From positions 310,001 to 374,000 of the forward strand of contig NZ_CP121648.1 in assembly GCF_029714205.1 (NCBI RefSeq): DNA of 64,000 nucleotides, given 5' to 3'. Source of the DNA: Methylobacterium sp. CB376 (GTDB lineage: Bacteria > Pseudomonadota > Alphaproteobacteria > Rhizobiales > Beijerinckiaceae). The notes under the pieces were generated by a model, which saw nothing but the letters and a program-made list of their open reading frames with translations, searched no databases and was not told the DNA's origin. Of this stretch, positions 1 through 64,000 are shown one piece after another. Positions within the stretch are counted from its first letter, which is position 1, and every line of letters starts with the position of its first letter. The position numbers and the translations under genes were made by a program.

Positions 1-716
1 CGCGTCGAGACGAGGCGCACCTGCTCGACGAAGGGCAGCGTCTCGGGGGCGACGATCTCGACGCCCCGCCGGTCGAGCTCCTCGACGATCGCCTCCTCGT
101 TGGCGATGCGGGCGATGCCGGCGGGCAGCCGCGTCTTGGTCAGGTAGACCGGGCGGTCCAGGGCCGGACCGTCCCGGAAGGGCCGGCCGATCTCGCGGCA
201 GAGCGCGCCGTAGACCGCGTGCACGAAGGCCCGCTCCTCGAAGGCTGGCTCGGGCAGCAGCAGGCGCGGCAGGCGCACCGGCCGGTCGAAATGCACGAGG
301 TCGCCGGGGCCGAGGCCGAGGCGCTCCAGGATCACGCGGGCATAGTCGGCGCCGTCGAGCGCGTGGGGCGGCGCCAGCAGGGCGAGGCGCGGCCGCGGCC
401 CCTCCCAGGCGGCGAGGGGCCACAGATGCGCGAGCGTGTCGGTGACGAAGTGGCCGTAATGGGGGGCGAGCGCCGGGACGAAGAGGTAGAGCCCGTCCGG
501 GGCCGGCTCGCCCACCGGCAGCGCGCCGGGAGCCGCCTCGCCGCCCTCGCCGCGCAGCCGCCGCCCCGCCGCGAACAGGCCCGCCGGGACCGGGCCGCCG
601 GGCGGCACGAGGAGCACGTCCTCCAGCACGCGCGCGGCCGGCGGGGCCTCGACGAGGCGGCACGCCCCCCAGAGATCGCGGCAGCGCCGAAGCCTGTGTC
701 CCGTGAAGCCCGTCAT
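1..716 (-). CDS. GT61-family (DUF563) glycosyltransferase, 3' end outside window
   Basis: The 238 visible codons start at an ATG at 714-716 and run off the left edge, so the C-terminus is missing. A segment reading HYGHFVTDTLAHLWPL, followed later by YLTKTRLPAGIARIANEE and then PETLPFVEQVRL, matches the conserved core of DUF563/GT61 glycosyltransferases: a His-containing first motif, a K/R-rich middle and an E-x-L...EQ segment. Such enzymes usually modify surface polysaccharides. The gene is divergent from the Kef-type antiporter, with about 140 bp between them. The family call is from recognised motifs; the sugar donor and acceptor cannot be told. Confidence 0.72.
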   Translation of the reverse strand, partial: MTGFTGHRLRRCRDLWGACRLVEAPPAARVLEDVLLVPPGGPVPAGLFAAGRRLRGEGGEAAPGALPVGEPAPDGLYLFVPALAPHYGHFVTDTLAHLWPLAAWEGPRPRLALLAPPHALDGADYARVILERLGLGPGDLVHFDRPVRLPRLLLPEPAFEERAFVHAVYGALCREIGRPFRDGPALDRPVYLTKTRLPAGIARIANEEAIVEELDRRGVEIVAPETLPFVEQVRLVST

Positions 717-854
717 GCGCTCCCCATCGCATAGTTTCGGGAATGTCGCGAAGGGGCGAAAAGCCGGCGGGGGGACCCGTTTCCGCTTGCCCCGGCGGCG
801 CGGCTCCTCAAGATGGGCCGGCCCGCCGCGTCGCGAGAGATACCCCTCCCCCCG

Positions 855-2642
855 ATGACCGACCCCGTGGTCCACGGCGCCTCCTACAAGGAGGCCATCC
901 TGTTCCTGGTGACGGCCGGCATCGTGGTGCCGTTGTTCCATCGCCTGCGGATCAGCCCGGTCCTCGGCTTCATCGGGGCGGGGGCGCTGCTCGGCCCCTC
1001 GGGGCTCGGGCGGCTCACCGGCAGCGCGCCCTGGCTCGCCGAGGTGACGATCGGCAACCGCAGCGAGATCGCGCACCTGGCCGACCTCGGCGTGATCTTC
1101 CTGATGTTCATGATCGGCGTGGAACTGTCCTGGGAGCGGCTGCGCATCCTGCGCCGGCTGGTCTTCGGCCTCGGCTCGCTGCAGGTCGCCCTGTCGAGCC
1201 TGGTGCTCGGGGCATTGCTGCTGCCGCTCGGCGTGAATCCGACCGCCGCGGGCCTGGTCGGGCTCTCCCTCGCCCTCTCCTCGACCGCCATCGTCCTGCC
1301 GGTGCTGGCCGACCAGAAGCGCCTCAACGCCCCGGCGGGCCGGGCGAGCTTCGCGGTGCTGCTGTTCCAGGACCTCGCAGTGGCCCCGGTCCTGTTCGCC
1401 ATCGCGGTGCTCGGGCGCAAGGACGGGGACGCGATCGGCGGGCTCGCCCTGGCCCTCGGCCAGGCGGCGGTGGCGATCGCGCTCATCGTCGGGGCGGGGC
1501 GGCTCGGGCTGCGCCCGCTGTTCCAGCTCGTCGCCCGCACCCGCAGCCCCGAACTCTTCATGGCGGCCTGCCTGCTCGTCATCGTGGCGACGGCGCTCGT
1601 CGCGGCGGCGAGCGGGCTCTCGACCACGCTCGGCGCCTTCGTGGCCGGGCTGCTCCTCGCCGAGACCGAGTACCGCCGGGCGATCGAGGCGACCATCGAC
1701 CCATTCAAGGGCCTGCTGCTCGGCGTGTTCTTCGTCTCGGTGGGCATGAACCTCGATCCGGCCCAGCTCCTCGACGCGCCGGCCGCGATCCTGGGCCTGT
1801 CGCTGGCCATGATCCTGATCAAGGGCGGGGTGATCCTGGCCGTCGCGCGGGCGCTGCGCCTGTCGCGGGCGGTGGCGGTCGAGACCGCCCTGCTGCTCGG
1901 GGCCGGGGGCGAGTTCGCGTTCGTGCTGATCGGCAGCGCGCTCTCGGCCGACCTCGTGCCCGAGGGTCTCGGGCAGGCGGCGCTCGTCGTCACCACCGTC
2001 ACCATGGTGATGATCCCGCTCCTGGCGGCGCTCGCCCGCCGCCTCGGCCGCCAGATCGATCGCCGGGCCCTCGCGCAGGTCCCCGCGGAGCCGCCGCCGG
2101 AGCGGCAGCAGGGCCGGGTCATCGTGGCGGGCTACGGGCGGGTCGGCAGGCTGGTCGGCGAGATGCTGGCGCGCCACAAGGTGCCCTACCTCGCCCTCGA
2201 CATGGACGCGGCCCGGGTCGCCGAGCAGCGCCGCCTGGGCAACCCGGTCTATTTCGGCGATTCCGCCAATCCCGAATTGCTGCGCCGCTGCGGCATCGCC
2301 GGCGCCCGCGCCCTCGTCGTCACCCTGGACGCGCCGCGCTCGGTGGAGGCGGTGGTGGCGGCGGCCCGGGCCGAGCGCCCCGACCTCACCATCGTGGCGC
2401 GCGCCCGCGACGCGCGCCACGCCACCGCCCTCTACGAGCTCGGGGTCGACGACGCGGTGCCGGAGACGATCGAGGCCTCGCTGCAGCTCTCCGAGGCCGT
2501 GCTGGTCGATGTCGGAGTGCCGATGGGCCTCGTCATCGCCTCGATCCACGAGCGCCGCGACGAGTTCCGCGCCCTGCTGCGCCGCAGCGAGGCGCCGCCG
2601 CCGGAATTCCAGGCCCGGCGCACGGTCGGCAAGGCGCGCTGA
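855..2642 (+). CDS. Kef/CPA2-type monovalent cation:proton antiporter with TrkA-N domain
   Basis: The 595-residue protein has a polytopic membrane domain (about residues 10-410, some 12 hydrophobic helices) followed by a cytoplasmic TrkA-N/RCK Rossmann domain from about residue 421, with VIVAGYGRVGRLVGEML as its nucleotide loop. This is the KefB/KefC layout: potassium efflux or K+/H+ exchange gated by NAD(H) or glutathione adducts. The lone Asp in the LLFQDLAVAP segment is the usual ion-binding Asp of CPA2 antiporters. I chose the ATG at 855; an in-frame ATG at 813 adds 14 residues without a better ribosome site. The RecD-like helicase gene follows 6 bp downstream. Confidence 0.88.
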   Translation: MTDPVVHGASYKEAILFLVTAGIVVPLFHRLRISPVLGFIGAGALLGPSGLGRLTGSAPWLAEVTIGNRSEIAHLADLGVIFLMFMIGVELSWERLRILRRLVFGLGSLQVALSSLVLGALLLPLGVNPTAAGLVGLSLALSSTAIVLPVLADQKRLNAPAGRASFAVLLFQDLAVAPVLFAIAVLGRKDGDAIGGLALALGQAAVAIALIVGAGRLGLRPLFQLVARTRSPELFMAACLLVIVATALVAAASGLSTTLGAFVAGLLLAETEYRRAIEATIDPFKGLLLGVFFVSVGMNLDPAQLLDAPAAILGLSLAMILIKGGVILAVARALRLSRAVAVETALLLGAGGEFAFVLIGSALSADLVPEGLGQAALVVTTVTMVMIPLLAALARRLGRQIDRRALAQVPAEPPPERQQGRVIVAGYGRVGRLVGEMLARHKVPYLALDMDAARVAEQRRLGNPVYFGDSANPELLRRCGIAGARALVVTLDAPRSVEAVVAAARAERPDLTIVARARDARHATALYELGVDDAVPETIEASLQLSEAVLVDVGVPMGLVIASIHERRDEFRALLRRSEAPPPEFQARRTVGKAR

Positions 2643-2648
2643 CGGGCG

Positions 2649-3752
2649 ATGACGCGGTTCAGCCCCGAGCAGGAGGCGGCCCTGCGGGCGGTGTCCGCCT
2701 GGCTGAAGGCGGGCGAGCCCCGGGTCTTCCGCCTGTTCGGCTTCGCCGGCACCGGCAAGACCACGCTGGCGCGGCGGGTCGCCGAGGATGTCGAGGGCGG
2801 GGTCCTGTTCGCGGCCTACACGGGCAAGGCCGCCTCGGTGATGCGCCAGCGCGGCTGCCACGACGCCGCGACCATCCACAGCCTGATCTACCGCGCCCGC
2901 GAGGGCGAGGAGGGCGGCCCGGCCTTCACCCTCAACCGCACCGGCCCGGTGTCGAAGGCGGCCCTCGTGGTCATCGACGAGTGCTCGATGGTCGATGCCG
3001 ATCTCGGCAACGACCTCCTGTCCTTCGGCAAGCCGGTGCTGGTGCTGGGCGACCCGGCGCAGCTGCCCCCGGTCAAGGGCGGCGGCTTCTTCACGGAGGC
3101 CGAGCCCGACGTGATGCTGACCGAGATCCACCGGCAGGCGGCGGACGACCCGATCATCCGGCTGGCCATGGCGGTGCGGGAGGGCGGGCAGCTGGAGACC
3201 GGGCGCTACGGGGCGAGCGCGGTGGTGAACCGGCGGGGCATCACCCCGGAGGCGGTGCTCGCCGCCGACCAGGTGCTGGTCGGGCTCAACCGGACCCGGC
3301 GGCTCTACAACGGCCGCATCCGCGACCTGATGGGCCAGACCGACCCGATGCCGGCCGTGGGCGAGAAGCTGGTCTGCCTGCGCAACGACCGCACCAAGGG
3401 CCTGCTCAACGGCTCGACCTGGACCGTGCAGGCGCTGCGCGCCGCGCCCCGGCCCGACCTCGTGCGGCTCGACGTGGTGCCGGAGGACGACCCCGCCCTG
3501 CGCCGCCGGCCGCAGGACATCCGGGTGCTGCGCGCGGTGATCGAGGGCAGCGAGGAGCCGATCCCCGCCATCCTGAAGCGCGAGAGCGACGAGTTCACCT
3601 ACGGCTACGCGCTCACCGTGCACAAGGCGCAGGGATCGCAATGGGACCGGGTGGTGCTGTTCGACGAATCCTACGCCTTCCGGGAGCATGCCCGGCGCTG
3701 GCTCTACACCGGCCTGACCCGGGCCGCCCAGGCGATCACGGTCGTGGTCTGA
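2649..3752 (+). CDS. RecD-like / UvrD_C-type ATP-dependent DNA helicase
   Basis: This 367-residue superfamily 1 helicase has Walker A GFAGTGKT at residues 31-38, a Walker B/DEAD-like VVIDECSMVD near residue 108, GDPAQLPPV (motif III), and a C-terminal UvrD_C_2 signature TVHKAQGSQWDRVVLFDE. It is much shorter than RecD of RecBCD and lacks the RecD N-terminal domain, so it belongs with the small RecD-like/Dda-like 5'-3' helicases (often annotated ATP-dependent RecD-like DNA helicase) and not with RecBCD. It starts 6 bp after the antiporter stop, so the two are probably cotranscribed. The biological role is unknown. Confidence 0.85.
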   Translation: MTRFSPEQEAALRAVSAWLKAGEPRVFRLFGFAGTGKTTLARRVAEDVEGGVLFAAYTGKAASVMRQRGCHDAATIHSLIYRAREGEEGGPAFTLNRTGPVSKAALVVIDECSMVDADLGNDLLSFGKPVLVLGDPAQLPPVKGGGFFTEAEPDVMLTEIHRQAADDPIIRLAMAVREGGQLETGRYGASAVVNRRGITPEAVLAADQVLVGLNRTRRLYNGRIRDLMGQTDPMPAVGEKLVCLRNDRTKGLLNGSTWTVQALRAAPRPDLVRLDVVPEDDPALRRRPQDIRVLRAVIEGSEEPIPAILKRESDEFTYGYALTVHKAQGSQWDRVVLFDESYAFREHARRWLYTGLTRAAQAITVVV

Positions 3753-3911
3753 TCGCTCGGAGGCTCGGCCTCGTCGCGGACCGCGCGAGGGCGGCCGGGG
3801 ACATCCCGCCTCGGCGAGGTGGACGAACGCCTCCCCAACCCCCACCTACGCTTCGGACGAGCCGCACGGGAGAGGTCCTTGGGCAGCGACGAGGCGGGGG
3901 CATTGCCCCGC

Positions 3912-4442
3912 ATGCATGCGACGACGATCCTGATGGTCCGCAAGGGCGGGCGCGTCGTCATCGGGGGCGACGGGCAGGTCAGCCTCGGCCAGACCATCGT
4001 GAAGGGCAATGCCCGCAAGGTGCGCCGCCTCGCCAAGGGCGCGGTGATCGGCGGCTTCGCGGGCGCGACCGCCGACGCCTTCACGCTGTTCGAGCGGCTG
4101 GAGGCCAAGCTGGAGCAGTATCCGGGGCAGCTCACCCGCGCCTGCGTCGAACTCACCAAGGATTGGCGCACCGACCGCTACCTGCGGCGGCTCGAAGCCA
4201 TGATGCTGGTGGCCGACCGCGAGGTCGGGCTGCTGCTCTCCGGCTCCGGCGACGTGCTGGAGCCCGAGGGCGGCGTGATGGCGATCGGCTCGGGCGGCAA
4301 TTACGCCCTCGCCGCCGCCCGCGCCCTCGAGGACCAGGACCTCGACGCCGAGGCGATCGTGCGCCGCTCGCTGGCGATCGCGGCCGAGATCTGCGTCTAC
4401 ACCAACGGCAACCTCGTGATCGAGAGCCTGGAGGCGGCCTGA
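3912..4442 (+). CDS. hslV: HslV, proteolytic subunit of the HslUV (ClpYQ) protease
   Basis: HslV forms the double-hexamer threonine peptidase of the HslUV complex in the cytoplasm. Starting at ATG 3912 gives 176 residues, the length of the E. coli protein. The segment [13 protein letters not shown] places the catalytic N-terminal Thr at residue 4 (mature TTILMVR...), exposed after removal of Met-His-Ala; [12 protein letters not shown] and [10 protein letters not shown] are family hallmarks. An in-frame TTG at 3879, just after a GGGAGAGG stretch at 3868-3875, would add 11 residues of propeptide and is a real alternative start. hslU follows 63 bp downstream, so the two form the usual hslVU operon. 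Confidence 0.95.
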
Positions 4443-4505
4443 GCCGCACGCCACCCCGTCACGACACGCGACGGCGGCCCCGACCGCCGCATCTCCGGAC
4501 CCGCC

Positions 4506-5819
4506 ATGACGACCTTCTCCCCCCGCGAAATCGTCTCCGAACTCGACCGCTACATCGTCGGCCAGGCCGACGCGAAGCGCGCGGTCGCGATCGCGCTGCG
4601 CAACCGCTGGCGCCGCCAGCAGCTCCACGGCCCCCTGCGCGAGGAGGTGGCGCCCAAGAACATCCTGATGATCGGCCCGACCGGCTGCGGCAAGACCGAG
4701 ATCTCGCGCCGCCTCGCCCGTCTGGCCAACGCGCCCTTCCTCAAGGTGGAGGCCACCAAGTTCACCGAGGTCGGCTATGTCGGCCGCGACGTCGAGCAGA
4801 TCGTGCGCGACCTCGTGGAGGTCGGGATCGGCCTCAAGCGCGACGAGAAGCGCCGCTCGGTCCAGGCCAGGGCGGAGGCGGCCGCGGAGGCGCGCATTCT
4901 CGACGCGCTCGTCGGGCCGACCGCGGGCCAGGCCACCCGCGACAGCTTCCGGCGCCGCCTGCGCGCGGGCGAACTCGACGACAAGGAGGTCGAGATCGAG
5001 CTCGCCAGCGCCGCGCCGAGCGGCCTGCCGATGTTCGAGATCCCGGGCGTGCCCGGCGCCGCCATGGGGGCGATCAACCTCGGCGACATGCTCGGCAAGG
5101 CGCTCGGCGGCCAGAAGGGCAAGCCGCGGCGCGTCACCGTGCGGGACGCCCACGCGCCCCTGATGGCCGAGGAATCCGACAAGCTCCTCGACCAGGACGC
5201 GATCGTCCAGGAGGCGGTCCGCGAGGTCGAGGACAACGGCATCGTGTTCCTCGACGAGGTCGACAAGATCTGCGCCCGCGAGGGCCGCGGCGGGGCGGAC
5301 GTCTCCCGCGAGGGGGTCCAGCGCGACCTGCTGCCGCTGATCGAGGGGACGACGGTCGCGACCAAGCACGGGCCGGTCAAGACCGACCACATCCTGTTCA
5401 TCGCGAGCGGGGCCTTCCACGTCTCGAAACCCTCCGACCTGCTGCCGGAGCTGCAGGGGCGGCTGCCGATCCGGGTGGAGCTCGCGCCGCTCACGGTCGA
5501 CGATTTCCGGCGCATCCTGACCGAGACCGAGGCGAGCCTGCTCAAGCAGGCGGTGGCGCTGATGGCCACGGAGGGCGTCGCCGTCACCTTCACGGAGGAC
5601 GCGGTCGACGCCCTCGCCCGGGTGGCCGTGGAGGTGAATTCCTCCGTCGAGAACATCGGCGCGCGCCGGCTGCAGACGGTGCTGGAGCGGGTGCTCGACG
5701 AGATCTCGTTCACGGCGCCCGACCGCGCGGGCGAGAGCGTGACGATCGACGCGGCCTATGTGCGGGAGCGGGTCGAGAGCCTCGCCCAGAACGCGGATCT
5801 GAGCCGGTTCATCCTGTGA
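4506..5819 (+). CDS. hslU: HslU, AAA+ unfoldase of the HslUV protease
   Basis: HslU unfolds substrates with ATP and feeds them into HslV. The 437-residue protein has Walker [10 protein letters not shown] at residues 57-65, the intermediate I-domain (about 110-240, rich in charged helices), Walker B FLDEVDKI, a sensor region with [11 protein letters not shown], the second-domain box [17 protein letters not shown], and the C-terminal tail ending SRFIL that docks into HslV. All the parts expected of a working HslU are present. The gene follows hslV and ends at a convergent junction with mraY that holds a copy of the dispersed repeat. Confidence 0.97.
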
Positions 5820-5912
5820 ACCGGGATCCGATCACGGCGGATCCCGGATCACGCGCCCGCGCGGCGCCTGAGCGAGGCCCGGATCCGCCGGCCCGAAGGG
5901 ATCGGGGATGAG
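5820..5912. repeat. Dispersed intergenic repeat, copy A (between hslU and mraY)
   Basis: This gap between the convergent genes hslU and mraY carries a copy of an element seen again at 21358-21502, 42080-42233 and, in part, 57408-57448. The shared core reads, in pieces, GGATCACGCGCCCGCGCGG, then CGCCTGAGCGAGGCCCGGAT, then CCCGAAGGGATCGGGGATG. The GATCCC-TTCG-GGAT-like inverted repeat inside it can fold as a short hairpin with a UUCG loop. This copy has diverged from the tandem copy at 42 kb, with CCCGGATCCGCCGGCCC in place of CCCAGATCCGCCATCCC. Confidence 0.7.
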
Positions 5913-5940
5913 GCGGCAGGGGGCGGCCCCGGGCCGCCCC

Positions 5941-7026
5941 TCAGCGCAGCTTCAGCGTCGCGAGGCCGAGCAGCGCCAGCACCACGGCGATGATCCAGAA
6001 CCGGATCACCACCTGCGGCTCCTTCCAGCCCTTCTGCTCGAAATGGTGGTGGATCGGCGCCATCCGGAAGACGCGCTTGCCGGTGAGCTTGAAGGAGGCG
6101 ACCTGGATGATCACCGAGGCGATCTCCAGCACGAACAGGCCGCCCACCACCGCCAGCACGATCTCGTGCTTGGTCGCCACCGCGACGGTGCCCAGCAATC
6201 CGCCCAGCGCCAGCGAGCCGGTGTCGCCCATGAAGATCTGGGCCGGCGGCGCGTTGAACCACAGGAAGCCGAGCCCCGCCCCGATCAGCGCCCCGCACAC
6301 CACCGCGAGTTCGCCCGTGCCCGGGACATAGTTCACCTGCAGGTAGGAGGCGTAGATCACGTTGCCGACCAGGTAGGCGATGATCCCGAAGGTCGCCGCC
6401 GCGATCATCACCGGCACGATCGCCAGCCCGTCGAGCCCGTCCGTGATGTTCACGGCATTGCCGGCGCCCACGATCACGAAGCTCGCGAAGAAGATCCAGA
6501 ACAGGCCGAGGTTGACGATCGCGTCCTTGAAGACCGGGAAGGCGAGCCGGTAGGCGAGCCCCGGCGCCGAGTACTCCGCCACCGCCACGCAGGCCGCCAC
6601 CGCGATCAGCGCCTCCAGGCCGAGCCGGAACTTGCCCGAGAAGCCCTTGTGGCTCTGCTTCGTCACCTTGAGATAGTCGTCGTAGAAGCCGATCGCCCCG
6701 AAGCCGAGCGTCACCACGACGGTGATCCAGACGTAGCTGTTGCGCGGGTTGGCCCACAGGAACACCGCGACCAGGAGCCCGGCCAGGATCATCAGCCCGC
6801 CCATGGTCGGCGTGCCGCGCTTGGTCAGCAGGTGGGTCTGGGGCCCGTCCTCGCGGATCGGCTGGCCCTTGCCCTGGCGCAGGCGCAGCAGCGAGATGAT
6901 CCAGGGCCCGAACCAGAACACGAACAGGCCCGCCGTGAACAGCGCCCCGCCCGTCCGGAAGGTGATGTAGCGAAACACGTTGAACGGCGAGAAGACGCCG
7001 CTCAGTTCGGACAGGAGATACAGCAT
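5941..7026 (-). CDS. mraY: MraY, phospho-N-acetylmuramoyl-pentapeptide transferase
   Basis: MraY transfers phospho-MurNAc-pentapeptide to undecaprenyl phosphate to make lipid I at the inner face of the membrane. The 361-residue product (E. coli has 360) has about ten hydrophobic helices. The catalytic/Mg-binding motifs are all present: [10 protein letters not shown] (paired Asp), [25 protein letters not shown], and the cytoplasmic loop [12 protein letters not shown]. It is the last gene of this dcw segment; the murF stop lies 100 bp upstream. The genes that usually follow (murD, ftsW, murG, murC) are absent here, replaced by convergent hslVU. Confidence 0.97.
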
Positions 7027-7126
7027 CCCGGGCTCATCCCGATATGGAGGTGAGCGCCGGCGGGGATGACGGCGCCGTTCGGTGGAGGCCGGCCGCGCCG
7101 GCGCCCGGAGGCTCGCGCGCGGCGGC

Positions 7127-8584
7127 TCAGGTCGGTCGCGCGGCGATGGCGTCCGCGCCGCCCCCGTAGCGGGCTTTCAGGGCCTCGACAATCCGGCCCA
7201 TGCGGGTGCTGTTCGATCCCTTCACCATGACCGCGTCGCCAGGGCGGATCTCGGCCACGACCGCGTCGAGGAGATCGGCGGAACTCGCCGCCGCGACGCC
7301 CCGCGTGCCGGCCGGCAGCGCCTCGAACAGCTCCGCCATCAGCGGTCCGGCCACGAAGACGAGGTCGATCCCGTGCTCCGCCACGGCGGCGGCGAGGTCG
7401 CGGTGCAGGCGCGCCGCCTCCGCGCCGAGCTCCAGCATGTCGCCGAGCACGGCGATCCGGCGCGCCCGGCCCTGGACCTCGATCCCCGCGAGCGTCGCGA
7501 GCGCCGCCCGCACCGAGGCCGGGTTGGCGTTGTAGCTCTCGTCGACGAGCAGCGCCTCGCCGTCGCGCAGGCGCAGCAGCGTGCGCTCGCCGCGCCCGAC
7601 CGGCGGGCGCAGCTGCGCCAGCGACAGGGCCGCGAGCGCGAGGTCGGCCCCGAGCGCGTGCACGGCCGCCATCACGGCGAGCGAGTTCAGGGCCGTGTGG
7701 CGGCCCGGCGTGCCGAGCTGGTAGGTGACCGGGATGCCCATCACCCGCGCGTCCACGATCGAGAGGTCGGGGCGCATCACCACGCGCTCGGCCCGCACAT
7801 CCGCCCGCGGATGCTCGCCGAAGCTGACGATCCGGCCCGCCCGCGAGGCCAGCGCGTGGTCGCGCAGGCGCTCGAAATGCGGGTTGTCTCGGTTGATCAC
7901 CGCGACCCCGCCGGGCTCCAGGCCGCAGAAGATCTCGCCCTTGGCGTCCGCGATGCCCGAGAGGGCGCGGAAATGCTCGATGTGGACCGGCTCGACCGTC
8001 GTCACGACGGCGACCTCGGGCCGGACCAGGCGGGTGAGCGGGGCGATCTCGCCCGCGTGGTTCATGCCGATCTCGAACACCCCGAAGGCGCTCGCCGCCG
8101 GCATGCGCCCGAGCGTCAGGGGCACGCCCCAATGGTTGTTGTAGGAGGCGACCGAGGCGTGGGTGGCGCCCTGCGCCGCCAGGACGTGGCGCAGGGCCTC
8201 CTTGGTGCCGGTCTTGCCGACCGAGCCCGTCACCGCGACGATGCGGGCGCGGCTGCGCGCCCGCGCCGCCGCCGCGAGCTTCCGCATGGCGGCGAGCACC
8301 GGATCCTCGCCCGCCTCCGGCACCGCGACGAGCGGGCCGGCGCCGGCGAGGTCCGCGGCGCGCGCCTGCGACACCACGGCGGCGCCCGCGCCGCGCGCGA
8401 GCGCGTCGCGGACGAAGTCGTGGCCGTCGCGCTGCTCGCCCCGGATGGCGAAGAACAGGTCGCCGACCTTCAGGGTGCGGGTGTCGATCGACAGGCCGGA
8501 GAGCGGCGCGTCGGGCGCGCCGTCGAGCGCGCGGCCGCCGGTGGCGGCCAGCACCGCGTCCAGGGTCCAGAGAGGCTCGGTCAT
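7127..8584 (-). CDS. murF: MurF, UDP-MurNAc-tripeptide--D-alanyl-D-alanine ligase
   Basis: MurF adds D-Ala-D-Ala to UDP-MurNAc-tripeptide, the last cytoplasmic precursor step. The 485-residue protein shows the three Mur ligase domains: an N-terminal substrate domain with [19 protein letters not shown], a central ATPase domain with [24 protein letters not shown] and INRDNPHF, and a C-terminal domain with [16 protein letters not shown] and [10 protein letters not shown]. Its ATG overlaps the murE stop by 4 bases (ATGA at 8581-8584), which implies translational coupling. Confidence 0.96.
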
Positions 8585-10047
8585 GCACGCGTCTCCTCGA
8601 TCGCGCTCAGCACCGCGTCGCGGTCCGAGAACGGAAGCGTGCGGTCGCCGATGATCTGGCCGGTTTCATGGCCCTTGCCGGCCACGACCAGCACGTCGCC
8701 CGGCGCGAGGTCGCGCACGGCGGCGCGGATCGCCTCGGCCCGGTCGCCGATCTCCTCCGCGCCCGGGGCGGCGGCCAGGATCTCGGCCCGGATTGCGGCC
8801 GGCTCCTCGCTGCGCGGATTGTCGTCCGTGACGATGACCCGGTCGGCGCCCGCGACCGCGATGCGCCCCATCATCGGGCGCTTGGCCCGGTCGCGGTCGC
8901 CGCCGCAGCCCATCACGCAGACGAGGCGCCCGGTCGCGAAGGGCCGCAGGGCCTGGAGCACGCCCGCCAGGGCCTCGGGCTTGTGGGCGTAGTCGACGAC
9001 GCAGAGCGCCCCGCGATGGGTCGCCACCCGCTCGAGCCGCCCCGGCACGCCCGCGAGGTGGCCGAGCGCCCCGATCACCGCCTCCAGCCGGCCGCGCCCG
9101 GCCGGGGTGGCAAGGACGAGGGCCGCCGCCACCAGGGCGTTCTCGACCTGGTAGGAGCCGACCAGGGGCAGGTCCACCGTGAGCGCGCGCCCCTGCGCCG
9201 CGAGGGTGAGGCGCTGCGCGAAGCCCCGGGTCTCGACCGCGTCGAGGCGCAGGGTCTCGCCCGCGCGGCCCGTGGTGACGAGGGGCAGGGAGCGGGCGCG
9301 GATCGCCGCCACCGCGCGGTCCGCCATCGGCCCGTCCGCGTTGACGATCGCGGTCGCGCCCTCGGGCAGCAGGTCCTCGAACAGGCGCAGCTTGGCGGCG
9401 AGGTAGGCCTCGACCGTGCGATGGTAGTCGAGGTGGTCGTGGCCGAGATTGGTGAAGGCGGCGGCGGTCAGGCGCACGCCGTCGAGGCGGCGCTGCTCGA
9501 TCCCGTGGGAGGAGGCCTCCATGGCGAGGTCGGTGATGCCGTCGCGGGCGAGCCGGTCGAGGGTCTCGTGCAGGGTGACCGGGTCGGGGGTCGTGAGCGC
9601 CCCGTAGGCGGCGCCCTCTCCGGTCACCACGCCGAGGGTGCCGAGGCTCGCCGAGCGGCGGCCGAGCCGCGCGAGGATCTGCCGGACGAAATCCGCGACC
9701 GAACTCTTGCCGCTGGTGCCGGTCACCGCGACGACCGTGGCGGGCTGGCCCGGATGCAGGCGCGCGGCCGCGAGCGCCAGGGCGCGGCGGGCATCGGGCA
9801 CGGAGAGGTAGGCCACCGCCTGCGGCAGGTCGGCCGGCCGGGGCCCCTCCGCCACCATGGCGACGGCGCCGGCGGCCGCGGCCTGGGCGGCGAAGAGGCG
9901 CCCGTCCGCCCGGGTGCCCGGCACCGCCACGAAGACCGCGCCGGGCCCGACGCGCCGGCTGTCGGCCGTGAGGGCGGCGACCGGCAGCGCGGACGCGGCG
10001 CCCGCGGCCTCGGGGAAGAGCGCGCCGAGGGTCGTGGTCCCGCTCAT
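8581..10047 (-). CDS. murE: MurE, UDP-MurNAc-L-Ala-D-Glu--diaminopimelate ligase
   Basis: MurE adds the third amino acid to the peptidoglycan stem. The 488-residue protein has the N-terminal ALTADSRRVGPGAVFVAVPG segment, a P-loop TGTSGKSSVADF (Ser in the place of the more common Asn and of the P-loop Thr), EASSHGIEQRRLDG, FTNLGHDHLDYH, and the specificity motif DNPRSEEP. The DNPR form of that motif marks enzymes that add meso-diaminopimelate and not lysine. The ATG at 10045-10047 overlaps the ftsI stop by 4 bases, and the stop overlaps murF. The reading frame upstream of this start stays open all the way back into ftsL; see the ftsL entry. Confidence 0.96.
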   Translation of the reverse strand: MSGTTTLGALFPEAAGAASALPVAALTADSRRVGPGAVFVAVPGTRADGRLFAAQAAAAGAVAMVAEGPRPADLPQAVAYLSVPDARRALALAAARLHPGQPATVVAVTGTSGKSSVADFVRQILARLGRRSASLGTLGVVTGEGAAYGALTTPDPVTLHETLDRLARDGITDLAMEASSHGIEQRRLDGVRLTAAAFTNLGHDHLDYHRTVEAYLAAKLRLFEDLLPEGATAIVNADGPMADRAVAAIRARSLPLVTTGRAGETLRLDAVETRGFAQRLTLAAQGRALTVDLPLVGSYQVENALVAAALVLATPAGRGRLEAVIGALGHLAGVPGRLERVATHRGALCVVDYAHKPEALAGVLQALRPFATGRLVCVMGCGGDRDRAKRPMMGRIAVAGADRVIVTDDNPRSEEPAAIRAEILAAAPGAEEIGDRAEAIRAAVRDLAPGDVLVVAGKGHETGQIIGDRTLPFSDRDAVLSAIEETRA

Positions 10048-11846
10048 CGCGCGCCGACCTGGTTGGCGTGGTAGGCGCCGAGCTTCACCATCAGCGGGAA
10101 GGGATTGGTCGGACCCTCGAATTTCGGCGGAAGCCCCAGGATCGGCGCCACGCGGGACAGGATCCGGCCCGTCACCACGCCGGAATTCCACGCCGCCGTG
10201 GCGTAGCCGCCCGATTCCGCCGCCACCGCCTGCGGCTCGTCCATGACCGTGACGAACAGGTACTTGGGCTTGTCCATCGGGGCGGCCGCCATGAAGGTGG
10301 TGAACAGCCGGTTCTTCACGTAATGGCCGCGGATCACCTTCTCGGCGGTGCCGGTCTTGCCGCCGACAAAGTAGTAGGGGTTGTCCGCCTTCTTGGCCGA
10401 GCCCTCGGTGGCGTTGAGGCGCATGATGAAGCGCATGGCCTCGCTGGTCTGCGGCGTCAAGACCTGGACGGCCTTCTCGCGGGCGGCGGCCTCGTCGCGG
10501 CGCAGGAAGGTCGGGGTGATCAGGAAGCCGCCGTTGGTGATCGCCGCGACCGCGGCGGCGGCCTGGAGCGGCGCCACCGCCAAGCCGTGGCCGAACGCGA
10601 TGGTGATCGTGTTGATCTCGGTCCAGCGCGGCGGGACGATCGGCTCGGCGCTTTCCGGCAATTCCGTGCGCATGCGGTCGAGCAGGCCCATCTTCTTCAG
10701 GAAGGCCTTGTGGCCGGGCACGCCGACGCCGAGCGCCATCTTGGCCGAACCGATGTTGGAGGAGTGGGTGAACACCTCCGGCATGGTGATGACGCGGTTG
10801 GTGCCGTGGTACTCGTGGATCTTCTGGCGCCCCCAGGACAGCACGCCGCCGCGGGTGTCGAAGGTCGAGTTCACGGTGAACTTGCCGGATTCGAGCGCCA
10901 TGGCGAGCGTCATGGCCTTGAAGGTCGAGCCCATCTCGTAGACGCCGACGTTCATCCGGTTGATGCGGTCGGGGTTGAGCGCGTCGGCGGGCTCGTTCGG
11001 GTCGAAATCGGGCAGGGAGGCCAGGGCCAGAACCTCGCCGGTATTCACGTCGAGGATCATCGCGGCCGCCGCCTTGGCCCGGTAATGCTCCATGCCCCAG
11101 GCCAGTTCGTCGCGCACGGCGTGCTGCGCGCGCAGGTCGATCGAGAGCTGGACCGGGGCGAGGTCGGCCGACTTCTCGATGAAGCCGAGGTTGTTGAGGT
11201 CCTTCAGGCCCGTCTTGTCGATGTACTTCTCCATCCCGGCGATGCCGACGTTGTCGAGGTTGGCGAAGCCGAGGACGTGGGCGGCCGCGACGCCGTTCGG
11301 GTAGACGCGCTTGTGGTCGGGCAGGAAGCCGATCCCCGGGATGCCGAGGCGGTGCACCTCCGCCTGCTGCTTGGGCGTCAGCTCGCGCTTGATCCAGACG
11401 AAGCCCGCGCCCTTGCGCTTGGGGGTGAGCTTGGCGCGCAGCTCCGCGGCGTTCAGGTCGGGCAGGACGGCGGTGAGCAGTTCGACCGCCTCGTCCTTGT
11501 CGACGATGTTGCCGGGCTCCGCGAAGGCCGACACCGTGCGGATGTCGGTGGCCAGGATCTCGCCGTTGCGGTCGACGATGTCGGGCCGGATCGCGGTCGC
11601 GGCGGCCGCGGCGACGCGCTGGGCTTGGCTCGACGGCTCCTCGGGGATCGCCGCCGTGAGGACGAGGCGCCCGATGATCACCGCGAAGACCCCGCCGAAG
11701 ACGACGCCGACGAGGTTGACGCGCGCGCCGCTGCGCTCGACGGCGAAGCGGAACATCGCGCGCAGGATGGCGAGGAGGCGGGAGGGCCGCGGCGGGGCGG
11801 CCTCCGGGGCGGCCTCCGGGGCGGGATCGGGAGAGGCGTCGGACAC
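10044..11846 (-). CDS. ftsI: FtsI (PBP3), septal peptidoglycan transpeptidase
   Basis: This is the class B penicillin-binding protein that cross-links septal peptidoglycan. The 600-residue product begins with a GTG at 11846 and a cytoplasmic Pro/Ala-rich tail. One membrane helix (about residues 43-65, NLVGVVFGGVFAVIIGRLVL) follows. The pedestal domain contains VDRNGEILATDI, and the transpeptidase domain has SxxK as GSTFKAMT, SxN as HSSNIG, and KTG as GGKTGTAEK. It starts 8 bp downstream of the proposed ftsL stop and overlaps murE by 4 bases. Confidence 0.96.
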   Translation of the reverse strand: MSDASPDPAPEAAPEAAPPRPSRLLAILRAMFRFAVERSGARVNLVGVVFGGVFAVIIGRLVLTAAIPEEPSSQAQRVAAAAATAIRPDIVDRNGEILATDIRTVSAFAEPGNIVDKDEAVELLTAVLPDLNAAELRAKLTPKRKGAGFVWIKRELTPKQQAEVHRLGIPGIGFLPDHKRVYPNGVAAAHVLGFANLDNVGIAGMEKYIDKTGLKDLNNLGFIEKSADLAPVQLSIDLRAQHAVRDELAWGMEHYRAKAAAAMILDVNTGEVLALASLPDFDPNEPADALNPDRINRMNVGVYEMGSTFKAMTLAMALESGKFTVNSTFDTRGGVLSWGRQKIHEYHGTNRVITMPEVFTHSSNIGSAKMALGVGVPGHKAFLKKMGLLDRMRTELPESAEPIVPPRWTEINTITIAFGHGLAVAPLQAAAAVAAITNGGFLITPTFLRRDEAAAREKAVQVLTPQTSEAMRFIMRLNATEGSAKKADNPYYFVGGKTGTAEKVIRGHYVKNRLFTTFMAAAPMDKPKYLFVTVMDEPQAVAAESGGYATAAWNSGVVTGRILSRVAPILGLPPKFEGPTNPFPLMVKLGAYHANQVGAR

Positions 11847-11854
11847 GGGAGAAC

Positions 11855-12348
11855 CTACCTCGTCGCCGTCGGGGTGCGGGTGGACGTGCGGGGGGCGTGG
11901 CGGAGGGAGAGGCGCCGGGCGGCTTGGTGCCGGGAGAATGGGCGGCGGTCGAGCCGGTGGTCCGCGGCTCGTCCCCGCCCCGGCCCGCGCCCGGGCGCTC
12001 CCTCGAGGTGGGCGTCGCGGTCGCGAGCAGGCCGAGGGATTCGAGCTTGCGGGCGATCTCGTCGCCGCGATCGGCCCGGGCCGGCAGGTCGGCGAGGCGC
12101 CCGAGATGCTCGGTGCCGATCGGTTCGAGCCGGAGGTACTTGTCGACCGCGGCCTGGAGGCGGTCGGGCCGGGTGAGGAGCTGCCACTCGGCCCGCAGCA
12201 CGGCCGTGGCCTCGCGCTCGCGGCGCAGGCGGCTCTTCAGCTTGGCGACCTGCTCGGCCTGATAGAGGGTCTCGTACTTGATCGAGTAGGCGTAGATAGC
12301 CGAGGTGATCAGCCCCGCGATGGCGAGGAGGTGGAGGAGACGGATCAC
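11855..12348 (-). CDS. ftsL: FtsL-like division protein, reading frame apparently broken near its 3' end
   Basis: A GTG at 12346-12348, overlapping the rsmH stop as GTGA, opens a protein with a short N-terminal membrane helix ([20 protein letters not shown]). A coiled-coil region follows ([19 protein letters not shown], then [20 protein letters not shown]). This is the alphaproteobacterial FtsL layout, and the position between rsmH and ftsI fits. As written, the frame has no stop: it stays open through ftsI and joins murE. A change of frame at the C6 run (minus-strand view of 11890-11895, equal to one extra C) gives a tail ending in [11 protein letters not shown] and a TAG at 11855-11857, 8 bp before ftsI. 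That would give about 164 residues. The coordinates given assume this. Confidence 0.75.
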
Positions 12349-13358
12349 CGGCGGCCTCCCCGCTCGCGGGGCGGCAGGGCGGCGAGGGCCGCGAGCGCCG
12401 CCAGGGGCTCGGGCGCCGGGGCGTCGGTGCGCTCGCCCGCGCGCAGCTTGGCCGAGCGCGCCCGCGGATTGGCGGCGGCCTCGGCCTCGCTCGGGCCGAC
12501 CGGGCCCTTGGTCACCAGGGTGAAGCTGCGCGGGACGGGCCGCTCGGCCATCGGCAGGTGGCGGGAGGCCGAGACCGCCCGGCCGCTGCGCGCCGAGAAG
12601 AACTGCTTGACGATGCGATCCTCCAGCGAGTGGAAGGTGACGACGGCGAGCCGCCCGCCGGGGCGGAGGATCCGCTCGGCCGCGTGCAGCGCCCGGTTGA
12701 GCTCGCCGAGCTCGTCGTTCACCGCGATGCGCAGGGCCTGGAAGGTGCGGGTCGCCGGATGGATCCCGCTGCCGGGCTCCGCCCGCACCACGCCAGCGAC
12801 GATCTCGGCGAGCGCCCCGGTCGTGGCGATGGGCGCGCGGCGGCGCGCCTCCAGGATGGCGCGGGCCACGGCCCGCGACCGCCGCTCCTCGCCGAAATGG
12901 TAGATGATGTCGGCGAGTTCCGCCTCCGGCGCCCCGTTGACGAGGTCGGCGGCGCTGGTCCCCGCCCCCTCCATGCGCATGTCGAGGGGGCCGTCGGCCC
13001 GGAAGGAGAAGCCGCGCTCGGCGCGGTCGAGCTGCATGGAGGACACGCCGATGTCGAGCACGACGCCGTCCACGGCCTCGACGCCCTCCCGGCGCACGAT
13101 GGCGTCGAGGTCGCCGAAGCGGCCCTGGACCAGGCGCAGGCGCCCGCCCGCCGCCGCCGCGAGCTCCTGCCCGGCCGCGACGGCGGTCGGGTCGCGGTCG
13201 ATGGCGATGACCCGCAGGTCCGGGTCGGCGGCGAGGAGCGCGCGGCTGTAGCCGCCCGCCCCGAAGGTGCCGTCCACGACGACGCCCGGCCCCTCGCCGA
13301 GGCGCAGCACGCCGCGCACCTCCGCGAGCAGCACGGGGATGTGGGGCGCCCCGCTCAT
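12345..13358 (-). CDS. rsmH: RsmH (MraW), 16S rRNA C1402 N4-methyltransferase
   Basis: RsmH uses S-adenosylmethionine to methylate N4 of C1402 in 16S rRNA. The 337-residue protein has [13 protein letters not shown] at the start, the SAM loop [62 protein letters not shown], and a C-terminal [13 protein letters not shown] with a basic tail. I chose the ATG at 13356-13358 because a GGAG lies 7-10 bases before it and the family starts at this point. The frame extends 77 codons further upstream, but that extension is Arg/Pro-rich and unlike the family. It heads the dcw segment; no mraZ precedes it. Confidence 0.95.
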
Positions 13359-13432
13359 CGGGCCGCTCCGCCGGCTTCCGGCCGGCCGCGGCGCCGCCTC
13401 GCGGCGGCGGACTCGCTCGCCTGACGGTCCAT
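13355..13432 (-). CDS. Possible 25-codon upstream ORF coupled to rsmH
   Basis: An ATG at 13430-13432, preceded on the minus strand by GCGGAGCATC (a good ribosome site), opens a 25-residue Arg/Ala-rich frame. Its TGA overlaps the rsmH ATG as ATGA. It stands where mraZ stands in many bacteria but shows no MraZ features. It could be a translated leader that couples ribosomes to rsmH, or chance. Only the start signal and the exact overlap support it. Confidence 0.3.
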
Positions 13433-13739
13433 GATGCTCCGCAATCTGCGAGGGCCGCGCACCCGGCCGGATCCGGCGCCGCACGACCGCCCGCGCCCCG
13501 CCCGAGAACGCGCCGGCCCGCTGGCCGCCGGGGACTCGCCCGTGCGCCGGTTTGGGTTGCGCCGTCAATGAGTTGGGCTGGGCTATCATGGGCCTCCGGG
13601 AGCGTCAACGCGGCCCTGCGGGGGAGGCCGCCTCGACGGAGCCCGATCAGACGGCAGCAACGTTAATGAAGGCTTGCGGAAATCGCCTCCCACCCGGGGA
13701 ACGTGCAGCCCGCCCTCGCCTTCGGGTGAGCGGAATGGG

Positions 13740-14149
<410 letters not shown>

Positions 14150-14274
14150 GGCGCGATGTGCGACGGGAGGCGCCCCGCGTCAAGGCGCGGCGCGGGTTGC
14201 CGGGTCCGGAGGCCGCTCCTACCTGCCCGGGCAAGGCCGCGCCCGACGCGGCCGACGAGACCAGGAGGCAGTCC

Positions 14275-14451
14275 ATGAGCGAGACCGTCGAGGCCGGCTG
14301 GACGCTGGAGACCGTGCAGCAATTGCGGGCGATGGCGCGCGAGGGCGTCGCGCCCGCGGTGATGAGCCTGAAGCTCAAGCGCTCGGTCACGCAGATCCAC
14401 GCCAAGCTCGCCGAACTCGGTATCACGCCGTCCGCCAAGAGCAGAGACTGA
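14275..14451 (+). CDS. Small HTH-like protein of unknown function (58 aa)
   Basis: The frame starts at ATG 14275, after a textbook AGGAGG at 14262-14267. The 58 residues run MSETVEAGWTLETVQQLRAM and on to a SLKLKRSVTQIHAKLAELGI helix pair. The pattern of a Trp near the start, a first helix, a turn with GVAP, and a second helix with a basic face recalls the small GcrA/Myb-like or resolvase-type helix-turn-helix proteins of alphaproteobacteria. No partner gene is obvious; it lies between rnpB (divergent) and the ChaA-type exchanger (convergent). It is probably a real gene on the strength of its ribosome site. Function unknown. Confidence 0.7.
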   Translation: MSETVEAGWTLETVQQLRAMAREGVAPAVMSLKLKRSVTQIHAKLAELGITPSAKSRD

Positions 14452-14464
14452 GCTGAGACTTGCG

Positions 14465-14497
14465 GCGGGCGCGGCCGGGATCCGCCGGGGCGCCCGC
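14465..14497. terminator. Hairpin between convergent genes
   Basis: GCGGGCGC (14465-14472) pairs with GCGCCCGC (14490-14497) around a 17-nt GC-rich loop. It lies between the small HTH-like gene and the convergent chaA-type gene, where a two-way terminator would be expected. There is no clear T tract on the plus strand. Confidence 0.4.
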
Positions 14498-14501
14498 TCT
14501 C

Positions 14502-15581
14502 CTACGGGATCAGGGCGAAGAACAGGAAGGAGGCGAAGACCACGAGGTGCACGATCCCCTGCAGCACGGTCGTGCGCCCGGTGCCGAGCGTGATCACCGC
14601 CACGAGCAGCGTGAGCGCGAGCAGCACCTGATCCTTCGGGGGCAGGCCCAGCACCAGGGGCCGCCCGATCAGGACCGAGACCAGGGCCACGGCCGGGATC
14701 GTCAGCCCGATCGTCGCCAGGGCCGAGCCGAGGGCGAGGTTCATGCTGGTCTGGAGCCGGTTCGCCCGGGCGGCGCGCAGGGCCGCCAGCCCCTCCGGCA
14801 TCAGCACGAGCGCGGCGATCACGATGCCGGAGACGGATTTCGGCACGTCGGCCACGTCGATCGCCCGTTCCAGGGTCGGGGTGAGCGCCTTGGCGAGGCC
14901 GACGACCGCCACCAGGCAGGCGAGGAGGAGCCCGAAGCTCGCCAGCGCGACGCGGGCGGGCGGCGGGCCGGCATGCTCCTCCTCGGTGCCCCCCTCGGGC
15001 AGGAAGTAGTCCCGGTGGCGCACCGTCTGCACGAACACGAAGGCGCCGTAGAGGGTGAGCGAGGCCGCCCCCGCGAAGAGGAGCTGGGGCACGGTGAAGG
15101 CCGGCCCGGGAGTGCTCACGAAGTTCGGCAGGACGAGGGTGAGCGTGACCAGCGCCGCCAGCACCGCCAGGGCCGCGAGCGCTCCCTGCAGGGCGAAGCC
15201 CTGCTCGTGGTGGCGCACCCCGCCGGCGAGGAGGCAGAGCCCGACGAGCCCGTTGCAGATGATCATCACGGCGGAGAAGACCGTGTCGCGGGCGAGCGCC
15301 GCCTTCTCGGGCCCGCCCGCCACCATCACCGAGACGATCAGCGCGACCTCGATCACCGTGACCGAGAGCGCGAGCACCAGCGTGCCGAAGGGCTCGCCCA
15401 CCCGGTGGGCCACCACCTCGGCGTGGAAGACGGCCGCGAACACGGTGGCGACGAGCCCGGCCGCCGCGGCCGCGAGGAGCAGCGCGGGCGGCTCCGTCAG
15501 GATGGCGGCGGCCAGCAGGAGCCACGCCACCAGCGGCGAGGCCCATGCCCAGACCGGCATCCCGCCCGCGGGAACCTGCAT
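14502..15581 (-). CDS. ChaA-type Ca2+/H+ (or Na+/H+) exchanger
   Basis: This 359-residue integral membrane protein has about eleven hydrophobic helices. It shows the CaCA-family duplicated alpha motifs: GEPFGTLVLALSVTVIEVAL in the first half, and NLALGSALATIGLTIPAVAL with VLMPEGLAALRAARANRLQT in the second. The acidic residue at GEPFGT and the Glu in SVTVIEVAL are the expected ion-binding positions. A short acidic, His-containing loop (GGTEEEHAG) sits in the middle. Start ATG 15579-15581; it lies 29 bp downstream of the glyoxalase gene. Whether Ca2+, Na+ or K+ is the main ion cannot be told. Confidence 0.85.
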   Translation of the reverse strand: MQVPAGGMPVWAWASPLVAWLLLAAAILTEPPALLLAAAAAGLVATVFAAVFHAEVVAHRVGEPFGTLVLALSVTVIEVALIVSVMVAGGPEKAALARDTVFSAVMIICNGLVGLCLLAGGVRHHEQGFALQGALAALAVLAALVTLTLVLPNFVSTPGPAFTVPQLLFAGAASLTLYGAFVFVQTVRHRDYFLPEGGTEEEHAGPPPARVALASFGLLLACLVAVVGLAKALTPTLERAIDVADVPKSVSGIVIAALVLMPEGLAALRAARANRLQTSMNLALGSALATIGLTIPAVALVSVLIGRPLVLGLPPKDQVLLALTLLVAVITLGTGRTTVLQGIVHLVVFASFLFFALIP

Positions 15582-15610
15582 CGTCCCGGCCCTCCTCCCG
15601 GCGCCCGCCG

Positions 15611-16051
15611 CTACCAAGTGCCGGTGTTCGGCATCGACGCCCAGGGCTCCCGCGGCGGCTTCGCCCCGCCCTTCTGCAGGATCTCGATCGAGATGCCGTC
15701 GGGCGAGCGCACGAAGGCCATGTGGCCGTCGCGCGGCGGGCGGTTGATGGTCACGCCGGCGGCCTGCAGCTTGGCGCAGGTCTCGTAGATGTCGTCCACC
15801 TGATAGGCGAGGTGGCCGAAATTGCGCCCGCCCGTGTAGTCCTCCGGGTCCCAGTTGTAGGTGAGTTCGAGGAGCGGCGACCGCGACTCCCGGGCGCGGG
15901 CGACGTCGCCCGGGGCGGCCAGGAAGACCAGGGTGAAGCGGCCCTTCTCGTTCTCGACCCGGCGCACCTCCTCCAGGCCGAACTTGCCGCAATAGAAGTC
16001 GAGGGCGCGGTCGAGGTCGGCGACCCGGACCATCGTGTGCAGGTATTCCAT
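15611..16051 (-). CDS. gloA: Glyoxalase I-like lactoylglutathione lyase
   Basis: This 146-residue single-domain member of the vicinal oxygen chelate fold would convert the methylglyoxal-glutathione hemithioacetal to S-lactoylglutathione. It opens [20 protein letters not shown], with the first metal His, followed by [20 protein letters not shown] (Glu ligand), [17 protein letters not shown] (second His), and [11 protein letters not shown] (second Glu). Those are the four ligands of class I glyoxalase. The gene is divergent from pepN, with about 145 bp between them. Confidence 0.92.
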
Positions 16052-16195
16052 CGTCGGGGCTCCTCGGGGACCGCGGCCATATGTGGGTCCGGGCGCCGTC
16101 GGGTCAACGCGGGGCGCCCCGCCGCCGCGTTGCGCGGGCCCGGATGCGGGCTACAAGAGGGGACGCCCGCCGCCCGTCAGGAGCCCGCCCGCCCC

Positions 16196-18880
16196 ATGCG
16201 CACCGAGTCCCCGCCGATCGTCCGCCTCGCCGATTACCGGCCGAGCGACTACCTGATCGACCGGGTCGATCTCAACGTGCGGCTGCACCCGACCGAGACC
16301 CGGATCTCCGCCACCCTGGCGCTGCGGCCCAACCCGCGCGGCGAGGCCGGTGCGCCGCTCCACCTCGACGGCGACGACCTCGCGCTGCTGGCGGTCGCCC
16401 TCGACGGCCAGCCGACCGCGCCGGGGGCGATCGAACTCGGCCCCCTGGGCCTCACCCTGCACCGGCCGCCGCAGCGCCCCTTCGTGCTCAGCCTCGAGAC
16501 GCAGGTGAACCCGAGCGCCAACACCAAGCTGATGGGGCTCTACCGCTCGAACGGCGTCTACTGCACCCAGTGCGAGGCGGACGGGTTCCGGCGCATCACC
16601 TACTTCCTCGACCGGCCGGACGTGCTCGCGGTCTACACCACCCGGATCGAGGCCGACCGGGACGAGGCGCCGGTGCTCCTCGGCAACGGCAACCCGGTCG
16701 AGGCGGGCGAGGCCGGGCCGGGGCGCCACTACGCCGTCTGGCACGATCCCCACCCGAAGCCCGCCTACCTGTTCGCCCTGGTCGGCGGCCGGCTCGGCCG
16801 CATCGCCACCCGCTTCACCACCATGGAGGGCCGCGACGTCGCGGTCGCGGTCTACGTCGAGCCGGGCAAGGAGGCGCGCGCGCCCTACGCCCTCGACGCC
16901 GTCACCCGCGCCATGGCCTGGGACGAGCGGCGCTTCGGCCGCGCCTACGACCTCGACGTCTTCAACGTCGTCGCGGTCTCCGACTTCAACATGGGCGCGA
17001 TGGAGAACAAGGGCCTCAACATCTTCAACGACAAGTACGTGCTGGCCAGCCCCGACACCGCCACCGACACGGACTACGCCAACATCGAGGCGATCATCGC
17101 CCACGAGTATTTCCACAACTGGTCGGGCAACCGGGTGACCTGCCGCGACTGGTTCCAGCTCTGCCTCAAGGAGGGCCTGACGGTCTTCCGCGACCAGGAA
17201 TTCTCCTCCGACGAGCGCTCGCGCCCGGTCCACCGCATCGCCGAGGTGCGCACCCTGCGCGCGCGCCAGTTCCCGGAGGATGCGGGGCCGCTCGCCCATC
17301 CGGTCCGGCCCCAGGCCTACCGGGAGATCAACAACTTCTACACGGCGACGGTCTACGAGAAGGGCGCCGAGATCGTCAGGATGCTGGGCACCCTGCTCGG
17401 CCCGGCGGCGTTCCGGGCCGGCATGGACCTGTTCTTCGCGCGCTGCGACGGCACCGCCGCCACCGTGGAGGATTTCCTGGCCGCCTTCGCGCAGGTGAGC
17501 GGGCGCGACCTCGCCGCCTTCTCGCGCTGGTACGCGCAGGCCGGCACCCCGACCGTGTCGGTGGCCGGGCGCTACGACCCGGCCCAGCGCAGCTACACCC
17601 TCGACTTCCACCAGAGCCTGCCGGCCGTCGCCACGGAGGCGGCCGGCGGCGGCCCGCCCCAGCCCCTGGTGATCCCGGTCGCCCTCGGCCTCGTCGGCCG
17701 CGGCGGCGGCGCCCTCGAGGCCCGCTCGGACCGGGTGCGGGACGGCGTCTTCGTGCTGGAGGGCGAGAGCGACCGCCTCGTCTTCACGGAGGTGGCGGCC
17801 GAGCCGGTGCCCTCCCTGTTCCGGGGCTTCTCGGCCCCCGTGAAGGTCGCCCATTCCCTCGACACGGCCCAGCGCCTGACCCTGCTCGCCCACGACAGCG
17901 ACCCGTTCAACCGCTGGCAGGCGGCCCAGAACCTCGCCCTCGACCTGGTCACCGCGCGGGCGCGGCTCGGTGCCCCGATCGAGGCCGATGCGGGCCCGGA
18001 GGCGGCCGCCCTCGCGGAGGCGCTCGGCGCCTTCCTGGACGGGGAGGCCCTGCGGGACCCGGCCTTCGCGGCCCTGGTCCTGGCGATCCCGGGCGACCAG
18101 GAGGCCGCGCAGGAGATCAGCACCAACGTCGACCCGGACGCGATCCACCGCGCCCGCTGGACCCTGCGGGCCCATCTCGGCCGCGCCCTGCTGCCGCGGC
18201 TCGTCGCCCTGCGCGACGCGCTCGCGGCCCCGCCCGGCAGCCCGTTCAGCCCCGACGCCGCGAGCGCCGGGCGCCGGTCCCTGCGCAACGCCGCCCTGGA
18301 CCTGATCGCGGCGGCCGATCCCGCCCGCGGGACGGCGCTCGCCGAGGCGCAGCTGCGCGAGGCCGACAACATGACCGACCGCCTCGCCGCCCTGGCGGTG
18401 CTGACGCTCCTGCCCGGCGAGGCGCGCGAGCGCGCCCTCGCGGCGTTCGGGGAGACCTACCGGGGCGAGCCCCTCGTCCTCGACAAGTGGTTCGCCCTCC
18501 AGGCGATGATCCCCGAGGCCGGCACCGTGGCGCGGGTGCGGGCGCTGATGCGCCACGAGGGCTTCTCGGCCTCGAACCCGAACCGGGTGCGGGCGCTGGT
18601 CGGCAGCTTCAGCCTCAACAACCCGACCCAGTTCCACCGGGCGGACGGTGCCGGCTACGAACTCCTCGCCGAGACGGTGCTCGACGTCGACTCGCGCAAC
18701 CCCCAGGTCGCGGCACGTTTGCTCACGGCCTTCAACACGTGGCGGATGATGGAGCCGACCCGGCGCGCCCGCGCGGAGGCGCAGCTGCGCGCCATCGCGG
18801 CCGCCCCCGGCCTGTCTCCCGACGCGGGCGACATCGCCAGCCGCTCCCTGGCGCCGGCCCGGCACCACATAAACACCTGA
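16196..18880 (+). CDS. pepN: Aminopeptidase N (M1 zinc metallopeptidase)
   Basis: This cytoplasmic zinc aminopeptidase removes N-terminal residues from peptides. The 894-residue length suits the E. coli PepN type. GAMEN (substrate N-terminus recognition) is at residues 267-271. The zinc motif HEYFH at 303-307 has its third ligand Glu at 326 (LKEGLTVFRDQEF). An N-terminal beta-domain with NTKLMGLYRSNGVYCTQCEA and an all-helical C-terminal domain with FSLNNPTQFHR complete the family pattern. Start at ATG 16196, after GTCAGGAGC. Confidence 0.96.
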   Translation: MRTESPPIVRLADYRPSDYLIDRVDLNVRLHPTETRISATLALRPNPRGEAGAPLHLDGDDLALLAVALDGQPTAPGAIELGPLGLTLHRPPQRPFVLSLETQVNPSANTKLMGLYRSNGVYCTQCEADGFRRITYFLDRPDVLAVYTTRIEADRDEAPVLLGNGNPVEAGEAGPGRHYAVWHDPHPKPAYLFALVGGRLGRIATRFTTMEGRDVAVAVYVEPGKEARAPYALDAVTRAMAWDERRFGRAYDLDVFNVVAVSDFNMGAMENKGLNIFNDKYVLASPDTATDTDYANIEAIIAHEYFHNWSGNRVTCRDWFQLCLKEGLTVFRDQEFSSDERSRPVHRIAEVRTLRARQFPEDAGPLAHPVRPQAYREINNFYTATVYEKGAEIVRMLGTLLGPAAFRAGMDLFFARCDGTAATVEDFLAAFAQVSGRDLAAFSRWYAQAGTPTVSVAGRYDPAQRSYTLDFHQSLPAVATEAAGGGPPQPLVIPVALGLVGRGGGALEARSDRVRDGVFVLEGESDRLVFTEVAAEPVPSLFRGFSAPVKVAHSLDTAQRLTLLAHDSDPFNRWQAAQNLALDLVTARARLGAPIEADAGPEAAALAEALGAFLDGEALRDPAFAALVLAIPGDQEAAQEISTNVDPDAIHRARWTLRAHLGRALLPRLVALRDALAAPPGSPFSPDAASAGRRSLRNAALDLIAAADPARGTALAEAQLREADNMTDRLAALAVLTLLPGEARERALAAFGETYRGEPLVLDKWFALQAMIPEAGTVARVRALMRHEGFSASNPNRVRALVGSFSLNNPTQFHRADGAGYELLAETVLDVDSRNPQVAARLLTAFNTWRMMEPTRRARAEAQLRAIAAAPGLSPDAGDIASRSLAPARHHINT

Positions 18881-19062
18881 TAGAGAGACGCAATTTCGAT
18901 TCGAAGCCATCCCGCGGCGCGACCCCTTAACAAAAGTCTAACGCCCGCCCTGCCCCTGGGATCAGCTGGACAAATCAGCTGTGGAAATGTCACATGAGGC
19001 GGTGATTCGGGGGCGGGGCGTGTCGCCGAGTCGCTTCACCGAAGCGTGCGGGGGAAGAGAGT
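18881..19062. promoter_or_regulatory. Intergenic region before histidine kinase, with direct repeat
   Basis: This 182-bp stretch is clearly less GC-rich than its neighbours. It holds two copies of ATCAGCTG, at 18961-18968 and 18974-18981, 13 bp apart. It probably carries the promoter of the kinase gene that follows. I see no convincing -35/-10 pair. Confidence 0.3.
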
Positions 19063-21357
19063 ATGCTGGAGGCGGATCCCGCCCCACTCACTGCTCGTGC
19101 GGCCACGATCCTCGGCATCGCGCGGGCCCTCACCCCGGCGCACCAGCGCCTGGCTCGCGCCGAATCCTGGCTGCGCGTGGCGATCCCGGCGGTGATCGGC
19201 CTGTTCCTGGTCTGCCTGTTCGCGATCACGGCGACCCAGCTGATGTCCCAGCGCCGCGACGCCGTCGCGGAGGCCGGCCGGGAGATCGACCTCCTGGCCC
19301 GGCTCGCCGCCGCGACCCTGGCGCAGGGCGGCGGCCTCGACGGGGCGGTGCCCGCGGGCGCGCTCATCCCCGGCCGCGAGATCCACCTGATCGGACCCGA
19401 CGAGGTGATCACGGCCTCCCTTCCGGTGCCGCTCCCGCCGGGGCGCAGCCTCGGGGAACATCTCGGCGAGGCGCAGCCGCTCCTCATCCTGGGGGAGCGG
19501 GCGGGCCTCATGACCGTCGGCCTCCGCGGCGCCCCGGCCCTCGCCACCCTGCGGGCGCTGCCGGGGGGCCAGCAGCGGGTCGCGGTGGTGCAATCCCTCG
19601 ACACCGTGACGGCGGCCTGGCAGGGCCGGGCCCGCACCGAGGCGATGGTGATCGGCACCGCCACCCTGGTGATCGTCTGCATCGGCCTCGCCTACACCCT
19701 GCAGGCCGACCGGGCGCGGGCGGTGGACCGGGTCTGCGAGCAGGTCCGCCAGCGCCTCGACACGGCGCTCTGCCGCGGGCGCTGCGGCCTGTGGGACTGG
19801 GACATCGCCCGCGGGCGGATCTACTGGTCGGACTCGATGTACCAGCTCCTCGGCTACACCCGGGAGCACGAGTTCCTGTCCTTCGGCGACGTGAACGCCC
19901 TCGTCCACCCGGACGACACCGACCTCTACGGCCTCGCGAGCCAGCTCGCCGCCCAGGACGCCACCGTCGACCACGAGTTCCGGATCCGCAGCGCCGCGGG
20001 CGAGTGGATCTGGCTCAAGGCCCGCGCCGAGATCGTGCGCGACCAGGAGGATGGCGGGCGCCACCTGGTCGGGATCGCCATCGACATCTCCGAGCAGCGC
20101 CGCCTCGCGGAATCGACCGCGACCGCCGACATGCGCCTGCGCGACGCCGTCGAGGCGGTCTCGGAGGCCTTCGTGCTCTGGGACGCGCAGAACCGCCTCG
20201 TCCTGTGCAACTCGAAATTCCGCCGCCTGCACGCCCTCACGCCGGAGGACGCGCAGCCGGGCCGCCGCTACGACACCATCATGGGCCGGGCGGCCGTGCC
20301 GCCGGTGCGCCGCGAGATCCAGGCCGGCGAATTCGCCGAGACCGGCGCGCGCACCTTCGAGGCCGAGCTCGCCGACGGGCGATGGCTCCAGATCAGCGAG
20401 CGCCGCACCAAGGACGGCGGCTACGTCTCGGTCGGCACCGACATCACCGCCCTCAAGCGCCACCAGGAGCGCCTCGTCGAATCCGAGCGCCAGCTGATCG
20501 CCACGATCGCCGACCTCAAGCGCTCCCGCCGCACCCTCGAACTTCAGACCCAGCAGCTCGCCGACCTCGCCGAGCGCTACCTCGACCAGAAGGCCCAGGC
20601 CGAGAGCGCCAACCGCTCCAAGTCCGAGTTCCTGGCCAACATGAGCCACGAGCTGCGCACCCCCCTCAACGCGATCCTGGGCTTCGCCGAGGTGATGCAG
20701 GACGAGGTCTTCGGGCATCTCGGCTGCGAGAAGTACCGCGAATATTGCCGCGACATCCGTTCCAGCGGCCAGTACCTGCTCTCGGTGATCGACGACATCC
20801 TGGACATGTCGCGCATCGAGGCGCGCCGCGTGACCCTCGCCAAGCAACCCCTGCCGGTGGCGGAGGTGCTGGAGCGGGTGCTCAAGGTCGTCGCCGAGGC
20901 GGCGCGGGCCAAGGGCCTCACCCTCAGCGTCGAGATGAACGCGGACGCGGTGGTGCTGGCGGATGCCCGCGCCCTGCACCAGATCCTGCTCAACCTGCTC
21001 CAGAACGCCGTGAAGTTCACGCCCGACGCGGGCCGCGTCGCGGTGCGCACGCGGCGGGCCCTCGATGCCGTCCACATCTACGTGGAGGATAGCGGCATCG
21101 GCATCCCGCGCACGGTGCTGCCGAAGCTCGGCGCGCCCTTCGAGCAGGTCGAGAGCAACCTCTCGCGCAGCTTCAAGGGCTCGGGCCTCGGCCTCGCGAT
21201 CGCCCGCTCCCTGACCGAGCTGCATGGCGGGCGCCTGCGCATCCGCTCGGAGGTCGGCTCGGGCACCATCGTGCTGGTGCGGCTGCCCCAGCCGCCGGGC
21301 GACGCGCCCTTCGCGCGCGAGGGCGCGGTGGCAGCGCTGCCGGCTCCGGTGGCCTGA
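19063..21357 (+). CDS. Membrane PAS-domain histidine kinase of the DivJ/PleC/PdhS type
   Basis: The 764-residue protein has a first membrane helix near residues 33-55 (IPAVIGLFLVCLFAITATQL), an outside domain of about 140 residues, and a second helix near 194-215 (MVIGTATLVIVCIGLAYTL). Two PAS domains follow: one near 235-345 with YQLLGYTREHEF and VHPDDTDLYG, and one near 355-460. Next come a HisKA domain with phospho-acceptor His529 in NMSHELRTPLNAILGFAEVM, and an ATPase domain ending in a GSGLGLAIARSL G-box. The text after the H-box (DEVFGHLG, YREYCRDI, SVIDDILDMSRIEA) is the signature of the DivJ/PleC/PdhS kinases that act on DivK/PleD. The paralogue identity is not certain. Confidence 0.88.
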   Translation: MLEADPAPLTARAATILGIARALTPAHQRLARAESWLRVAIPAVIGLFLVCLFAITATQLMSQRRDAVAEAGREIDLLARLAAATLAQGGGLDGAVPAGALIPGREIHLIGPDEVITASLPVPLPPGRSLGEHLGEAQPLLILGERAGLMTVGLRGAPALATLRALPGGQQRVAVVQSLDTVTAAWQGRARTEAMVIGTATLVIVCIGLAYTLQADRARAVDRVCEQVRQRLDTALCRGRCGLWDWDIARGRIYWSDSMYQLLGYTREHEFLSFGDVNALVHPDDTDLYGLASQLAAQDATVDHEFRIRSAAGEWIWLKARAEIVRDQEDGGRHLVGIAIDISEQRRLAESTATADMRLRDAVEAVSEAFVLWDAQNRLVLCNSKFRRLHALTPEDAQPGRRYDTIMGRAAVPPVRREIQAGEFAETGARTFEAELADGRWLQISERRTKDGGYVSVGTDITALKRHQERLVESERQLIATIADLKRSRRTLELQTQQLADLAERYLDQKAQAESANRSKSEFLANMSHELRTPLNAILGFAEVMQDEVFGHLGCEKYREYCRDIRSSGQYLLSVIDDILDMSRIEARRVTLAKQPLPVAEVLERVLKVVAEAARAKGLTLSVEMNADAVVLADARALHQILLNLLQNAVKFTPDAGRVAVRTRRALDAVHIYVEDSGIGIPRTVLPKLGAPFEQVESNLSRSFKGSGLGLAIARSLTELHGGRLRIRSEVGSGTIVLVRLPQPPGDAPFAREGAVAALPAPVA

Positions 21358-21502
21358 TCCGGGATCCGGTCGATCCAAGCGGCTCCCGGATCATCCGCTG
21401 TCCGGACGATCGCTTCCGGAACGCGCATGACGAGCCCGCGCGGCGCGCGAGCGAAGCCCCAATCCGTCATCCCGAAGGGATCGAGCGGATCGGGGATGAG
21501 GG
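21358..21502. repeat. Dispersed intergenic repeat, copy B (between histidine kinase and glnE)
   Basis: This is a second copy of the element, again between convergent genes. It opens with GATCCGGGATCCGGTCGATC-like text and, from 21430, carries CGAGCCCGCGCGGCGCGCG, then AGCGAAGCCCCAATCCGTC, then ATCCCGAAGGGATCGAGCGG and ATCGGGGATGAG. The hairpin-forming ATCCC-GAAG-GGAT segment is at 21469-21481. The rest of the gap (to 21631) is GC-rich and holds no gene I can support. Confidence 0.75.
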
Positions 21503-21631
21503 GCCGACCCTCCGTGGCCGTGCGGGACGGGGGCTTCGCTCGACCTCGGCTCCCGAGGTCGCGGACCGGTCCCGGCTCGGCGGCGAGGGACGGACCATCG
21601 ACGGGGAGGGCCGCGGCCCTCCCCGCGCCCG

Positions 21632-24562
21632 TCACGCCAGCAGGCGCTCGAACCACGCCCTGACCTCGGCGCGCGTCTCCGCCAGCCGGGCCAGCAGCGC
21701 CGCCTCGTCGGGCAGGCCCGCGGCGGCGGCGAGGCGGGCGCGGGTAGCGGGGGCGGCGCCCTTCTCGAAGGAGCCCTCCACCATCAGGCGCTGCCAGTGA
21801 TGCACGTCGTCGAGGAGCCGGTAGGCCTCGCGGAGCGCGTCGGCGGCCTCGTCCGGCAGCAGGCCGCGCGCCCGCGCCGCGGCGAACAGGGACGGGGCGT
21901 CGCGCCCGATCAGGTCCGGATGCGCGGCGGCGTGGGTGAGGACCAGGGCCTGGGCCAGGAAATCGAGGTCGAGGAGGCCCCCCGGGGAGAGTTTGAGGTC
22001 GTGGGGACCGCCGTCGCCCTTCTCGCGGGCGATGAGCGCGCGCATGTCGCGCACCTCCCGGGCGACGAGGGCGGCGTCGCGGGGACTCTCCAGGATCGCC
22101 GCGACGGCCGCCTCGATCTCGGCGCCGAGGTCCGGATCGCCCGCGAGCACCCGCGCGCGGGTCAGCGCCATCTGCTCCCAGAGTCCCGCCTCCTCGTGCT
22201 GGTAGGGCACGAAGCGCGGCCATTGCCCGGCGACCGGGCCCTGGCTCCCGCCCGGCCGCAGGCGCAGGTCGACCTCGTAGAGGTGCCCGCGCCGGGTCGG
22301 GACGGTGAGCGCCGCGACGAGGCGCTGCGCCAGGCGGTTGTGGTAGACGGCGGCGTCGAGGGGGCGCCGCCCGTCGCTGTCGCGGTGGCGCGGGTCGAAA
22401 TCGTACAGGACGACGAGGTCGAGGTCGGAATCGGCGGTGAGCTGGCGGGAGCCGAGGCGGCCGAGCCCGAGCACCGCGACCCGGGCGCCCGGCACCTGCC
22501 CGTGCTCGGCGGCGAAGACCGCCCGCACGGCGGCGAGCGCCTCGGCGACGATCGCCCGCGCGATGGCCGCGTAGGCCCGCCCGGCCCCGGCCGGCGGCAG
22601 GATGCCCGAGAGCATGCGGGCGCCCGCGACGAAGCGCATCTGGCGGGCGGCGTCGCGGCTGCGGTCGAGGAAATCCTCGAAGGCCTGCGGCGCCCCGATC
22701 AGGCGGCGGATCTGCTGGGCGATCGCCTCCTCGTCGGTGACCGGGTCGACGAAGGCCGGGTCGATCACCGCGTCGAGGACGTGCGGGCTGTAGGCCACCG
22801 TCTCGGCGAGGCGCGGGGCGGTGCCGAGGAGATCGGCGAAGAGCAGGCGCAGCCGCTCGTGCGAGCGCAGGATGGTGAGGAGTTCGACCGCCGCCGGCAT
22901 GCGCCCGAAGGCGTGGTCGAGGGCGGCGAGCGCCCCGTCCGGATCGGCCGTCCCGGCGAGGGCCTGGAGCAGGGCGGGGACGAGTTCGGTCACGACCTCG
23001 CGGGCGCGGGGGCTCGTCACGGCCGGGCGCCGGCCGTGGTGCCAGCCCCGCACCGTCTCGATCGCCCGCTCGGGGTGGCGGAAGCCGAGGTCGCGCAGGG
23101 TGGCGAGCGTCGCGGGGTCGTCCTCCGCCCCCGTGAAGACGAGGTCGCCGAGATCGACCGAGAGGTCCGGCCCGGCCTCGAACAGGAGCGCGTAATGGGC
23201 CTGGACCCGGGTCGCCTCGGCGACGAGCGCCGCCCCGAGCGCCTCGGCGTCGCGGTAGCCGCAGAACCGGGCGAAGCGCGCGAGCCGGCCCGGCTCCTCG
23301 GGCAGGCGCTGCGTCTGCTCGTCGGCGACCATCTGCAGCCGGTGCTCGAGCGTGCGCAGGAACCGGTAGGCGCGCGCGAGCTCGTCGCGGGCCTCGGCGG
23401 TGATCCAGCCCTCCGCGTGAAGGGCGGGCAGCATGTCGAGGGTGCGCTGGCCGCGCAGCGACGGGCGGCGCCCGCCGAAGACGAGCTGCTGGGTCTGGAC
23501 GAAGAACTCGACCTCGCGGATGCCGCCGCGGCCGAGCTTGATGTCGTGTCCCGCCACCGCGATGGCGCCGTGGCCGCGCACGGCGTGGATCTGCCGCTTC
23601 ATCGCGTGGACGTCGGCGATCGCCGCGAAGTCGAAGTACTTGCGCCAGACGAAGGGGCGCAGCTCGGCGAGGAACTCCTCGGCGAGCGGCAGGTCGCCCG
23701 CCACCGGCCGCGCCTTGATGAAGGCGGCCCGCTCCCAGTTCTGGCCGACCGTCTCGTAGTAGGTGAAGGCGGAGTCGAGGGAGAGCGCGGTCGGCGTCGC
23801 GCCGGGATCGGGCCTGAGGCGGTAATCGACCCGGTGCACGTAGCCGTCCGCGTCGCGCTCCTGCAGCAGCTTGGCCAGGGTCTGGGCGAGGCGGCTGAAG
23901 AAGGGCGTGGCCTCGACGCCCTCGCGCAGGGGCGCCCGCGCGGGATCGAAGAACACGATCAGGTCGATGTCGCTCGAATAGTTGAGCTCGCCCGCCCCGA
24001 GCTTCCCCATGCCGAGGACGATGACGCCGCTGTCCTCCTGGGGCGCGGCCGGGTCCCTCGGCCGGAAGCGCCCGCCGGCGGCGGCCTCGTGCAGGGCGGC
24101 GTCGAGGGCGGCCTTCACGGAGGCGTCGGCGAAGTCCGACAGCGCCGCCGTGACCGCCTCCAGCGACCAGACCCCGCCGATATCGGCGAGCGCCACGAGC
24201 AGCGCGTGCTCGGCGCGGTTGCGGCGCAGGCAGCGGGCCACCTCGGCGCGGGGCGTGCCGGCGGCACCAGCGCCCCACTGCGCCGCGACGAGATCGGCGT
24301 GGGCGGCCTCCGGCCCCTGACCGAGCAGGCGGGCGAAGCGCGCGGGCTCGCGGGCGACGAGACCCCACAGGAAGGGGGAGTGATCGGCGAGCCCGAGCGC
24401 GAGGGCGCGCACCGGCCCGTCGAGGCGCAGGGCCGCCGCGAGGGCGGCGTGGTCCGGGCAGCCGTCGAGGGCGGCGAGGAGGTCGGCGAGGCGGTCGCGG
24501 GCCCGGTCGGGCTCGGACAGGAGCGGGGCGGACCGGATCCGGTCGACGAGCGGGGCTGACAT
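21632..24562 (-). CDS. glnE: GlnE, bifunctional glutamine synthetase adenylyltransferase/deadenylase
   Basis: GlnE adenylylates and de-adenylylates glutamine synthetase in answer to PII signals. The 976-residue product has the two nucleotidyltransferase halves expected: an N-terminal deadenylase with YSSDIDLIVFFDP and the GRGGIREVEFFVQTQQL signature, and a C-terminal adenylylase with LTADSDLDLVVLYDFD and a GGLLDLDFLAQAL segment. Each is followed by a helical GlnD-like domain. I took the ATG at 24560-24562 (MSAPLVDRIRSAPLL). The frame extends 37 codons further, but that extension is low-complexity. Confidence 0.95.
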   Translation of the reverse strand: MSAPLVDRIRSAPLLSEPDRARDRLADLLAALDGCPDHAALAAALRLDGPVRALALGLADHSPFLWGLVAREPARFARLLGQGPEAAHADLVAAQWGAGAAGTPRAEVARCLRRNRAEHALLVALADIGGVWSLEAVTAALSDFADASVKAALDAALHEAAAGGRFRPRDPAAPQEDSGVIVLGMGKLGAGELNYSSDIDLIVFFDPARAPLREGVEATPFFSRLAQTLAKLLQERDADGYVHRVDYRLRPDPGATPTALSLDSAFTYYETVGQNWERAAFIKARPVAGDLPLAEEFLAELRPFVWRKYFDFAAIADVHAMKRQIHAVRGHGAIAVAGHDIKLGRGGIREVEFFVQTQQLVFGGRRPSLRGQRTLDMLPALHAEGWITAEARDELARAYRFLRTLEHRLQMVADEQTQRLPEEPGRLARFARFCGYRDAEALGAALVAEATRVQAHYALLFEAGPDLSVDLGDLVFTGAEDDPATLATLRDLGFRHPERAIETVRGWHHGRRPAVTSPRAREVVTELVPALLQALAGTADPDGALAALDHAFGRMPAAVELLTILRSHERLRLLFADLLGTAPRLAETVAYSPHVLDAVIDPAFVDPVTDEEAIAQQIRRLIGAPQAFEDFLDRSRDAARQMRFVAGARMLSGILPPAGAGRAYAAIARAIVAEALAAVRAVFAAEHGQVPGARVAVLGLGRLGSRQLTADSDLDLVVLYDFDPRHRDSDGRRPLDAAVYHNRLAQRLVAALTVPTRRGHLYEVDLRLRPGGSQGPVAGQWPRFVPYQHEEAGLWEQMALTRARVLAGDPDLGAEIEAAVAAILESPRDAALVAREVRDMRALIAREKGDGGPHDLKLSPGGLLDLDFLAQALVLTHAAAHPDLIGRDAPSLFAAARARGLLPDEAADALREAYRLLDDVHHWQRLMVEGSFEKGAAPATRARLAAAAGLPDEAALLARLAETRAEVRAWFERLLA

Positions 24563-24691
24563 GGCGCGACCTCCCGTCGGGGCCGTGTCGCCCCTCGGGA
24601 GCGGTGGTGGCACGATCCCGCGCGGGCGACAACCGGCTGCGGCGCGGGCCGCCCCGGCAGCGCCACCGGTCATGAGAAATGACCGCTGATC

Positions 24692-25153
24692 TCAGAAGTC
24701 GAGGGGCGCCGCGTCGATCACCTCCTTCATCACGAAGAAGGTGCGGGTCTGGCGGACGCCCGGGAGCGCGATCAACTGCTCGCCGTGCAGGCGGTTGAAA
24801 TCGGCCATGTCGCCGACCCGGATCTTCAGCACGTAGTCGAAATCCCCCGCCACGAGGTGGCAGTCGAGCACGAAGCCGAGGGAGACCACGGCCCGCTCGA
24901 AGGTGGCGAAGCTCTCGGGCGTCGAGCGGTCGAGGACCACCCCGACCAGGACCAGCGCGCCCCGCCCCACCGCCCGGGGCGCCACCAGGGCGCGCACGCC
25001 GGTGATCAGGCCCTCGCGCAGGAGCCGCTGCATCCGACGGTGGCAGGTGGCGGGGCTGAGATTCACCCTCTGGGCGAGTTCCGCATTCGTCAGCCGCCCG
25101 TCCTCCTGCAGGAGGCGCAGCATGCGCAGGTCGGTGCGATCGGGCGCTCTCAT
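24692..25153 (-). CDS. acdR: Lrp/AsnC-family regulator, probably AcdR of the ACC deaminase gene
   Basis: The 153-residue regulator has an N-terminal HTH (RMLRLLQEDGRLTNAELAQR then VNLSPATCHRRMQRLLREGL) and a C-terminal RAM ligand-binding domain (CHLVAGDFDYVLKIRVGDM, and LPGVRQTRTFFVMKEV). It is divergent from acdS with 159 bp between the chosen starts. In other proteobacteria an Lrp-type regulator in this position (AcdR) activates the ACC deaminase gene when ACC is present. The name rests on that position plus the family. I chose ATG 25151-25153; an in-frame GTG at 25171 adds six residues. Confidence 0.85.
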   Translation of the reverse strand: MRAPDRTDLRMLRLLQEDGRLTNAELAQRVNLSPATCHRRMQRLLREGLITGVRALVAPRAVGRGALVLVGVVLDRSTPESFATFERAVVSLGFVLDCHLVAGDFDYVLKIRVGDMADFNRLHGEQLIALPGVRQTRTFFVMKEVIDAAPLDF

Positions 25154-25312
25154 GCTGAAAGGATCTTCCACATCGTGCCGTTCCGGCGCGTGGATTACTC
25201 ATAGCACGGCGTATCCTGCGCGGCTCCTACCGCGCTGGGGCGGAACTTCGGGAGCACCTTTCACCCAACCGCTGCTACGGTCGCGCCGTCATCCCGACCG
25301 GAGCCTCACCCC
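25154..25312. promoter_or_regulatory. Divergent control region between acdR and acdS
   Basis: This 159-bp gap separates two divergently read genes and must hold both promoters. By analogy with other acdR-acdS pairs it should hold an Lrp-type binding site. I see a slightly AT-richer stretch at 25185-25215 (GTGGATTACTCATAGC), but no operator I could call with confidence. Confidence 0.4.
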
Positions 25313-26326
25313 ATGCTCGCCCGCTTCGAACGCTATCCCCTGACTTTCGGCCCGACCCCGATCGAGCGGCTCTCGCGGCTCTCGGCCCATCTCGGGGGTA
25401 AGGTCGACCTCTACGCCAAGCGCGAGGACTGCAATTCGGGCCTCGCCTTCGGCGGCAACAAGCTGCGCAAGCTCGAATACATCGTGCCGGACGCGATCGC
25501 GTCGGGCGCCGACACCCTGGTGTCGATCGGCGGCGTGCAGTCGAACCACACCCGCATGGTCGCGGCGGTGGCCGCCAAGATCGGCATGAAGTGCCGGCTG
25601 GTGCAGGAGGCCTGGGTCCCGCACGAGGACGCGGTCTACGACCGGGTCGGCAACATCATGCTGAGCCGGATCATGGGCGCGGATGTCCGCCTGGTCGAGG
25701 ACGGGTTCGACATCGGCATCCGGTCGAGCTGGGAGCAGGCGATCGCGGAGGTCAAGGCGGCGGGCGGCAAGCCCTACGCGATCCCGGCCGGCGCCTCGGT
25801 GCACAAGTACGGCGGGCTCGGCTACGTCGGCTTCGCCGAGGAGGTGCGCGCGCAGGAGCGCGAGCTGGGCTTCGCCTTCGACTACATCGTCGTCTGCACC
25901 GTCACCGGCTCGACCCATGCGGGGATGCTGGTGGGCTTCGCCAAGGACGGGCGCGAGCGCCGCGTCATCGGCATCGACGCCTCGGCGACCCCTGCCCAGA
26001 CCAGGGCGCAGGTGCTCGAGATCGCCCGGCGCACGGCGGATCTGGTGGATCTCGGGCGCGAACTCTCGGCCGACGACGTCGTGCTCAACGAGGATTACGC
26101 CTACCCGATCTACGGCGTGCCCTCGGCCGAGACCAAGGAGGCGATCCGCCTCTGCGGGCGGCTCGAAGGCATGATCACGGACCCGGTCTACGAGGGGAAG
26201 TCGATGCAGGGGATGATCGACCTCGTGCGCAAGGGCTTCTTCCCCGCCGGTGCCAAGGTGCTCTACGCGCATCTCGGCGGCGCGCCGGCCCTCAACGGCT
26301 ACGCCTACGCCTTCCGCAACGGCTGA
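25313..26326 (+). CDS. acdS: AcdS, 1-aminocyclopropane-1-carboxylate (ACC) deaminase
   Basis: AcdS is a pyridoxal-phosphate enzyme that breaks ACC, the plant ethylene precursor, into 2-oxobutyrate and ammonia. Bacteria on roots or leaves use it as a nitrogen source and lower plant stress ethylene. The 337-residue product keeps the PLP Lys as Lys50 in [12 protein letters not shown], and the residues that separate true deaminases from D-cysteine desulfhydrase: Tyr293-Glu294 in [11 protein letters not shown] and Leu321 in [13 protein letters not shown]. These correspond to Lys51, Tyr294, Glu295 and Leu322 of the Pseudomonas enzyme, offset by one. Base composition matches the neighbours, so no sign of recent transfer. 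Confidence 0.95.
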
Positions 26327-26774
26327 CGCGCCGCGGGCCCGCGCGATCCCGCGCGGCGTGCACCGGAGCCTGCGCGCCGCATCCGCCGGGCGCCCCCGTC
26401 GCGGGGACCCGGCGGGTCGCGTCGGGCCGCGAGGGCGTGAACGCGGGCCGAGGGGATCGCGGCCTCGGCCCTCCAGACCTTCGCCGCGTGTCCGGCCCAG
26501 TCTCGCCCCTCCGGCACGGATCAACGGCCCGTCGATCCCGGTCTCGTCGCAGGATCGAGCCGATGCACGAGCCTTCCCGGCTGCCCGGGCCACACCCCAG
26601 CATCACGTCGCGAGGGCGATGACAGAATCGCGGCTTAACTATCTTGTTCGGGATTTTTAATTGAAATTAACTATCTGCCAAACCCGACATTGCGAGGAAC
26701 TTCGTTCAAATTCGGTACTGCTTACTCTAGGCTAACCTTCCGAAAGGCAAGAGCCTGTTTAACATATTTTTAAT
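26327..26774. other. 448-bp gene-free gap with an AT-rich island before the chemoreceptor gene
   Basis: The first 290 bp are ordinary GC-rich spacer. From about 26620 to 26790 the DNA becomes strikingly AT-rich, with GATTTTTAATTGAAATTAAC, TTTAACATATTTTTAATATG and the like, running into the chemoreceptor ATG. It is the strongest composition change in the window. It is probably a promoter/upstream element region. I do not see a complete flagellar-type (sigma-28) promoter and cannot assign a -35/-10 pair. Confidence 0.5.
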
Positions 26775-28640
26775 ATGAACCATTGTAGGCTGAACTGCAC
26801 TTCAAGCCCACCCCGGCAGGTCGTCTTGAGCCTGATCAGTCGCATCGCCACCGCGAGCGTGGTGGCCAACCTCATCATCCTGGCGACCGCGGCCCTGATC
26901 GGAAGCCGGATGTCGAGAGGCTACGAGGCGGAGTTCTTCGCCTTCCACCGCGGCCAGAGTCAGTCGATCCTCGACGCGCAGATCCGCAGCGAGGTCTGGG
27001 AGGATTACGGCACCAAGTTGACCGACGTCGCCCGGGAGGTGGCCCAGGGCGAGACGGTCCGGTCGGTCATGGCCGAGAAGGGCAGCGGTTCGGAGCGCTT
27101 GGCGGCGGAGTGGTCGCGCGGCGCCGTGTCGAGCGGGAAGATCGCGCTCCTCGGCATCACGCTCCTCGACGGACAAGGCCACCGGATCGCCGAGCACTGG
27201 ACGGCGGGGGCGAGCCTCCCCCCCGCCCTCGCCGAGGCCGTGATCCGGCGCGAGGGACGCGACCGCTTCCAGGTCCTGCGCAAGGTCTGGTTGGACGACG
27301 GGCTTCCTCGCCTGACCGTCGCGGTGCCGATCGGCGGATTGCGGATCTCCGGCTACGCCCTGCTGCATGCCGACCCGATGCCGGCCTTCCAGAACCTGGA
27401 CGCGCTGGTCGGCATGGCCCTGGAGATCACCAGCCTCTCCGGGGCGCCGCTCCTGGCGGGCCGCGGCGGGTTGCAGGCCGGCTCGGGCAGCACGATCCAC
27501 GATCTCGTCGCGCACGGCCCGGACGGCACGCCGATCGCCAGGATCCGGGCGCGGGCGGATACCCGCTCGCTGGAGGAGCGGCTCGCCGGCATCGGGGCGC
27601 ACGCCCTCGTGGTCTTCTGCACCGTCTGCGGGCTGGTGGCGCTGCTCACCGGCGGGGCGATCCTGATGCTGGCGCGGGTCGCCGCCCGGCAGAGCGCAGC
27701 CGCCGCCCGCCAGGCGACGCGGCTCGAGCGCGACAGGGAGGAGGCGGCGCGGCGCGAGCGGGAGCGGGCGGAGGAGATCCGCCGCGCCCAGCGCGAGGCC
27801 GAGATGCAGTCGTTGGCGGACACCATTGAGGCGCGCGTGCGCCGCACGGCCGCGGCCTGCGTTCAGGACGCCGAGACCGCAGCGGCCGCGTGCCGGCAGC
27901 TCACCGGGCAATCCGAGCGGGCCGGCGTCGAGGTCGGCGAGGCGGAGCGGCTCTGCGCCGCCTCGCTCGCCACCGCCCACGCGGTCGCGGCGGCGGGCGC
28001 GCAGTTCCGCGCCTCGATCGGCCGGATCGCCGGCGAATCCGCCGCCGCGGCCGACCGCACCGGGGACGTGGTCGCCCTCGCCGAGCAGGCCCGCGATCGG
28101 ATCGGACAGCTGGTGCGGGCGAGCGAGGAGATCGGACAGGTGGTGCGCCTGATCGGGGCGATCTCGCAGCAGACCAACCTGCTGGCGCTGAATGCCACGA
28201 TCGAGGCGGCCCGGGCCGGCGAGGCCGGCCGCGGCTTTGCGGTCGTCGCCGCCGAGGTCAAGGAACTCGCCTCCCAGACAGGCCGGGCGACCGAGGACAT
28301 CGTCGGCCGCATCGGCGCGATCCAGGCCGGAACCGGGGACGCGGTGGCCTCGATCGGCGAGGTGGCGGCGGCGATCGGCGAGGTCGACGGCGCCTTCCGC
28401 AGCATCGCGGCGGCGGTGAGCGAGCAGGACGCCGCCGTCGCCCAGATCGCCCGGAACGCGGAGGACTCGGTGGCGGCGGGCCGCGGCCTCTCCGGCAACA
28501 TCGCGGGGCTCGGCCGGACGATCGAGGCCTTCGATCGCGGCTCGCGGGACTCCGCCGCTTCGATGCAGGACCTCGCGAGCGCCGTGGCGGGCCTCGACCG
28601 CGAGGTCGGCGCCCTCGTCCTGCGCCTCAAGTCAGCCTGA
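26775..28640 (+). CDS. Methyl-accepting chemotaxis protein without an obvious HAMP domain
   Basis: This 621-residue chemoreceptor has a first membrane helix near residues 23-45 ([20 protein letters not shown]), an outside sensor domain of about 230 residues, and a second helix near 277-300 ([20 protein letters not shown]). A long charged coiled coil (residues 305-350, many RE and EA repeats) follows where HAMP usually lies. The signalling tip is intact: [20 protein letters not shown], then [20 protein letters not shown] and [19 protein letters not shown]. No C-terminal CheR/CheB docking pentapeptide is seen. No che genes lie nearby. Its ATG lies in the AT-rich island. Confidence 0.9.
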
Positions 28641-28695
28641 GCGGCACCCCGACGGCGCCGTCCCGGTCCCGAATCCACCCCAAGGAGACTCCCCG

Positions 28696-29106
28696 ATGAC
28701 CCGACTTCTCTGCCTCGTCTGCCTGCTCGTCTGCACCGCCCTGCCTGCCCGGGCACAGGCCCCGATGCAGATTCAGGGCGCGACCACGGTCGACGCGCAG
28801 CAGATCCTGGCCCTCGTCGAGGCCAAGCCCGACCTTGCGATCATCGACAATCGCCGTCCGGAGGATTTCAACGCCGGCCATCTCGACGGCGCCGTCCGCC
28901 TCCTCGACACCGACCTCACCGCGGAGGCCCTGGCCGGCATCGTCAAGGCGAAGTCCGCACCGGTGCTGTTCTACTGCAACGGCCCGAAATGCGGCCGAGC
29001 CGCCAAGGCCGCCAAGGCCGCCGTCGACCTTGGCTACACGCAGGTGTACTATTATTCCTTGGGGATGGACGAGTGGAACAAGCTCAACCTGCCGCTCTCG
29101 AAGTGA
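28696..29106 (+). CDS. Exported rhodanese-domain protein
   Basis: The 136-residue protein has a signal peptide (about residues 1-21, LLCLVCLLVCTALPARAQA) and a single rhodanese domain with IIDNRRPEDFNAGHLDGAVR. The active-site loop is FYCNGPKCGRAAKAAK, with catalytic Cys followed by a six-residue loop containing a second Cys. Single-domain periplasmic rhodaneses handle sulfane sulfur or serve in redox sensing; the substrate is not evident. It sits 55 bp after the chemoreceptor and is probably in the same transcript. Confidence 0.88.
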   Translation: MTRLLCLVCLLVCTALPARAQAPMQIQGATTVDAQQILALVEAKPDLAIIDNRRPEDFNAGHLDGAVRLLDTDLTAEALAGIVKAKSAPVLFYCNGPKCGRAAKAAKAAVDLGYTQVYYYSLGMDEWNKLNLPLSK

Positions 29107-29220
29107 ATCCCCGGAGTGGATGCCGGCTCCCGTGCACCGGCCGGTCGCCCTCGGCGGGACGGGCCTGCGGTCGCGCCGGACGAGCCGCCGCGGCCGCAGC
29201 CGCCTGTCGGACGGCGCGGC

Positions 29221-30630
29221 TCAGGCGGCCGGGAGCGCGAGGCTCGCGCGCAGCCCCGGCCCGTTGTCTTCCAGGACGAAGCGGCCCTGGTGGAGGCGGG
29301 CGACGGCGTTGACGAGGCTCAGGCCGAGACCGAAGCCGGGGTTGGAGCGCGCCGTCTCCAGGCGCACGAAGCGCTCCAGCACCCGGCCGCGCTCGGCCGC
29401 CGGAATGCCGATGCCCCGGTCGGCCACGGTGAGGCGCACCTCCGCGCCCTCCCGGCGCGCCGCGACGCGGACCTCCGGGGTCTCGGCCTCGGCGCCGTAT
29501 TTCAGCGCATTGTCGATCAGGTTCGCCAGCGCCTGGCCGATCAGCTCGCGGCTGCCATGCACGACGAGCCCCTCGGCGACGTCGGTCGTGAGCGCGACGC
29601 CGCGCTCCTCGGCCACCGCCTCGTAGAGCTCCGCCACCTCCAGCGCGACCGCCCCCGCGTCGAACGCCGCGAGGTTTTCCCGGGTGCCGCCGGCCTCCAG
29701 GCGGGCGATCATCAGGAGGGCGTTGAAGACCCGGATGAGGTTGTCGCTCTCCTCGATGTTGGCCTCCAGCGCCGCCCGCAGGGTGGCGGGGTCGCTCCCG
29801 GCGCGCAGGGCCTCGTCGGCCTTGTTGCGCAGGCGGGTCAGCGGCGTCTTGAGGTCGTGGGCGATGTTGTCGGAGACCTCGCGCAGGCCCCGCATCAGCT
29901 CGCCGATCCGGTCGAGCATGGCGTTGAGGTTCTGGGCGAGGCGGTCGAGCTCGTCGCCGGTCCCGGCGAGCGCCAGCCGCCCGCCGAGGTCGCCCGCCAT
30001 GATGCCGCGGGTGATCTCCGTCATCGCGTCGACCCGCTTGAGCACCCGCTGGGCGATGAACAGGCTGCCGACGAAGCCGAGCCCCACCACCAGCATCAGC
30101 GACCACGCGAAGGCGCGGGCGATCACCGCGCGCAGGCGGTCGCGCTCCTCGACGTCGCGCCCGACGAGCAGGCGGAACCCCCCGGGCAGCGTGAAGATCC
30201 GCACGATCGCCCGGTGGTCGAGGCGGTCGCCGTCGGTGCTGCGGCCGTAGGCCGTCTCGGTCTGGCCCGGCTCGGACAGGAGGCCGGGCGGCAGGGTCTC
30301 GACGTTGCCGACCACGTGCTCGCCCGCGGGCGTGGTGACGAGGTAGAGCGAGGCCCCCGGCTCGCGCGCCCGCCGCTCCACCACGCCGACGAGGCGGCGG
30401 ATGCCGCCCGCCGCGTATTGCTCGGAGAGGCCGTTGATCTCCGCCTCGATGGTGGAGACGATCTGGTCGTCGAGCACCTGCCGGGCGTTCCAGGCGACGT
30501 AGCCGAGCGCGAAGAAGGCGAAGGCCGCGAAGACCAGGAGGTAGGCCAGGGAGAGCTTGAAGGCGGTGGTGCGAAACAGCGTGACGAGTCGCGCCGGCAG
30601 GCCCTCGCTCCCGGGGAGGCGCGCGGTCAC
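29221..30630 (-). CDS. Two-component sensor histidine kinase (EnvZ/QseC-like) with HAMP
   Basis: The 469-residue kinase starts at GTG 30628-30630, overlapping the stop of its response-regulator gene as GTGA. Two membrane helices (about 20-43, LSLAYLLVFAAFAFFALGYV; about 173-193, LMLVVGLGFVGSLFIAQRVL) flank an outside domain. HAMP follows (AMTEITRGIMAGDLGGRLAL), then HisKA with the phospho-acceptor in VSDNIAHDLKTPLTRLRNKA, and an ATPase domain with LIDNALKYGAEAE, DRGIGIP and GFGLGLSLV. DLKTPL in place of the usual ELRTPL is a known variant. The signal is unknown. Confidence 0.9.
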   Translation of the reverse strand: MTARLPGSEGLPARLVTLFRTTAFKLSLAYLLVFAAFAFFALGYVAWNARQVLDDQIVSTIEAEINGLSEQYAAGGIRRLVGVVERRAREPGASLYLVTTPAGEHVVGNVETLPPGLLSEPGQTETAYGRSTDGDRLDHRAIVRIFTLPGGFRLLVGRDVEERDRLRAVIARAFAWSLMLVVGLGFVGSLFIAQRVLKRVDAMTEITRGIMAGDLGGRLALAGTGDELDRLAQNLNAMLDRIGELMRGLREVSDNIAHDLKTPLTRLRNKADEALRAGSDPATLRAALEANIEESDNLIRVFNALLMIARLEAGGTRENLAAFDAGAVALEVAELYEAVAEERGVALTTDVAEGLVVHGSRELIGQALANLIDNALKYGAEAETPEVRVAARREGAEVRLTVADRGIGIPAAERGRVLERFVRLETARSNPGFGLGLSLVNAVARLHQGRFVLEDNGPGLRASLALPAA

Positions 30631-31313
30631 GCCTCGCCGCCGGCCCGGACCATGTAGCCGGCCCCCCGCACGGTGTGGATCATCGGCCGGTCGAAGCCCT
30701 TGTCGACCTTGGCGCGCAGGCGCGAGACGTGGACGTCGATGACGTTGGTCTGGGGGTCGAAATGGTAGTCCCAGACGTGTTCGAGCAGCATCGTGCGGGT
30801 CACGACCTGCCCGGCATGGCGCATCAGGTACTCGAGGAGCCGGAACTCCCGCGGCTGCAGCACGATCTCCTGCCCGCCGCGGGTGACCCTGTGGGAGAGC
30901 CGGTCGAGTTCGAGGTCGCCGACCCGGTAGGCGGTCGGCTCGCCCGCCCCTCCCCCGCGGCGGCGCGCCAGCACCTCGACGCGCGCGAGCAGTTCCGAGA
31001 AGGCGTAGGGCTTGGGCACGTAATCGTCGCCGCCAGCCCGCAGGCCCTTGACCCGGTCGTCGACCTGCCCGAGCGCCGACAGGATCAGCACGGGGGTCTC
31101 GACGCCCTGCTCGCGCAGCGAGCGGATCAGCGACAGCCCGTCGAGCTTCGGCAGCATGCGGTCGACCACCAGGACGTCGTAGCTTCCCTCGCGGGCGAGG
31201 GCGTAGCCGTCGAGGCCGTCCGCCGCGAGATCCGCCACGTGGCCGGCCTCTCGGAAGGCCTTGGCGAGGTAGGACGCCGCCTCGCGGTCGTCCTCGATGA
31301 TCAGCAGGCGCAT
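30627..31313 (-). CDS. OmpR/PhoB-family response regulator
   Basis: The 228-residue regulator is the partner of the kinase that follows it. The receiver domain has acidic pocket EDD at residues 7-9, phospho-acceptor Asp51 in VLVVDRMLPKLDG, and Lys in VPKPYAFSELLAR. The winged-helix DNA-binding domain ends with the usual VDVHVSRLRAKVDKGF and IHTVRGAGYMV. I chose ATG 31311-31313 because the receiver fold begins there; the frame extends further into non-conserved sequence. Confidence 0.93.
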   Translation of the reverse strand: MRLLIIEDDREAASYLAKAFREAGHVADLAADGLDGYALAREGSYDVLVVDRMLPKLDGLSLIRSLREQGVETPVLILSALGQVDDRVKGLRAGGDDYVPKPYAFSELLARVEVLARRRGGGAGEPTAYRVGDLELDRLSHRVTRGGQEIVLQPREFRLLEYLMRHAGQVVTRTMLLEHVWDYHFDPQTNVIDVHVSRLRAKVDKGFDRPMIHTVRGAGYMVRAGGEA

Positions 31314-31612
31314 GGCGGCGGCACCGGGGGCAGTGATGGACCGGGGACAGGGAGCGTGCGGGCCGGGTTGGGCGCCGGGTGCGGCGCCCTCCGCGGCGGC
31401 CAGCCACACCCCGGCTGGCCGCGCGGCGGGCTGCACGTCGCTCGCGCGACACGACACTTGTCTCCGGTCCATGACTGCCTCTAGGCAGGTTTGCGCCGGC
31501 GGACCACCGCGACCCTGCTCAGCATATCGGGACGACGCGGGTTTTCGAGACGGAACCGCGCGACCCTGTTCCGCTCCCCGCGAGGAGGTCGCGGGGAATC
31601 GGCACCCGGCCC

Positions 31613-31696
31613 CCCGACGTGCCGGCCGGGGGCGCGGCGCGGCACGTCGGGTTCGCCTCCTGGAGGGCGGCAGGCCGGGCGAGGGCCCGGCCTGCC
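31613..31696. terminator. Pair of strong hairpins downstream of mucR
   Basis: The first stem pairs CCCGACGTGCC (31613-31623) with GGCACGTCGGG (31641-31651). The second pairs GGCAGGCCGGGC (31669-31680) with GCCCGGCCTGCC (31685-31696) around a GAGG loop, with no mismatch. They lie 165-250 bp beyond the mucR stop and before the next gene on the same strand, so they could end mucR transcription or form the body of a small RNA. No T tract follows. The rest of 31314-31860 (547 bp) holds no gene I can support. Confidence 0.5.
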
Positions 31697-31860
31697 GCGG
31701 CGGGAACCGGCGGATCGTCTGGGGGGCGACGATCAGTCCGACGGTCCGGCCCTCGGGGCCGGAGCGGGGGGACCCGTGGGGGGATGAGGCCCCGCCGCGT
31801 CCGGCGACGGCACTTGTTCTGGGCCCGGCCGGCTTACGCCCGCGTCTCCGCCAGATGAAA

Positions 31861-32316
31861 TTACGGTAAGGCGCCCTCCGCGGTCTTCGCGGCGCCCGCC
31901 CGCTCCGGCTTGGCGATCGGCAGGCCGAGGGTGAGGGCCCGGGCGAGTTCGGAGCGCCGCTTGGAATACTCGGCGGAGGTCATCGGGTAGTCGGGGGGCA
32001 GGCCCCATTTCTGGCGGTAGGTCTCGGGCGTCAGGCCGAGGCGGGTCAGGTGCCGGCGCAGCGTCTTGTAGGGCTTGCCGTCCTCGAAGCTGATCAGCGC
32101 CTCGGGCGTGACCGAGCGGCGGATCTCGCTGGCGGTGGGCTTGGGCGGCCCCTCCTGGACAGGAGTACCGTGACTGGCCACGCGCAGGGCGCCGTGGATC
32201 TCGGCGATCAGGCGGGGCACCTCGCCGGTCTGCAGGTGGTTGCGGCTGAGATAGGCGGTCGCGATGTCAGCCGTCAGCGCAGCCAGCTTGGCGGCATTCG
32301 TGTTACTCGGTTGCAT
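31861..32316 (-). CDS. MucR/Ros-family transcriptional regulator lacking zinc ligands
   Basis: The 151-residue protein has the MucR/Ros pattern: an N-terminal helical region with TADIATAYLSRNHLQTGEVP, then SVTPEALISFEDGKPYKTLR, RHLTRLGLTPETYRQKWGLP, PDYPMTSAEYSKRRSELARA and LGLP. Classical Ros has a Cys-x2-Cys-x9-His-x4-His zinc finger. Here the matching residues are Ser76, Asp79, His89 and Gly94, so only one ligand remains. Some rhizobial homologues also work without zinc. MucR proteins are H-NS-like gene silencers of surface and symbiosis genes. Start at ATG 32314-32316; a frame extension of 39 residues upstream is not family-like. Confidence 0.88.
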   Translation of the reverse strand: MQPSNTNAAKLAALTADIATAYLSRNHLQTGEVPRLIAEIHGALRVASHGTPVQEGPPKPTASEIRRSVTPEALISFEDGKPYKTLRRHLTRLGLTPETYRQKWGLPPDYPMTSAEYSKRRSELARALTLGLPIAKPERAGAAKTAEGALP

Positions 32317-32674
32317 GAGACTTGAGGCCTCGGTCTGCGGGTTTCTCCCATTAGGGAAGGTACAATTATCACGGTTACAGCGTCTTAAAAAGAGCGTTGC
32401 GTCAGCAGAAAGAACGCATTCGCGCCGGGCCATGCCCTTGCGTCATGAGCCGCCGCTTCACTCTGGCGGCGGGGCGAAGACGAGGGGAATCACTGGTCGT
32501 GCGGGGCGCGGCGCGCGCCGGGAGCTGCGCCCCGCCGGGTCGCGGAAGGGCGGGGACGGTTCGCCCGCCGGCGCGTTGGCTCACCGGCAGCCGCCCGCCC
32601 ACCCGCGACCCGGGCGAGGGCGCGGGGCGGCCCGCGCGGCGGGCGTCGCGCGGAGCAACCAGGGAGAGCGCAGG
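32317..32674. other. Gene-free gap upstream of mucR
   Basis: This 358-bp gap lies between mucR (minus) and a small plus-strand gene. The part next to mucR (32317-32420) is noticeably AT-richer, with AAGGTACAATTATCACGG and TCTTAAAAAGAGCG, and should hold the mucR promoter. MucR regulators commonly control themselves through AT-rich sites of this sort. The remaining 250 bp is GC-rich and shows nothing I can name. Confidence 0.4.
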
Positions 32675-32896
32675 ATGACCCAGGCGAAGGATCCCGGCCC
32701 GAGGGGCGGCACGCGGCGGCGCGCGCGGGATTTCGGCGACTCGGCCGGAGAAGGCAGCGGCGGGTCAGGGCTCGACCGGCACGAGGTCGGCGACGGCGTG
32801 CCCCTGACCGAGCACCCGCACAACCCGCTCGACGACGTGATGACGCCGCCCCTCGGCACGGCTCCGCGGGAGCGGCGCGGCCCGCGCCGGCCCTGA
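32675..32896 (+). CDS. Hypothetical small charged protein (73 aa)
   Basis: The frame opens at ATG 32675 behind GGGAGAGCGCAGG, a fair ribosome site. The 73 residues are hydrophilic and disordered in look: Gly/Arg/Asp-rich at first, then DRHEVGDGVPLTEHPHNPLD and a basic tail ending RRGPRRP. No signal peptide or membrane helix. No known family recognised. The central VPLTEHPHNPLDDV stretch looks protein-like and not random GC-rich filler. Confidence 0.45.
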   Translation: MTQAKDPGPRGGTRRRARDFGDSAGEGSGGSGLDRHEVGDGVPLTEHPHNPLDDVMTPPLGTAPRERRGPRRP

Positions 32897-32940
32897 GACG
32901 GGCGGGCCGAACGCGGCAGGGTCTCGGCGCGAGGGCCCGA

Positions 32941-33114
32941 TCAGGGGCCGCCCGCGAGCGCGCCGATCACCGCCATCACGAATTCGTCGAGGGCGATGCG
33001 GCCCTGCACCCGCACGGCCGCCTCGCCCTCGTCGGACACGCGGAGGTCGCCCGCTTCCGCCCGGCGCCGCAACTCGGCCGGGATCGCGTCGCGCACGGGA
33101 TCGTCCTGGGTCAC
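32941..33114 (-). CDS. Hypothetical small protein (57 aa)
   Basis: From GTG 33112-33114 the product reads VTQDDPVRDAIPAELRRRAE and ends LDEFVMAVIGALAGGP: a charged front half and a short amphipathic/hydrophobic end. A TTG at 33147 in the same frame would add 11 residues; neither start has a strong ribosome site. It is convergent with the preceding small gene. No family recognised. Confidence 0.42.
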   Translation of the reverse strand: MTQDDPVRDAIPAELRRRAEAGDLRVSDEGEAAVRVQGRIALDEFVMAVIGALAGGP

Positions 33115-33201
33115 GGGGGAATCCCAGGGCGGCTCGCCGCGGGACAATAGCCGCGAGCGCTCGCAGAGTCCGGCCGGGCCGGAGAGGCCGGGTCCGGCGC
33201 C

Positions 33202-33597
33202 TCAGGCGCAGCGCTGGCCGACCTCGCCGCGCATCATGCGGGCGACGCCCACCACGTCGTCGAGGGCGAAGGGCTTCTGCAGCACGATTCCCCCGCGCGC
33301 CCGCCGGGGATCGAGGTGGACCGTCGTCGAGGCGAAGACGACCGGGCGGGTCGCGTGCAGCGCCCGATAGGCCTCGGCCACCATCCAGCCATCGATCAGC
33401 CCTGGCAGGACGATGTCGGTGAAGAGCCAGTCCACGGCCGGGCCGTGGCGGCGCAGCAGCGTCAGGGCCGCCTCGCCGCTCGACGCCGCGTGCGCGGTGA
33501 GGCCCTCCTGCGCCAGGAGGGCGACGATCAGTTCGAGGAGGAGGTAATTGTCCTCGACGACCAGGACGCTCGTCGGGCGGAGGGAGGTCGCAGCCAT
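33202..33597 (-). CDS. Single-domain response regulator
   Basis: This 131-residue receiver domain has no output domain. The acidic pair is in VLVVEDNYLL, the phospho-acceptor Asp61 in WLFTDIVLPGLIDGW, the switch Thr in VVFASTTVHL, and the Lys in IVLQKPFALDDVV. The FTDIVLPG...DG pattern is common in stand-alone CheY-like regulators of alphaproteobacteria that act with hybrid or HWE kinases. No kinase is adjacent. Start at ATG 33595-33597. Confidence 0.85.
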   Translation of the reverse strand: MAATSLRPTSVLVVEDNYLLLELIVALLAQEGLTAHAASSGEAALTLLRRHGPAVDWLFTDIVLPGLIDGWMVAEAYRALHATRPVVFASTTVHLDPRRARGGIVLQKPFALDDVVGVARMMRGEVGQRCA

Positions 33598-33986
33598 GCC
33601 GTCGGTCTCGCGGGGGGTTCCCTCACGCTGGCGGGCGAGGGTTAACGAAGGCTGAGGCGTCCCGGCCCCCGCGCCCGCCCTCCCCCGCCACCGTTGCGGA
33701 TGCGCAACAGCGGGGCCGTTCCTGCGCCCGACGCGTGCTGCGCCGCAGCGTGGCCGCAATTGACGCTTGATTCACCCTGCGTCGCGGTTCCGGAGGCCGC
33801 GCGCCCCGCCGCCGGTCCGGCGCAAGGGCCCGTCAAGGTTGACGGAACCTTCGCTTAACCCGGAGGAGCCTAAGCCTGTCGCCAGTGCGGCGGGGCGCGG
33901 ACCCGCCGGCGCAGGGGCGGCCGCGCCCCTGCCGCCGGGAAGAGCCCCTCCCGCGGGGCCCGGCCCCGCCAAAGGAGTATCCATCG
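33598..33986. promoter_or_regulatory. Gene-free gap upstream of pal
   Basis: The 389-bp gap holds an inverted repeat GTTGCG-GATG-CGCAAC near 33695-33710 and two TTGACG-type -35-like hexamers: TTGACGCTTGATTC near 33760 and GTTGACGGAACCTTC near 33838. No matching -10 is convincing. No gene supported. It should contain the pal operon promoter and the promoter of the divergent response regulator. Confidence 0.35.
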
Positions 33987-34493
33987 ATGTCGCTGCCGCT
34001 CGCTCCGTCGCGCGTGCTCAGGGCCGCCGCCGCTCTCGCCTTCGCCCTGTCGATCGCCGCCTGCTCGTCGAACAAGGACCTCGCGGACGCCTCCGCCTAC
34101 GCGGCGGGCGGCGCCGCCACCCCGGGCAGCGCTCAGGATTTCGTGGTCAATGTCGGCGACCGCGTCTTCTTCGAGACCGATTCCACCGACCTGACCGCCA
34201 CCGCCACCGCCACCCTCGACAAGCAGGCCCAGTGGCTCTCCCGCTACCCGCGCTACACGTTCCTGATCGAGGGGCACGCGGACGAGCGCGGCACGCGGGA
34301 GTACAATTTCTCCCTCGGGGCGCGCCGCTCCCAGGCGGTGCGCGACTACCTGACCTCGCGGGGCATCGCCGCCTCGCGGATGCGCACGGTCTCCTACGGC
34401 AAGGAGCGCCCGGTCGCGGTCTGCAACGACATCTCGTGCTGGTCGCAGAACCGCCGCGCCGTCACGGTCCTGGACGGCGGCGCCGGCTCCTGA
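33987..34493 (+). CDS. pal: Pal, peptidoglycan-associated outer-membrane lipoprotein
   Basis: Pal anchors the outer membrane to peptidoglycan and works with Tol proteins in constriction. The 168-residue product starts at ATG 33987 after AAAGGAG. A lipoprotein signal with lipobox IAAC (LAFALSIAACSSNKD) is followed by a linker and an OmpA-like peptidoglycan-binding domain: RVFFETDSTDLTATATATLD, FLIEGHADERGTREYNFSLG and ARRSQAVRDYLTSRGI. Those include the diaminopimelate-contacting Asp and Arg. It heads a run with cpoB, tilS and ftsH. tolQRAB, which usually precede it, are not in this window. Confidence 0.95.
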   Translation: MSLPLAPSRVLRAAAALAFALSIAACSSNKDLADASAYAAGGAATPGSAQDFVVNVGDRVFFETDSTDLTATATATLDKQAQWLSRYPRYTFLIEGHADERGTREYNFSLGARRSQAVRDYLTSRGIAASRMRTVSYGKERPVAVCNDISCWSQNRRAVTVLDGGAGS

Positions 34494-34510
34494 GGCGCCG
34501 CCCTCCGGGC

Positions 34511-34542
34511 GGGGCGGCCCCGGCCGGGGCCGCCCCACTTTT
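34511..34542 (+). terminator. Intrinsic terminator after pal
   Basis: GGGGCGGCCCC (34511-34521) and GGGGCCGCCCC (34526-34536) form a perfect 11-bp stem with a GGCC loop, followed by ACTTTT. This is the clearest rho-independent terminator shape in the window. It lies 18 bp after the pal stop, so pal is partly uncoupled from cpoB. Confidence 0.75.
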
Positions 34543-34600
34543 GCCGCGCGGCGGCGGATCTGCTATCGCGCTCCCCCGCCGCGCCAGCGAAACGCCGCCC

Positions 34601-35540
34601 ATGCTCCGCCGCCTGATCCTCGCCACCGGTCTCCTCCTCGCCGCCTCGCTGCCCGGGCGCGCGCAGGACGCCGCCGACCTCGTCGTGCGGCTCAACCGGC
34701 TGGAAAACCAGTCCCGCCAGATGGCCGGACAGATCGAGACCCTCCAGTACGAGAACCGCCAGCTCAAGGAGCAGCTGCGCAAGTTCCAGGAGGACGTCGA
34801 GTTCCGCTTCCAGGAGGGCAAGGGCGGGCGCACGGCCGCGCCCGCGGGCAAGCCCCAGAAGCGCGGCGACGCCTTCGATCCGACGACCTCGCCGGGCGCG
34901 CCCGGCGCCCCCGGCGCTCGGCGCGGCGCCCGGCGCCGCCCCGGCCCTCGCCACGGCGACGCCCTCGGCGCCCCGCGCCGCCGCCGCCGCGCCCGCGACG
35001 CCCAACACCACCGCGACCCTCAGCCCGCCGCCCGCGGCGATCGAGGAGGATCAGGTCCCCTCCTACGGCGAGCCCGTCGATCTCGCGCCCTCGGCCCGCG
35101 CCCCCGCGCCCCCGGCCCGCCCGCGCGAGAGCGTGGCCGCCACCGCGACCGGCGACGCGAAGGCCGATTACGAGGCCGCCTACGCCTACGTGCTGCAGCG
35201 CCAGTACGAGCAGGCCGAGATGCGGCTGCGCCAGTTCATCCAGTCCCACCCGCGCGACGCGCTGGTGCCCGACGCCACCTACTGGCTCGGCGAGACCTAC
35301 CTGCAGCGCAACCGCACCCGCGAGGCGGCGGAGCAGTTCCTCAAGGTCTCGACCGACTACGCCCGCTCCCGCAAGGCGCCGGAGGCGATGCTGAAGCTCG
35401 GCGCCTCCCTCAACGCCCTCGGGGCCCGCGAGCAGGCCTGCGCCACGCTGGCCGAGCTGGAGCGCAAGTTCCCGCAGGCCCCGGCGAGCGTGCGGCAGGG
35501 CGTGGACCGGGAGCAGAAGCGGGCGCGCTGCGCCGCGTGA
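34601..35540 (+). CDS. cpoB: CpoB/YbgF Tol-Pal periplasmic coordinator, frame apparently broken in linker
   Basis: The N-terminal part, from ATG 34601, has a signal peptide (LRRLILATGLLLAASLPGRA) and a coiled coil (LNRLENQSRQMAGQIETLQY and beyond). The C-terminal part has TPR repeats: GDAKADYEAAYAYVLQRQYE, DATYWLGETYLQRNRTREAA and KLGASLNALGAREQACATLA. Together these are CpoB/YbgF, but they lie in different frames. Before about 34905 frame 2 reads naturally; after about 34918 frame 0 reads LGAAPGAAPALATATPSAP. Dropping one C from the C5 run at 34908-34912 joins them. As written, the N-terminal frame runs on without a stop into tilS. Sequencing error or a true frameshift are both possible. Confidence 0.82.
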
Positions 35541-36571
35541 GCGACGCGGCCCGGCCGCTCGACCCGGACGAGGCCGCGCGCCGGCTCGGGCCCTGGCTCG
35601 GCGCCGGGGGCCAGGCGGGCGGCGTCGTGCTGGCGGTCTCCGGGGGACCGGACTCGACCGCCCTGATGGGCTGCGCCGCGGCGCTCCCGCCCCGCGTCCC
35701 GGTCCTCGTCGCCACGGTCGATCACGGGCTGCGCCCGGAATCGGGCGAGGAGGCCGCCGGGGTGGCGGCGCTCGCCGGGCGACTCGGCCTGCCGCACCGG
35801 ATCCTGACCTGGCGCGGCGAGAAGCCCCGGACCCGCCTGCAGGAGGCGGCCCGCGCGGCGCGCTACGACCTCCTCCTCGGCCTCGCCCGCGAGGCGGGCG
35901 CCGGGGCGATCCTGACCGCCCACACCCTCGACGACCAGGCCGAGACCGTGCTGATGCGCCTCTGCGCCGGCTCGGGACCGGCGGGCCTCGCCGGCATCGC
36001 CCCGGCGCGGCGCCTCGGCGGCCTCCTGCTCGGGCGGCCCTTCCTCGACCTGCCGAAGGCGCGGCTCGTCGCCACCTGCGCGGCGGCGGGCTGGCCCTTC
36101 GCGGTCGACCCGGGCAACGCGGCGGCCCGCTTCGCCCGGGCCCGCCTGCGCCGGGTGATGCCGCTTCTCGCCGCCGAGGGTCTGACCCCGGCCCGGCTGG
36201 CCCGCCTCGCCGCGCGCCTGCGGCGAAACGAGGCGGCCCTCGCCGCGGCCGCCGAGGCGGCCCGCCCCTCCCTGGCCGCGGCGCCGGCCGGGCCGGGACG
36301 CCTCGCCCTCGACGCGGCGGGCCTCGCGGCCCTGCCCGAGGCGGTGGCGCTGCGGGTGCTGGCGGACGCGATCGCCGCCCTCCGGGCCGGGGAGCGCCGC
36401 CCGGAGCGCCTGGAGCGCCTGGAGGAGGCCCTGTTCGGGCGGATCCTGCCGGCGATCGCGGCCGGGACGCCCCTGCGCCTCACGCTGGGCGGCGCCCTCC
36501 TCGACCTCGCGGGCGGCCGGCTCCTGCTCGCGCCCGAGCCGCCGCGGAGGCGGACGAAGCGGGCGGGCTAG
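35537..36571 (+). CDS. tilS: TilS, tRNA(Ile)-lysidine synthetase
   Basis: TilS joins lysine to C34 of the CAU-anticodon tRNA-Ile so that it reads AUA. The 344-residue product starts at GTG 35537, overlapping the cpoB stop as GTGA. The ATP-PPase loop VLAVSGGPDSTALMG is at residues 32-46, followed by VATVDHGLRPESGEEA and LTAHTLDDQAETVLMRL, with a helical C-terminal part. It ends before the length of E. coli TilS, as in many alphaproteobacteria. Confidence 0.93.
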   Translation: MSDAARPLDPDEAARRLGPWLGAGGQAGGVVLAVSGGPDSTALMGCAAALPPRVPVLVATVDHGLRPESGEEAAGVAALAGRLGLPHRILTWRGEKPRTRLQEAARAARYDLLLGLAREAGAGAILTAHTLDDQAETVLMRLCAGSGPAGLAGIAPARRLGGLLLGRPFLDLPKARLVATCAAAGWPFAVDPGNAAARFARARLRRVMPLLAAEGLTPARLARLAARLRRNEAALAAAAEAARPSLAAAPAGPGRLALDAAGLAALPEAVALRVLADAIAALRAGERRPERLERLEEALFGRILPAIAAGTPLRLTLGGALLDLAGGRLLLAPEPPRRRTKRAG

Positions 36572-36694
36572 CTCCTCCCCTCCCGGGCGATTTACTTGGC
36601 AAGGGTGGGTGCGACCCCTACATTGGGGTCCGAGTGTCGGCAGCCATCCCTGCACGCCCGCATGGCGCCGCGCTCCACAGGGAATGTCGTCTCG

Positions 36695-38617
<1,923 letters not shown>

Positions 38618-38635
38618 GGCGGCCGCACCGGAACG

Positions 38636-38677
38636 CGAAGAGGGGCGGCGGGAGAGATCCCGCCGCCCCTCTTCGTT
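38636..38677. terminator. Bidirectional terminator after ftsH
   Basis: A perfect 17-bp stem, CGAAGAGGGGCGGCGGG at 38636-38652 with its complement at 38659-38675, closes an AGAGAT loop and is followed by TT. It lies between ftsH and a convergent small gene and would serve both. Confidence 0.75.
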
Positions 38678-38713
38678 GCGGGCCGCCGCTTCGTCGCGGC
38701 GGCGTCCGGCGAC

Positions 38714-38890
38714 CTACTTGCCGCCGCCTCCGGCCCCGCCGCCGCCGCCGCCGGCCGTGCCGGAGACCGGCTTGTTGTTCTGAGTCGCGTTCTCCGCCGC
38801 TCCGGCGGAACTGCCGGCCGGACGACCCTGGGCCAGGACGGGGCCGGCGACGAACATCAGCACGGCACTCAACGTCAGAATCTTGCGCAT
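38714..38890 (-). CDS. Small secreted Gly-rich protein (58 aa)
   Basis: From ATG 38888-38890, after GGAGAG, the product has a clear signal peptide (MRKILTLSAVLMFVAGPVLA, cut after AQG) and a mature part of some 37 residues. That part reads RPAGSSAGAAENATQNNKPV and ends in a Gly run with a final Lys. No family recognised. It looks like one of the many tiny exported proteins of this group of bacteria. Confidence 0.65.
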   Translation of the reverse strand: MRKILTLSAVLMFVAGPVLAQGRPAGSSAGAAENATQNNKPVSGTAGGGGGGAGGGGK

Positions 38891-39374
38891 CGACTTCGCT
38901 CTCCTCGGACGAGCCGGTTCGATACCGGCACACTCCGCTAGGAACGCTTCATCCTGGCAATCGATCCCGAGTCTTGTGGGGTAAGCTTGGCGCTTCCTCA
39001 GGAGATAAGCCAAGCCGAGCAGAACAGCAGCACGAAAAACAAGCCCGAACTGAAAAGGACAGCTCGAACTTCACGGTACTGAAGGGGGATAGGATCGGGA
39101 CCGGGCAGCATGGCGTGGGAACCGCGAGGAGCAGCGGCATCGTCTTCTCACGGCGAGCCTTAAAAGGCGATGATGATGATTGCGGAAGGTGCGGCAAGTC
39201 CGAGCTTGTCACTTGAACGCAACAAAGGCAGGCGGCGGCGGGCACCTGGGCGGTCGAGCCGGGCGCGGATCCGCCGGATCGACGAGTTCCGCCGGCCCGC
39301 CGGCGCGCCTCGCGCGGCGTTAACCAACCGGTAACCATCCCGGGCGCTTGATGGTGGCGGGCAACAAAGCGTCA
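38891..39374. other. 484-bp gap between small secreted gene and minC
   Basis: The composition is closer to 60 percent GC than the surrounding 75, with stretches such as AAGGACAGCTCGAACTTCAC and TTAAAAGGCGATGATGATGA. I found no credible coding frame, tRNA or known RNA motif. It must carry the promoters of minC and of the divergent small gene; a small RNA here is possible but not shown. Confidence 0.4.
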
Positions 39375-40070
39375 ATGACTGTGACCAGCACCCGCCACAC
39401 CCGTCCCTCTCTGCCGCTGCGCGGCCGCGCCTTCCGGGCGCTGGTGCTGGCGCCCGAGAGACCCCTCGATGCCTGGTTCGCGCAGCTCGACGCGCTCGTC
39501 CTGCGCTCGCCCACGCTGTTCGCGGAGCGCGCGGTGATCCTCGACGCGGCCGGCCTCGCGCCGGAGGCGGAGGAGAGCGCCCCCGACCTCGCGCACCTCC
39601 TCGCCGAACTGGGCCGGCGGGGGATCCGCATCCTCGGGATCGAGCGGGCGGAGGCGACCTGGACCGACGCCGCGATGCCGCCGCGCCTCGCGGGCGGGCG
39701 GCCGGCGCCGATCACGCCGCCGATCGCCGACAAGCCCAAGCTGAATTCCTGCGTGCTGGAGACCTCCCTGCGCTCGGGGCAGAGCATCTTCCACCCGGAC
39801 GGCGACGTCACCGTGATGGGCTCGGTCTCCTCCGGAGCGGAGATCCTGGCCGGCGGGTCGATCCACGTCTATGGCGCCCTGCGCGGCCGGGCGATCGCGG
39901 GGGCGGGCGGCAACCGCCGCGCGCGCATCTACTGCCGCAAGTTCCAGCCGGAGCTGCTCGGCATCGACGGGCTGTTCCGCACGGCCGAGACCACGGATCC
40001 GGGCCTGCACAACAAGGCCGTCCAGGTCTGGCTGGAACGCGACGCGCTGCGCATGGCGGCGCTCGACTGA
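39375..40070 (+). CDS. minC: MinC, septum-site inhibitor
   Basis: MinC blocks FtsZ ring formation away from midcell, acting with MinD. The 231-residue product has an N-terminal inhibitory domain (LPLRGRAFRALVLAPERPLD) and a Pro-rich linker. The C-terminal beta-helix domain that binds MinD follows (SGQSIFHPDGDVTVMGSVSS, then GAEILAGGSIHVYGALRGRA). A start at ATG 39351 would add eight residues; neither has a good ribosome site. minD follows after 120 bp. Confidence 0.92.
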   Translation: MTVTSTRHTRPSLPLRGRAFRALVLAPERPLDAWFAQLDALVLRSPTLFAERAVILDAAGLAPEAEESAPDLAHLLAELGRRGIRILGIERAEATWTDAAMPPRLAGGRPAPITPPIADKPKLNSCVLETSLRSGQSIFHPDGDVTVMGSVSSGAEILAGGSIHVYGALRGRAIAGAGGNRRARIYCRKFQPELLGIDGLFRTAETTDPGLHNKAVQVWLERDALRMAALD

Positions 40071-40190
40071 GGTTTGGGCCGGCGACCGCGCCGGCCTCGC
40101 GAATGCGGACCTGCGGCGGCCCCAACGCGAGAGAGAACCGGCGCGAGGCCGCCCGCAACACCGAGCAAACAGATCTGGGGGACTGACACG

Positions 40191-41006
40191 ATGGCCAAGG
40201 TTCTGGTTGTGACGTCGGGCAAGGGCGGGGTCGGGAAGACGACGACGACCGCCGCCCTGGGCGCCGCCCTCGCGCAGATGGGCGAGAACGTCTGCGTGGT
40301 GGATTTCGACGTCGGCCTGCGCAACCTCGACCTGGTGATGGGCGCCGAGCGCCGCGTCGTCTACGACCTCATCAACGTCGTCCAGGGCGACGCCAAGCTC
40401 GCCCAGGCCCTAATCCGCGACAAGCGCCTCGACACGCTCTCCCTCCTCCCCGCCTCCCAGACCCGCGACAAGGACGCGCTCACCGAGGAGGGCGTCGCCC
40501 GGGTCGTCACGGAACTGCGGGAGCGCTTCGACTGGGTGATCTGCGACAGCCCGGCCGGGATCGAGCGCGGCGCGACCCTGGCGATGCGCCACGCCGACGT
40601 GGCCGTGGTGGTCACCAACCCGGAAGTGTCCTCGGTCCGCGACTCGGACCGGATCATCGGGCTGCTCGACTCCAAGACGGTGCGGGCCGAGGCCGGCGAG
40701 TCGATCGACAAGCACCTGATCCTGACCCGCTACGAGCCCGCGCGGGCGGACAAGGGCGAGATGCTCCGGATCGAGGACGTGCTGGAGATCCTGTCGATCC
40801 CGCTGCTCGCGGTGGTGCCGGAGAGCGAGGAGGTGCTCAAGGCCTCCAACGTCGGCAGCCCGGTGACCCTGCACAACCCGGCGAGCGCGCCCTCCCGCGC
40901 CTACGTGGACGCGGTGCGACGCCTGCGCGGCGAGACCGTCGCGATGACGATCCCGACCGAGCGCCGCTCCCTCCTCAACCGCCTGATCCCGCGGAGGGCC
41001 GCGTGA
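40191..41006 (+). CDS. minD: MinD, septum-site-determining ATPase
   Basis: This is the membrane-binding ParA-type ATPase that recruits MinC and is released by MinE. The 271-residue product has the deviant Walker A KGGVGKTTTT from residue 11, VVDFDVGLRNLDLVMG, CDSPAGIERGA and VVTNPEVSSVRDSDR. It ends in an amphipathic, membrane-targeting tail (RRSLLNRLIPRR). Start at ATG 40191. Its stop overlaps minE as GTGA. Confidence 0.96.
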   Translation: MAKVLVVTSGKGGVGKTTTTAALGAALAQMGENVCVVDFDVGLRNLDLVMGAERRVVYDLINVVQGDAKLAQALIRDKRLDTLSLLPASQTRDKDALTEEGVARVVTELRERFDWVICDSPAGIERGATLAMRHADVAVVVTNPEVSSVRDSDRIIGLLDSKTVRAEAGESIDKHLILTRYEPARADKGEMLRIEDVLEILSIPLLAVVPESEEVLKASNVGSPVTLHNPASAPSRAYVDAVRRLRGETVAMTIPTERRSLLNRLIPRRAA

Positions 41007-41272
41007 AACCCTTCGGCTTCCGCTCCCGCCGGGGATCCGCGCTCGCCGCGCGCGACCGGCTCAAGATCCTCCTCGCCCAGGACCGGGCGCTGTTCGGCCG
41101 GCGCGACCTCATCACCCTCCTGCGGGAGGAGGTCATACTGGCGATCGCCAAGCACGTGGCGATCGACGTCGACAAGGTCCGCGTCAACCTGGACCGCCGG
41201 GGCGGCATCGCGACGCTGGGGATCGACATCGACCTCCCGGCGCACAAGGGTGCGAGTCTCGCGGGCGCCTGA
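41003..41272 (+). CDS. minE: MinE, topological specificity factor
   Basis: MinE stimulates MinD ATPase and drives pole-to-pole oscillation. The 89-residue product starts with GTG overlapping the minD stop. It contains an anti-MinCD region ARDRLKILLAQDRALFGRRD and a topological domain LREEVILAIAKHVAIDVDKV followed by RVNLDRRGGIATLGIDIDLP. Length and order fit the family. Confidence 0.95.
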   Translation: MKPFGFRSRRGSALAARDRLKILLAQDRALFGRRDLITLLREEVILAIAKHVAIDVDKVRVNLDRRGGIATLGIDIDLPAHKGASLAGA

Positions 41273-41331
41273 ATCGCCGCGGCGCCCGCCCGCGCGCCGC
41301 CGCGGCGAGCGCCCCGCCCGAGAGGTTCCGG

Positions 41332-41922
41332 ATGGCCACCGACGTGCCGACCATCTACGCCAACGCGGTCCTGGGCCTGAGCCTGCGCCGCCCGGGCATC
41401 CTGCAGCTGACCCTGGGGGCGGCCGGCTTCGCGGCGGAGGAGGCCGACGCGGTCGTGCGCCTCGCGCTGCCGGACGACACCGTGGTGGAACTCGTCGACG
41501 CCCTCGTCGAGGGGCTCCAGGCCGCCGCCGAGTCCGACGAGGAGGACGAGGAGGGCCCCGAGCCCTACGAGGCCTCCGTGGGGGACGTCGCCACGGCCGG
41601 GCTCCTCGCCACCACGCTCGCCACCGCGATGGGCGACGCGCTGAGCCTGCTCTCGGAGCGGCCCGACTTCGCCGAGCGCCTGAACGAGATCGAGGAGCGG
41701 GCGCTGCTGACCACGCGCAACTCCGTCTCGGAGGGCGTCTCGGTCGAGGACGAGGCCAAGGCCGTGCGCGACACGGTGGCGGTGCTCCAGAGCCTGTTCG
41801 CCCATTGGCGCAGCGAGCACGGCCCGCCCTCCGATCCCCCTCCGCCCGAGACGCCGCCGCCCGACTCTCCTCCCGAAGCACCTCCGCCCGGGACGCCGCC
41901 GGAACCCGGGCCGACGGGCTGA
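41332..41922 (+). CDS. Hypothetical protein with Pro-rich tail (196 aa)
   Basis: The product starts MATDVPTIYANAVLGLSLRR, with helices containing LTLGAAGFAAEEADAVVRLA, an acidic loop (ESDEEDEEGPEPYE), and a helical centre with LATAMGDALSLLSERPDFAE. The last 35 residues are almost all Pro, Glu, Asp and Gly. No signal peptide or membrane helix, and no family recognised. Its place 59 bp after minE suggests shared transcription, but nothing in it points to division. The codon pattern is consistent with a real gene. Confidence 0.72.
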   Translation: MATDVPTIYANAVLGLSLRRPGILQLTLGAAGFAAEEADAVVRLALPDDTVVELVDALVEGLQAAAESDEEDEEGPEPYEASVGDVATAGLLATTLATAMGDALSLLSERPDFAERLNEIEERALLTTRNSVSEGVSVEDEAKAVRDTVAVLQSLFAHWRSEHGPPSDPPPPETPPPDSPPEAPPPGTPPEPGPTG

Positions 41923-42079
41923 GCGGCCCCGATCCAGGGCCCGCGGTCGGCTTCGGCTGCGCGAAAGCCGGCCGGGCCCCGCCGCGATCCCGATCCGGCG
42001 CGTCGCGTGGCGTCCGCGCGATCGCTCCGCGTCGCGGATGCCGACCCGGGGTCGCGGGGCGTGACCGCTGGAATCATCC

Positions 42080-42233
42080 CCCATCCGCTCGATCCCTTCG
42101 GGATGGCGGATGTGGGCTTCGCTCAGGCGCCGCGCGGGCTCATGATCCGCTCGATCCCTTCGGGATGGCGGATCTGGGCTTCGCTCAGGCGCCGCGCGGG
42201 CGCGTGATCCGCTTCGATCAACCCGATCCCGGA
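42080..42233. repeat. Dispersed intergenic repeat, copy C (tandem double copy before nupC)
   Basis: Two near-identical units sit side by side with a 62-bp period. Each carries CCGCTCGATCCCTTCGGGAT, then GGCGGAT(G/C)TGGGCTTCGC, then TCAGGCGCCGCGCGGGC; they start at 42085 and 42147. A partial outer arm (GATCAACCCGATCCCGGATC) follows up to the nupC stop. CGATCCC-TTCG-GGAT can fold into a hairpin with a UUCG loop on the strand read toward minus-strand genes. The flanking genes are convergent. This is the best-preserved copy in the window. Confidence 0.82.
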
Positions 42234-43484
42234 TCACTCCTCCACGAACAGGCCCGCGATGGCCGCGCTCGTGAAGTTCGACAGGCTGCCCGCCAGGATC
42301 GCCCGCAGCCCGTAGGAGGCGACCTCGGCCCGGCGCTCCGGGACGAGGCTGCCGAAGCTCGCGAGCTGGATCGCGATCGAGGCGAGATTGGCGAAGCCGC
42401 AGAGGGCGAAGCACAGGATCGCGGTGGTGCGCCGGCCGAGTTCGCCGCTGCGCAGCACCGGCGAGAGGTTGGCGTAGGCCAGGAACTCGTTGAAGGCGAC
42501 CTTCTGGCCGATCGCCGTGCCCACGATGCCGGCCCGCTCCCAGGGCACGCCGAGGATCCAGGCGAGGGGCCGGAACAGCGCCCCGAGGATCGCCTCGATG
42601 GAGGCGCCCGCGACGCCGAGGAGGCCGCCGAGCCAGCCGACGAGGCCGTTCGCGAGCGCGATCAGGCCCACGAAGGCGATCAGCATGGCGCCCACCGCCA
42701 CCGCGACGGCGAGGCCCTTCTGGGTGCCCTCCGCCGCGGCCTCGATCAGGTTGACGGCCCGGCGCTCGCCGAACTCGGCCCGCATGGTCCTGACCCGGCT
42801 CGGCTCCGTCGAGGGCACCAGGATCTTGGCGTAGAGGAGCCCGCCCGGGATCGCCATCACGGAGGCGGCGAGCAGGTACTCCATCGGCACGCCGAGGGCC
42901 GCGTAGCCGGCCAGGATCGAGCCCGCCGTTGAGGCCGCGCCGCTCGACATGACGGCGAAGAGCTCGGACCCGGTCAGGAGCGGCAGGAAGGGCCGCAGCG
43001 CCACCGCGATCTCGCTCTGGCCGATCGCGATGGTGATCACCGCCGAGAAGGTCTCGATCCGCGAGGTGCCGAGGAGCCGCTGCAGCGCGGCGCCGATCAC
43101 CCGCGCCATCCCCTGCATGATCCCGAGATGGTAGAGCACCCCGATCAGCGCCGAGACGTAGACGATCTGCGGCAGCACCCGGAAGGCGAGCACGAAGCCG
43201 CCCTGGTCGAAGAGATCGAACATCCTGGGCGCGACGAGGCCGCCGAACAGGAAGGCCGCGCCCCGGTCGCCGTAGGCGAGCACCGCCGCGACCGCCTCGG
43301 CCGCCGTCCCGAGCAGGCGCCGCCCGGTGGGCAGGAGCAGGATCGCGGCCCCGAGCAGCACCTGGATGGCGAGGGCCGAGAGCACGGTCCGGGGCCGGAT
43401 CGCCCGCCGGTCGGTGGAGGCCAGGACCGCGATCGCGAGGAGCACCGCGAGGCTCAGCGCGGCGTGCAGGATCCTCTCGGCCAT
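42234..43484 (-). CDS. NupC-type concentrative nucleoside transporter
   Basis: This 416-residue CNT-family symporter takes up nucleosides with H+ or Na+. About ten hydrophobic helices are seen. The family text includes ALIGVLYHLGIMQGMARVIG, GQSEIAVALRPFLPLLTGSE, MSSGAASTAGSILAGYAALG and GTAIGQKVAFNEFLAYANLS. The final part has CFALCGFANLASIAIQ. Start at ATG 43482-43484. It is a single gene, divergent from the caspase-like gene by about 180 bp. Confidence 0.9.
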   Translation of the reverse strand: MAERILHAALSLAVLLAIAVLASTDRRAIRPRTVLSALAIQVLLGAAILLLPTGRRLLGTAAEAVAAVLAYGDRGAAFLFGGLVAPRMFDLFDQGGFVLAFRVLPQIVYVSALIGVLYHLGIMQGMARVIGAALQRLLGTSRIETFSAVITIAIGQSEIAVALRPFLPLLTGSELFAVMSSGAASTAGSILAGYAALGVPMEYLLAASVMAIPGGLLYAKILVPSTEPSRVRTMRAEFGERRAVNLIEAAAEGTQKGLAVAVAVGAMLIAFVGLIALANGLVGWLGGLLGVAGASIEAILGALFRPLAWILGVPWERAGIVGTAIGQKVAFNEFLAYANLSPVLRSGELGRRTTAILCFALCGFANLASIAIQLASFGSLVPERRAEVASYGLRAILAGSLSNFTSAAIAGLFVEE

Positions 43485-43663
43485 CCGGTCTCCTCGGGTG
43501 CGGCACCGTCGCCCGCCGCGATGCGCCGGGACCGGCGCGGGCGCAAAGCTCTGGCAGAGCTCTCCCGGAGCGTGCAAGCGGGGTGCCGCGGCCGTTCAGG
43601 CCGAGTTCACGCGCCGCCGCCCGTAGTGCCCGGCGAGACAGGCTCAAGCCGCAGGGGGACGCG

Positions 43664-45994
43664 ATGCCGCAGGCCGCGCGCAGGCTCATCGGATTCGTGG
43701 TTGCCCTGGCGGCCCTGGTTCTGCCGCTCGCCGGCCTCCGCGCCGCGCCGGCCGAGACCCGGATCGCGCTGGTGATCGGCAACGGCGCCTACCCGGCGGG
43801 CGCGCTCGCCACCGCGGCGAACGATGCCGGCCTCGTCGCCCAGACCCTGCAGGCGGCGGGATTCGACGTGGTCGGCGCCCGCGACCTCGACGAGGACGGG
43901 CTGCGCCGGGCGCTGCGCGACTTCACCGACAGGGCCGCGGCGGCCGGGCCGGAGGCGGTGGCCTTCGTGTACCTCGCGGGCTACGGGCTGCAGGTCGAGG
44001 GCGAGAACTACTTCGTGCCGGTCGATGCCCGCATCGGCGCGGCCTCGGACGTGCCGCTGCGGGCGCTGCGCGTCTCGGATTACGCCAAGCGCCTCGCCGC
44101 CCTGCCGCTGCGCGCCCGCTTCCTGGTGCTCGACGCGGGCCGCCGGGCGCCGTTCCGCGTCGCCGGCGAGCCGCTCGCGGGCGGCCTCGCCCTGGTCGAG
44201 GCGGAGCCGGACTCGCTCGTCGCGTTCAACGCGGCGCCCGGCACGGTCGCGCCGGAGGAGCCGGGCCCCTACGGCGCCTACGCGCAGGCCCTCGCCGAGA
44301 TGATGCGGGAGGGCGGCCTCGCCCCGGCCGAACTGTTCGCGCGCGTCCGCCTGCGGGTGAGCGAGACGACCCGCGGCGCCGCCGTGCCCTGGCACAGCGC
44401 CCGGATCGGGGCGCCCTTCGTGTTCTTCGAGCGCGGCGCCGAGGCGCCGCCGCTTCCCGCGCTGGCGGGCACGGACCGGCGGCCCCTCGGGGAGATCGGG
44501 CCGCGGGACGCCTTCGCGCGCTGCCTGGAGCAGGACAGCCTGCAGGCCTACGAGGCGTTCCTGGCCGCCTACCCGCAGGACCCGCTCGCCAAGCGCGTGC
44601 GGGCGATCCTCGCGGCGCGGCGCGAGGCGCTGACCTGGCGCCGGTCGCGGGTGGCGGACACGCCGAACGCCTACTGGTCCTATCTCGACCGCTACCCGCG
44701 GGGCCCGCACGCCCCCGACGCGCGGCGGCGCCTGCGGCAGCTCGCCGCCGCGGCCGAGCCGCCCGACCACTTCGCCGCCCTCGCCTACGACGTGCCCCCG
44801 CCCCCGCCCGAGGAGCGCATCTACGTCGAGCGCCCGGTCGTGGTGCTCGACGGCCCGGCCGACGACCTGCCGCCCCCGCCGGTCCTGCTGCCGCCGCGGC
44901 CGGCCGCCCTGCTCGACCTGCCCCCGCCCGTGGTCGAGGAATACGTCCTGCCGGCGCCGGTCTTCGTGCCGGTTCCGGCCGCCGTGCGGCTCCCCGCCAC
45001 CGTCGCCCCGCCCGAGGGCAACCCCCTCGCCGGCCGCATCCACGAGCGCCCGGGCCCGACCGGGAGCGCGATCGCGGCCGGGGTCGCCGGGGCGGCGATC
45101 GGCGCCGCGGTGGCGGCCCGGGTGGCGCTGCCGCCCTCCCTCTCGCAGAAGGCGGCCCTGCGCCCGGGCCTGCCGCCCGGCGCGATGCCGGCCGGCGGGC
45201 TCCCGGGCCAGCCGCGCGGGCCGGTGCCGCCGCAGGCGGGCCGCCCGGGCCCCCCCGCCGCGATCGGCCAGCCCCTGCCTGGACAACCCCTGCCCGGACA
45301 GCCGGGGCGGACGGCGCCGCTGCCCGCCCAGGCGCGTCCCGGCCCGCCGCCGATCCCGGGGCAGGCCCTGCCCGGGCCGGCTGCGCCGGCGAACCGGCCG
45401 GGCGCCGGAGCGGCGCCGACGCTACGGGCGCAGCCGGCCCCCGGCGCGCCGCCCCGCGCCGCGCCGCCCGCCGCGCCCGTCCAGGCCCTGCGGCCGGGCT
45501 GGCCGCCGCCCGGCCAGCCCCCGGCCGGGCGGCCCGCCTCGCCGCACGGCCCCGTCGCGGCGCCCGCCCCGAACCCGGACTTCGCCCGCCAGCAGCAGGT
45601 CCGTCAGGAGCAGGCCGCCCAGGCGCAGGCCGCCCAAGCCCGGGCCGCCCAAGCCCGGGCCGCCCAGGCGCAGCGGGCCGCCGCGGCCCAGCGCCAGCAG
45701 ATGATGATGCAGCAGCGGCAGCAGGAGGCCGCGCGGGCCTTTCAGCAGAGGCAGCAGGTGATGCAGCAGCAGGCCTCGCAGGCGGCGGCCCGGCAGCAGG
45801 CGGCCCAGGCCGCGGCGCGCCAGCAGCAGATGATGATGCAGCAGCAGGCCGCCGCCCAGCGCCAGCACCAGATGCAGATGATGCAGATGCAGCGCCCGCC
45901 GCCGGCGGCGCCGCGCGCCGTTCCGCAGCCGGCGCCCCATCCCGGCCATGGCGGCCGGCCCTGCGGTCAGCCCGGCCTGCCGCCCTGCCGCTGA
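43664..45994 (+). CDS. Exported caspase-fold (peptidase C14-like) protein with both catalytic residues replaced
   Basis: The 776-residue protein has a signal peptide (about 1-26) and a caspase-like domain (about 28-265) beginning ETRIALVIGNGAYPAGALAT. Active members carry His in YAGHG and Cys in LDACR. Here the text is YLAGYGLQVEGENYFVPVDA, with Tyr107 for His, and VLDAGRRAPF, with Gly159 for Cys, so peptidase activity is not expected. A segment with CLEQDSLQAYEAFLAAYPQD follows, as in other bacterial caspase-like proteins. A 400-residue Pro/Ala/Gln-rich tail comes next, with PGQPLPGQ and AQARA repeats and a Met/Gln-rich end. The start ATG follows AGGGGG. Function unknown; perhaps an adaptor or scaffold. 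Confidence 0.85.
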   Translation: MPQAARRLIGFVVALAALVLPLAGLRAAPAETRIALVIGNGAYPAGALATAANDAGLVAQTLQAAGFDVVGARDLDEDGLRRALRDFTDRAAAAGPEAVAFVYLAGYGLQVEGENYFVPVDARIGAASDVPLRALRVSDYAKRLAALPLRARFLVLDAGRRAPFRVAGEPLAGGLALVEAEPDSLVAFNAAPGTVAPEEPGPYGAYAQALAEMMREGGLAPAELFARVRLRVSETTRGAAVPWHSARIGAPFVFFERGAEAPPLPALAGTDRRPLGEIGPRDAFARCLEQDSLQAYEAFLAAYPQDPLAKRVRAILAARREALTWRRSRVADTPNAYWSYLDRYPRGPHAPDARRRLRQLAAAAEPPDHFAALAYDVPPPPPEERIYVERPVVVLDGPADDLPPPPVLLPPRPAALLDLPPPVVEEYVLPAPVFVPVPAAVRLPATVAPPEGNPLAGRIHERPGPTGSAIAAGVAGAAIGAAVAARVALPPSLSQKAALRPGLPPGAMPAGGLPGQPRGPVPPQAGRPGPPAAIGQPLPGQPLPGQPGRTAPLPAQARPGPPPIPGQALPGPAAPANRPGAGAAPTLRAQPAPGAPPRAAPPAAPVQALRPGWPPPGQPPAGRPASPHGPVAAPAPNPDFARQQQVRQEQAAQAQAAQARAAQARAAQAQRAAAAQRQQMMMQQRQQEAARAFQQRQQVMQQQASQAAARQQAAQAAARQQQMMMQQQAAAQRQHQMQMMQMQRPPPAAPRAVPQPAPHPGHGGRPCGQPGLPPCR
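45610..45690 (+). repeat. Short tandem repeat coding AQARA units in the caspase-like protein tail
   Basis: GCCCAAGCCCGGGCC occurs twice head to tail (45632-45646 and 45647-45661), flanked by two looser GCCCAGGCGCAGGCC-like units. The 15-bp period keeps the frame, so copy number can change without breaking the protein. Confidence 0.7.
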
Positions 45995-46062
45995 CCCCCG
46001 CCCTCGCCCGGACGGCCGCGCGGAGATCCGCCGCACCGCCGGGCCGCGCCCTTGCAGAGCGA

Positions 46063-46077
46063 GAACAAAACAAGTAC
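46063..46077 (+). promoter_or_regulatory. Candidate LexA (SOS) box of recA
   Basis: GAAC-AAAACAA-GTAC lies 60 bp before the recA ATG. The alphaproteobacterial LexA site is GTTC-N7-GTTC or its complement GAAC-N7-GAAC. This copy matches with one base different in the second half, has the exact spacing, and is AT-rich in a GC-rich setting. Confidence 0.6.
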
Positions 46078-46136
46078 ATACCGGGAGCCGCGCACATTGA
46101 GAATCTCTTCGCCCCCGTGCCATAAGGACCCGTCAG

Positions 46137-47228
<1,092 letters not shown>

Positions 47229-47250
47229 GCCAGGCCCGACGGATCGAGGA

Positions 47251-47291
47251 GGAAGGGGCCGCCGCGGGAGACGCGGCGGCCCCTTCCGTTT
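47251..47291 (+). terminator. Intrinsic terminator after recA
   Basis: GGAAGGGGCCGCCGCG (47251-47266) pairs perfectly with CGCGGCGGCCCCTTCC (47272-47287) over a GGAGA loop and is followed by GTTT. It begins 23 bp after the recA stop. Confidence 0.78.
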
Positions 47292-47583
47292 GGGGCCGCT
47301 CGCGCGGGCCGGCTCATGCGGGATCGCGCTCATGCGGGATCGCGCTCCTGCGCGACGCTCCCGGAGGCGGCGAGGCCGTTCCGAGTCTCCCGCCCCCTCG
47401 CGGCGGCCCGGGTCGCCCCGCCCGCCTTGACGGCAGGGTCCGTGAGCCGCCGCGGAGTCACGCCCCTCCCCGGTGCGACCTCGCGCCTTACCTTGGAGCG
47501 CATCCAAGCTGTCCGTGTTGTCCACGGGCATCCCGTCCCCGGCGACCGGCGCGGTGCCGGCCCGCCCGCCCTCGGAGGCCGGA
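47292..47583. other. Gap between recA terminator and paoA, with a 16-bp tandem repeat
   Basis: GCTCATGCGGGATCGC occurs twice directly in tandem at 47312-47327 and 47328-47343. The rest of the gap leads into paoA and should hold its promoter. A CTGTCCGTGTTGTCCACGGG stretch near 47510 is a loose inverted repeat. No gene supported. Confidence 0.45.
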
Positions 47584-48219
47584 ATGCCACGACGCGGACA
47601 CCCAGAACCGAACCGGAGAGACTTGATGGTTGGAGCATCCGCCACCACGGCCCCCGCCGCCGTGCCCGCGGCCGCCGGGGCGCAGCCGGCCGGGCCCGCG
47701 GCGCCGGTCACCGCGCGGGTCGCCTTCACGGTGAACGGCGCGCGGCGCGAACTCGACCTCGACCTGCGCACCAGCCTGCTCGACGCCCTGCGCGAGCACC
47801 TGCACCTGACCGGCACCAAGAAGGGCTGCGACCACGGCCAGTGCGGCGCCTGCACCATCATCGTCGACGGGCGGCGGATCAACGCCTGCCTGACGCTGGC
47901 CGTCATGCACCAGGGCAGCGCGATCACCACCATCGAGGGGCTGGGAGGGCCGGAGAGCCTGCATCCGATGCAGGCCGCCTTCGTGCGTCACGACGGCTAC
48001 CAGTGCGGCTACTGCACGCCGGGCCAGATCTGCTCGGCGGTCGCCGTGCTCGACGAGATCGCGGCCGGGATCCCGAGCCACGCCACCGCCGATCTCACCG
48101 CGGCCCCGGACCTGTCCGAGGCCGAGATCCGCGAGCGCATGAGCGGCAACCTCTGCCGCTGCGGCGCCTATTCCAACATCGTCGAGGCCGTGACCGAGGT
48201 CGCCGGGAGGCGGGCATGA
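47584..48219 (+). CDS. paoA: PaoA-like Fe-S subunit of periplasmic aldehyde oxidoreductase, with Tat signal
   Basis: This is the electron-transfer subunit of a three-part molybdenum enzyme (xanthine dehydrogenase family). From ATG 47584, after GGAGG, the 211-residue product begins with a Tat-like signal ([20 protein letters not shown]), so the folded complex is likely exported. Two [2Fe-2S] sites are complete: [20 protein letters not shown] plus the next Cys, and CGYCTPGQ with [12 protein letters not shown] shorter start at ATG 47626 would remove the twin-Arg motif and seems wrong. Its stop overlaps paoB. Confidence 0.88.
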
Positions 48220-49166
48220 AGTCCTTCACCTACGAGCGCCCGGCCTCCCCGGCGGAGGCGGCGTCCGCCGTCGCGCGCAACCCGGGCGCGAAGTTCATCG
48301 CCGGCGGCACCAACCTGCTCGACCTGATGAAGCTGCAGATCGAGACGCCGGCCCACCTCGTGGACGTGAACGGGCTCGGGCTCGACGCGATCGAGGCGAC
48401 GCCGGAGGGGGGCCTGCGCATCGGCGCGCTGGTGCGCAACACCGACCTCGCGGCCGATCCGCGGGTCCGCCGCGACTACCCGGTGCTCTCCCGGGCGCTC
48501 CTCGCGGGGGCCACCGGCCAGCTCCGCAACCAGGCGACGACGGCCGGCAACCTGCTCCAGCGCACCCGCTGCCCCTACTTCTACGACACCGCACAGGCCT
48601 GCAACAAGCGGCGGCCGGGCTCGGGCTGCGCCGCCCTCGACGGGATCAGCCGGCAGCTCGCGGTGATCGGCGGCAGCGAGGCCTGCATCGCCACCCATCC
48701 GGGCGACATGGCGGTGGCGATGCGCGTCCTCGACGCCGCCGTCGAGACCGTCGACGCGACGGGCGCGGCGCGCACGATCCCGATCGCCGAGTTCCACCGC
48801 CTGCCCGGGGACGCGCCCGAGCGCGACACGACGCTGCGGCCGGACGAGCTCATCACCGCCGTGACGCTGCCCCGGCCCCTCGGCGGGGCGCAGATCTACC
48901 GCAAGGTGCGCGACCGCGCCTCCTACGCCTTCGCGCTGGTCTCGGTCGCCGCCGTGGTGCAGCCGGATGGCAGCGGCCGCGTCGCCTTCGGCGGCCTCGC
49001 GCACAAGCCCTGGCGGGTCGAGGCCGCGGAGGCCGAGCTGCCGCGCGGCGCCGCGGCGGTGGCCGCCGGCATGCTGTCGGGCGCGAGGCCGACCCGCGAC
49101 AACGCGTTCAAGTTGAGGCTCGCCGAGCGGACCCTCGGCGCGGCGCTCAAGCAAGCGAGGGCCTGA
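48216..49166 (+). CDS. paoB: PaoB-like FAD subunit of aldehyde oxidoreductase
   Basis: The 316-residue FAD-binding subunit has [20 protein letters not shown] (FAD pyrophosphate loop) and [21 protein letters not shown] Cys-rich insert, [20 protein letters not shown] then CAALDG, matches the place where E. coli PaoB binds an extra [4Fe-4S] cluster, which separates it from ordinary xanthine dehydrogenase FAD subunits. The ATG overlaps the paoA stop (ATGA). paoC follows after 3 bp. Confidence 0.9.
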
Positions 49167-49169
49167 GCC

Positions 49170-51389
49170 ATGAAGTTCGACACCCCCGCCGGGCAAAACC
49201 CGATCGACCAGCTCAAGGTCGTCGGCCGCCCCACCGACCGCATCGACGGCAAGTTCAAGACCACCGGCACGGCGCCCTACGCCTACGAGCGGCACGACGT
49301 CGCGCCGAACCAGGCCTACGGCTACGTGGTCGGCGCCGGCATCGCCAAGGGGCGCGTGCGCGCGATCGAGACCGAGGAGGCCGCGCGCGCGCCGGGCGTC
49401 CTGGCGATCGTGACGACCCTCGACACGCCCCGGCTGCCGCGCGGCACGATGAACGCCGCCTACCTGTTCGGCGGCGACGCGATCCAGCACTACCACCAAG
49501 CGGTCGCCCTGGTGGTGGCGGAGACCTTCGAGCAGGCGCGGGCGGCGGCCTTCCTGATCCGGGTCGATTGCGCGCCCGAGCCCGGCCGCTTCGACCTGCG
49601 CGCCGAGGCGGGGGCGGCGAAGCCGGTCCCGGGCGACAGCGGCGAGGGCAGCAGCGGCGCGGGCGAGGAGCGCGTCGGCGATTTCGAGGGGGCCTTCGCG
49701 CAGGCCCCGGTGACCCTCGACGCGACCTATACCACCGCCGACGAGAGCCACGCCATGATGGAGCCGCACGCGAGCGTCGCGGCCTGGGAGGGCGACCGGC
49801 TCACGCTCTGGACCTCCAACCAGATGATCGGCTGGGGCAAGGGCAGCATCGCCAAGATCTTCGGCATCCCCAAGGCGAATGTCCGGCTCGACTCGCCCTA
49901 CGTGGGCGGCGGCTTCGGCGGCAAGCTGTTCGTGCGCGCCGACGCGGTGCTGGCCGCCCTGGGCGCGCGGGCGGCCGGGCGCCCGGTGAAGGTGGCGCTG
50001 ACCCGGCCAATGATCCCCAACAACACCACGCACCGACCCGCCACGATCCAGCGCATCCGCCTCGGCGCGACCCGGGACGGGATCCTCACGGCCATCGCGC
50101 ACGAGAGCATCTCCGGCAACCTGCCGGACGGCGACCCGGAGACGGCGGTCAGTCAGACCAAGCTGCTCTACGCGGGGGCGAACCGGCTGACCGCGCTGAA
50201 GCTCGCCCATCTCGACCTGCCCGAGGGCAACGCCATGCGGGCCCCCGGCGAGGCGCCCGGCATGCTGGCGCTCGAGGTCGCGATGGACGAGATGGCGGAG
50301 AAGCTCGGGCTCGACCCGGTCGAGTTCCGCCTGCGCAACGACACCCAGGTCGACCCGAACCAGCCCGGACGCGCCTTCTCGCACCGCGACTTCGTCGGCT
50401 GCCTGCGGCTCGGCGCGGAGCGGTTCGGCTGGGCGCGGCGCAGCCCGACCCCCGGGCAGGTCCGGGACGGGGCGTGGCGGGTCGGGCTCGGGATGGCGTC
50501 GGCCTTCCGCAACAACCTGGTGCTGAAATCGGGCGCGCGGGTGCGCCTCGACGGCCGCGGCCGGGTGACGGTCGAGACCGACATGACCGATATCGGCACC
50601 GGCAGCTACACCATCATCGCGCAGACCGCGGCGGAGATGATGGGCCTGCCCCTCGACCGGGTCGAGGTGCGGCTGGGCGATTCCGACTTCCCGACCGCGG
50701 CCGGCTCGGGCGGCCAGTTCGGCGCCAATTCCTCGACCGCGGGCGTCTACGCCGCCTGCGTGAAGCTGCGGGAGGCGGTGGCGCAGCGGCTCGGCATCAA
50801 CTCGGCCGACGCGGTCTTCGCCGACGGCCAGGTGCGGGCCGGCAACCGCGCGGTGCCGCTCGGCGAGGCGGCGGCCCAGGGCGAGATCGTTGCCGAGGAC
50901 GCGATCGAGTTCGGCGGCCTCGACAAGACCTACCAGCAATCGACGTTCGGCGCCCATTTCGTGGAGGTCGGGGTCGATGCCGACACCGCGGAGGTGCGGG
51001 TGCGGCGGATGCTGGCTGTCTGCGCGGCCGGCCGCATCCTCAACCCGAAATCGGCCCGCAGCCAGGTCATCGGCGGGATGACCATGGGGGTCGGGGCGGC
51101 GCTGATGGAGAAGCTCGCGGTCGACACGCGCCGGGGCTTCTTCGTCAACCACGACCTCGCCGGCTACGAGGTGCCGGTCCACGCCGACATCCCGCACCAG
51201 GAGGTGATCTTCCTCGACGAGGTCGACGCGATGTCGTCGCCGATGAAGGCCAAGGGCGTCGGCGAACTCGGCCTGTGCGGGGTCGGCGCCGCGGTGGCGA
51301 ACGCGGTCTACAACGCCACCGGCGTGCGGGTGCGGGACTATCCCCTCACCGTCGACAAGCTCATCGACCGCATGCCGGAGGCGGCGTGA
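49170..51389 (+). CDS. paoC: PaoC-like molybdenum cofactor subunit of aldehyde oxidoreductase
   Basis: The 739-residue catalytic subunit oxidises aldehydes (aromatic ones in E. coli) to acids with water-derived oxygen. Cofactor-binding text includes SPYVGGGFGGKLFVRADAVL, APGEAPGMLALEVAMDE and AGSGGQFGANSSTAGVYAAC. The active-site Glu lies in KGVGELGLCGVGAAVANAVY near the end. It has no signal of its own, so it would be carried out with PaoA. The insertion chaperone PaoD/XdhC that usually follows is not seen. Confidence 0.9.
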   Translation: MKFDTPAGQNPIDQLKVVGRPTDRIDGKFKTTGTAPYAYERHDVAPNQAYGYVVGAGIAKGRVRAIETEEAARAPGVLAIVTTLDTPRLPRGTMNAAYLFGGDAIQHYHQAVALVVAETFEQARAAAFLIRVDCAPEPGRFDLRAEAGAAKPVPGDSGEGSSGAGEERVGDFEGAFAQAPVTLDATYTTADESHAMMEPHASVAAWEGDRLTLWTSNQMIGWGKGSIAKIFGIPKANVRLDSPYVGGGFGGKLFVRADAVLAALGARAAGRPVKVALTRPMIPNNTTHRPATIQRIRLGATRDGILTAIAHESISGNLPDGDPETAVSQTKLLYAGANRLTALKLAHLDLPEGNAMRAPGEAPGMLALEVAMDEMAEKLGLDPVEFRLRNDTQVDPNQPGRAFSHRDFVGCLRLGAERFGWARRSPTPGQVRDGAWRVGLGMASAFRNNLVLKSGARVRLDGRGRVTVETDMTDIGTGSYTIIAQTAAEMMGLPLDRVEVRLGDSDFPTAAGSGGQFGANSSTAGVYAACVKLREAVAQRLGINSADAVFADGQVRAGNRAVPLGEAAAQGEIVAEDAIEFGGLDKTYQQSTFGAHFVEVGVDADTAEVRVRRMLAVCAAGRILNPKSARSQVIGGMTMGVGAALMEKLAVDTRRGFFVNHDLAGYEVPVHADIPHQEVIFLDEVDAMSSPMKAKGVGELGLCGVGAAVANAVYNATGVRVRDYPLTVDKLIDRMPEAA

Positions 51390-51917
51390 GGCGGCCCGCC
51401 CCCTCGCGCCATCCGGGCGGGCGCTCCTCGCGGCCGCTTCGGCCGCCGGGGCCGTGACGGTCGAGCGGAGCGGCTCGCGCGCGTCCGCCCCAGGGCCCGC
51501 CGGCGCCCTCACGGGTGGCGTGCGCGCCGACCCGCTGCTCAGGGAGGCGCCGCCCCGGCGGTCGGGTGCCCTCGTCACCCGCCGCGCCGGGGGCGCGGAC
51601 GGCGTGGCGCGGCCACCCGCACGGGCAGGCGCCGATCGTCACCGCGGGGGCGGGTTCGGCAACGGGGCCGCCCAGTCCGGGAGATCCGGCGCGGGCTGGT
51701 AGGTGCGCTGGCCTGGCTCGGCGACCAACCCGCCTTCGCGGCGCGGGCGGATCACCTGTTCGGACTCATCGCGGGCGCGATCCTGACGGACCGCGCCGGG
51801 CGCCGTCACGACGGGGAGACCGCTCGCGCGCGGGTGATCCGGGCCGACCGCCAGCGCGGCGATCGGCCCGTCTTCCGCTCGTCCGCGGCGCGGCTGCCGG
51901 GCCCGGCAGCCGCCCGA
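51390..51917. other. 528-bp gap between paoC and nrdJ without a supported gene
   Basis: One plus-strand frame (about 51690-51880) reads like protein for some 55 residues, with RRGLVGALAWLGDQPAF and then RADHLFGLIAGAILTDRAG. It has no start codon and an Arg-rich, random-looking run-in. It may be the relic of a gene, perhaps the missing paoD/xdhC-type partner, but I could not match it to any family. The rest shows nothing. Confidence 0.35.
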
Positions 51918-54900
51918 TCACGAGCAGCCGGTCGTGCTGCCGCAGGTGTCGCATTTCAGGCAGGTGCCGTTGCGCACCAGCGTGAAATTCGCGCATTCCG
52001 GGCAGGCCTCGCCGACATAGCCCTTCATCTTGGCCTCGGCCCGGCGGTCGGCGACGCTGCGCTCCGCCTTGGGCTCGGGCCGGCCGAAGGGCAGGGCCTC
52101 GGCGAGGGCGTCGATCCGGCCGGCCAGGGCGGGCTCGGTCCGCAGCGCCACCGCGCCGCGCACGGCGTGGATGCTGCCGCCCGCCGGGGCCGAGAGGCCG
52201 GTCGCGGGCGCCGCCACCCCGGCGGTGCTGCCGCCGGGACCGCCGTGGATCAGGGTCAGCCGGTCGGCCGAGCCGCGCAGCAGGCCCCGCGACACGATCG
52301 TGTGCGCCACCACCGGCTCCGGCGCCGGCTGCTTCGACTGCGCCACGCCCCCGCCCATCACGGTCGAGCCGATCTCGGACGGGTCGACATGCGCGAGGTC
52401 GGTGCGGCCCAGATACGAGATCGCCAGTTCCCGGAACACGTAGTCGAGGATCGAGGTCGCGTTCTTGATCGCGTCGTTGCCCTGCACGAACCCCGCCGGC
52501 TCGAAGCGGGTGAAGGTGAAGGCGTCGACGTACTCCTCCAGCGGCACGCCGTATTGCAGGCCGAGCGAGATCGCGATCGCGAAGTTGTTCATCAGGCTGC
52601 GGAAGGCGGCGCCCTCCTTGTGCATGTCGATGAAGATCTCGCCGAGCCGGCCGTCGTCGTACTCGCCGGTGCGCAGGTAGACTTTGTGCCCGCCGACCAC
52701 CGCCTTCTGGGTGTAGCCCTTGCGGCGGTCCGGCATCTTCTCCCGCGAGCGGATGCGCTCGACGCGCTCGATCACCCGCTCGACGATCTTCTCCGCCACC
52801 GCCGCGGCCCGGGCCGCGGCCGGCTGCGCGATCAGCGCCTCCACCGCCTCCTCGGCCTCGTCCTCGTCGTCATCGGCGATGAGCGCGGCGTTGAGGGGCT
52901 GCGACAGCTTCGAGCCGTCGCGGTAGAGCGCGTTCGCCTTCAGGCCGAGGGTCCAGGAGAGCCGGTAGGCCTCCTTGCAATCCTCCACCGTGGCGTCGTT
53001 CGGCATGTTGATGGTCTTGGAGATCGCCCCCGAGATGAAGGGCTGCGCCGCCGCCATCATGCGGATGTGGCTCTCCACCGAGAGGTAGCGCTTGCCGGTG
53101 CGCCCGCACGGATTGGCGCAGTCGAACACCGCGTAATGCTCGCGCTTCAGGTGCGGCGCGCCCTCCAGCGTCATCGCCCCGCAGACGTGGATGTTCGCCG
53201 CCTCGATCTCGCGCCGCGTGAAGCCGAGATGCGTCAGCAGGTCGAAGGACGGATCGGCGAGCCTCTCGGCCGGGACCCGCAGGGTCCTGGTCAGGAAATC
53301 CTCGCCCAAGGTCCAGCGGTTGAACACGAACTTGATGTCGAAGGCCGATTTCAGCCCCGCCTCGACCGCCGCGATCTTGTCGTCGGTGAAGCCCTTGGCG
53401 CGCAGGGCGGCCGGGTTGACGGCCGGCGCCTGGCCGAGCGAGCCGTGGCCGACCGCGTAGGCCTCGATCTCGGCGATCTCGGATTCCCGGTAGCCGAGGG
53501 CGCGCAGCGCGTCCGGCACCGCCCGGTTGATGATCTTGAAGTAGCCGCCGCCCGCCAGCTTCTTGAACTTCACCAGGGCGAAGTCGGGCTCGATGCCGGT
53601 GGTGTCGCAATCCATCACCAGCCCGATCGTGCCGGTCGGCGCGATCACGGTCGCCTGCGCGTTGCGGTAGCCGTGCTCCTCGCCGAGCACCAGCGCCCGG
53701 TCCCAGGCCCGCGTGGCGTGGGCCACGAGGTCGGGCTGCGGGCAGGCCGCGTGGTCGAGGGGCACCGGCTTGGTGCTGAGGAACTCGTAGCCCTCCGCCT
53801 CGCCGTGCGCGGCCCGGCGATGGTTGCGGATCACCCGCAGCATCGCGTCGGCATTCTCCTCGTAGGCCGGGAAGGGCCCGAGTTCGCGCGCCATCTCGGC
53901 CGAGGTGGCGTAGGCCACGCCGGTCATGATGGCGGTGAGCGCCCCCGCCAGCGCCCGCCCCTCGCGGGAATCGTAGGGCAGGCCCATGGTCATCAGCAGG
54001 CCGCCGACATTGGCGTAGCCGAGCCCGAGGGTGCGGTACTTGTAGGAGAGGTCGGCGATCTCCCGGCTCGGGAACTGCGCCATCGTCACCGAGATCTCCA
54101 GGACGATGGTCCAGAGCCGGCAGAGATGCTCGTAGGCCTCGACGTCGAAGGTCCGGGTGCCGCGGTCGAACAGCGCCAGCAGGTTGGCCGAGGCGAGGTT
54201 GCAGGCGGTGTCGTCCAGGAACATGTACTCGGAGCACGGGTTCGAGGCCCGGATCCGCCCGCCGACCGGGCAGGTGTGCCAGTCGTTCATGGTGGTGTTG
54301 AAGTGCAGGCCCGGATCGGCCGAGGCCCAGGCCGCCGCGCCGATCTTCTCCCAGAGGTCGCGGGCCTTCAGCGTCTTGGCGACCTTGCCGCCGATGCGGG
54401 TCCTGAGCGGCCAGTCCGCGTCCGCCTCGACGGCGCGCAGGAAGTCGTCGGTGAGCGAGACCGAGTTGTTGGAGTTCTGGCCCGAGACCGTGAGGTAGGC
54501 CTCGGAATCCCAGTCCGTGTCGAAGATCGGGAAATCGACCTCGGTCGCGCCCTGGCGGGCGGACTGGATCACCCGCTTGACCGAGGCGTCCGGCACCATG
54601 GCGCGGCGGGCCGCCTTGACCTCGCGCTTGAGCGCCGGGTTGCGCTCGGGGTCGAAGCAGGCGTCGCCCTCCGCCTCGCAGTTCAGGCAGGCGCGCATCA
54701 CCGCCTTGAGGTGCTTGGCGGCGACCTTCGAGCCGGTGACCAGCGCGGCGACCTTCTGCTCCTCCCGCACCTTCCAGTCGATGAAGGCCTCGATGTCGGG
54801 ATGGTCGATGTCGACGATCACCATCTTGGCGGCGCGCCGCGTGGTGCCGCCCGACTTGATCGCGCCCGCCGCCCGGTCGCCGATCTTGAGGAAGCTCATC

Positions 54901-55661
54901 AGGCCCGACGAGCGCCCGCCGCCCGCCAGCTTCTCGTTCTCGCCGCGCAGGGCCGAGAAGTTCGAGCCCGTGCCCGAGCCGTACTTGAACAGGCGCGCCT
55001 CGCGCACCCAGAGGTCCATGATGCCGCCCTCGTTGACGAGGTCGTCCTGGACCGACTGGATGAAGCAGGCGTGCGGCTGCGGGTGCTCGTAGGCGCTCGC
55101 CGACTTGGTCAGCGCGCCGGTGCGGTAATCGACGTAGTAGTGGCCCTGGCTCGGGCCGTCGATGCCGTAGGCCCAGTGCAGGCCGGTGTTGAACCATTGC
55201 GGCGAGTTCGGCGCCACCATCTGGCGGGCCAGCATGGCGCGCAGCTCGTCGAGGAAGGCGGCGGCGTCCTCCTCGGAGGAGAAGTAGCCGCCCTTCCAGC
55301 CCCAGTAGGTCCAGCAGCCGGCGAGCCGGTCGAAGACCTGGACGGCCGAGGTCTCGGAACCGTAGCGCGCCTCCTCGGGCAGCGCCGCGAGGGCCTCCTC
55401 GTCCGGCACCGAGCGCCACAGGAAGGAGGGAACGTCGTTCTCCTCCACGCGCCGGAGCGCCGCGGGCACGCCCGCCTTGCGGAAGTACTTCTGGGCCAGG
55501 ACGTCGCAGGCGACCTGGCTCCAGGCCTCCGGCACGTCGATGCCGTCGAGGCGAAACACCACCGAGCCGTCCGGATTGCGGATCTCGCTCACCGCTTTCC
55601 TGAACGGGATCCCCGCATAGGGGGATTGTCCGGCCGTCGTGATACGCCGCTCGATCCGCAT
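51918..55661 (-). CDS. nrdJ: NrdJ, adenosylcobalamin-dependent (class II) ribonucleotide reductase
   Basis: NrdJ makes deoxyribonucleotides with or without oxygen, using vitamin B12. The 1247-residue product from ATG 55659-55661 ([20 protein letters not shown]) has [19 protein letters not shown], the active-site segment [20 protein letters not shown], and [21 protein letters not shown] long C-terminal region ends in a zinc-ribbon-like Cys set ([26 protein letters not shown]) that should reduce the active site. This is the large alphaproteobacterial form. A frame extension of 23 residues upstream is not family-like. Confidence 0.95.
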
Positions 55662-55848
55662 GAAACGTTCTCTCCCGACAGGTGACATGACAACCCGAAC
55701 CGCGACCCCGCGCGGTCGTTCGCCCAGCATGGTTCAGGATGCCTCGACCCCGGCGCATCAACGCACGCCAGAGTTGCGCCGTCCGCAGCTTTGCGCCGCG
55801 CGGCCGTTGAACGTTTCGCCGGCGAACCGGTCGTCCAACCTGCGGGCA

Positions 55849-55877
55849 AGCTAGCGAGCTTCGGGGCTCCGCGTCAA
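55849..55877 (-). promoter_or_regulatory. Candidate nrdJ promoter
   Basis: On the minus strand TTGACG (55877-55872) is followed after 17 bases by CTAGCT (55854-55849), a sigma-70-like pair about 190 bp before the nrdJ start. The -35 box overlaps the nearer NrdR-like site. Confidence 0.45.
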
Positions 55878-55919
55878 CAACTAGTGTGACGCCCGGCCGT
55901 TCCACGCTAGATGTTGTGC
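55872..55919 (-). promoter_or_regulatory. Candidate pair of NrdR boxes upstream of nrdJ
   Basis: ACGCTAGATGTTGTGC (plus strand, 55904-55919) matches 12 of 16 bases of the NrdR consensus ACACTATATATTGTGT. ACACTAGTTGTTGACG (minus strand, 55887-55872) matches 10 of 16. Their centres are 32 bp apart, the three-helix-turn spacing typical of NrdR operators, and the second covers the candidate -35 box. Confidence 0.5.
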
Positions 55920-56277
55920 CGGCGAGCCAAATCCTGTGGATATCTCGCGACTCCGCCTAAAGCCGCATCGGGCCTCTCGGATTCCGCGCGAGTTTTTTCG
56001 CGCTCAACCGGTTCTGCGGCCGGTCGGGCGCGGCGCGGCTGTGAATTTGATGCAAATTCGCCACGCCTGGGCCCGGGTAGCGGGTGTCGGTTGCGCGGCC
56101 GGGCGGGCTCAACCGGTGCTCCCGGGCCGGCGCCCGGGGCGGGCGCGGTGCTCCCGGGCCGGCGCCGCGGGCGCCGGGGTGCGACGCGCTGCGGCTGGAC
56201 TTCGCCGGCCCGCCTCACCATAGTCCGCCGCGACCGAGGACGGGCCCCGGGCCCGGGCAAGCGACGAGACGGCCGCG

Positions 56278-56694
56278 ATGGCGCTGAAAGACACACTCCT
56301 GCGCATCTTCACGTGGTGGAGCGGCTCCACCGTGAGCCTGGAGTTCTACACCAAGCGCCACGGCGAGCTCGTCGGCACGGACGAGTTCGGCAACCGCTAC
56401 TACCGGGCCGAGGGGCCGCTGATCGACCCGTCGGTCGGGCCGGAGCGGCGCTGGGTGATCTACAACGGCGAGGCGGACGCCTCGAAGGTGCCGCCGGGCT
56501 GGCGCGGCTGGCTCAGCCACACGGTCGACGTGGCGCCGAGCGAGGAGAGCTATACGCCGCGCGAGTGGCAGAAGCCCTTCGAGCCGAACCTGACCGGTAC
56601 CGTGGCGGCCTATCGGCCGCGCGGCTCGCAGCTCTCCTACGGCCAGCGCCCGGCCGCGACCGGCGACTACGTGCCGTGGACGCCGGGCGAGTAG
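56278..56694 (+). CDS. NDUFA12-family complex I accessory subunit
   Basis: The 138-residue protein matches the alphaproteobacterial homologue of mitochondrial NDUFA12 (B17.2), a supernumerary subunit of NADH:ubiquinone oxidoreductase. It opens MALKDTLLRIFTWWSGSTVS, then has GELVGTDEFGNRYYRAEGPL, RRWVIYNGEADASKVPPGWR, GWLSHTVDVAPSE and the C-terminal REWQKPFEPNLTGT. The DUF2155 gene follows after 61 bp, a pairing common in this class of bacteria. The nuo operon is not in the window. Confidence 0.92.
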   Translation: MALKDTLLRIFTWWSGSTVSLEFYTKRHGELVGTDEFGNRYYRAEGPLIDPSVGPERRWVIYNGEADASKVPPGWRGWLSHTVDVAPSEESYTPREWQKPFEPNLTGTVAAYRPRGSQLSYGQRPAATGDYVPWTPGE

Positions 56695-56755
56695 GGGCCG
56701 CCCTTTTTCCACCACCCTTCGGGGGGAGACAGCGGGCAGCCGAAGGGAGTTCGCG

Positions 56756-57388
56756 TTGAGCCGCACCACCGCCCGATCCGCCATCCGCGCGGCTTTGGTC
56801 CTCAGCCTCGCGGGCGTCCTCGCGCCCGCCGCGCAGGCCGACAAGATCCGCAACCCGACCGCGGTGTTCTCGGGGCTCGACAAGATCACCGGCCGCATCG
56901 TGACCTTCGAGGTCTCGGTCGACGAGACGGTGCAGTTCGGCGCCCTGCAGCTGACGCCGCGGGTCTGCTACACCCGCCCGCCGACCGAGAGCGCCAGGAC
57001 CACGGCCTTCCTGGAGGTCGACGAGGTCACGCTGGAGAACAAGTACCGGCGGATCTTCACCGGCTGGATGTTCGCGGCGAGCCCCGGCCTGCACGCGATC
57101 GAGCACCCGATCTACGACGTCTGGCTGGTGGACTGCAAAGGCGGGACGGACATCATCGCCGAAGCCAAGGAGCAGGACGACGCGCCGGTGGCGGCCGCCA
57201 AGCCCGAGCGCCGCCGCCGCGACCCGAACCAGCAGCAGGAGGCGCGGCGCGCCCAGCCGGTCAACCGCCAGGGGCAGGTGGACGTGGCGCCGCTGCGCGG
57301 CACGCCGGTGCAGCCGCGCCAGACGCCCTCGCGCCGCTTCTTCCCGACGAACGACGCGCCGTCCTTCTTCAACTCGGATCCGCGCTGA
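56756..57388 (+). CDS. Exported DUF2155-domain protein
   Basis: The 210-residue protein starts at TTG 56756 behind AAGGGAG. It has a signal peptide (about 1-28, ending AQADK) and the DUF2155 core: NPTAVFSGLDKITGRIVTFE, QFGALQLTPRVCYTRPPTES, FLEVDEVTLENKYRRIFTGW, MFAASPGLHAIEHPIYDVWL, VDCK. A basic Gln/Arg/Pro-rich tail follows. The family is periplasmic and of unknown function, with two conserved Cys (here in RVCYTR and VDCKG). It is next to the NDUFA12 homologue. Confidence 0.9.
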   Translation: MSRTTARSAIRAALVLSLAGVLAPAAQADKIRNPTAVFSGLDKITGRIVTFEVSVDETVQFGALQLTPRVCYTRPPTESARTTAFLEVDEVTLENKYRRIFTGWMFAASPGLHAIEHPIYDVWLVDCKGGTDIIAEAKEQDDAPVAAAKPERRRRDPNQQQEARRAQPVNRQGQVDVAPLRGTPVQPRQTPSRRFFPTNDAPSFFNSDPR

Positions 57389-57407
57389 GCGGGGCGCGCC
57401 GCGCGGG

Positions 57408-57448
57408 TTCGCGATCCGGGAGCCGCCGTGATCCAACCGGATCCCGGC
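57408..57448. repeat. Dispersed intergenic repeat, partial copy D
   Basis: The text CGATCCGGGAGCCGCCGTGA then TCCAACCGGATCCCGGCTCA matches only the outer arm of the element (compare 21358-21400), without the UUCG hairpin core. It again lies between convergent genes: DUF2155 on the plus strand and a kinase on the minus strand. Confidence 0.45.
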
Positions 57449-58498
57449 TCAGCCCTGGAACGCCAGCGTCGCGCGGGTGCCGCGAGGGAGGCGGTCGTAC
57501 TCGACCTTGGAGCGCAGGTTCGTGCCCATGGCCCGCAGGATGCGCGAGCCGAGGCCGGAGCCGAGCGGGGTCCCCTCCCCCGACCAGCCGATGCCGTCGT
57601 CCTCGACCACGAGGCAGAGCGCGTCCTCGCCGCGCCGCGTGATGGCGACCCGGATCTCCCCCGCCACCTCGGGCGGATAGGCGTACTTGTAGGCGTTGGT
57701 GACGAGTTCGGTCACGACGACGCCGAGCGAGACCGCCTTGTCGGTGGCGAGCCGGATCGGCTCGGCCCGCAGGCGGATGGCGTGGTCGCGCCCCGCCGCC
57801 TTCATGGAGGCTTCGAGTTCCTCGACCAGGCTCGCCAGGTAGGCGTCGACCTCGACCGCCTGGACGTCCTGCGAGGTGTAGAGGCGGCGGTGGATCCCCG
57901 CGATGGCGGAGATCCGCGCCTGCATCTCCTCGAGCGCGCTCTTGGCGGCCGGGTCCGTCACCGCGTTGGTCTGCATCCGGGCCAGCGCCGCCACCAGGGC
58001 GAGGGAGTTGGCGACGCGGTGATTCACCTCCCGCAGCAGGATCTCGGCCCGGTCGCGGGCGGCCCGCACCTCGGCCTCCGCCCGCTCCTTGTCCCGCCGC
58101 AGCGCCTCCTGGCGCAGGGCGGTGTCGATCGCCTCGCCGAGGAGTTCGCGGAAATGGCCCTGCACGTCCTTCCAGACGTAATCCACGGCGCCGGCCTTGA
58201 GGGCGGCCACGGCGACGCGGCTGTCCTCCGAGCCGGTCACGTAGACGACCGGGGGCGCCTCGGGCAGGGCCCGGATCGCCGCCAGCACCTCGAGCCCGCT
58301 GCGGCCCGGCATGTGGTGGTCGAGGGCGACCACGTCGATGCCGCCCGCCCGCAGCCGCGCCAGCCCCGCCTCCCCGTCCTCGGCGAGGTCCACGGCGTAG
58401 CCCCGGCCCCGCAGGGCGCGCTGGACGAGGCGCCCGAGCCCGGGATCGTCGTCGATGTAGAGGATGCGGGCCTGGCCCGGCGCGGCCGCGTCGCTCAT
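57449..58498 (-). CDS. Response regulator fused to HisKA_2-type histidine kinase
   Basis: The 349-residue protein has an N-terminal receiver domain (phospho-acceptor Asp60 in VVALDHHMPGRSG, Lys in YVWKDV) followed by a HisKA_2 kinase module. His160 in ILLREVNHRVANSLALVAAL is followed by a Gyrase/HSP90-type ATPase domain with VVTELVTNAYKYAY and EDDGIGW. Such receiver-kinase proteins sit in the middle of phosphorelays. Its ATG overlaps the stop of the upstream response regulator gene (ATGA). Confidence 0.9.
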   Translation of the reverse strand: MSDAAAPGQARILYIDDDPGLGRLVQRALRGRGYAVDLAEDGEAGLARLRAGGIDVVALDHHMPGRSGLEVLAAIRALPEAPPVVYVTGSEDSRVAVAALKAGAVDYVWKDVQGHFRELLGEAIDTALRQEALRRDKERAEAEVRAARDRAEILLREVNHRVANSLALVAALARMQTNAVTDPAAKSALEEMQARISAIAGIHRRLYTSQDVQAVEVDAYLASLVEELEASMKAAGRDHAIRLRAEPIRLATDKAVSLGVVVTELVTNAYKYAYPPEVAGEIRVAITRRGEDALCLVVEDDGIGWSGEGTPLGSGLGSRILRAMGTNLRSKVEYDRLPRGTRATLAFQG

Positions 58499-58929
58499 GG
58501 ATTCTCGGGCACCTGCATCACCGAGAAGAACAGGCCGAGCTGCCGGATCGCGTTCGCGAAGCCGTCGTAGTTCACCGGCTTGGTGATGTAGACGTTGGCG
58601 CCGAAGTCGTAGCAGCGCTGGATCTCGCGGCTGTCGTCCGTGGTGGTGAGGACGACCACGGGCGAGCGCCGGGTATGCGGGTTCGCCTTCACGGTCTCCA
58701 GGATGTCGAGGCCGGTCATGTCCGGCAGGTTGAGGTCGAGCAGGATCAGGAGGTGGCGCCCCGCGCTGACCTCGCCGGTGCCGTCCGGCCCGAGCAGGTA
58801 GGCGAGCGCCGAGGTGCCGTCCCGGAACGGCAGGATCTCGTTGTTCACGCCGGCCCGGCGGATGTTGCGCTCGATGAGCCGGGCGTGGCCCTCGTCGTCC
58901 TCGATCATCACGATGCAGACGGGATGCAT
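58495..58929 (-). CDS. Rcp1-like single-domain response regulator
   Basis: This 144-residue receiver domain has phospho-acceptor Asp65 in LILLDLNLPDMTGLDILETV, switch Thr residues in VVVLTTTDDSREIQRCYDFG, and ANVYITKPVNYDGF. The NLPDMTG...DSRE pattern and the longer loop with LLGPDGTGEVSAG are those of Rcp1-type regulators that pair with phytochrome-like kinases. It lies 12 bp after the large kinase gene and overlaps the next gene by 4 bases. Confidence 0.92.
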   Translation of the reverse strand: MHPVCIVMIEDDEGHARLIERNIRRAGVNNEILPFRDGTSALAYLLGPDGTGEVSAGRHLLILLDLNLPDMTGLDILETVKANPHTRRSPVVVLTTTDDSREIQRCYDFGANVYITKPVNYDGFANAIRQLGLFFSVMQVPENP

Positions 58930-58941
58930 CCGGTCCTCCCC

Positions 58942-61614
58942 TCACTCGGCCGCCATCCCGGGCGCGCCCCCGGGGGCGGCCTCCGGGGTGCCCTCGAACC
59001 CGGCCCGGTCCGGCCCGGGGGCGCTCGCGACCGGGCGGCGCGGCAGCGTCACCGTGAAGGTGGTGCCCTCGCCGAGCCGCGAGGCCACCTCGATGCGCCC
59101 GCCGAGGGAGCGCACCAGCGCCTTGACGTGGGCGAGCCCGATCCCCTCCCCCGGCCGGTCCTGGGCGCCCGCCCGGCGGAACAGCTCGAAGACCCGGGCG
59201 TGGTCCTGGGGCGCGATGCCGCGCCCGTTGTCGCTGACGGCGAAGCGCACGCGGTCGCCCGGGGCGGCCTCGGCCGCCACGGCGATGCGGCCGGGCCGCT
59301 CGGGCGACAGGTATTTCAGGGCGTTGTCGATCAGGTTGGAGAAGATCTGCTCGATCGCGAGCCGGTCGGCGGTGATCGGCGGCAGGCCGGGCGCGACGCT
59401 CACCCTTGCCCCGACCGCGTCGGCCTGGTGGCGCTGCGCGTCGGCGAGCCCCTGGATGACCGCCGTCATGTCGAGGGGCTCGGGCCGGAAATTGCGCCGC
59501 CCCTCCCGCGACAGCTTCAGGATCGCGGCGATCAGCCCCTCCATCTTGGTGATCGCCGCCCGGATGAAGCCGAGGGCCTCGCTCATGTCGCCGTCGATCT
59601 GCGCCGCCTGCGGGTGGCCCTCGAGCGCGCCGCGGATCTCCTCCTGCAGCGCCTCGAGCTCGCTCGTGAAGCCCATCACGTTGACGAGCGGCGCCCGCAG
59701 GTCGTGGGAGACGATGTAGGCGTAGCGCTGGATCTCCTCGTTCGACTCGCGCAGCTCGGCCTCGGCCTCGCGCTGGGCGGTGATGTCGGTGTGGACCCCG
59801 ACCCATTCGCGGATGCGCCCGTCCGGCTCCAGGATCGGCACGGCCCGGATCGCGTAGGGCCGCCACGTGCCGTCGCGGCTGCGCACCCGGTGCTCGAACA
59901 CGAAGGTCCGCCGCGCCGCGACGGCCGCGTTCCAGGCGTCGATGCTCGGCTGCGCGTCGTCGGGATGCACCGCCCGCGCCCAGCCGTAGCCCTCGTACTC
60001 GGCGCGGGTCTGCCCGGTGATGGCCGCCCAGCCGGGCTGCTCGCCGGTCATCCGGCCGGCCGCGTCGTTGGTCCAGAGCACGCCCCGCACCGCCCGCACC
60101 GCGGCGCGGAAGCGGTCCTGCTCGTGGCGCACCGAGATCAGGAGGCGCGCATTGTCGAGGGCGATCCCGGCCTGCCCGGCGAAGCCCAGGATCAGGCGCT
60201 CCTCCCGGGTCCCGAAGCGGCCCGGCTCGGGATGGCCGAAGAGCAGGGCGCCGAGCGTCTCGCCCGAGCCGGAGACGACCGGCACCGCGAGGTAGCTGCG
60301 CACGGGCAGGTGGCCCTCCGGCATGCCGCCGTGGGAGCCGTAGCGGGCATCCGCCGCCACGTCGTCCGAGCGCACCACCCCGTCGGCCCGGAAGGTCGGG
60401 GCGAAGAGCGCGGTGGCACGGGGCAGGCCGAAGCGCGTGAAGGCCTCGCGCGGCGCGCCCGTCAGGCTGAACAGGCGCCAGGCCTCCTCCGGATCGCCCT
60501 CGCGCCCGGCCGGCACGCGCTCGAAGAAGGCGCCGTAGGCCGCCCCCGTGAGGGCGGTGGCGTTGTCGATGATGCTCTGGACGAGGCGGCCGAGATCGTG
60601 CTCGGCGGCCAGGGAGGCGCCGGCGCGGTTGAGCCGCTCCAGGCGCGCGGTCTCCTCCTGGAGCGCGAGCCGCGCCTCCTCGGAGCGCCGGCTGACCCGG
60701 ACCTGGGCGAGGGCCCCGCCCGCGAGCAGCAGCGTGAGGACGAGGCCGAGCCCGCCGATCGTCGGCGCGAGCGCCCCGGCCGGGTCGTGCGCGAAGGCCG
60801 GCGTCGCGGCGGCGCTCAGGGTCCAGGTCCGGCCCGCCAGGGTGAGGGCGCGCCGCGCCGCCAGGCCGGCTTCCGGCCGGCCCGCCCCGGGCGCGGAGGC
60901 GTAGAGGAGCCGCTCGGGCATCGGCTCCGAGGCATCGGGCACGGCGCCGTCATGGACCGCGTAGGCGAGTTCGCGCGCGCCGCCCGCGGTGCGGCGGGTG
61001 ACCACCTGCGGGAAGAAGTCGCCCGCCCGGAACGGGGCGTAGACGAAGCCGCGCAGGGCGCCGCGCCGGTCCGCGACCGCCTCCGGGATGGCCTCCCCCG
61101 CGTAGACCGGGAGGTAGAGCAGGAAGCCCGGCTGGCGGTCGCGGTCGATCTCCTGGACGAGTTCGACCTTGCCCGAGAGCGCGACCTCGGCGCCGTCGCG
61201 GGCCCGCGCCATCGCCTCCCGGCGCGTCGGCTCGGAGGACATGTCGAAGCCCATCGCGGCGGCGTTGCGCCGGTCCGCGGGTTCGAGCGCGACGATGGCG
61301 GTGGGGTCCGGCGCTCCGGTCTCCGGCCACGGCTCGGGCGCGCCCTCCGCGCCGAGCCGCCGCCGCAGCGCCTCGCGCTCGCCGGGGGCGAAGCGCTGCG
61401 CGAAGCCGAGGCCGCGGATGCCCGGATAGAGCTCCCCGAGGCGCAGCCGCGCCACGTAGGCGGCGAATTCCGCCCGGCTGACCTCCCGGCTCGCCGCGTA
61501 GAGCCCGGCCGCGCCGCGCAGGAGCGCCGCGTAGGTGTCGAGCCGCTCGCGGATGTCCTCGGCCTGCGCGTCGACGAGCCGCGCGAACCGCTCGCCGTCC
61601 CGCACCGCACTCAC
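58942..61614 (-). CDS. CHASE-GAF-PAS histidine kinase, N-terminal membrane helix not covered by a normal start
   Basis: The annotated 890 residues hold an outside CHASE domain (about 1-240, with ELYPGIRGLGFAQRFAPGER and GFLLYLPVYAG), a membrane helix (APTIGGLGLVLTLLLAGGAL) and a coiled coil. GAF (AYGAFFERVPAGREG through LGALLFGHPEPG), PAS (WAAITGQTRAEYEGYGWARA) and a phytochrome-type HisKA (EIQRYAYIVSHDLRAPLVNV) with ATPase domain follow. The frame continues upstream of GTG 61614 and encodes a membrane helix, GLPLLILLVGLILSGGAALQ, needed to export CHASE. No ATG, GTG or TTG precedes it before a TAG near 61777. The true start is therefore unresolved. Confidence 0.85.
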   Translation of the reverse strand: MSAVRDGERFARLVDAQAEDIRERLDTYAALLRGAAGLYAASREVSRAEFAAYVARLRLGELYPGIRGLGFAQRFAPGEREALRRRLGAEGAPEPWPETGAPDPTAIVALEPADRRNAAAMGFDMSSEPTRREAMARARDGAEVALSGKVELVQEIDRDRQPGFLLYLPVYAGEAIPEAVADRRGALRGFVYAPFRAGDFFPQVVTRRTAGGARELAYAVHDGAVPDASEPMPERLLYASAPGAGRPEAGLAARRALTLAGRTWTLSAAATPAFAHDPAGALAPTIGGLGLVLTLLLAGGALAQVRVSRRSEEARLALQEETARLERLNRAGASLAAEHDLGRLVQSIIDNATALTGAAYGAFFERVPAGREGDPEEAWRLFSLTGAPREAFTRFGLPRATALFAPTFRADGVVRSDDVAADARYGSHGGMPEGHLPVRSYLAVPVVSGSGETLGALLFGHPEPGRFGTREERLILGFAGQAGIALDNARLLISVRHEQDRFRAAVRAVRGVLWTNDAAGRMTGEQPGWAAITGQTRAEYEGYGWARAVHPDDAQPSIDAWNAAVAARRTFVFEHRVRSRDGTWRPYAIRAVPILEPDGRIREWVGVHTDITAQREAEAELRESNEEIQRYAYIVSHDLRAPLVNVMGFTSELEALQEEIRGALEGHPQAAQIDGDMSEALGFIRAAITKMEGLIAAILKLSREGRRNFRPEPLDMTAVIQGLADAQRHQADAVGARVSVAPGLPPITADRLAIEQIFSNLIDNALKYLSPERPGRIAVAAEAAPGDRVRFAVSDNGRGIAPQDHARVFELFRRAGAQDRPGEGIGLAHVKALVRSLGGRIEVASRLGEGTTFTVTLPRRPVASAPGPDRAGFEGTPEAAPGGAPGMAAE

Positions 61615-61840
61615 CTGCCGGAGCTGCAGGGCCGCGCCTCCCGACAGGATCAGGCCGACCAGCAGGATCAGCAGCGGCAGCCCGTAGCGTCCGATCGGGC
61701 GCGCTGAACCAGACGAGGGCGGAGCAGGCGACGAGATGACGGCGATCCTCTGCGCGAGCGCGACCGGGATGTTCTAGTGCCGCCGCGCTGCACGGCCAGA
61801 CAGCGGGGCCCGCAACAGGGGAAGTTCGGCCGGTCTCGAG

Positions 61841-62149
61841 TCAGGCCTTGGCGCGGGAGCCGCGCCGCGGGTGGGCCGGGCGCACCGCCGTGCGGGAACG
61901 GCATCGCTGCCAGCCCCAATGCTCGTAGGGGCTCGTCGGCGCGGCCTCGCACCAGCCAGCCCGCCGCAGGCGCTCCGCGAGGATCTGGCGGTCGAGGCAG
62001 GCCTGCTCGCTCATCGCGGAGGACGGGAGCCCGCAGGCCGCGTCGGCCCGCTCCCACCGGGCGACGAGATCCTCGGACGCCGCGGCCCGGCCGACGCAGA
62101 GGAAGGCGAGCCCGAGCACGAGACCCGGCAAGGTGAGGTGACGGAGCAT
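61841..62149 (-). CDS. Small secreted Cys/Trp-rich protein (102 aa)
   Basis: From ATG 62147-62149 the product has a signal peptide (LPGLVLGLAFLCVGRAAASE) and a mature domain of about 78 residues. The mature domain has ERADAACGLPSSAMSEQACL, DRQILAERLRRAGWCEAAP, PYEHWGWQRCRSRTAV and a basic tail. Four Cys residues in the mature part could form two disulfides. No family recognised. It lies upstream of the CHASE kinase on the same strand, but 60 bp separate its end from the TAG that closes the kinase frame. Confidence 0.72.
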   Translation of the reverse strand: MLRHLTLPGLVLGLAFLCVGRAAASEDLVARWERADAACGLPSSAMSEQACLDRQILAERLRRAGWCEAAPTSPYEHWGWQRCRSRTAVRPAHPRRGSRAKA

Positions 62150-62241
62150 GGGCGAGTCCTGCGCGCCCGACCGATTCGGGCCCGCGCGGGATAGCACGGC
62201 CGGCGCAACCGGCAAGGCGGCAACCGGTCCCGCGCCCGCGA

Positions 62242-62481
62242 TCAGTGCGGGGCGAAGATCGGGCGGCGCGGGACCGGGCGGGGCGGGCGGCGCGGGGGCG
62301 GGACGGCGCCCGCCATGCGCCGCGACGCGCCCTCGATGGTGCGCGACCACAGGCTCGCCGCCTCCGCCGCCTCGCCCCTCGACGCGAAGGTCTCGTCGGA
62401 TCTCAGCAAGGTCTCGTTCTTGCGGCCGATCAGGCGCCACCGCCATCGGCCGGGATCATCCTGCTCGATGAGGAATTCCAT
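62242..62481 (-). CDS. Small DUF1508/YegP-like protein (79 aa)
   Basis: The ATG at 62479-62481 follows GGAGG with five bases between. The product opens MEFLIEQDDPGRWRWRLIGR, then KNETLLRSDETFASRGEAAE, a pattern like one YegP/DUF1508 repeat: an acidic-Trp strand, an N-x-[EQ] turn, and a Ser-x-Glu strand. A Pro/Arg tail follows. Function unknown. The likeness is by eye. Confidence 0.65.
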   Translation of the reverse strand: MEFLIEQDDPGRWRWRLIGRKNETLLRSDETFASRGEAAEAASLWSRTIEGASRRMAGAVPPPRRPPRPVPRRPIFAPH

Positions 62482-62493
62482 AGCCGCCTCCAC

Positions 62494-62900
62494 TGGATTT
62501 CCTTTGCGGAGGAATATGCCTCATGCCATGGGCCGCGGGGCGCCGCGCCGGCCCGCGAGGCAGGCGATCTGCCCCGCGGGCGCGATTCGGCGCGAGTCTT
62601 CCCCAGGATCCACAGGTCCGCGCCGGCGCGCGGGCGGCGCGAGCGAGGGATCGGCTTGACGGCTGTGCCGGCGACACGAATCCCGGCGCGCATGTCCCGG
62701 CGCGCATGTCGGAGCGGAACCGATCGGTCCGCCGCGCCTTCTCTCCGCGGTTCCCGGGGGAGGCCGGGACCGAGGCAGCGGATCCCCGCGCGACGATCCT
62801 TCGGTCCCGGTGCCGGTCGAACGGGGCAAGCCGGGCCGCGGCGCCGTGCGCCGCGATCGAGGGGGGACCGCCGCGGCGGATCCGTCGGAGGGAGGCCGCG
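62494..62900. other. 407-bp gap with a 14-bp tandem repeat
   Basis: TCCCGGCGCGCATG is repeated at 62681-62694 and 62695-62708. A TTGACG lies at 62656 and could be a -35 box for the next gene, but no -10 is clear. No gene supported here. Confidence 0.4.
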
Positions 62901-63161
62901 ATGGTCGGTTCGATGTGGAAGCTCGGCATCGAGATGACGATGCTCGGGCTCGAAGCCCAGACGGTGATCGGCCTGCGCCTCGCCAAGATCGCGCTGGGCG
63001 GCCCGGCCGCGGCGGCCGAGGCCCAGCTGATGGTGGCCGAGAAGGTGGCCGCGGCCGGCGAGGCGGCCGTCCAGGCCGCGACCGGCGGGTCGCCCCGCAA
63101 GATCGTGCGCGGCTACCGGCGCAAGGTGCGCGCGAATACGCGGCGGCTGCGCAGGGGATGA
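62901..63161 (+). CDS. Small phasin-like/helical hypothetical protein (86 aa)
   Basis: The ATG at 62901 follows GGAGGGAGG. The product opens MVGSMWKLGIEMTMLGLEAQ, then TVIGLRLAKIALGGPAAAAE, and AQLMVAEKVAAAGEAAVQAA, ending in a basic RRKVRANTRRLRR tail. It looks like one long amphipathic helix with a turn, a pattern seen in small phasin-like or granule-associated proteins of methylotrophic alphaproteobacteria. The function is not known. Confidence 0.7.
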   Translation: MVGSMWKLGIEMTMLGLEAQTVIGLRLAKIALGGPAAAAEAQLMVAEKVAAAGEAAVQAATGGSPRKIVRGYRRKVRANTRRLRRG

Positions 63162-63164
63162 GCG

Positions 63165-63186
63165 ACGGGCGCCGCGCGGCGCCCGT
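63165..63186. terminator. Hairpin between convergent genes (phasin-like gene and ialB)
   Basis: ACGGGCGCC (63165-63173) pairs perfectly with GGCGCCCGT (63178-63186) over a GCGC loop, four bases after the stop of the plus-strand gene. It could serve both directions. Confidence 0.6.
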
Positions 63187-63207
63187 TGCGGATCGGGCGC
63201 GCCGGTG

Positions 63208-63822
63208 TCAGGCGCGCTCCTTGGCGAGGGCCTCCAGGGCCTGATCGAGGCCGCGGAACGACAGCGGCAGCGTCACGTCCCGGCCCGCGGCGTCCTTGAA
63301 CGTGAGCCGCCCCGGCTCGCTGCCGGCCCGCCAGCGCTTGAGCACGTCCTCCCTGGTCGCCCCATCCGCCACGCAGCCCGCCGGGAGGCAGCGCCGCCAG
63401 GCCAGATCGAGCGCCGCCGCCTCGCGGCCCTCCTTGCCCTCCAGGCCCACCCGCACGCCCGACGGGAAGCTGACCGTCACCGGCAGCACCGCCGTCAGCC
63501 GCAGGCCGGCCTCGCCGGGCGCCCGCCCCAGCGCGACCTGCGCCAGGGGCGCGGCCTGACCCTGGACCTGGACGGCCTGCGCCACCTCGCAGAACCGGGT
63601 CACCTTCTCGCCCTCGGCGAGGCGCTGGCAGCGCAGCGTCCACTCGCCGAAGCTCGCCGTGGTCAGTTCCGGCTCGGCCGGGACCGGCGGCGCGGCGGGC
63701 GATGCGGCGGGCGGCGGAGCGACCGCCGGCTTGGGCGCGGGCTGCGCCAGCACCGGCCCCGCGAGACCGAGGGCCGCGGCGAGCGCGGCCGGGACGGAGC
63801 GGAGCCCGATCGCGCGGCGCAT
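63208..63822 (-). CDS. IalB-family (invasion-associated locus B) exported protein
   Basis: The 204-residue protein has a signal peptide (about 1-27, ending LAQPA), a Pro/Ala linker, and the IalB core: FGEWTLRCQRLAEGEKVTRF then CEVAQAV, LPVTVSFPSGVRVGLEGKEG, WRRCLPAGCVADGATREDVL and LTFKDAAGRDVTLPLSFRGL. Four Cys residues match the family's disulfide pattern. IalB proteins are periplasmic or surface proteins linked to host contact in Bartonella but are widespread in free-living relatives. Its ATG overlaps the stop of the upstream gene (TGATG). Confidence 0.9.
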   Translation of the reverse strand: MRRAIGLRSVPAALAAALGLAGPVLAQPAPKPAVAPPPAASPAAPPVPAEPELTTASFGEWTLRCQRLAEGEKVTRFCEVAQAVQVQGQAAPLAQVALGRAPGEAGLRLTAVLPVTVSFPSGVRVGLEGKEGREAAALDLAWRRCLPAGCVADGATREDVLKRWRAGSEPGRLTFKDAAGRDVTLPLSFRGLDQALEALAKERA

Positions 63823-64000
63823 CACGCGGCCTCCCCCAGGCTCTCGGCATTCGCCGGCGCCGGCGGCGCGAAGGTGAGGGCGAAGTCGCCGATCGCCTGC
63901 AGGCTGACGAGATGGGCCGAGATCGCCGCCAGCCAGCCCTCCCGGCGCAACCGCAGGAAGACTTCGTCCGAGAGGCCGTTCAGCGCGCCCTCGTCCACCA
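63822..64000 (-). CDS. SapC-like protein, C-terminal end only
   Basis: The 59 codons visible, ending at a TGA whose last base is shared with the ialB ATG, read GALNGLSDEVFLRLRREGWL, then AAISAHLVSLQAIGDFALTF. This matches the C-terminus of SapC-family proteins (a Leu-rich helix with GxLxxIxAHLxSL). The gene continues beyond the right edge. The call is tentative because little is visible. Confidence 0.5.
   Translation of the reverse strand, partial: VDEGALNGLSDEVFLRLRREGWLAAISAHLVSLQAIGDFALTFAPPAPANAESLGEAA

Follow-up and report, generated by a model that had tools for sequence, protein, structure and literature searches.

The BOX elements of Streptococcus pneumoniae are modular, with a middle unit that is repeated a variable number of times, and insertion sequences of the IS1031 group of the IS5 family generate a 3-bp T-N-A target duplication. 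BOX elements are also named in a review of bacterial MITEs (PMC10969869), which, in the portion available, describes MITEs as short, non-coding elements with inverted ends and direct target repeats that lie in intergenic regions and whose transcripts would form stem-loops. REPs gather between convergent and co-directional ORFs, with hundreds of palindromes near 3' ends, and the CGTC families, which are mostly alphaproteobacterial, come without a dedicated transposase (PMC3733652, available sections). In Bradyrhizobium, the composite palindromes Br-REP1 and Br-REP2 were first noticed in overlapping convergent 3' UTRs and occupy about 200 sites, unequally distributed between species (PMC5082802, available sections). 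A location at 3' ends is therefore not new. In the accessible parts of the literature we found neither an account of the present repeat family in Methylobacterium nor a description of a target duplication at stop codons combined with a conserved linker and drifting stems.

The window analyzed here is a 64,000-nucleotide stretch (G000:C1:310001-374000) of a Methylobacterium genome of 7.69 Mb, of which the chromosome makes up 7.64 Mb. The original prediction placed a composite hairpin repeat at four sites in this window, and related elements are indeed present at all four, each between convergent stop codons according to our own gene calls. The prediction counted four occupied convergent junctions out of ten; four are occupied, but our gene calls give eight such junctions. 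Its places were right and its boundaries had to be corrected, and with the corrected boundaries copies 1 to 3 each lie between two TGA (or TCA) triplets. Chance similarity is excluded: with as many as 3 mismatches allowed, a 22-base core pattern matches the genome at 136 places, versus 0 for the same pattern read backwards.

Copy 1 (5820..5908, + strand; sequence, module profiles and RNA fold) consists of a type A head hairpin, a linker and a tail hairpin, head first. It directly follows the TGA at 5817..5819 (+), which is at once its left target repeat and the stop codon of an HslU-like AAA gene (ORF 4506-5819, with an AAA_2 domain match and scored as a coding end), and it is closed by the TGA of the right target repeat at 5909..5911 (+). 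Copy 2 (21358..21496, +; sequence and module profiles) carries a head A, a head D, a linker and a tail B between the TGA at 21355..21357 (+), the left target repeat and stop codon of a PAS/histidine kinase gene identified by ORF and domain match, and the TGA of the right target repeat at 21497..21499 (+). Copy 3 (42077..42233, − strand; sequence and module profiles) is made of a decayed head A followed by two linker and tail B units, confirming the predicted 62-bp tandem period. Its head adjoins the nucleoside-transporter (nupC-like) gene, whose TGA stop codon at 42234..42236 (−; ORF and domain match, with the same protein end in other species) doubles as a target repeat, and its distal target repeat is the TGA at 42074..42076 (−). 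Copy 4 is a truncated copy reduced to a head A hairpin (57413..57448, −; sequence and module profile), abutting the TGA stop codon of a response-regulator/histidine-kinase gene at 57449..57451 (−; ORF and domain match) and adjoined by a decayed linker remnant recognized by eye at 57394..57412 (−). The heads of all four copies hence start exactly on the stop codon of a gene, a feature absent from the original prediction.

Across the genome, the elements usually follow one order: a head hairpin comes first, and a conserved linker with its tail hairpin follows as a unit present one to three times, the whole flanked by a 3-bp direct repeat, T-N-A. Heads are of type A (TGATCCGGGATCC...GGATCCCGGATCA) or type D (T(G/C)AT-N-CGCTGTCCGGACGATCACGTCCGGACAGCG), the linker approximates GCCCGCGCGGCGCYTGAGCGAAG, and tails are of type B (AATCCGCCATCCCGAAGGGATCAAGCGGATT) or type C, a longer relative of tail B. 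Among 94 clusters, window included, the linker and tail unit occurs once in 68, twice in 14 and three times in 5, and 7 clusters have no tail. The elements are short (<500 bp) and non-coding, measuring 102 bp between triplets in one chromosomal copy (L283). As judged by eye, the elements end in loose terminal inverted repeats (approximately T-M-C-G-N3-T-C-C-G), which are made of the outermost arms of the head and tail hairpins and are perfect over 11 bases in one copy (L270) and partial in many others. Beside 58 A heads of the same genome, located independently of the linker, the linker has 87% or more identity to the consensus in 41 cases, 70-87% in 9 and below 70% in 8. The UUCG-loop hairpin of the original prediction exists on the strand running against the element; read along the element, tail B has a GAA tip with C-G as its closing pair. 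In several species, the tail hairpin likewise has a tip that in most cases reads C-GAA-G, which gives C-UUCG-G on the opposite strand, and its inner stem appears by eye to vary with compensation.

This anatomy resembles that of BOX elements in the repeated middle unit and departs from it in target and modules, as far as descriptions can be compared. It agrees with the IS1031 group in the T-N-A duplication. With MITEs, as characterized in the available part of PMC10969869, the elements share their shortness, lack of coding capacity, loosely inverted ends, direct target repeats, intergenic position and transcripts that would form stem-loops. Unlike MITEs, their ends are hairpins of drifting sequence while the internal linker is better conserved, they are GC-rich and often seated on stop codons, and no parent insertion sequence was found in the roughly 2 of 7.7 Mb of the genome that were read. 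Unlike the REP/BIME, GTAG and CGTC families, as far as these are covered by the sources at hand, they show matched 3-bp flanks, have no tag tetranucleotide and occur in a genome without a RAYT gene. The likeness to Br-REP1 and Br-REP2 lies in the composition from several palindromes at convergent gene ends; the consensus differs, and neither target duplication nor stop-codon seating is reported for Br-REPs in the available text of PMC5082802. A search of plasmids with the Br-REP2 consensus gave its best match (88.6% over 35 of 40 bases) in Terrarubrum, where it marks what reads as a different repeat, all other matches being weaker. That Terrarubrum plasmid locus (L302, 490-710) holds a composite palindrome resembling the published Br-REP2 consensus, with CGTCAT/ATGACG ends.

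To establish the genomic distribution of the elements, we used 80 stretches of 20 kb taken at even steps (1.6 Mb, 70.6% GC), in which genes were called with a simple hexamer-model caller of our own; it assigned 72% of the sequence to coding regions, so that some genes were probably missed or cut short. Profiles for the modules (A, LB, LC and D) gave 0 hits in reversed control sequence at E <= 1e-3. The sample contains 90 elements in addition to the four in the window, or about 430 per genome by extrapolation, counts that are slightly low because stretches L031-L110 were partly masked as runs of N; the linker by itself matches 452 places in the whole genome when 2 mismatches are tolerated. These are high-copy extragenic palindromes, none of the 90 being scored as genic. 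They are not, as had been proposed, found only between convergent genes: 34 are convergent, 45 co-directional and 4 divergent, and 7 at stretch edges could not be classified. The expected enrichment at convergent junctions is nevertheless clear. When the 7 edge elements are left out and only gaps spanning 40 bp or more are counted, convergent gaps are occupied in 32 of 123 cases, co-directional ones in 43 of 477 and divergent ones in 4 of 170 (convergent versus the 47 of 647 others, p 2e-8), and the preference also holds by intergenic length (p 1e-8). Divergent gaps are depleted (p 1.5e-5). Convergent gaps are about 3 times richer in copies than co-directional and about 10 times richer than divergent gaps. 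Co-directional copies lie close to the upstream stop codon, at a median distance of 6 bp, versus 224 bp to the next start.

The triplets flanking the elements were compared in the head-and-tail elements of sample and window (n=76), elements lacking a head or a tail being left out. The right triplet was readable in 55 of these 76, the remaining 21 right ends being unreadable. T-N-A stands at both ends of 50 copies; these flanks are the same in 45 (37 TGA/TGA and 8 TCA/TCA) and differ in 5. The pooled agreement (Fisher p 4e-6 on 49 G/C cases) partly reflects type A heads, which carry TGA in 45 of 47 cases, in part since the A profile itself begins with TGA; for this reason A heads say little about whether the triplets vary together. 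Type D heads, at which the triplet does vary, agree in 16 of 18 cases (8 TGA/TGA, 8 TCA/TCA and 2 TCA/TGA; p 0.001), and a copy on a Methylobacterium indicum plasmid provides a third matched variant, with TAA on both sides. In 6 of the 8 TCA pairs, the right triplet is the stop codon of a gene on the opposite strand, and the seating of these pairs is thus the same event in the other orientation. Targets are unevenly oriented, with 37 TGA versus 8 TCA in element orientation, and no extended target motif beyond T-N-A is evident at the 45 sites.

Direct repeats of this kind could also arise without a staggered-cut transposase, if a circular form with a TGA core were inserted by site-specific recombination through an integrase or an IS110-like enzyme. 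TGA is by far the commonest triplet and the orientation is biased, as such a mechanism would have it; the matched TCA and TAA pairs, however, suggest a triplet derived from the target, whereas a fixed core would not vary in this way, and we regard this route as very unlikely.

The only clearly intragenic copy encountered provides a view of the insertion itself. At L283 ~2144-2251 (G000:C1 ~3184430), the 102-bp element interrupts an IS5-type (DUF4096) transposase gene and reads TGA-element-TGACACGC, and an empty relative in Methylobacterium sp. WSM2598 reads ATGACACGC, with a single TGA. This relative is 87-89% identical rather than an identical copy and is one base longer just left of the TGA, which counts somewhat against the reading. 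Taken together, the matched flanks and the related empty site suggest that insertion duplicates a 3-bp T-N-A target. Taken alone, the empty site would fit equally an insertion 3' of TGA by an element bearing TGA at its right end, as in palindromes of the REP/BIME type that a RAYT transposase (an HUH tyrosine enzyme) mobilizes through a tetranucleotide tag and single-stranded hairpins. Hundreds of intergenic palindromes of modular make-up, hairpins that are kept, and the 3'-flank location reported for REPs in the consulted part of PMC3733652 agree with that mechanism, which was one of those put forward in the original prediction. Against it, the flanking triplets vary together (TGA, TCA, TAA), which is not expected from RAYT transposition, and no GTAG or CGTC tag stands beside the triplets, the neighboring bases varying by eye over 45 sites. 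Searches for the RAYT domain Y1_Tnp gave 0 matches in the genome itself, and matches in 15 of 111 genus genomes, with just 2 of the 12 genomes with at least 40 linker copies possessing one and no tie to copy number. A RAYT origin is accordingly highly improbable. Two contigs of the viral collection IMG/VR (L300 and L301) contain the linker within complete elements, with TGA at the left and right ends in both.

Seating on stop codons is precise. For 31 of the 50 type A heads that neighbor a called gene end, those of the window included, the start falls exactly 3 bases inside this end, with every other distance seen at most twice, and one flank is the TGA stop codon of a called gene in 40 of the 76 elements; by comparison, the non-coding TGA/TCA sites of the sample comprise 984 stops versus 9337 others. 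Under a stricter null confined to 3' zones (convergent gaps, and the 150 bp immediately downstream of stops), and with a seating rule slightly different from that of the preceding count, 40 of 63 sample elements are seated versus 33% expected (p 1e-6). The residual, roughly twofold excess may reflect a real preference, selection or errors in gene calling. All 40 seated stops among the 76 elements are TGA, when TAG accounts for 135 of 1151 stops; the chance of finding zero TAG among 40 is 0.007, a figure to be read with the fact that the counting favors TGA heads. A coding-potential test made without gene calls, with a cut-off passed by 83% of 970 called TGA stops and with tandem units counted more than once, scored the TGA of the head as a coding end in 35 of 69 own-genome and 12 of 24 other-species heads; a further 46 own-genome and 2 other-species heads had no TGA at the edge. 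In the public annotation of an M. currus plasmid, the stop codon of a TRAP permease gene falls exactly on the TGA of a head.

The nupC-like gene adjoining copy 3 allows the order of events to be read. We fetched 74 nupC-like loci, of which 39 were read by eye and all 74 scanned for the linker. In 38 inspected loci from other species, the gene stops at the same position or no more than one codon away from it, and only the WSM2598 locus carries a linker; the element therefore arrived at an existing stop codon. In another Methylobacterium genome (L259 in G039), an element occupies the apparent stop codon of hslU, judged by eye, as does the window copy at 5817, and the two may owe this to shared ancestry or to repeated insertion.

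WSM2598 is a close relative of the strain analyzed, its genome being about 98 to 99.7% identical by block and one of its proteins 100% identical to the nucleoside transporter of the window. All 24 elements in 535 kb are present in WSM2598 at the same places, one of them in a region rearranged there. No insertion differences were found among these 24 elements, and there is therefore no sign of recent movement. Differences within elements do occur: at 4 of the 24, the strains are one tandem unit (62 or 68 bp) apart in length, and at 2 they are 13 bp apart. The WSM2598 counterpart of copy 2 has one extra tandem unit, and that of copy 3 has three units versus two in the window. Tandem units thus change quickly, while insertion is not currently seen, and a unit differing between strains that otherwise share about 99.5% identity could serve strain typing. 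In WSM2598, about 2.7 kb of the region matching G000:C1:38.8-43.6 kb is also duplicated, the two copies lying some 1.7 kb apart with other DNA in between, and so an element with inverted units is present there twice.

Within the genus, the linker (up to 2 mismatches) was detected in 89 of 111 genomes, with 0 to 452 copies per genome, at least 10 copies in 34 genomes and at least 40 in 12. Outside it, with one mismatch allowed, it was found as single hits in 5 of 388 genomes from other genera of the order. The plasmids with a match amount to 5 records, all from Methylobacterium, and the phages searched gave no match. An exact 18-base linker pattern had matches in 9 of 10 searched Methylobacterium genomes, and the 30 other-species loci among the matches listed show the same plan with different stem sequences; the invariance of the linker in the alignment of these 30 loci is largely by construction, because they were fetched with the exact pattern, and one genome with 92 relaxed linker matches has no exact one. 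The repeats are probably a family of the genus Methylobacterium.

In other species, arms pair with their own partner at 87% (21 heads) and 92% (16 tails) of positions, versus 66% and 49% when arms are paired across copies; in the own genome, the corresponding figures are 88% versus 82% for heads and 84% versus 52% for tails. Stems change between species and yet keep pairing. Double changes in A stems of the own genome, which are related sequences, affect 4 pairs versus 0.9 in shuffles, a value reached in 1 of 500. One analysis of A-head stems was restricted to the 39-bp A heads (n=31).

These observations bear on the possibility that the elements are a host RNA device, a bidirectional 3'-end hairpin acting as a Rho barrier, an exonuclease block or an aid to ribosome release and selected at gene ends. 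The foot of the type A hairpin is the stop codon itself, double changes leave the pairing of the stems intact, the head comes first relative to transcription in 33 of 45 co-directional cases, and imperfect pairs show a raw excess of G-U over A-C (47 to 18) whose underlying changes are not independent. This excess, however, shrinks to 7 versus 4 distinct positions in own-genome A heads once shared changes are counted once, no U-tract follows the hairpins, and pairing could instead serve the needs of transposition. One representative element folds better than shuffles on both strands (z -6.3 and -5.6), but the window copies do so only modestly (z -1.3 to -2.4). Furthermore, the linker is absent or near absent in many species of the genus, and with copy numbers ranging from 0 to 452 a host device would therefore be dispensable. 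A role as an RNA 3'-end structure, which would be compatible with a mobile origin and does not compete with it, is possible, and as an account of the repeats we hold it rather unlikely. If the host does use the hairpins, many genes carry a structure that starts in their stop codon, at which any influence on RNA decay or on the release of ribosomes could be measured.

GC-rich hairpins at 3' ends would likewise be expected of ordinary intrinsic terminators, whether common descent or convergence accounts for their similarity. None of the examined flanks, however, has 5 T in 8 bases after the hairpin, no terminator-like site was detected in 41300-43000, and the hairpins belong to a dispersed repeat whose flanking triplets match; a canonical form of the two-way terminator in the original prediction is thus not supported, and intrinsic termination as the sole explanation is refuted and almost certainly wrong.

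We conclude that the repeats are probably short, non-coding, modular, MITE-like transposable elements that generate a TNA duplication and are tolerated chiefly at stop codons and 3' flanks. The closest of the three suggestions made originally was that of a mobile element, which the matched T-N-A flanks and the related empty site favor, although its restriction to convergent sites does not stand. On this reading, the element would insert at a T-N-A triplet and duplicate it, and in a GC-rich genome the usable triplet would nearly always be TGA or its complement, TCA. Intragenic insertions would be lost to selection and those in front of genes would be rare, leaving survivors on TGA stops or 3' flanks and hence making convergent gaps rich in copies. 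Because the triplet is duplicated, the stop codon would stay intact and, with a type A head, would become the first three bases of the hairpin. The element would be non-autonomous, moved by a transposase acting in trans, and selection rather than active choice would give most of the stop-codon bias.

Several observations weigh against this explanation. The end motif is loose, which is unusual for an element recognized by its terminal sequence, and tolerance alone does not fully explain the twofold stop-codon excess over the 3'-zone expectation. The identity of strains in their insertions, the uneven target orientation, the 5 disagreeing flank pairs of 50 and the 21 unreadable right ends of 76 also stand against it, as does the result of the search for an autonomous partner, which recognized no autonomous relative or transposase among the regions examined. 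In that search, the end motif occurred 21 times as an inverted pair with a spacing of 500-3500 bp, many of these pairs being the ends of two separate elements, and translation of 11 such regions, read by eye and not by library scan, revealed no transposase. No parent insertion sequence with matching ends was found in about 2 of the 7.7 Mb of the genome. Likewise, no insertion sequence of the IS1031 group with the ends of the repeats was found, and 15 IS5-type (DUF4096) loci of the genome that were compared have other ends. A more unusual system can be imagined, in which an enzyme of a kind not yet tied to such elements would recognize hairpin shape and the one internal linker, leave the stems free to drift and land on TGA stops, with hairpins footed in the stop codon being used as a two-way RNA 3' end; we deem this improbable.

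The MITE-like reading turns a vague pattern of 3'-end repeats into a testable mechanism, a target duplication often coinciding with a stop codon. Tolerance combined with a TNA target may also underlie other alphaproteobacterial 3'-end palindromic repeats, which are often read as RNA devices. Regarding structured RNA in the window, a tRNA search returned no genes and Rfam gave no match to the repeats at gathering score, its sole match being a bacterial RNase P RNA of class A (RF00010, 254.9 bits) at 13738-14147 on the − strand.
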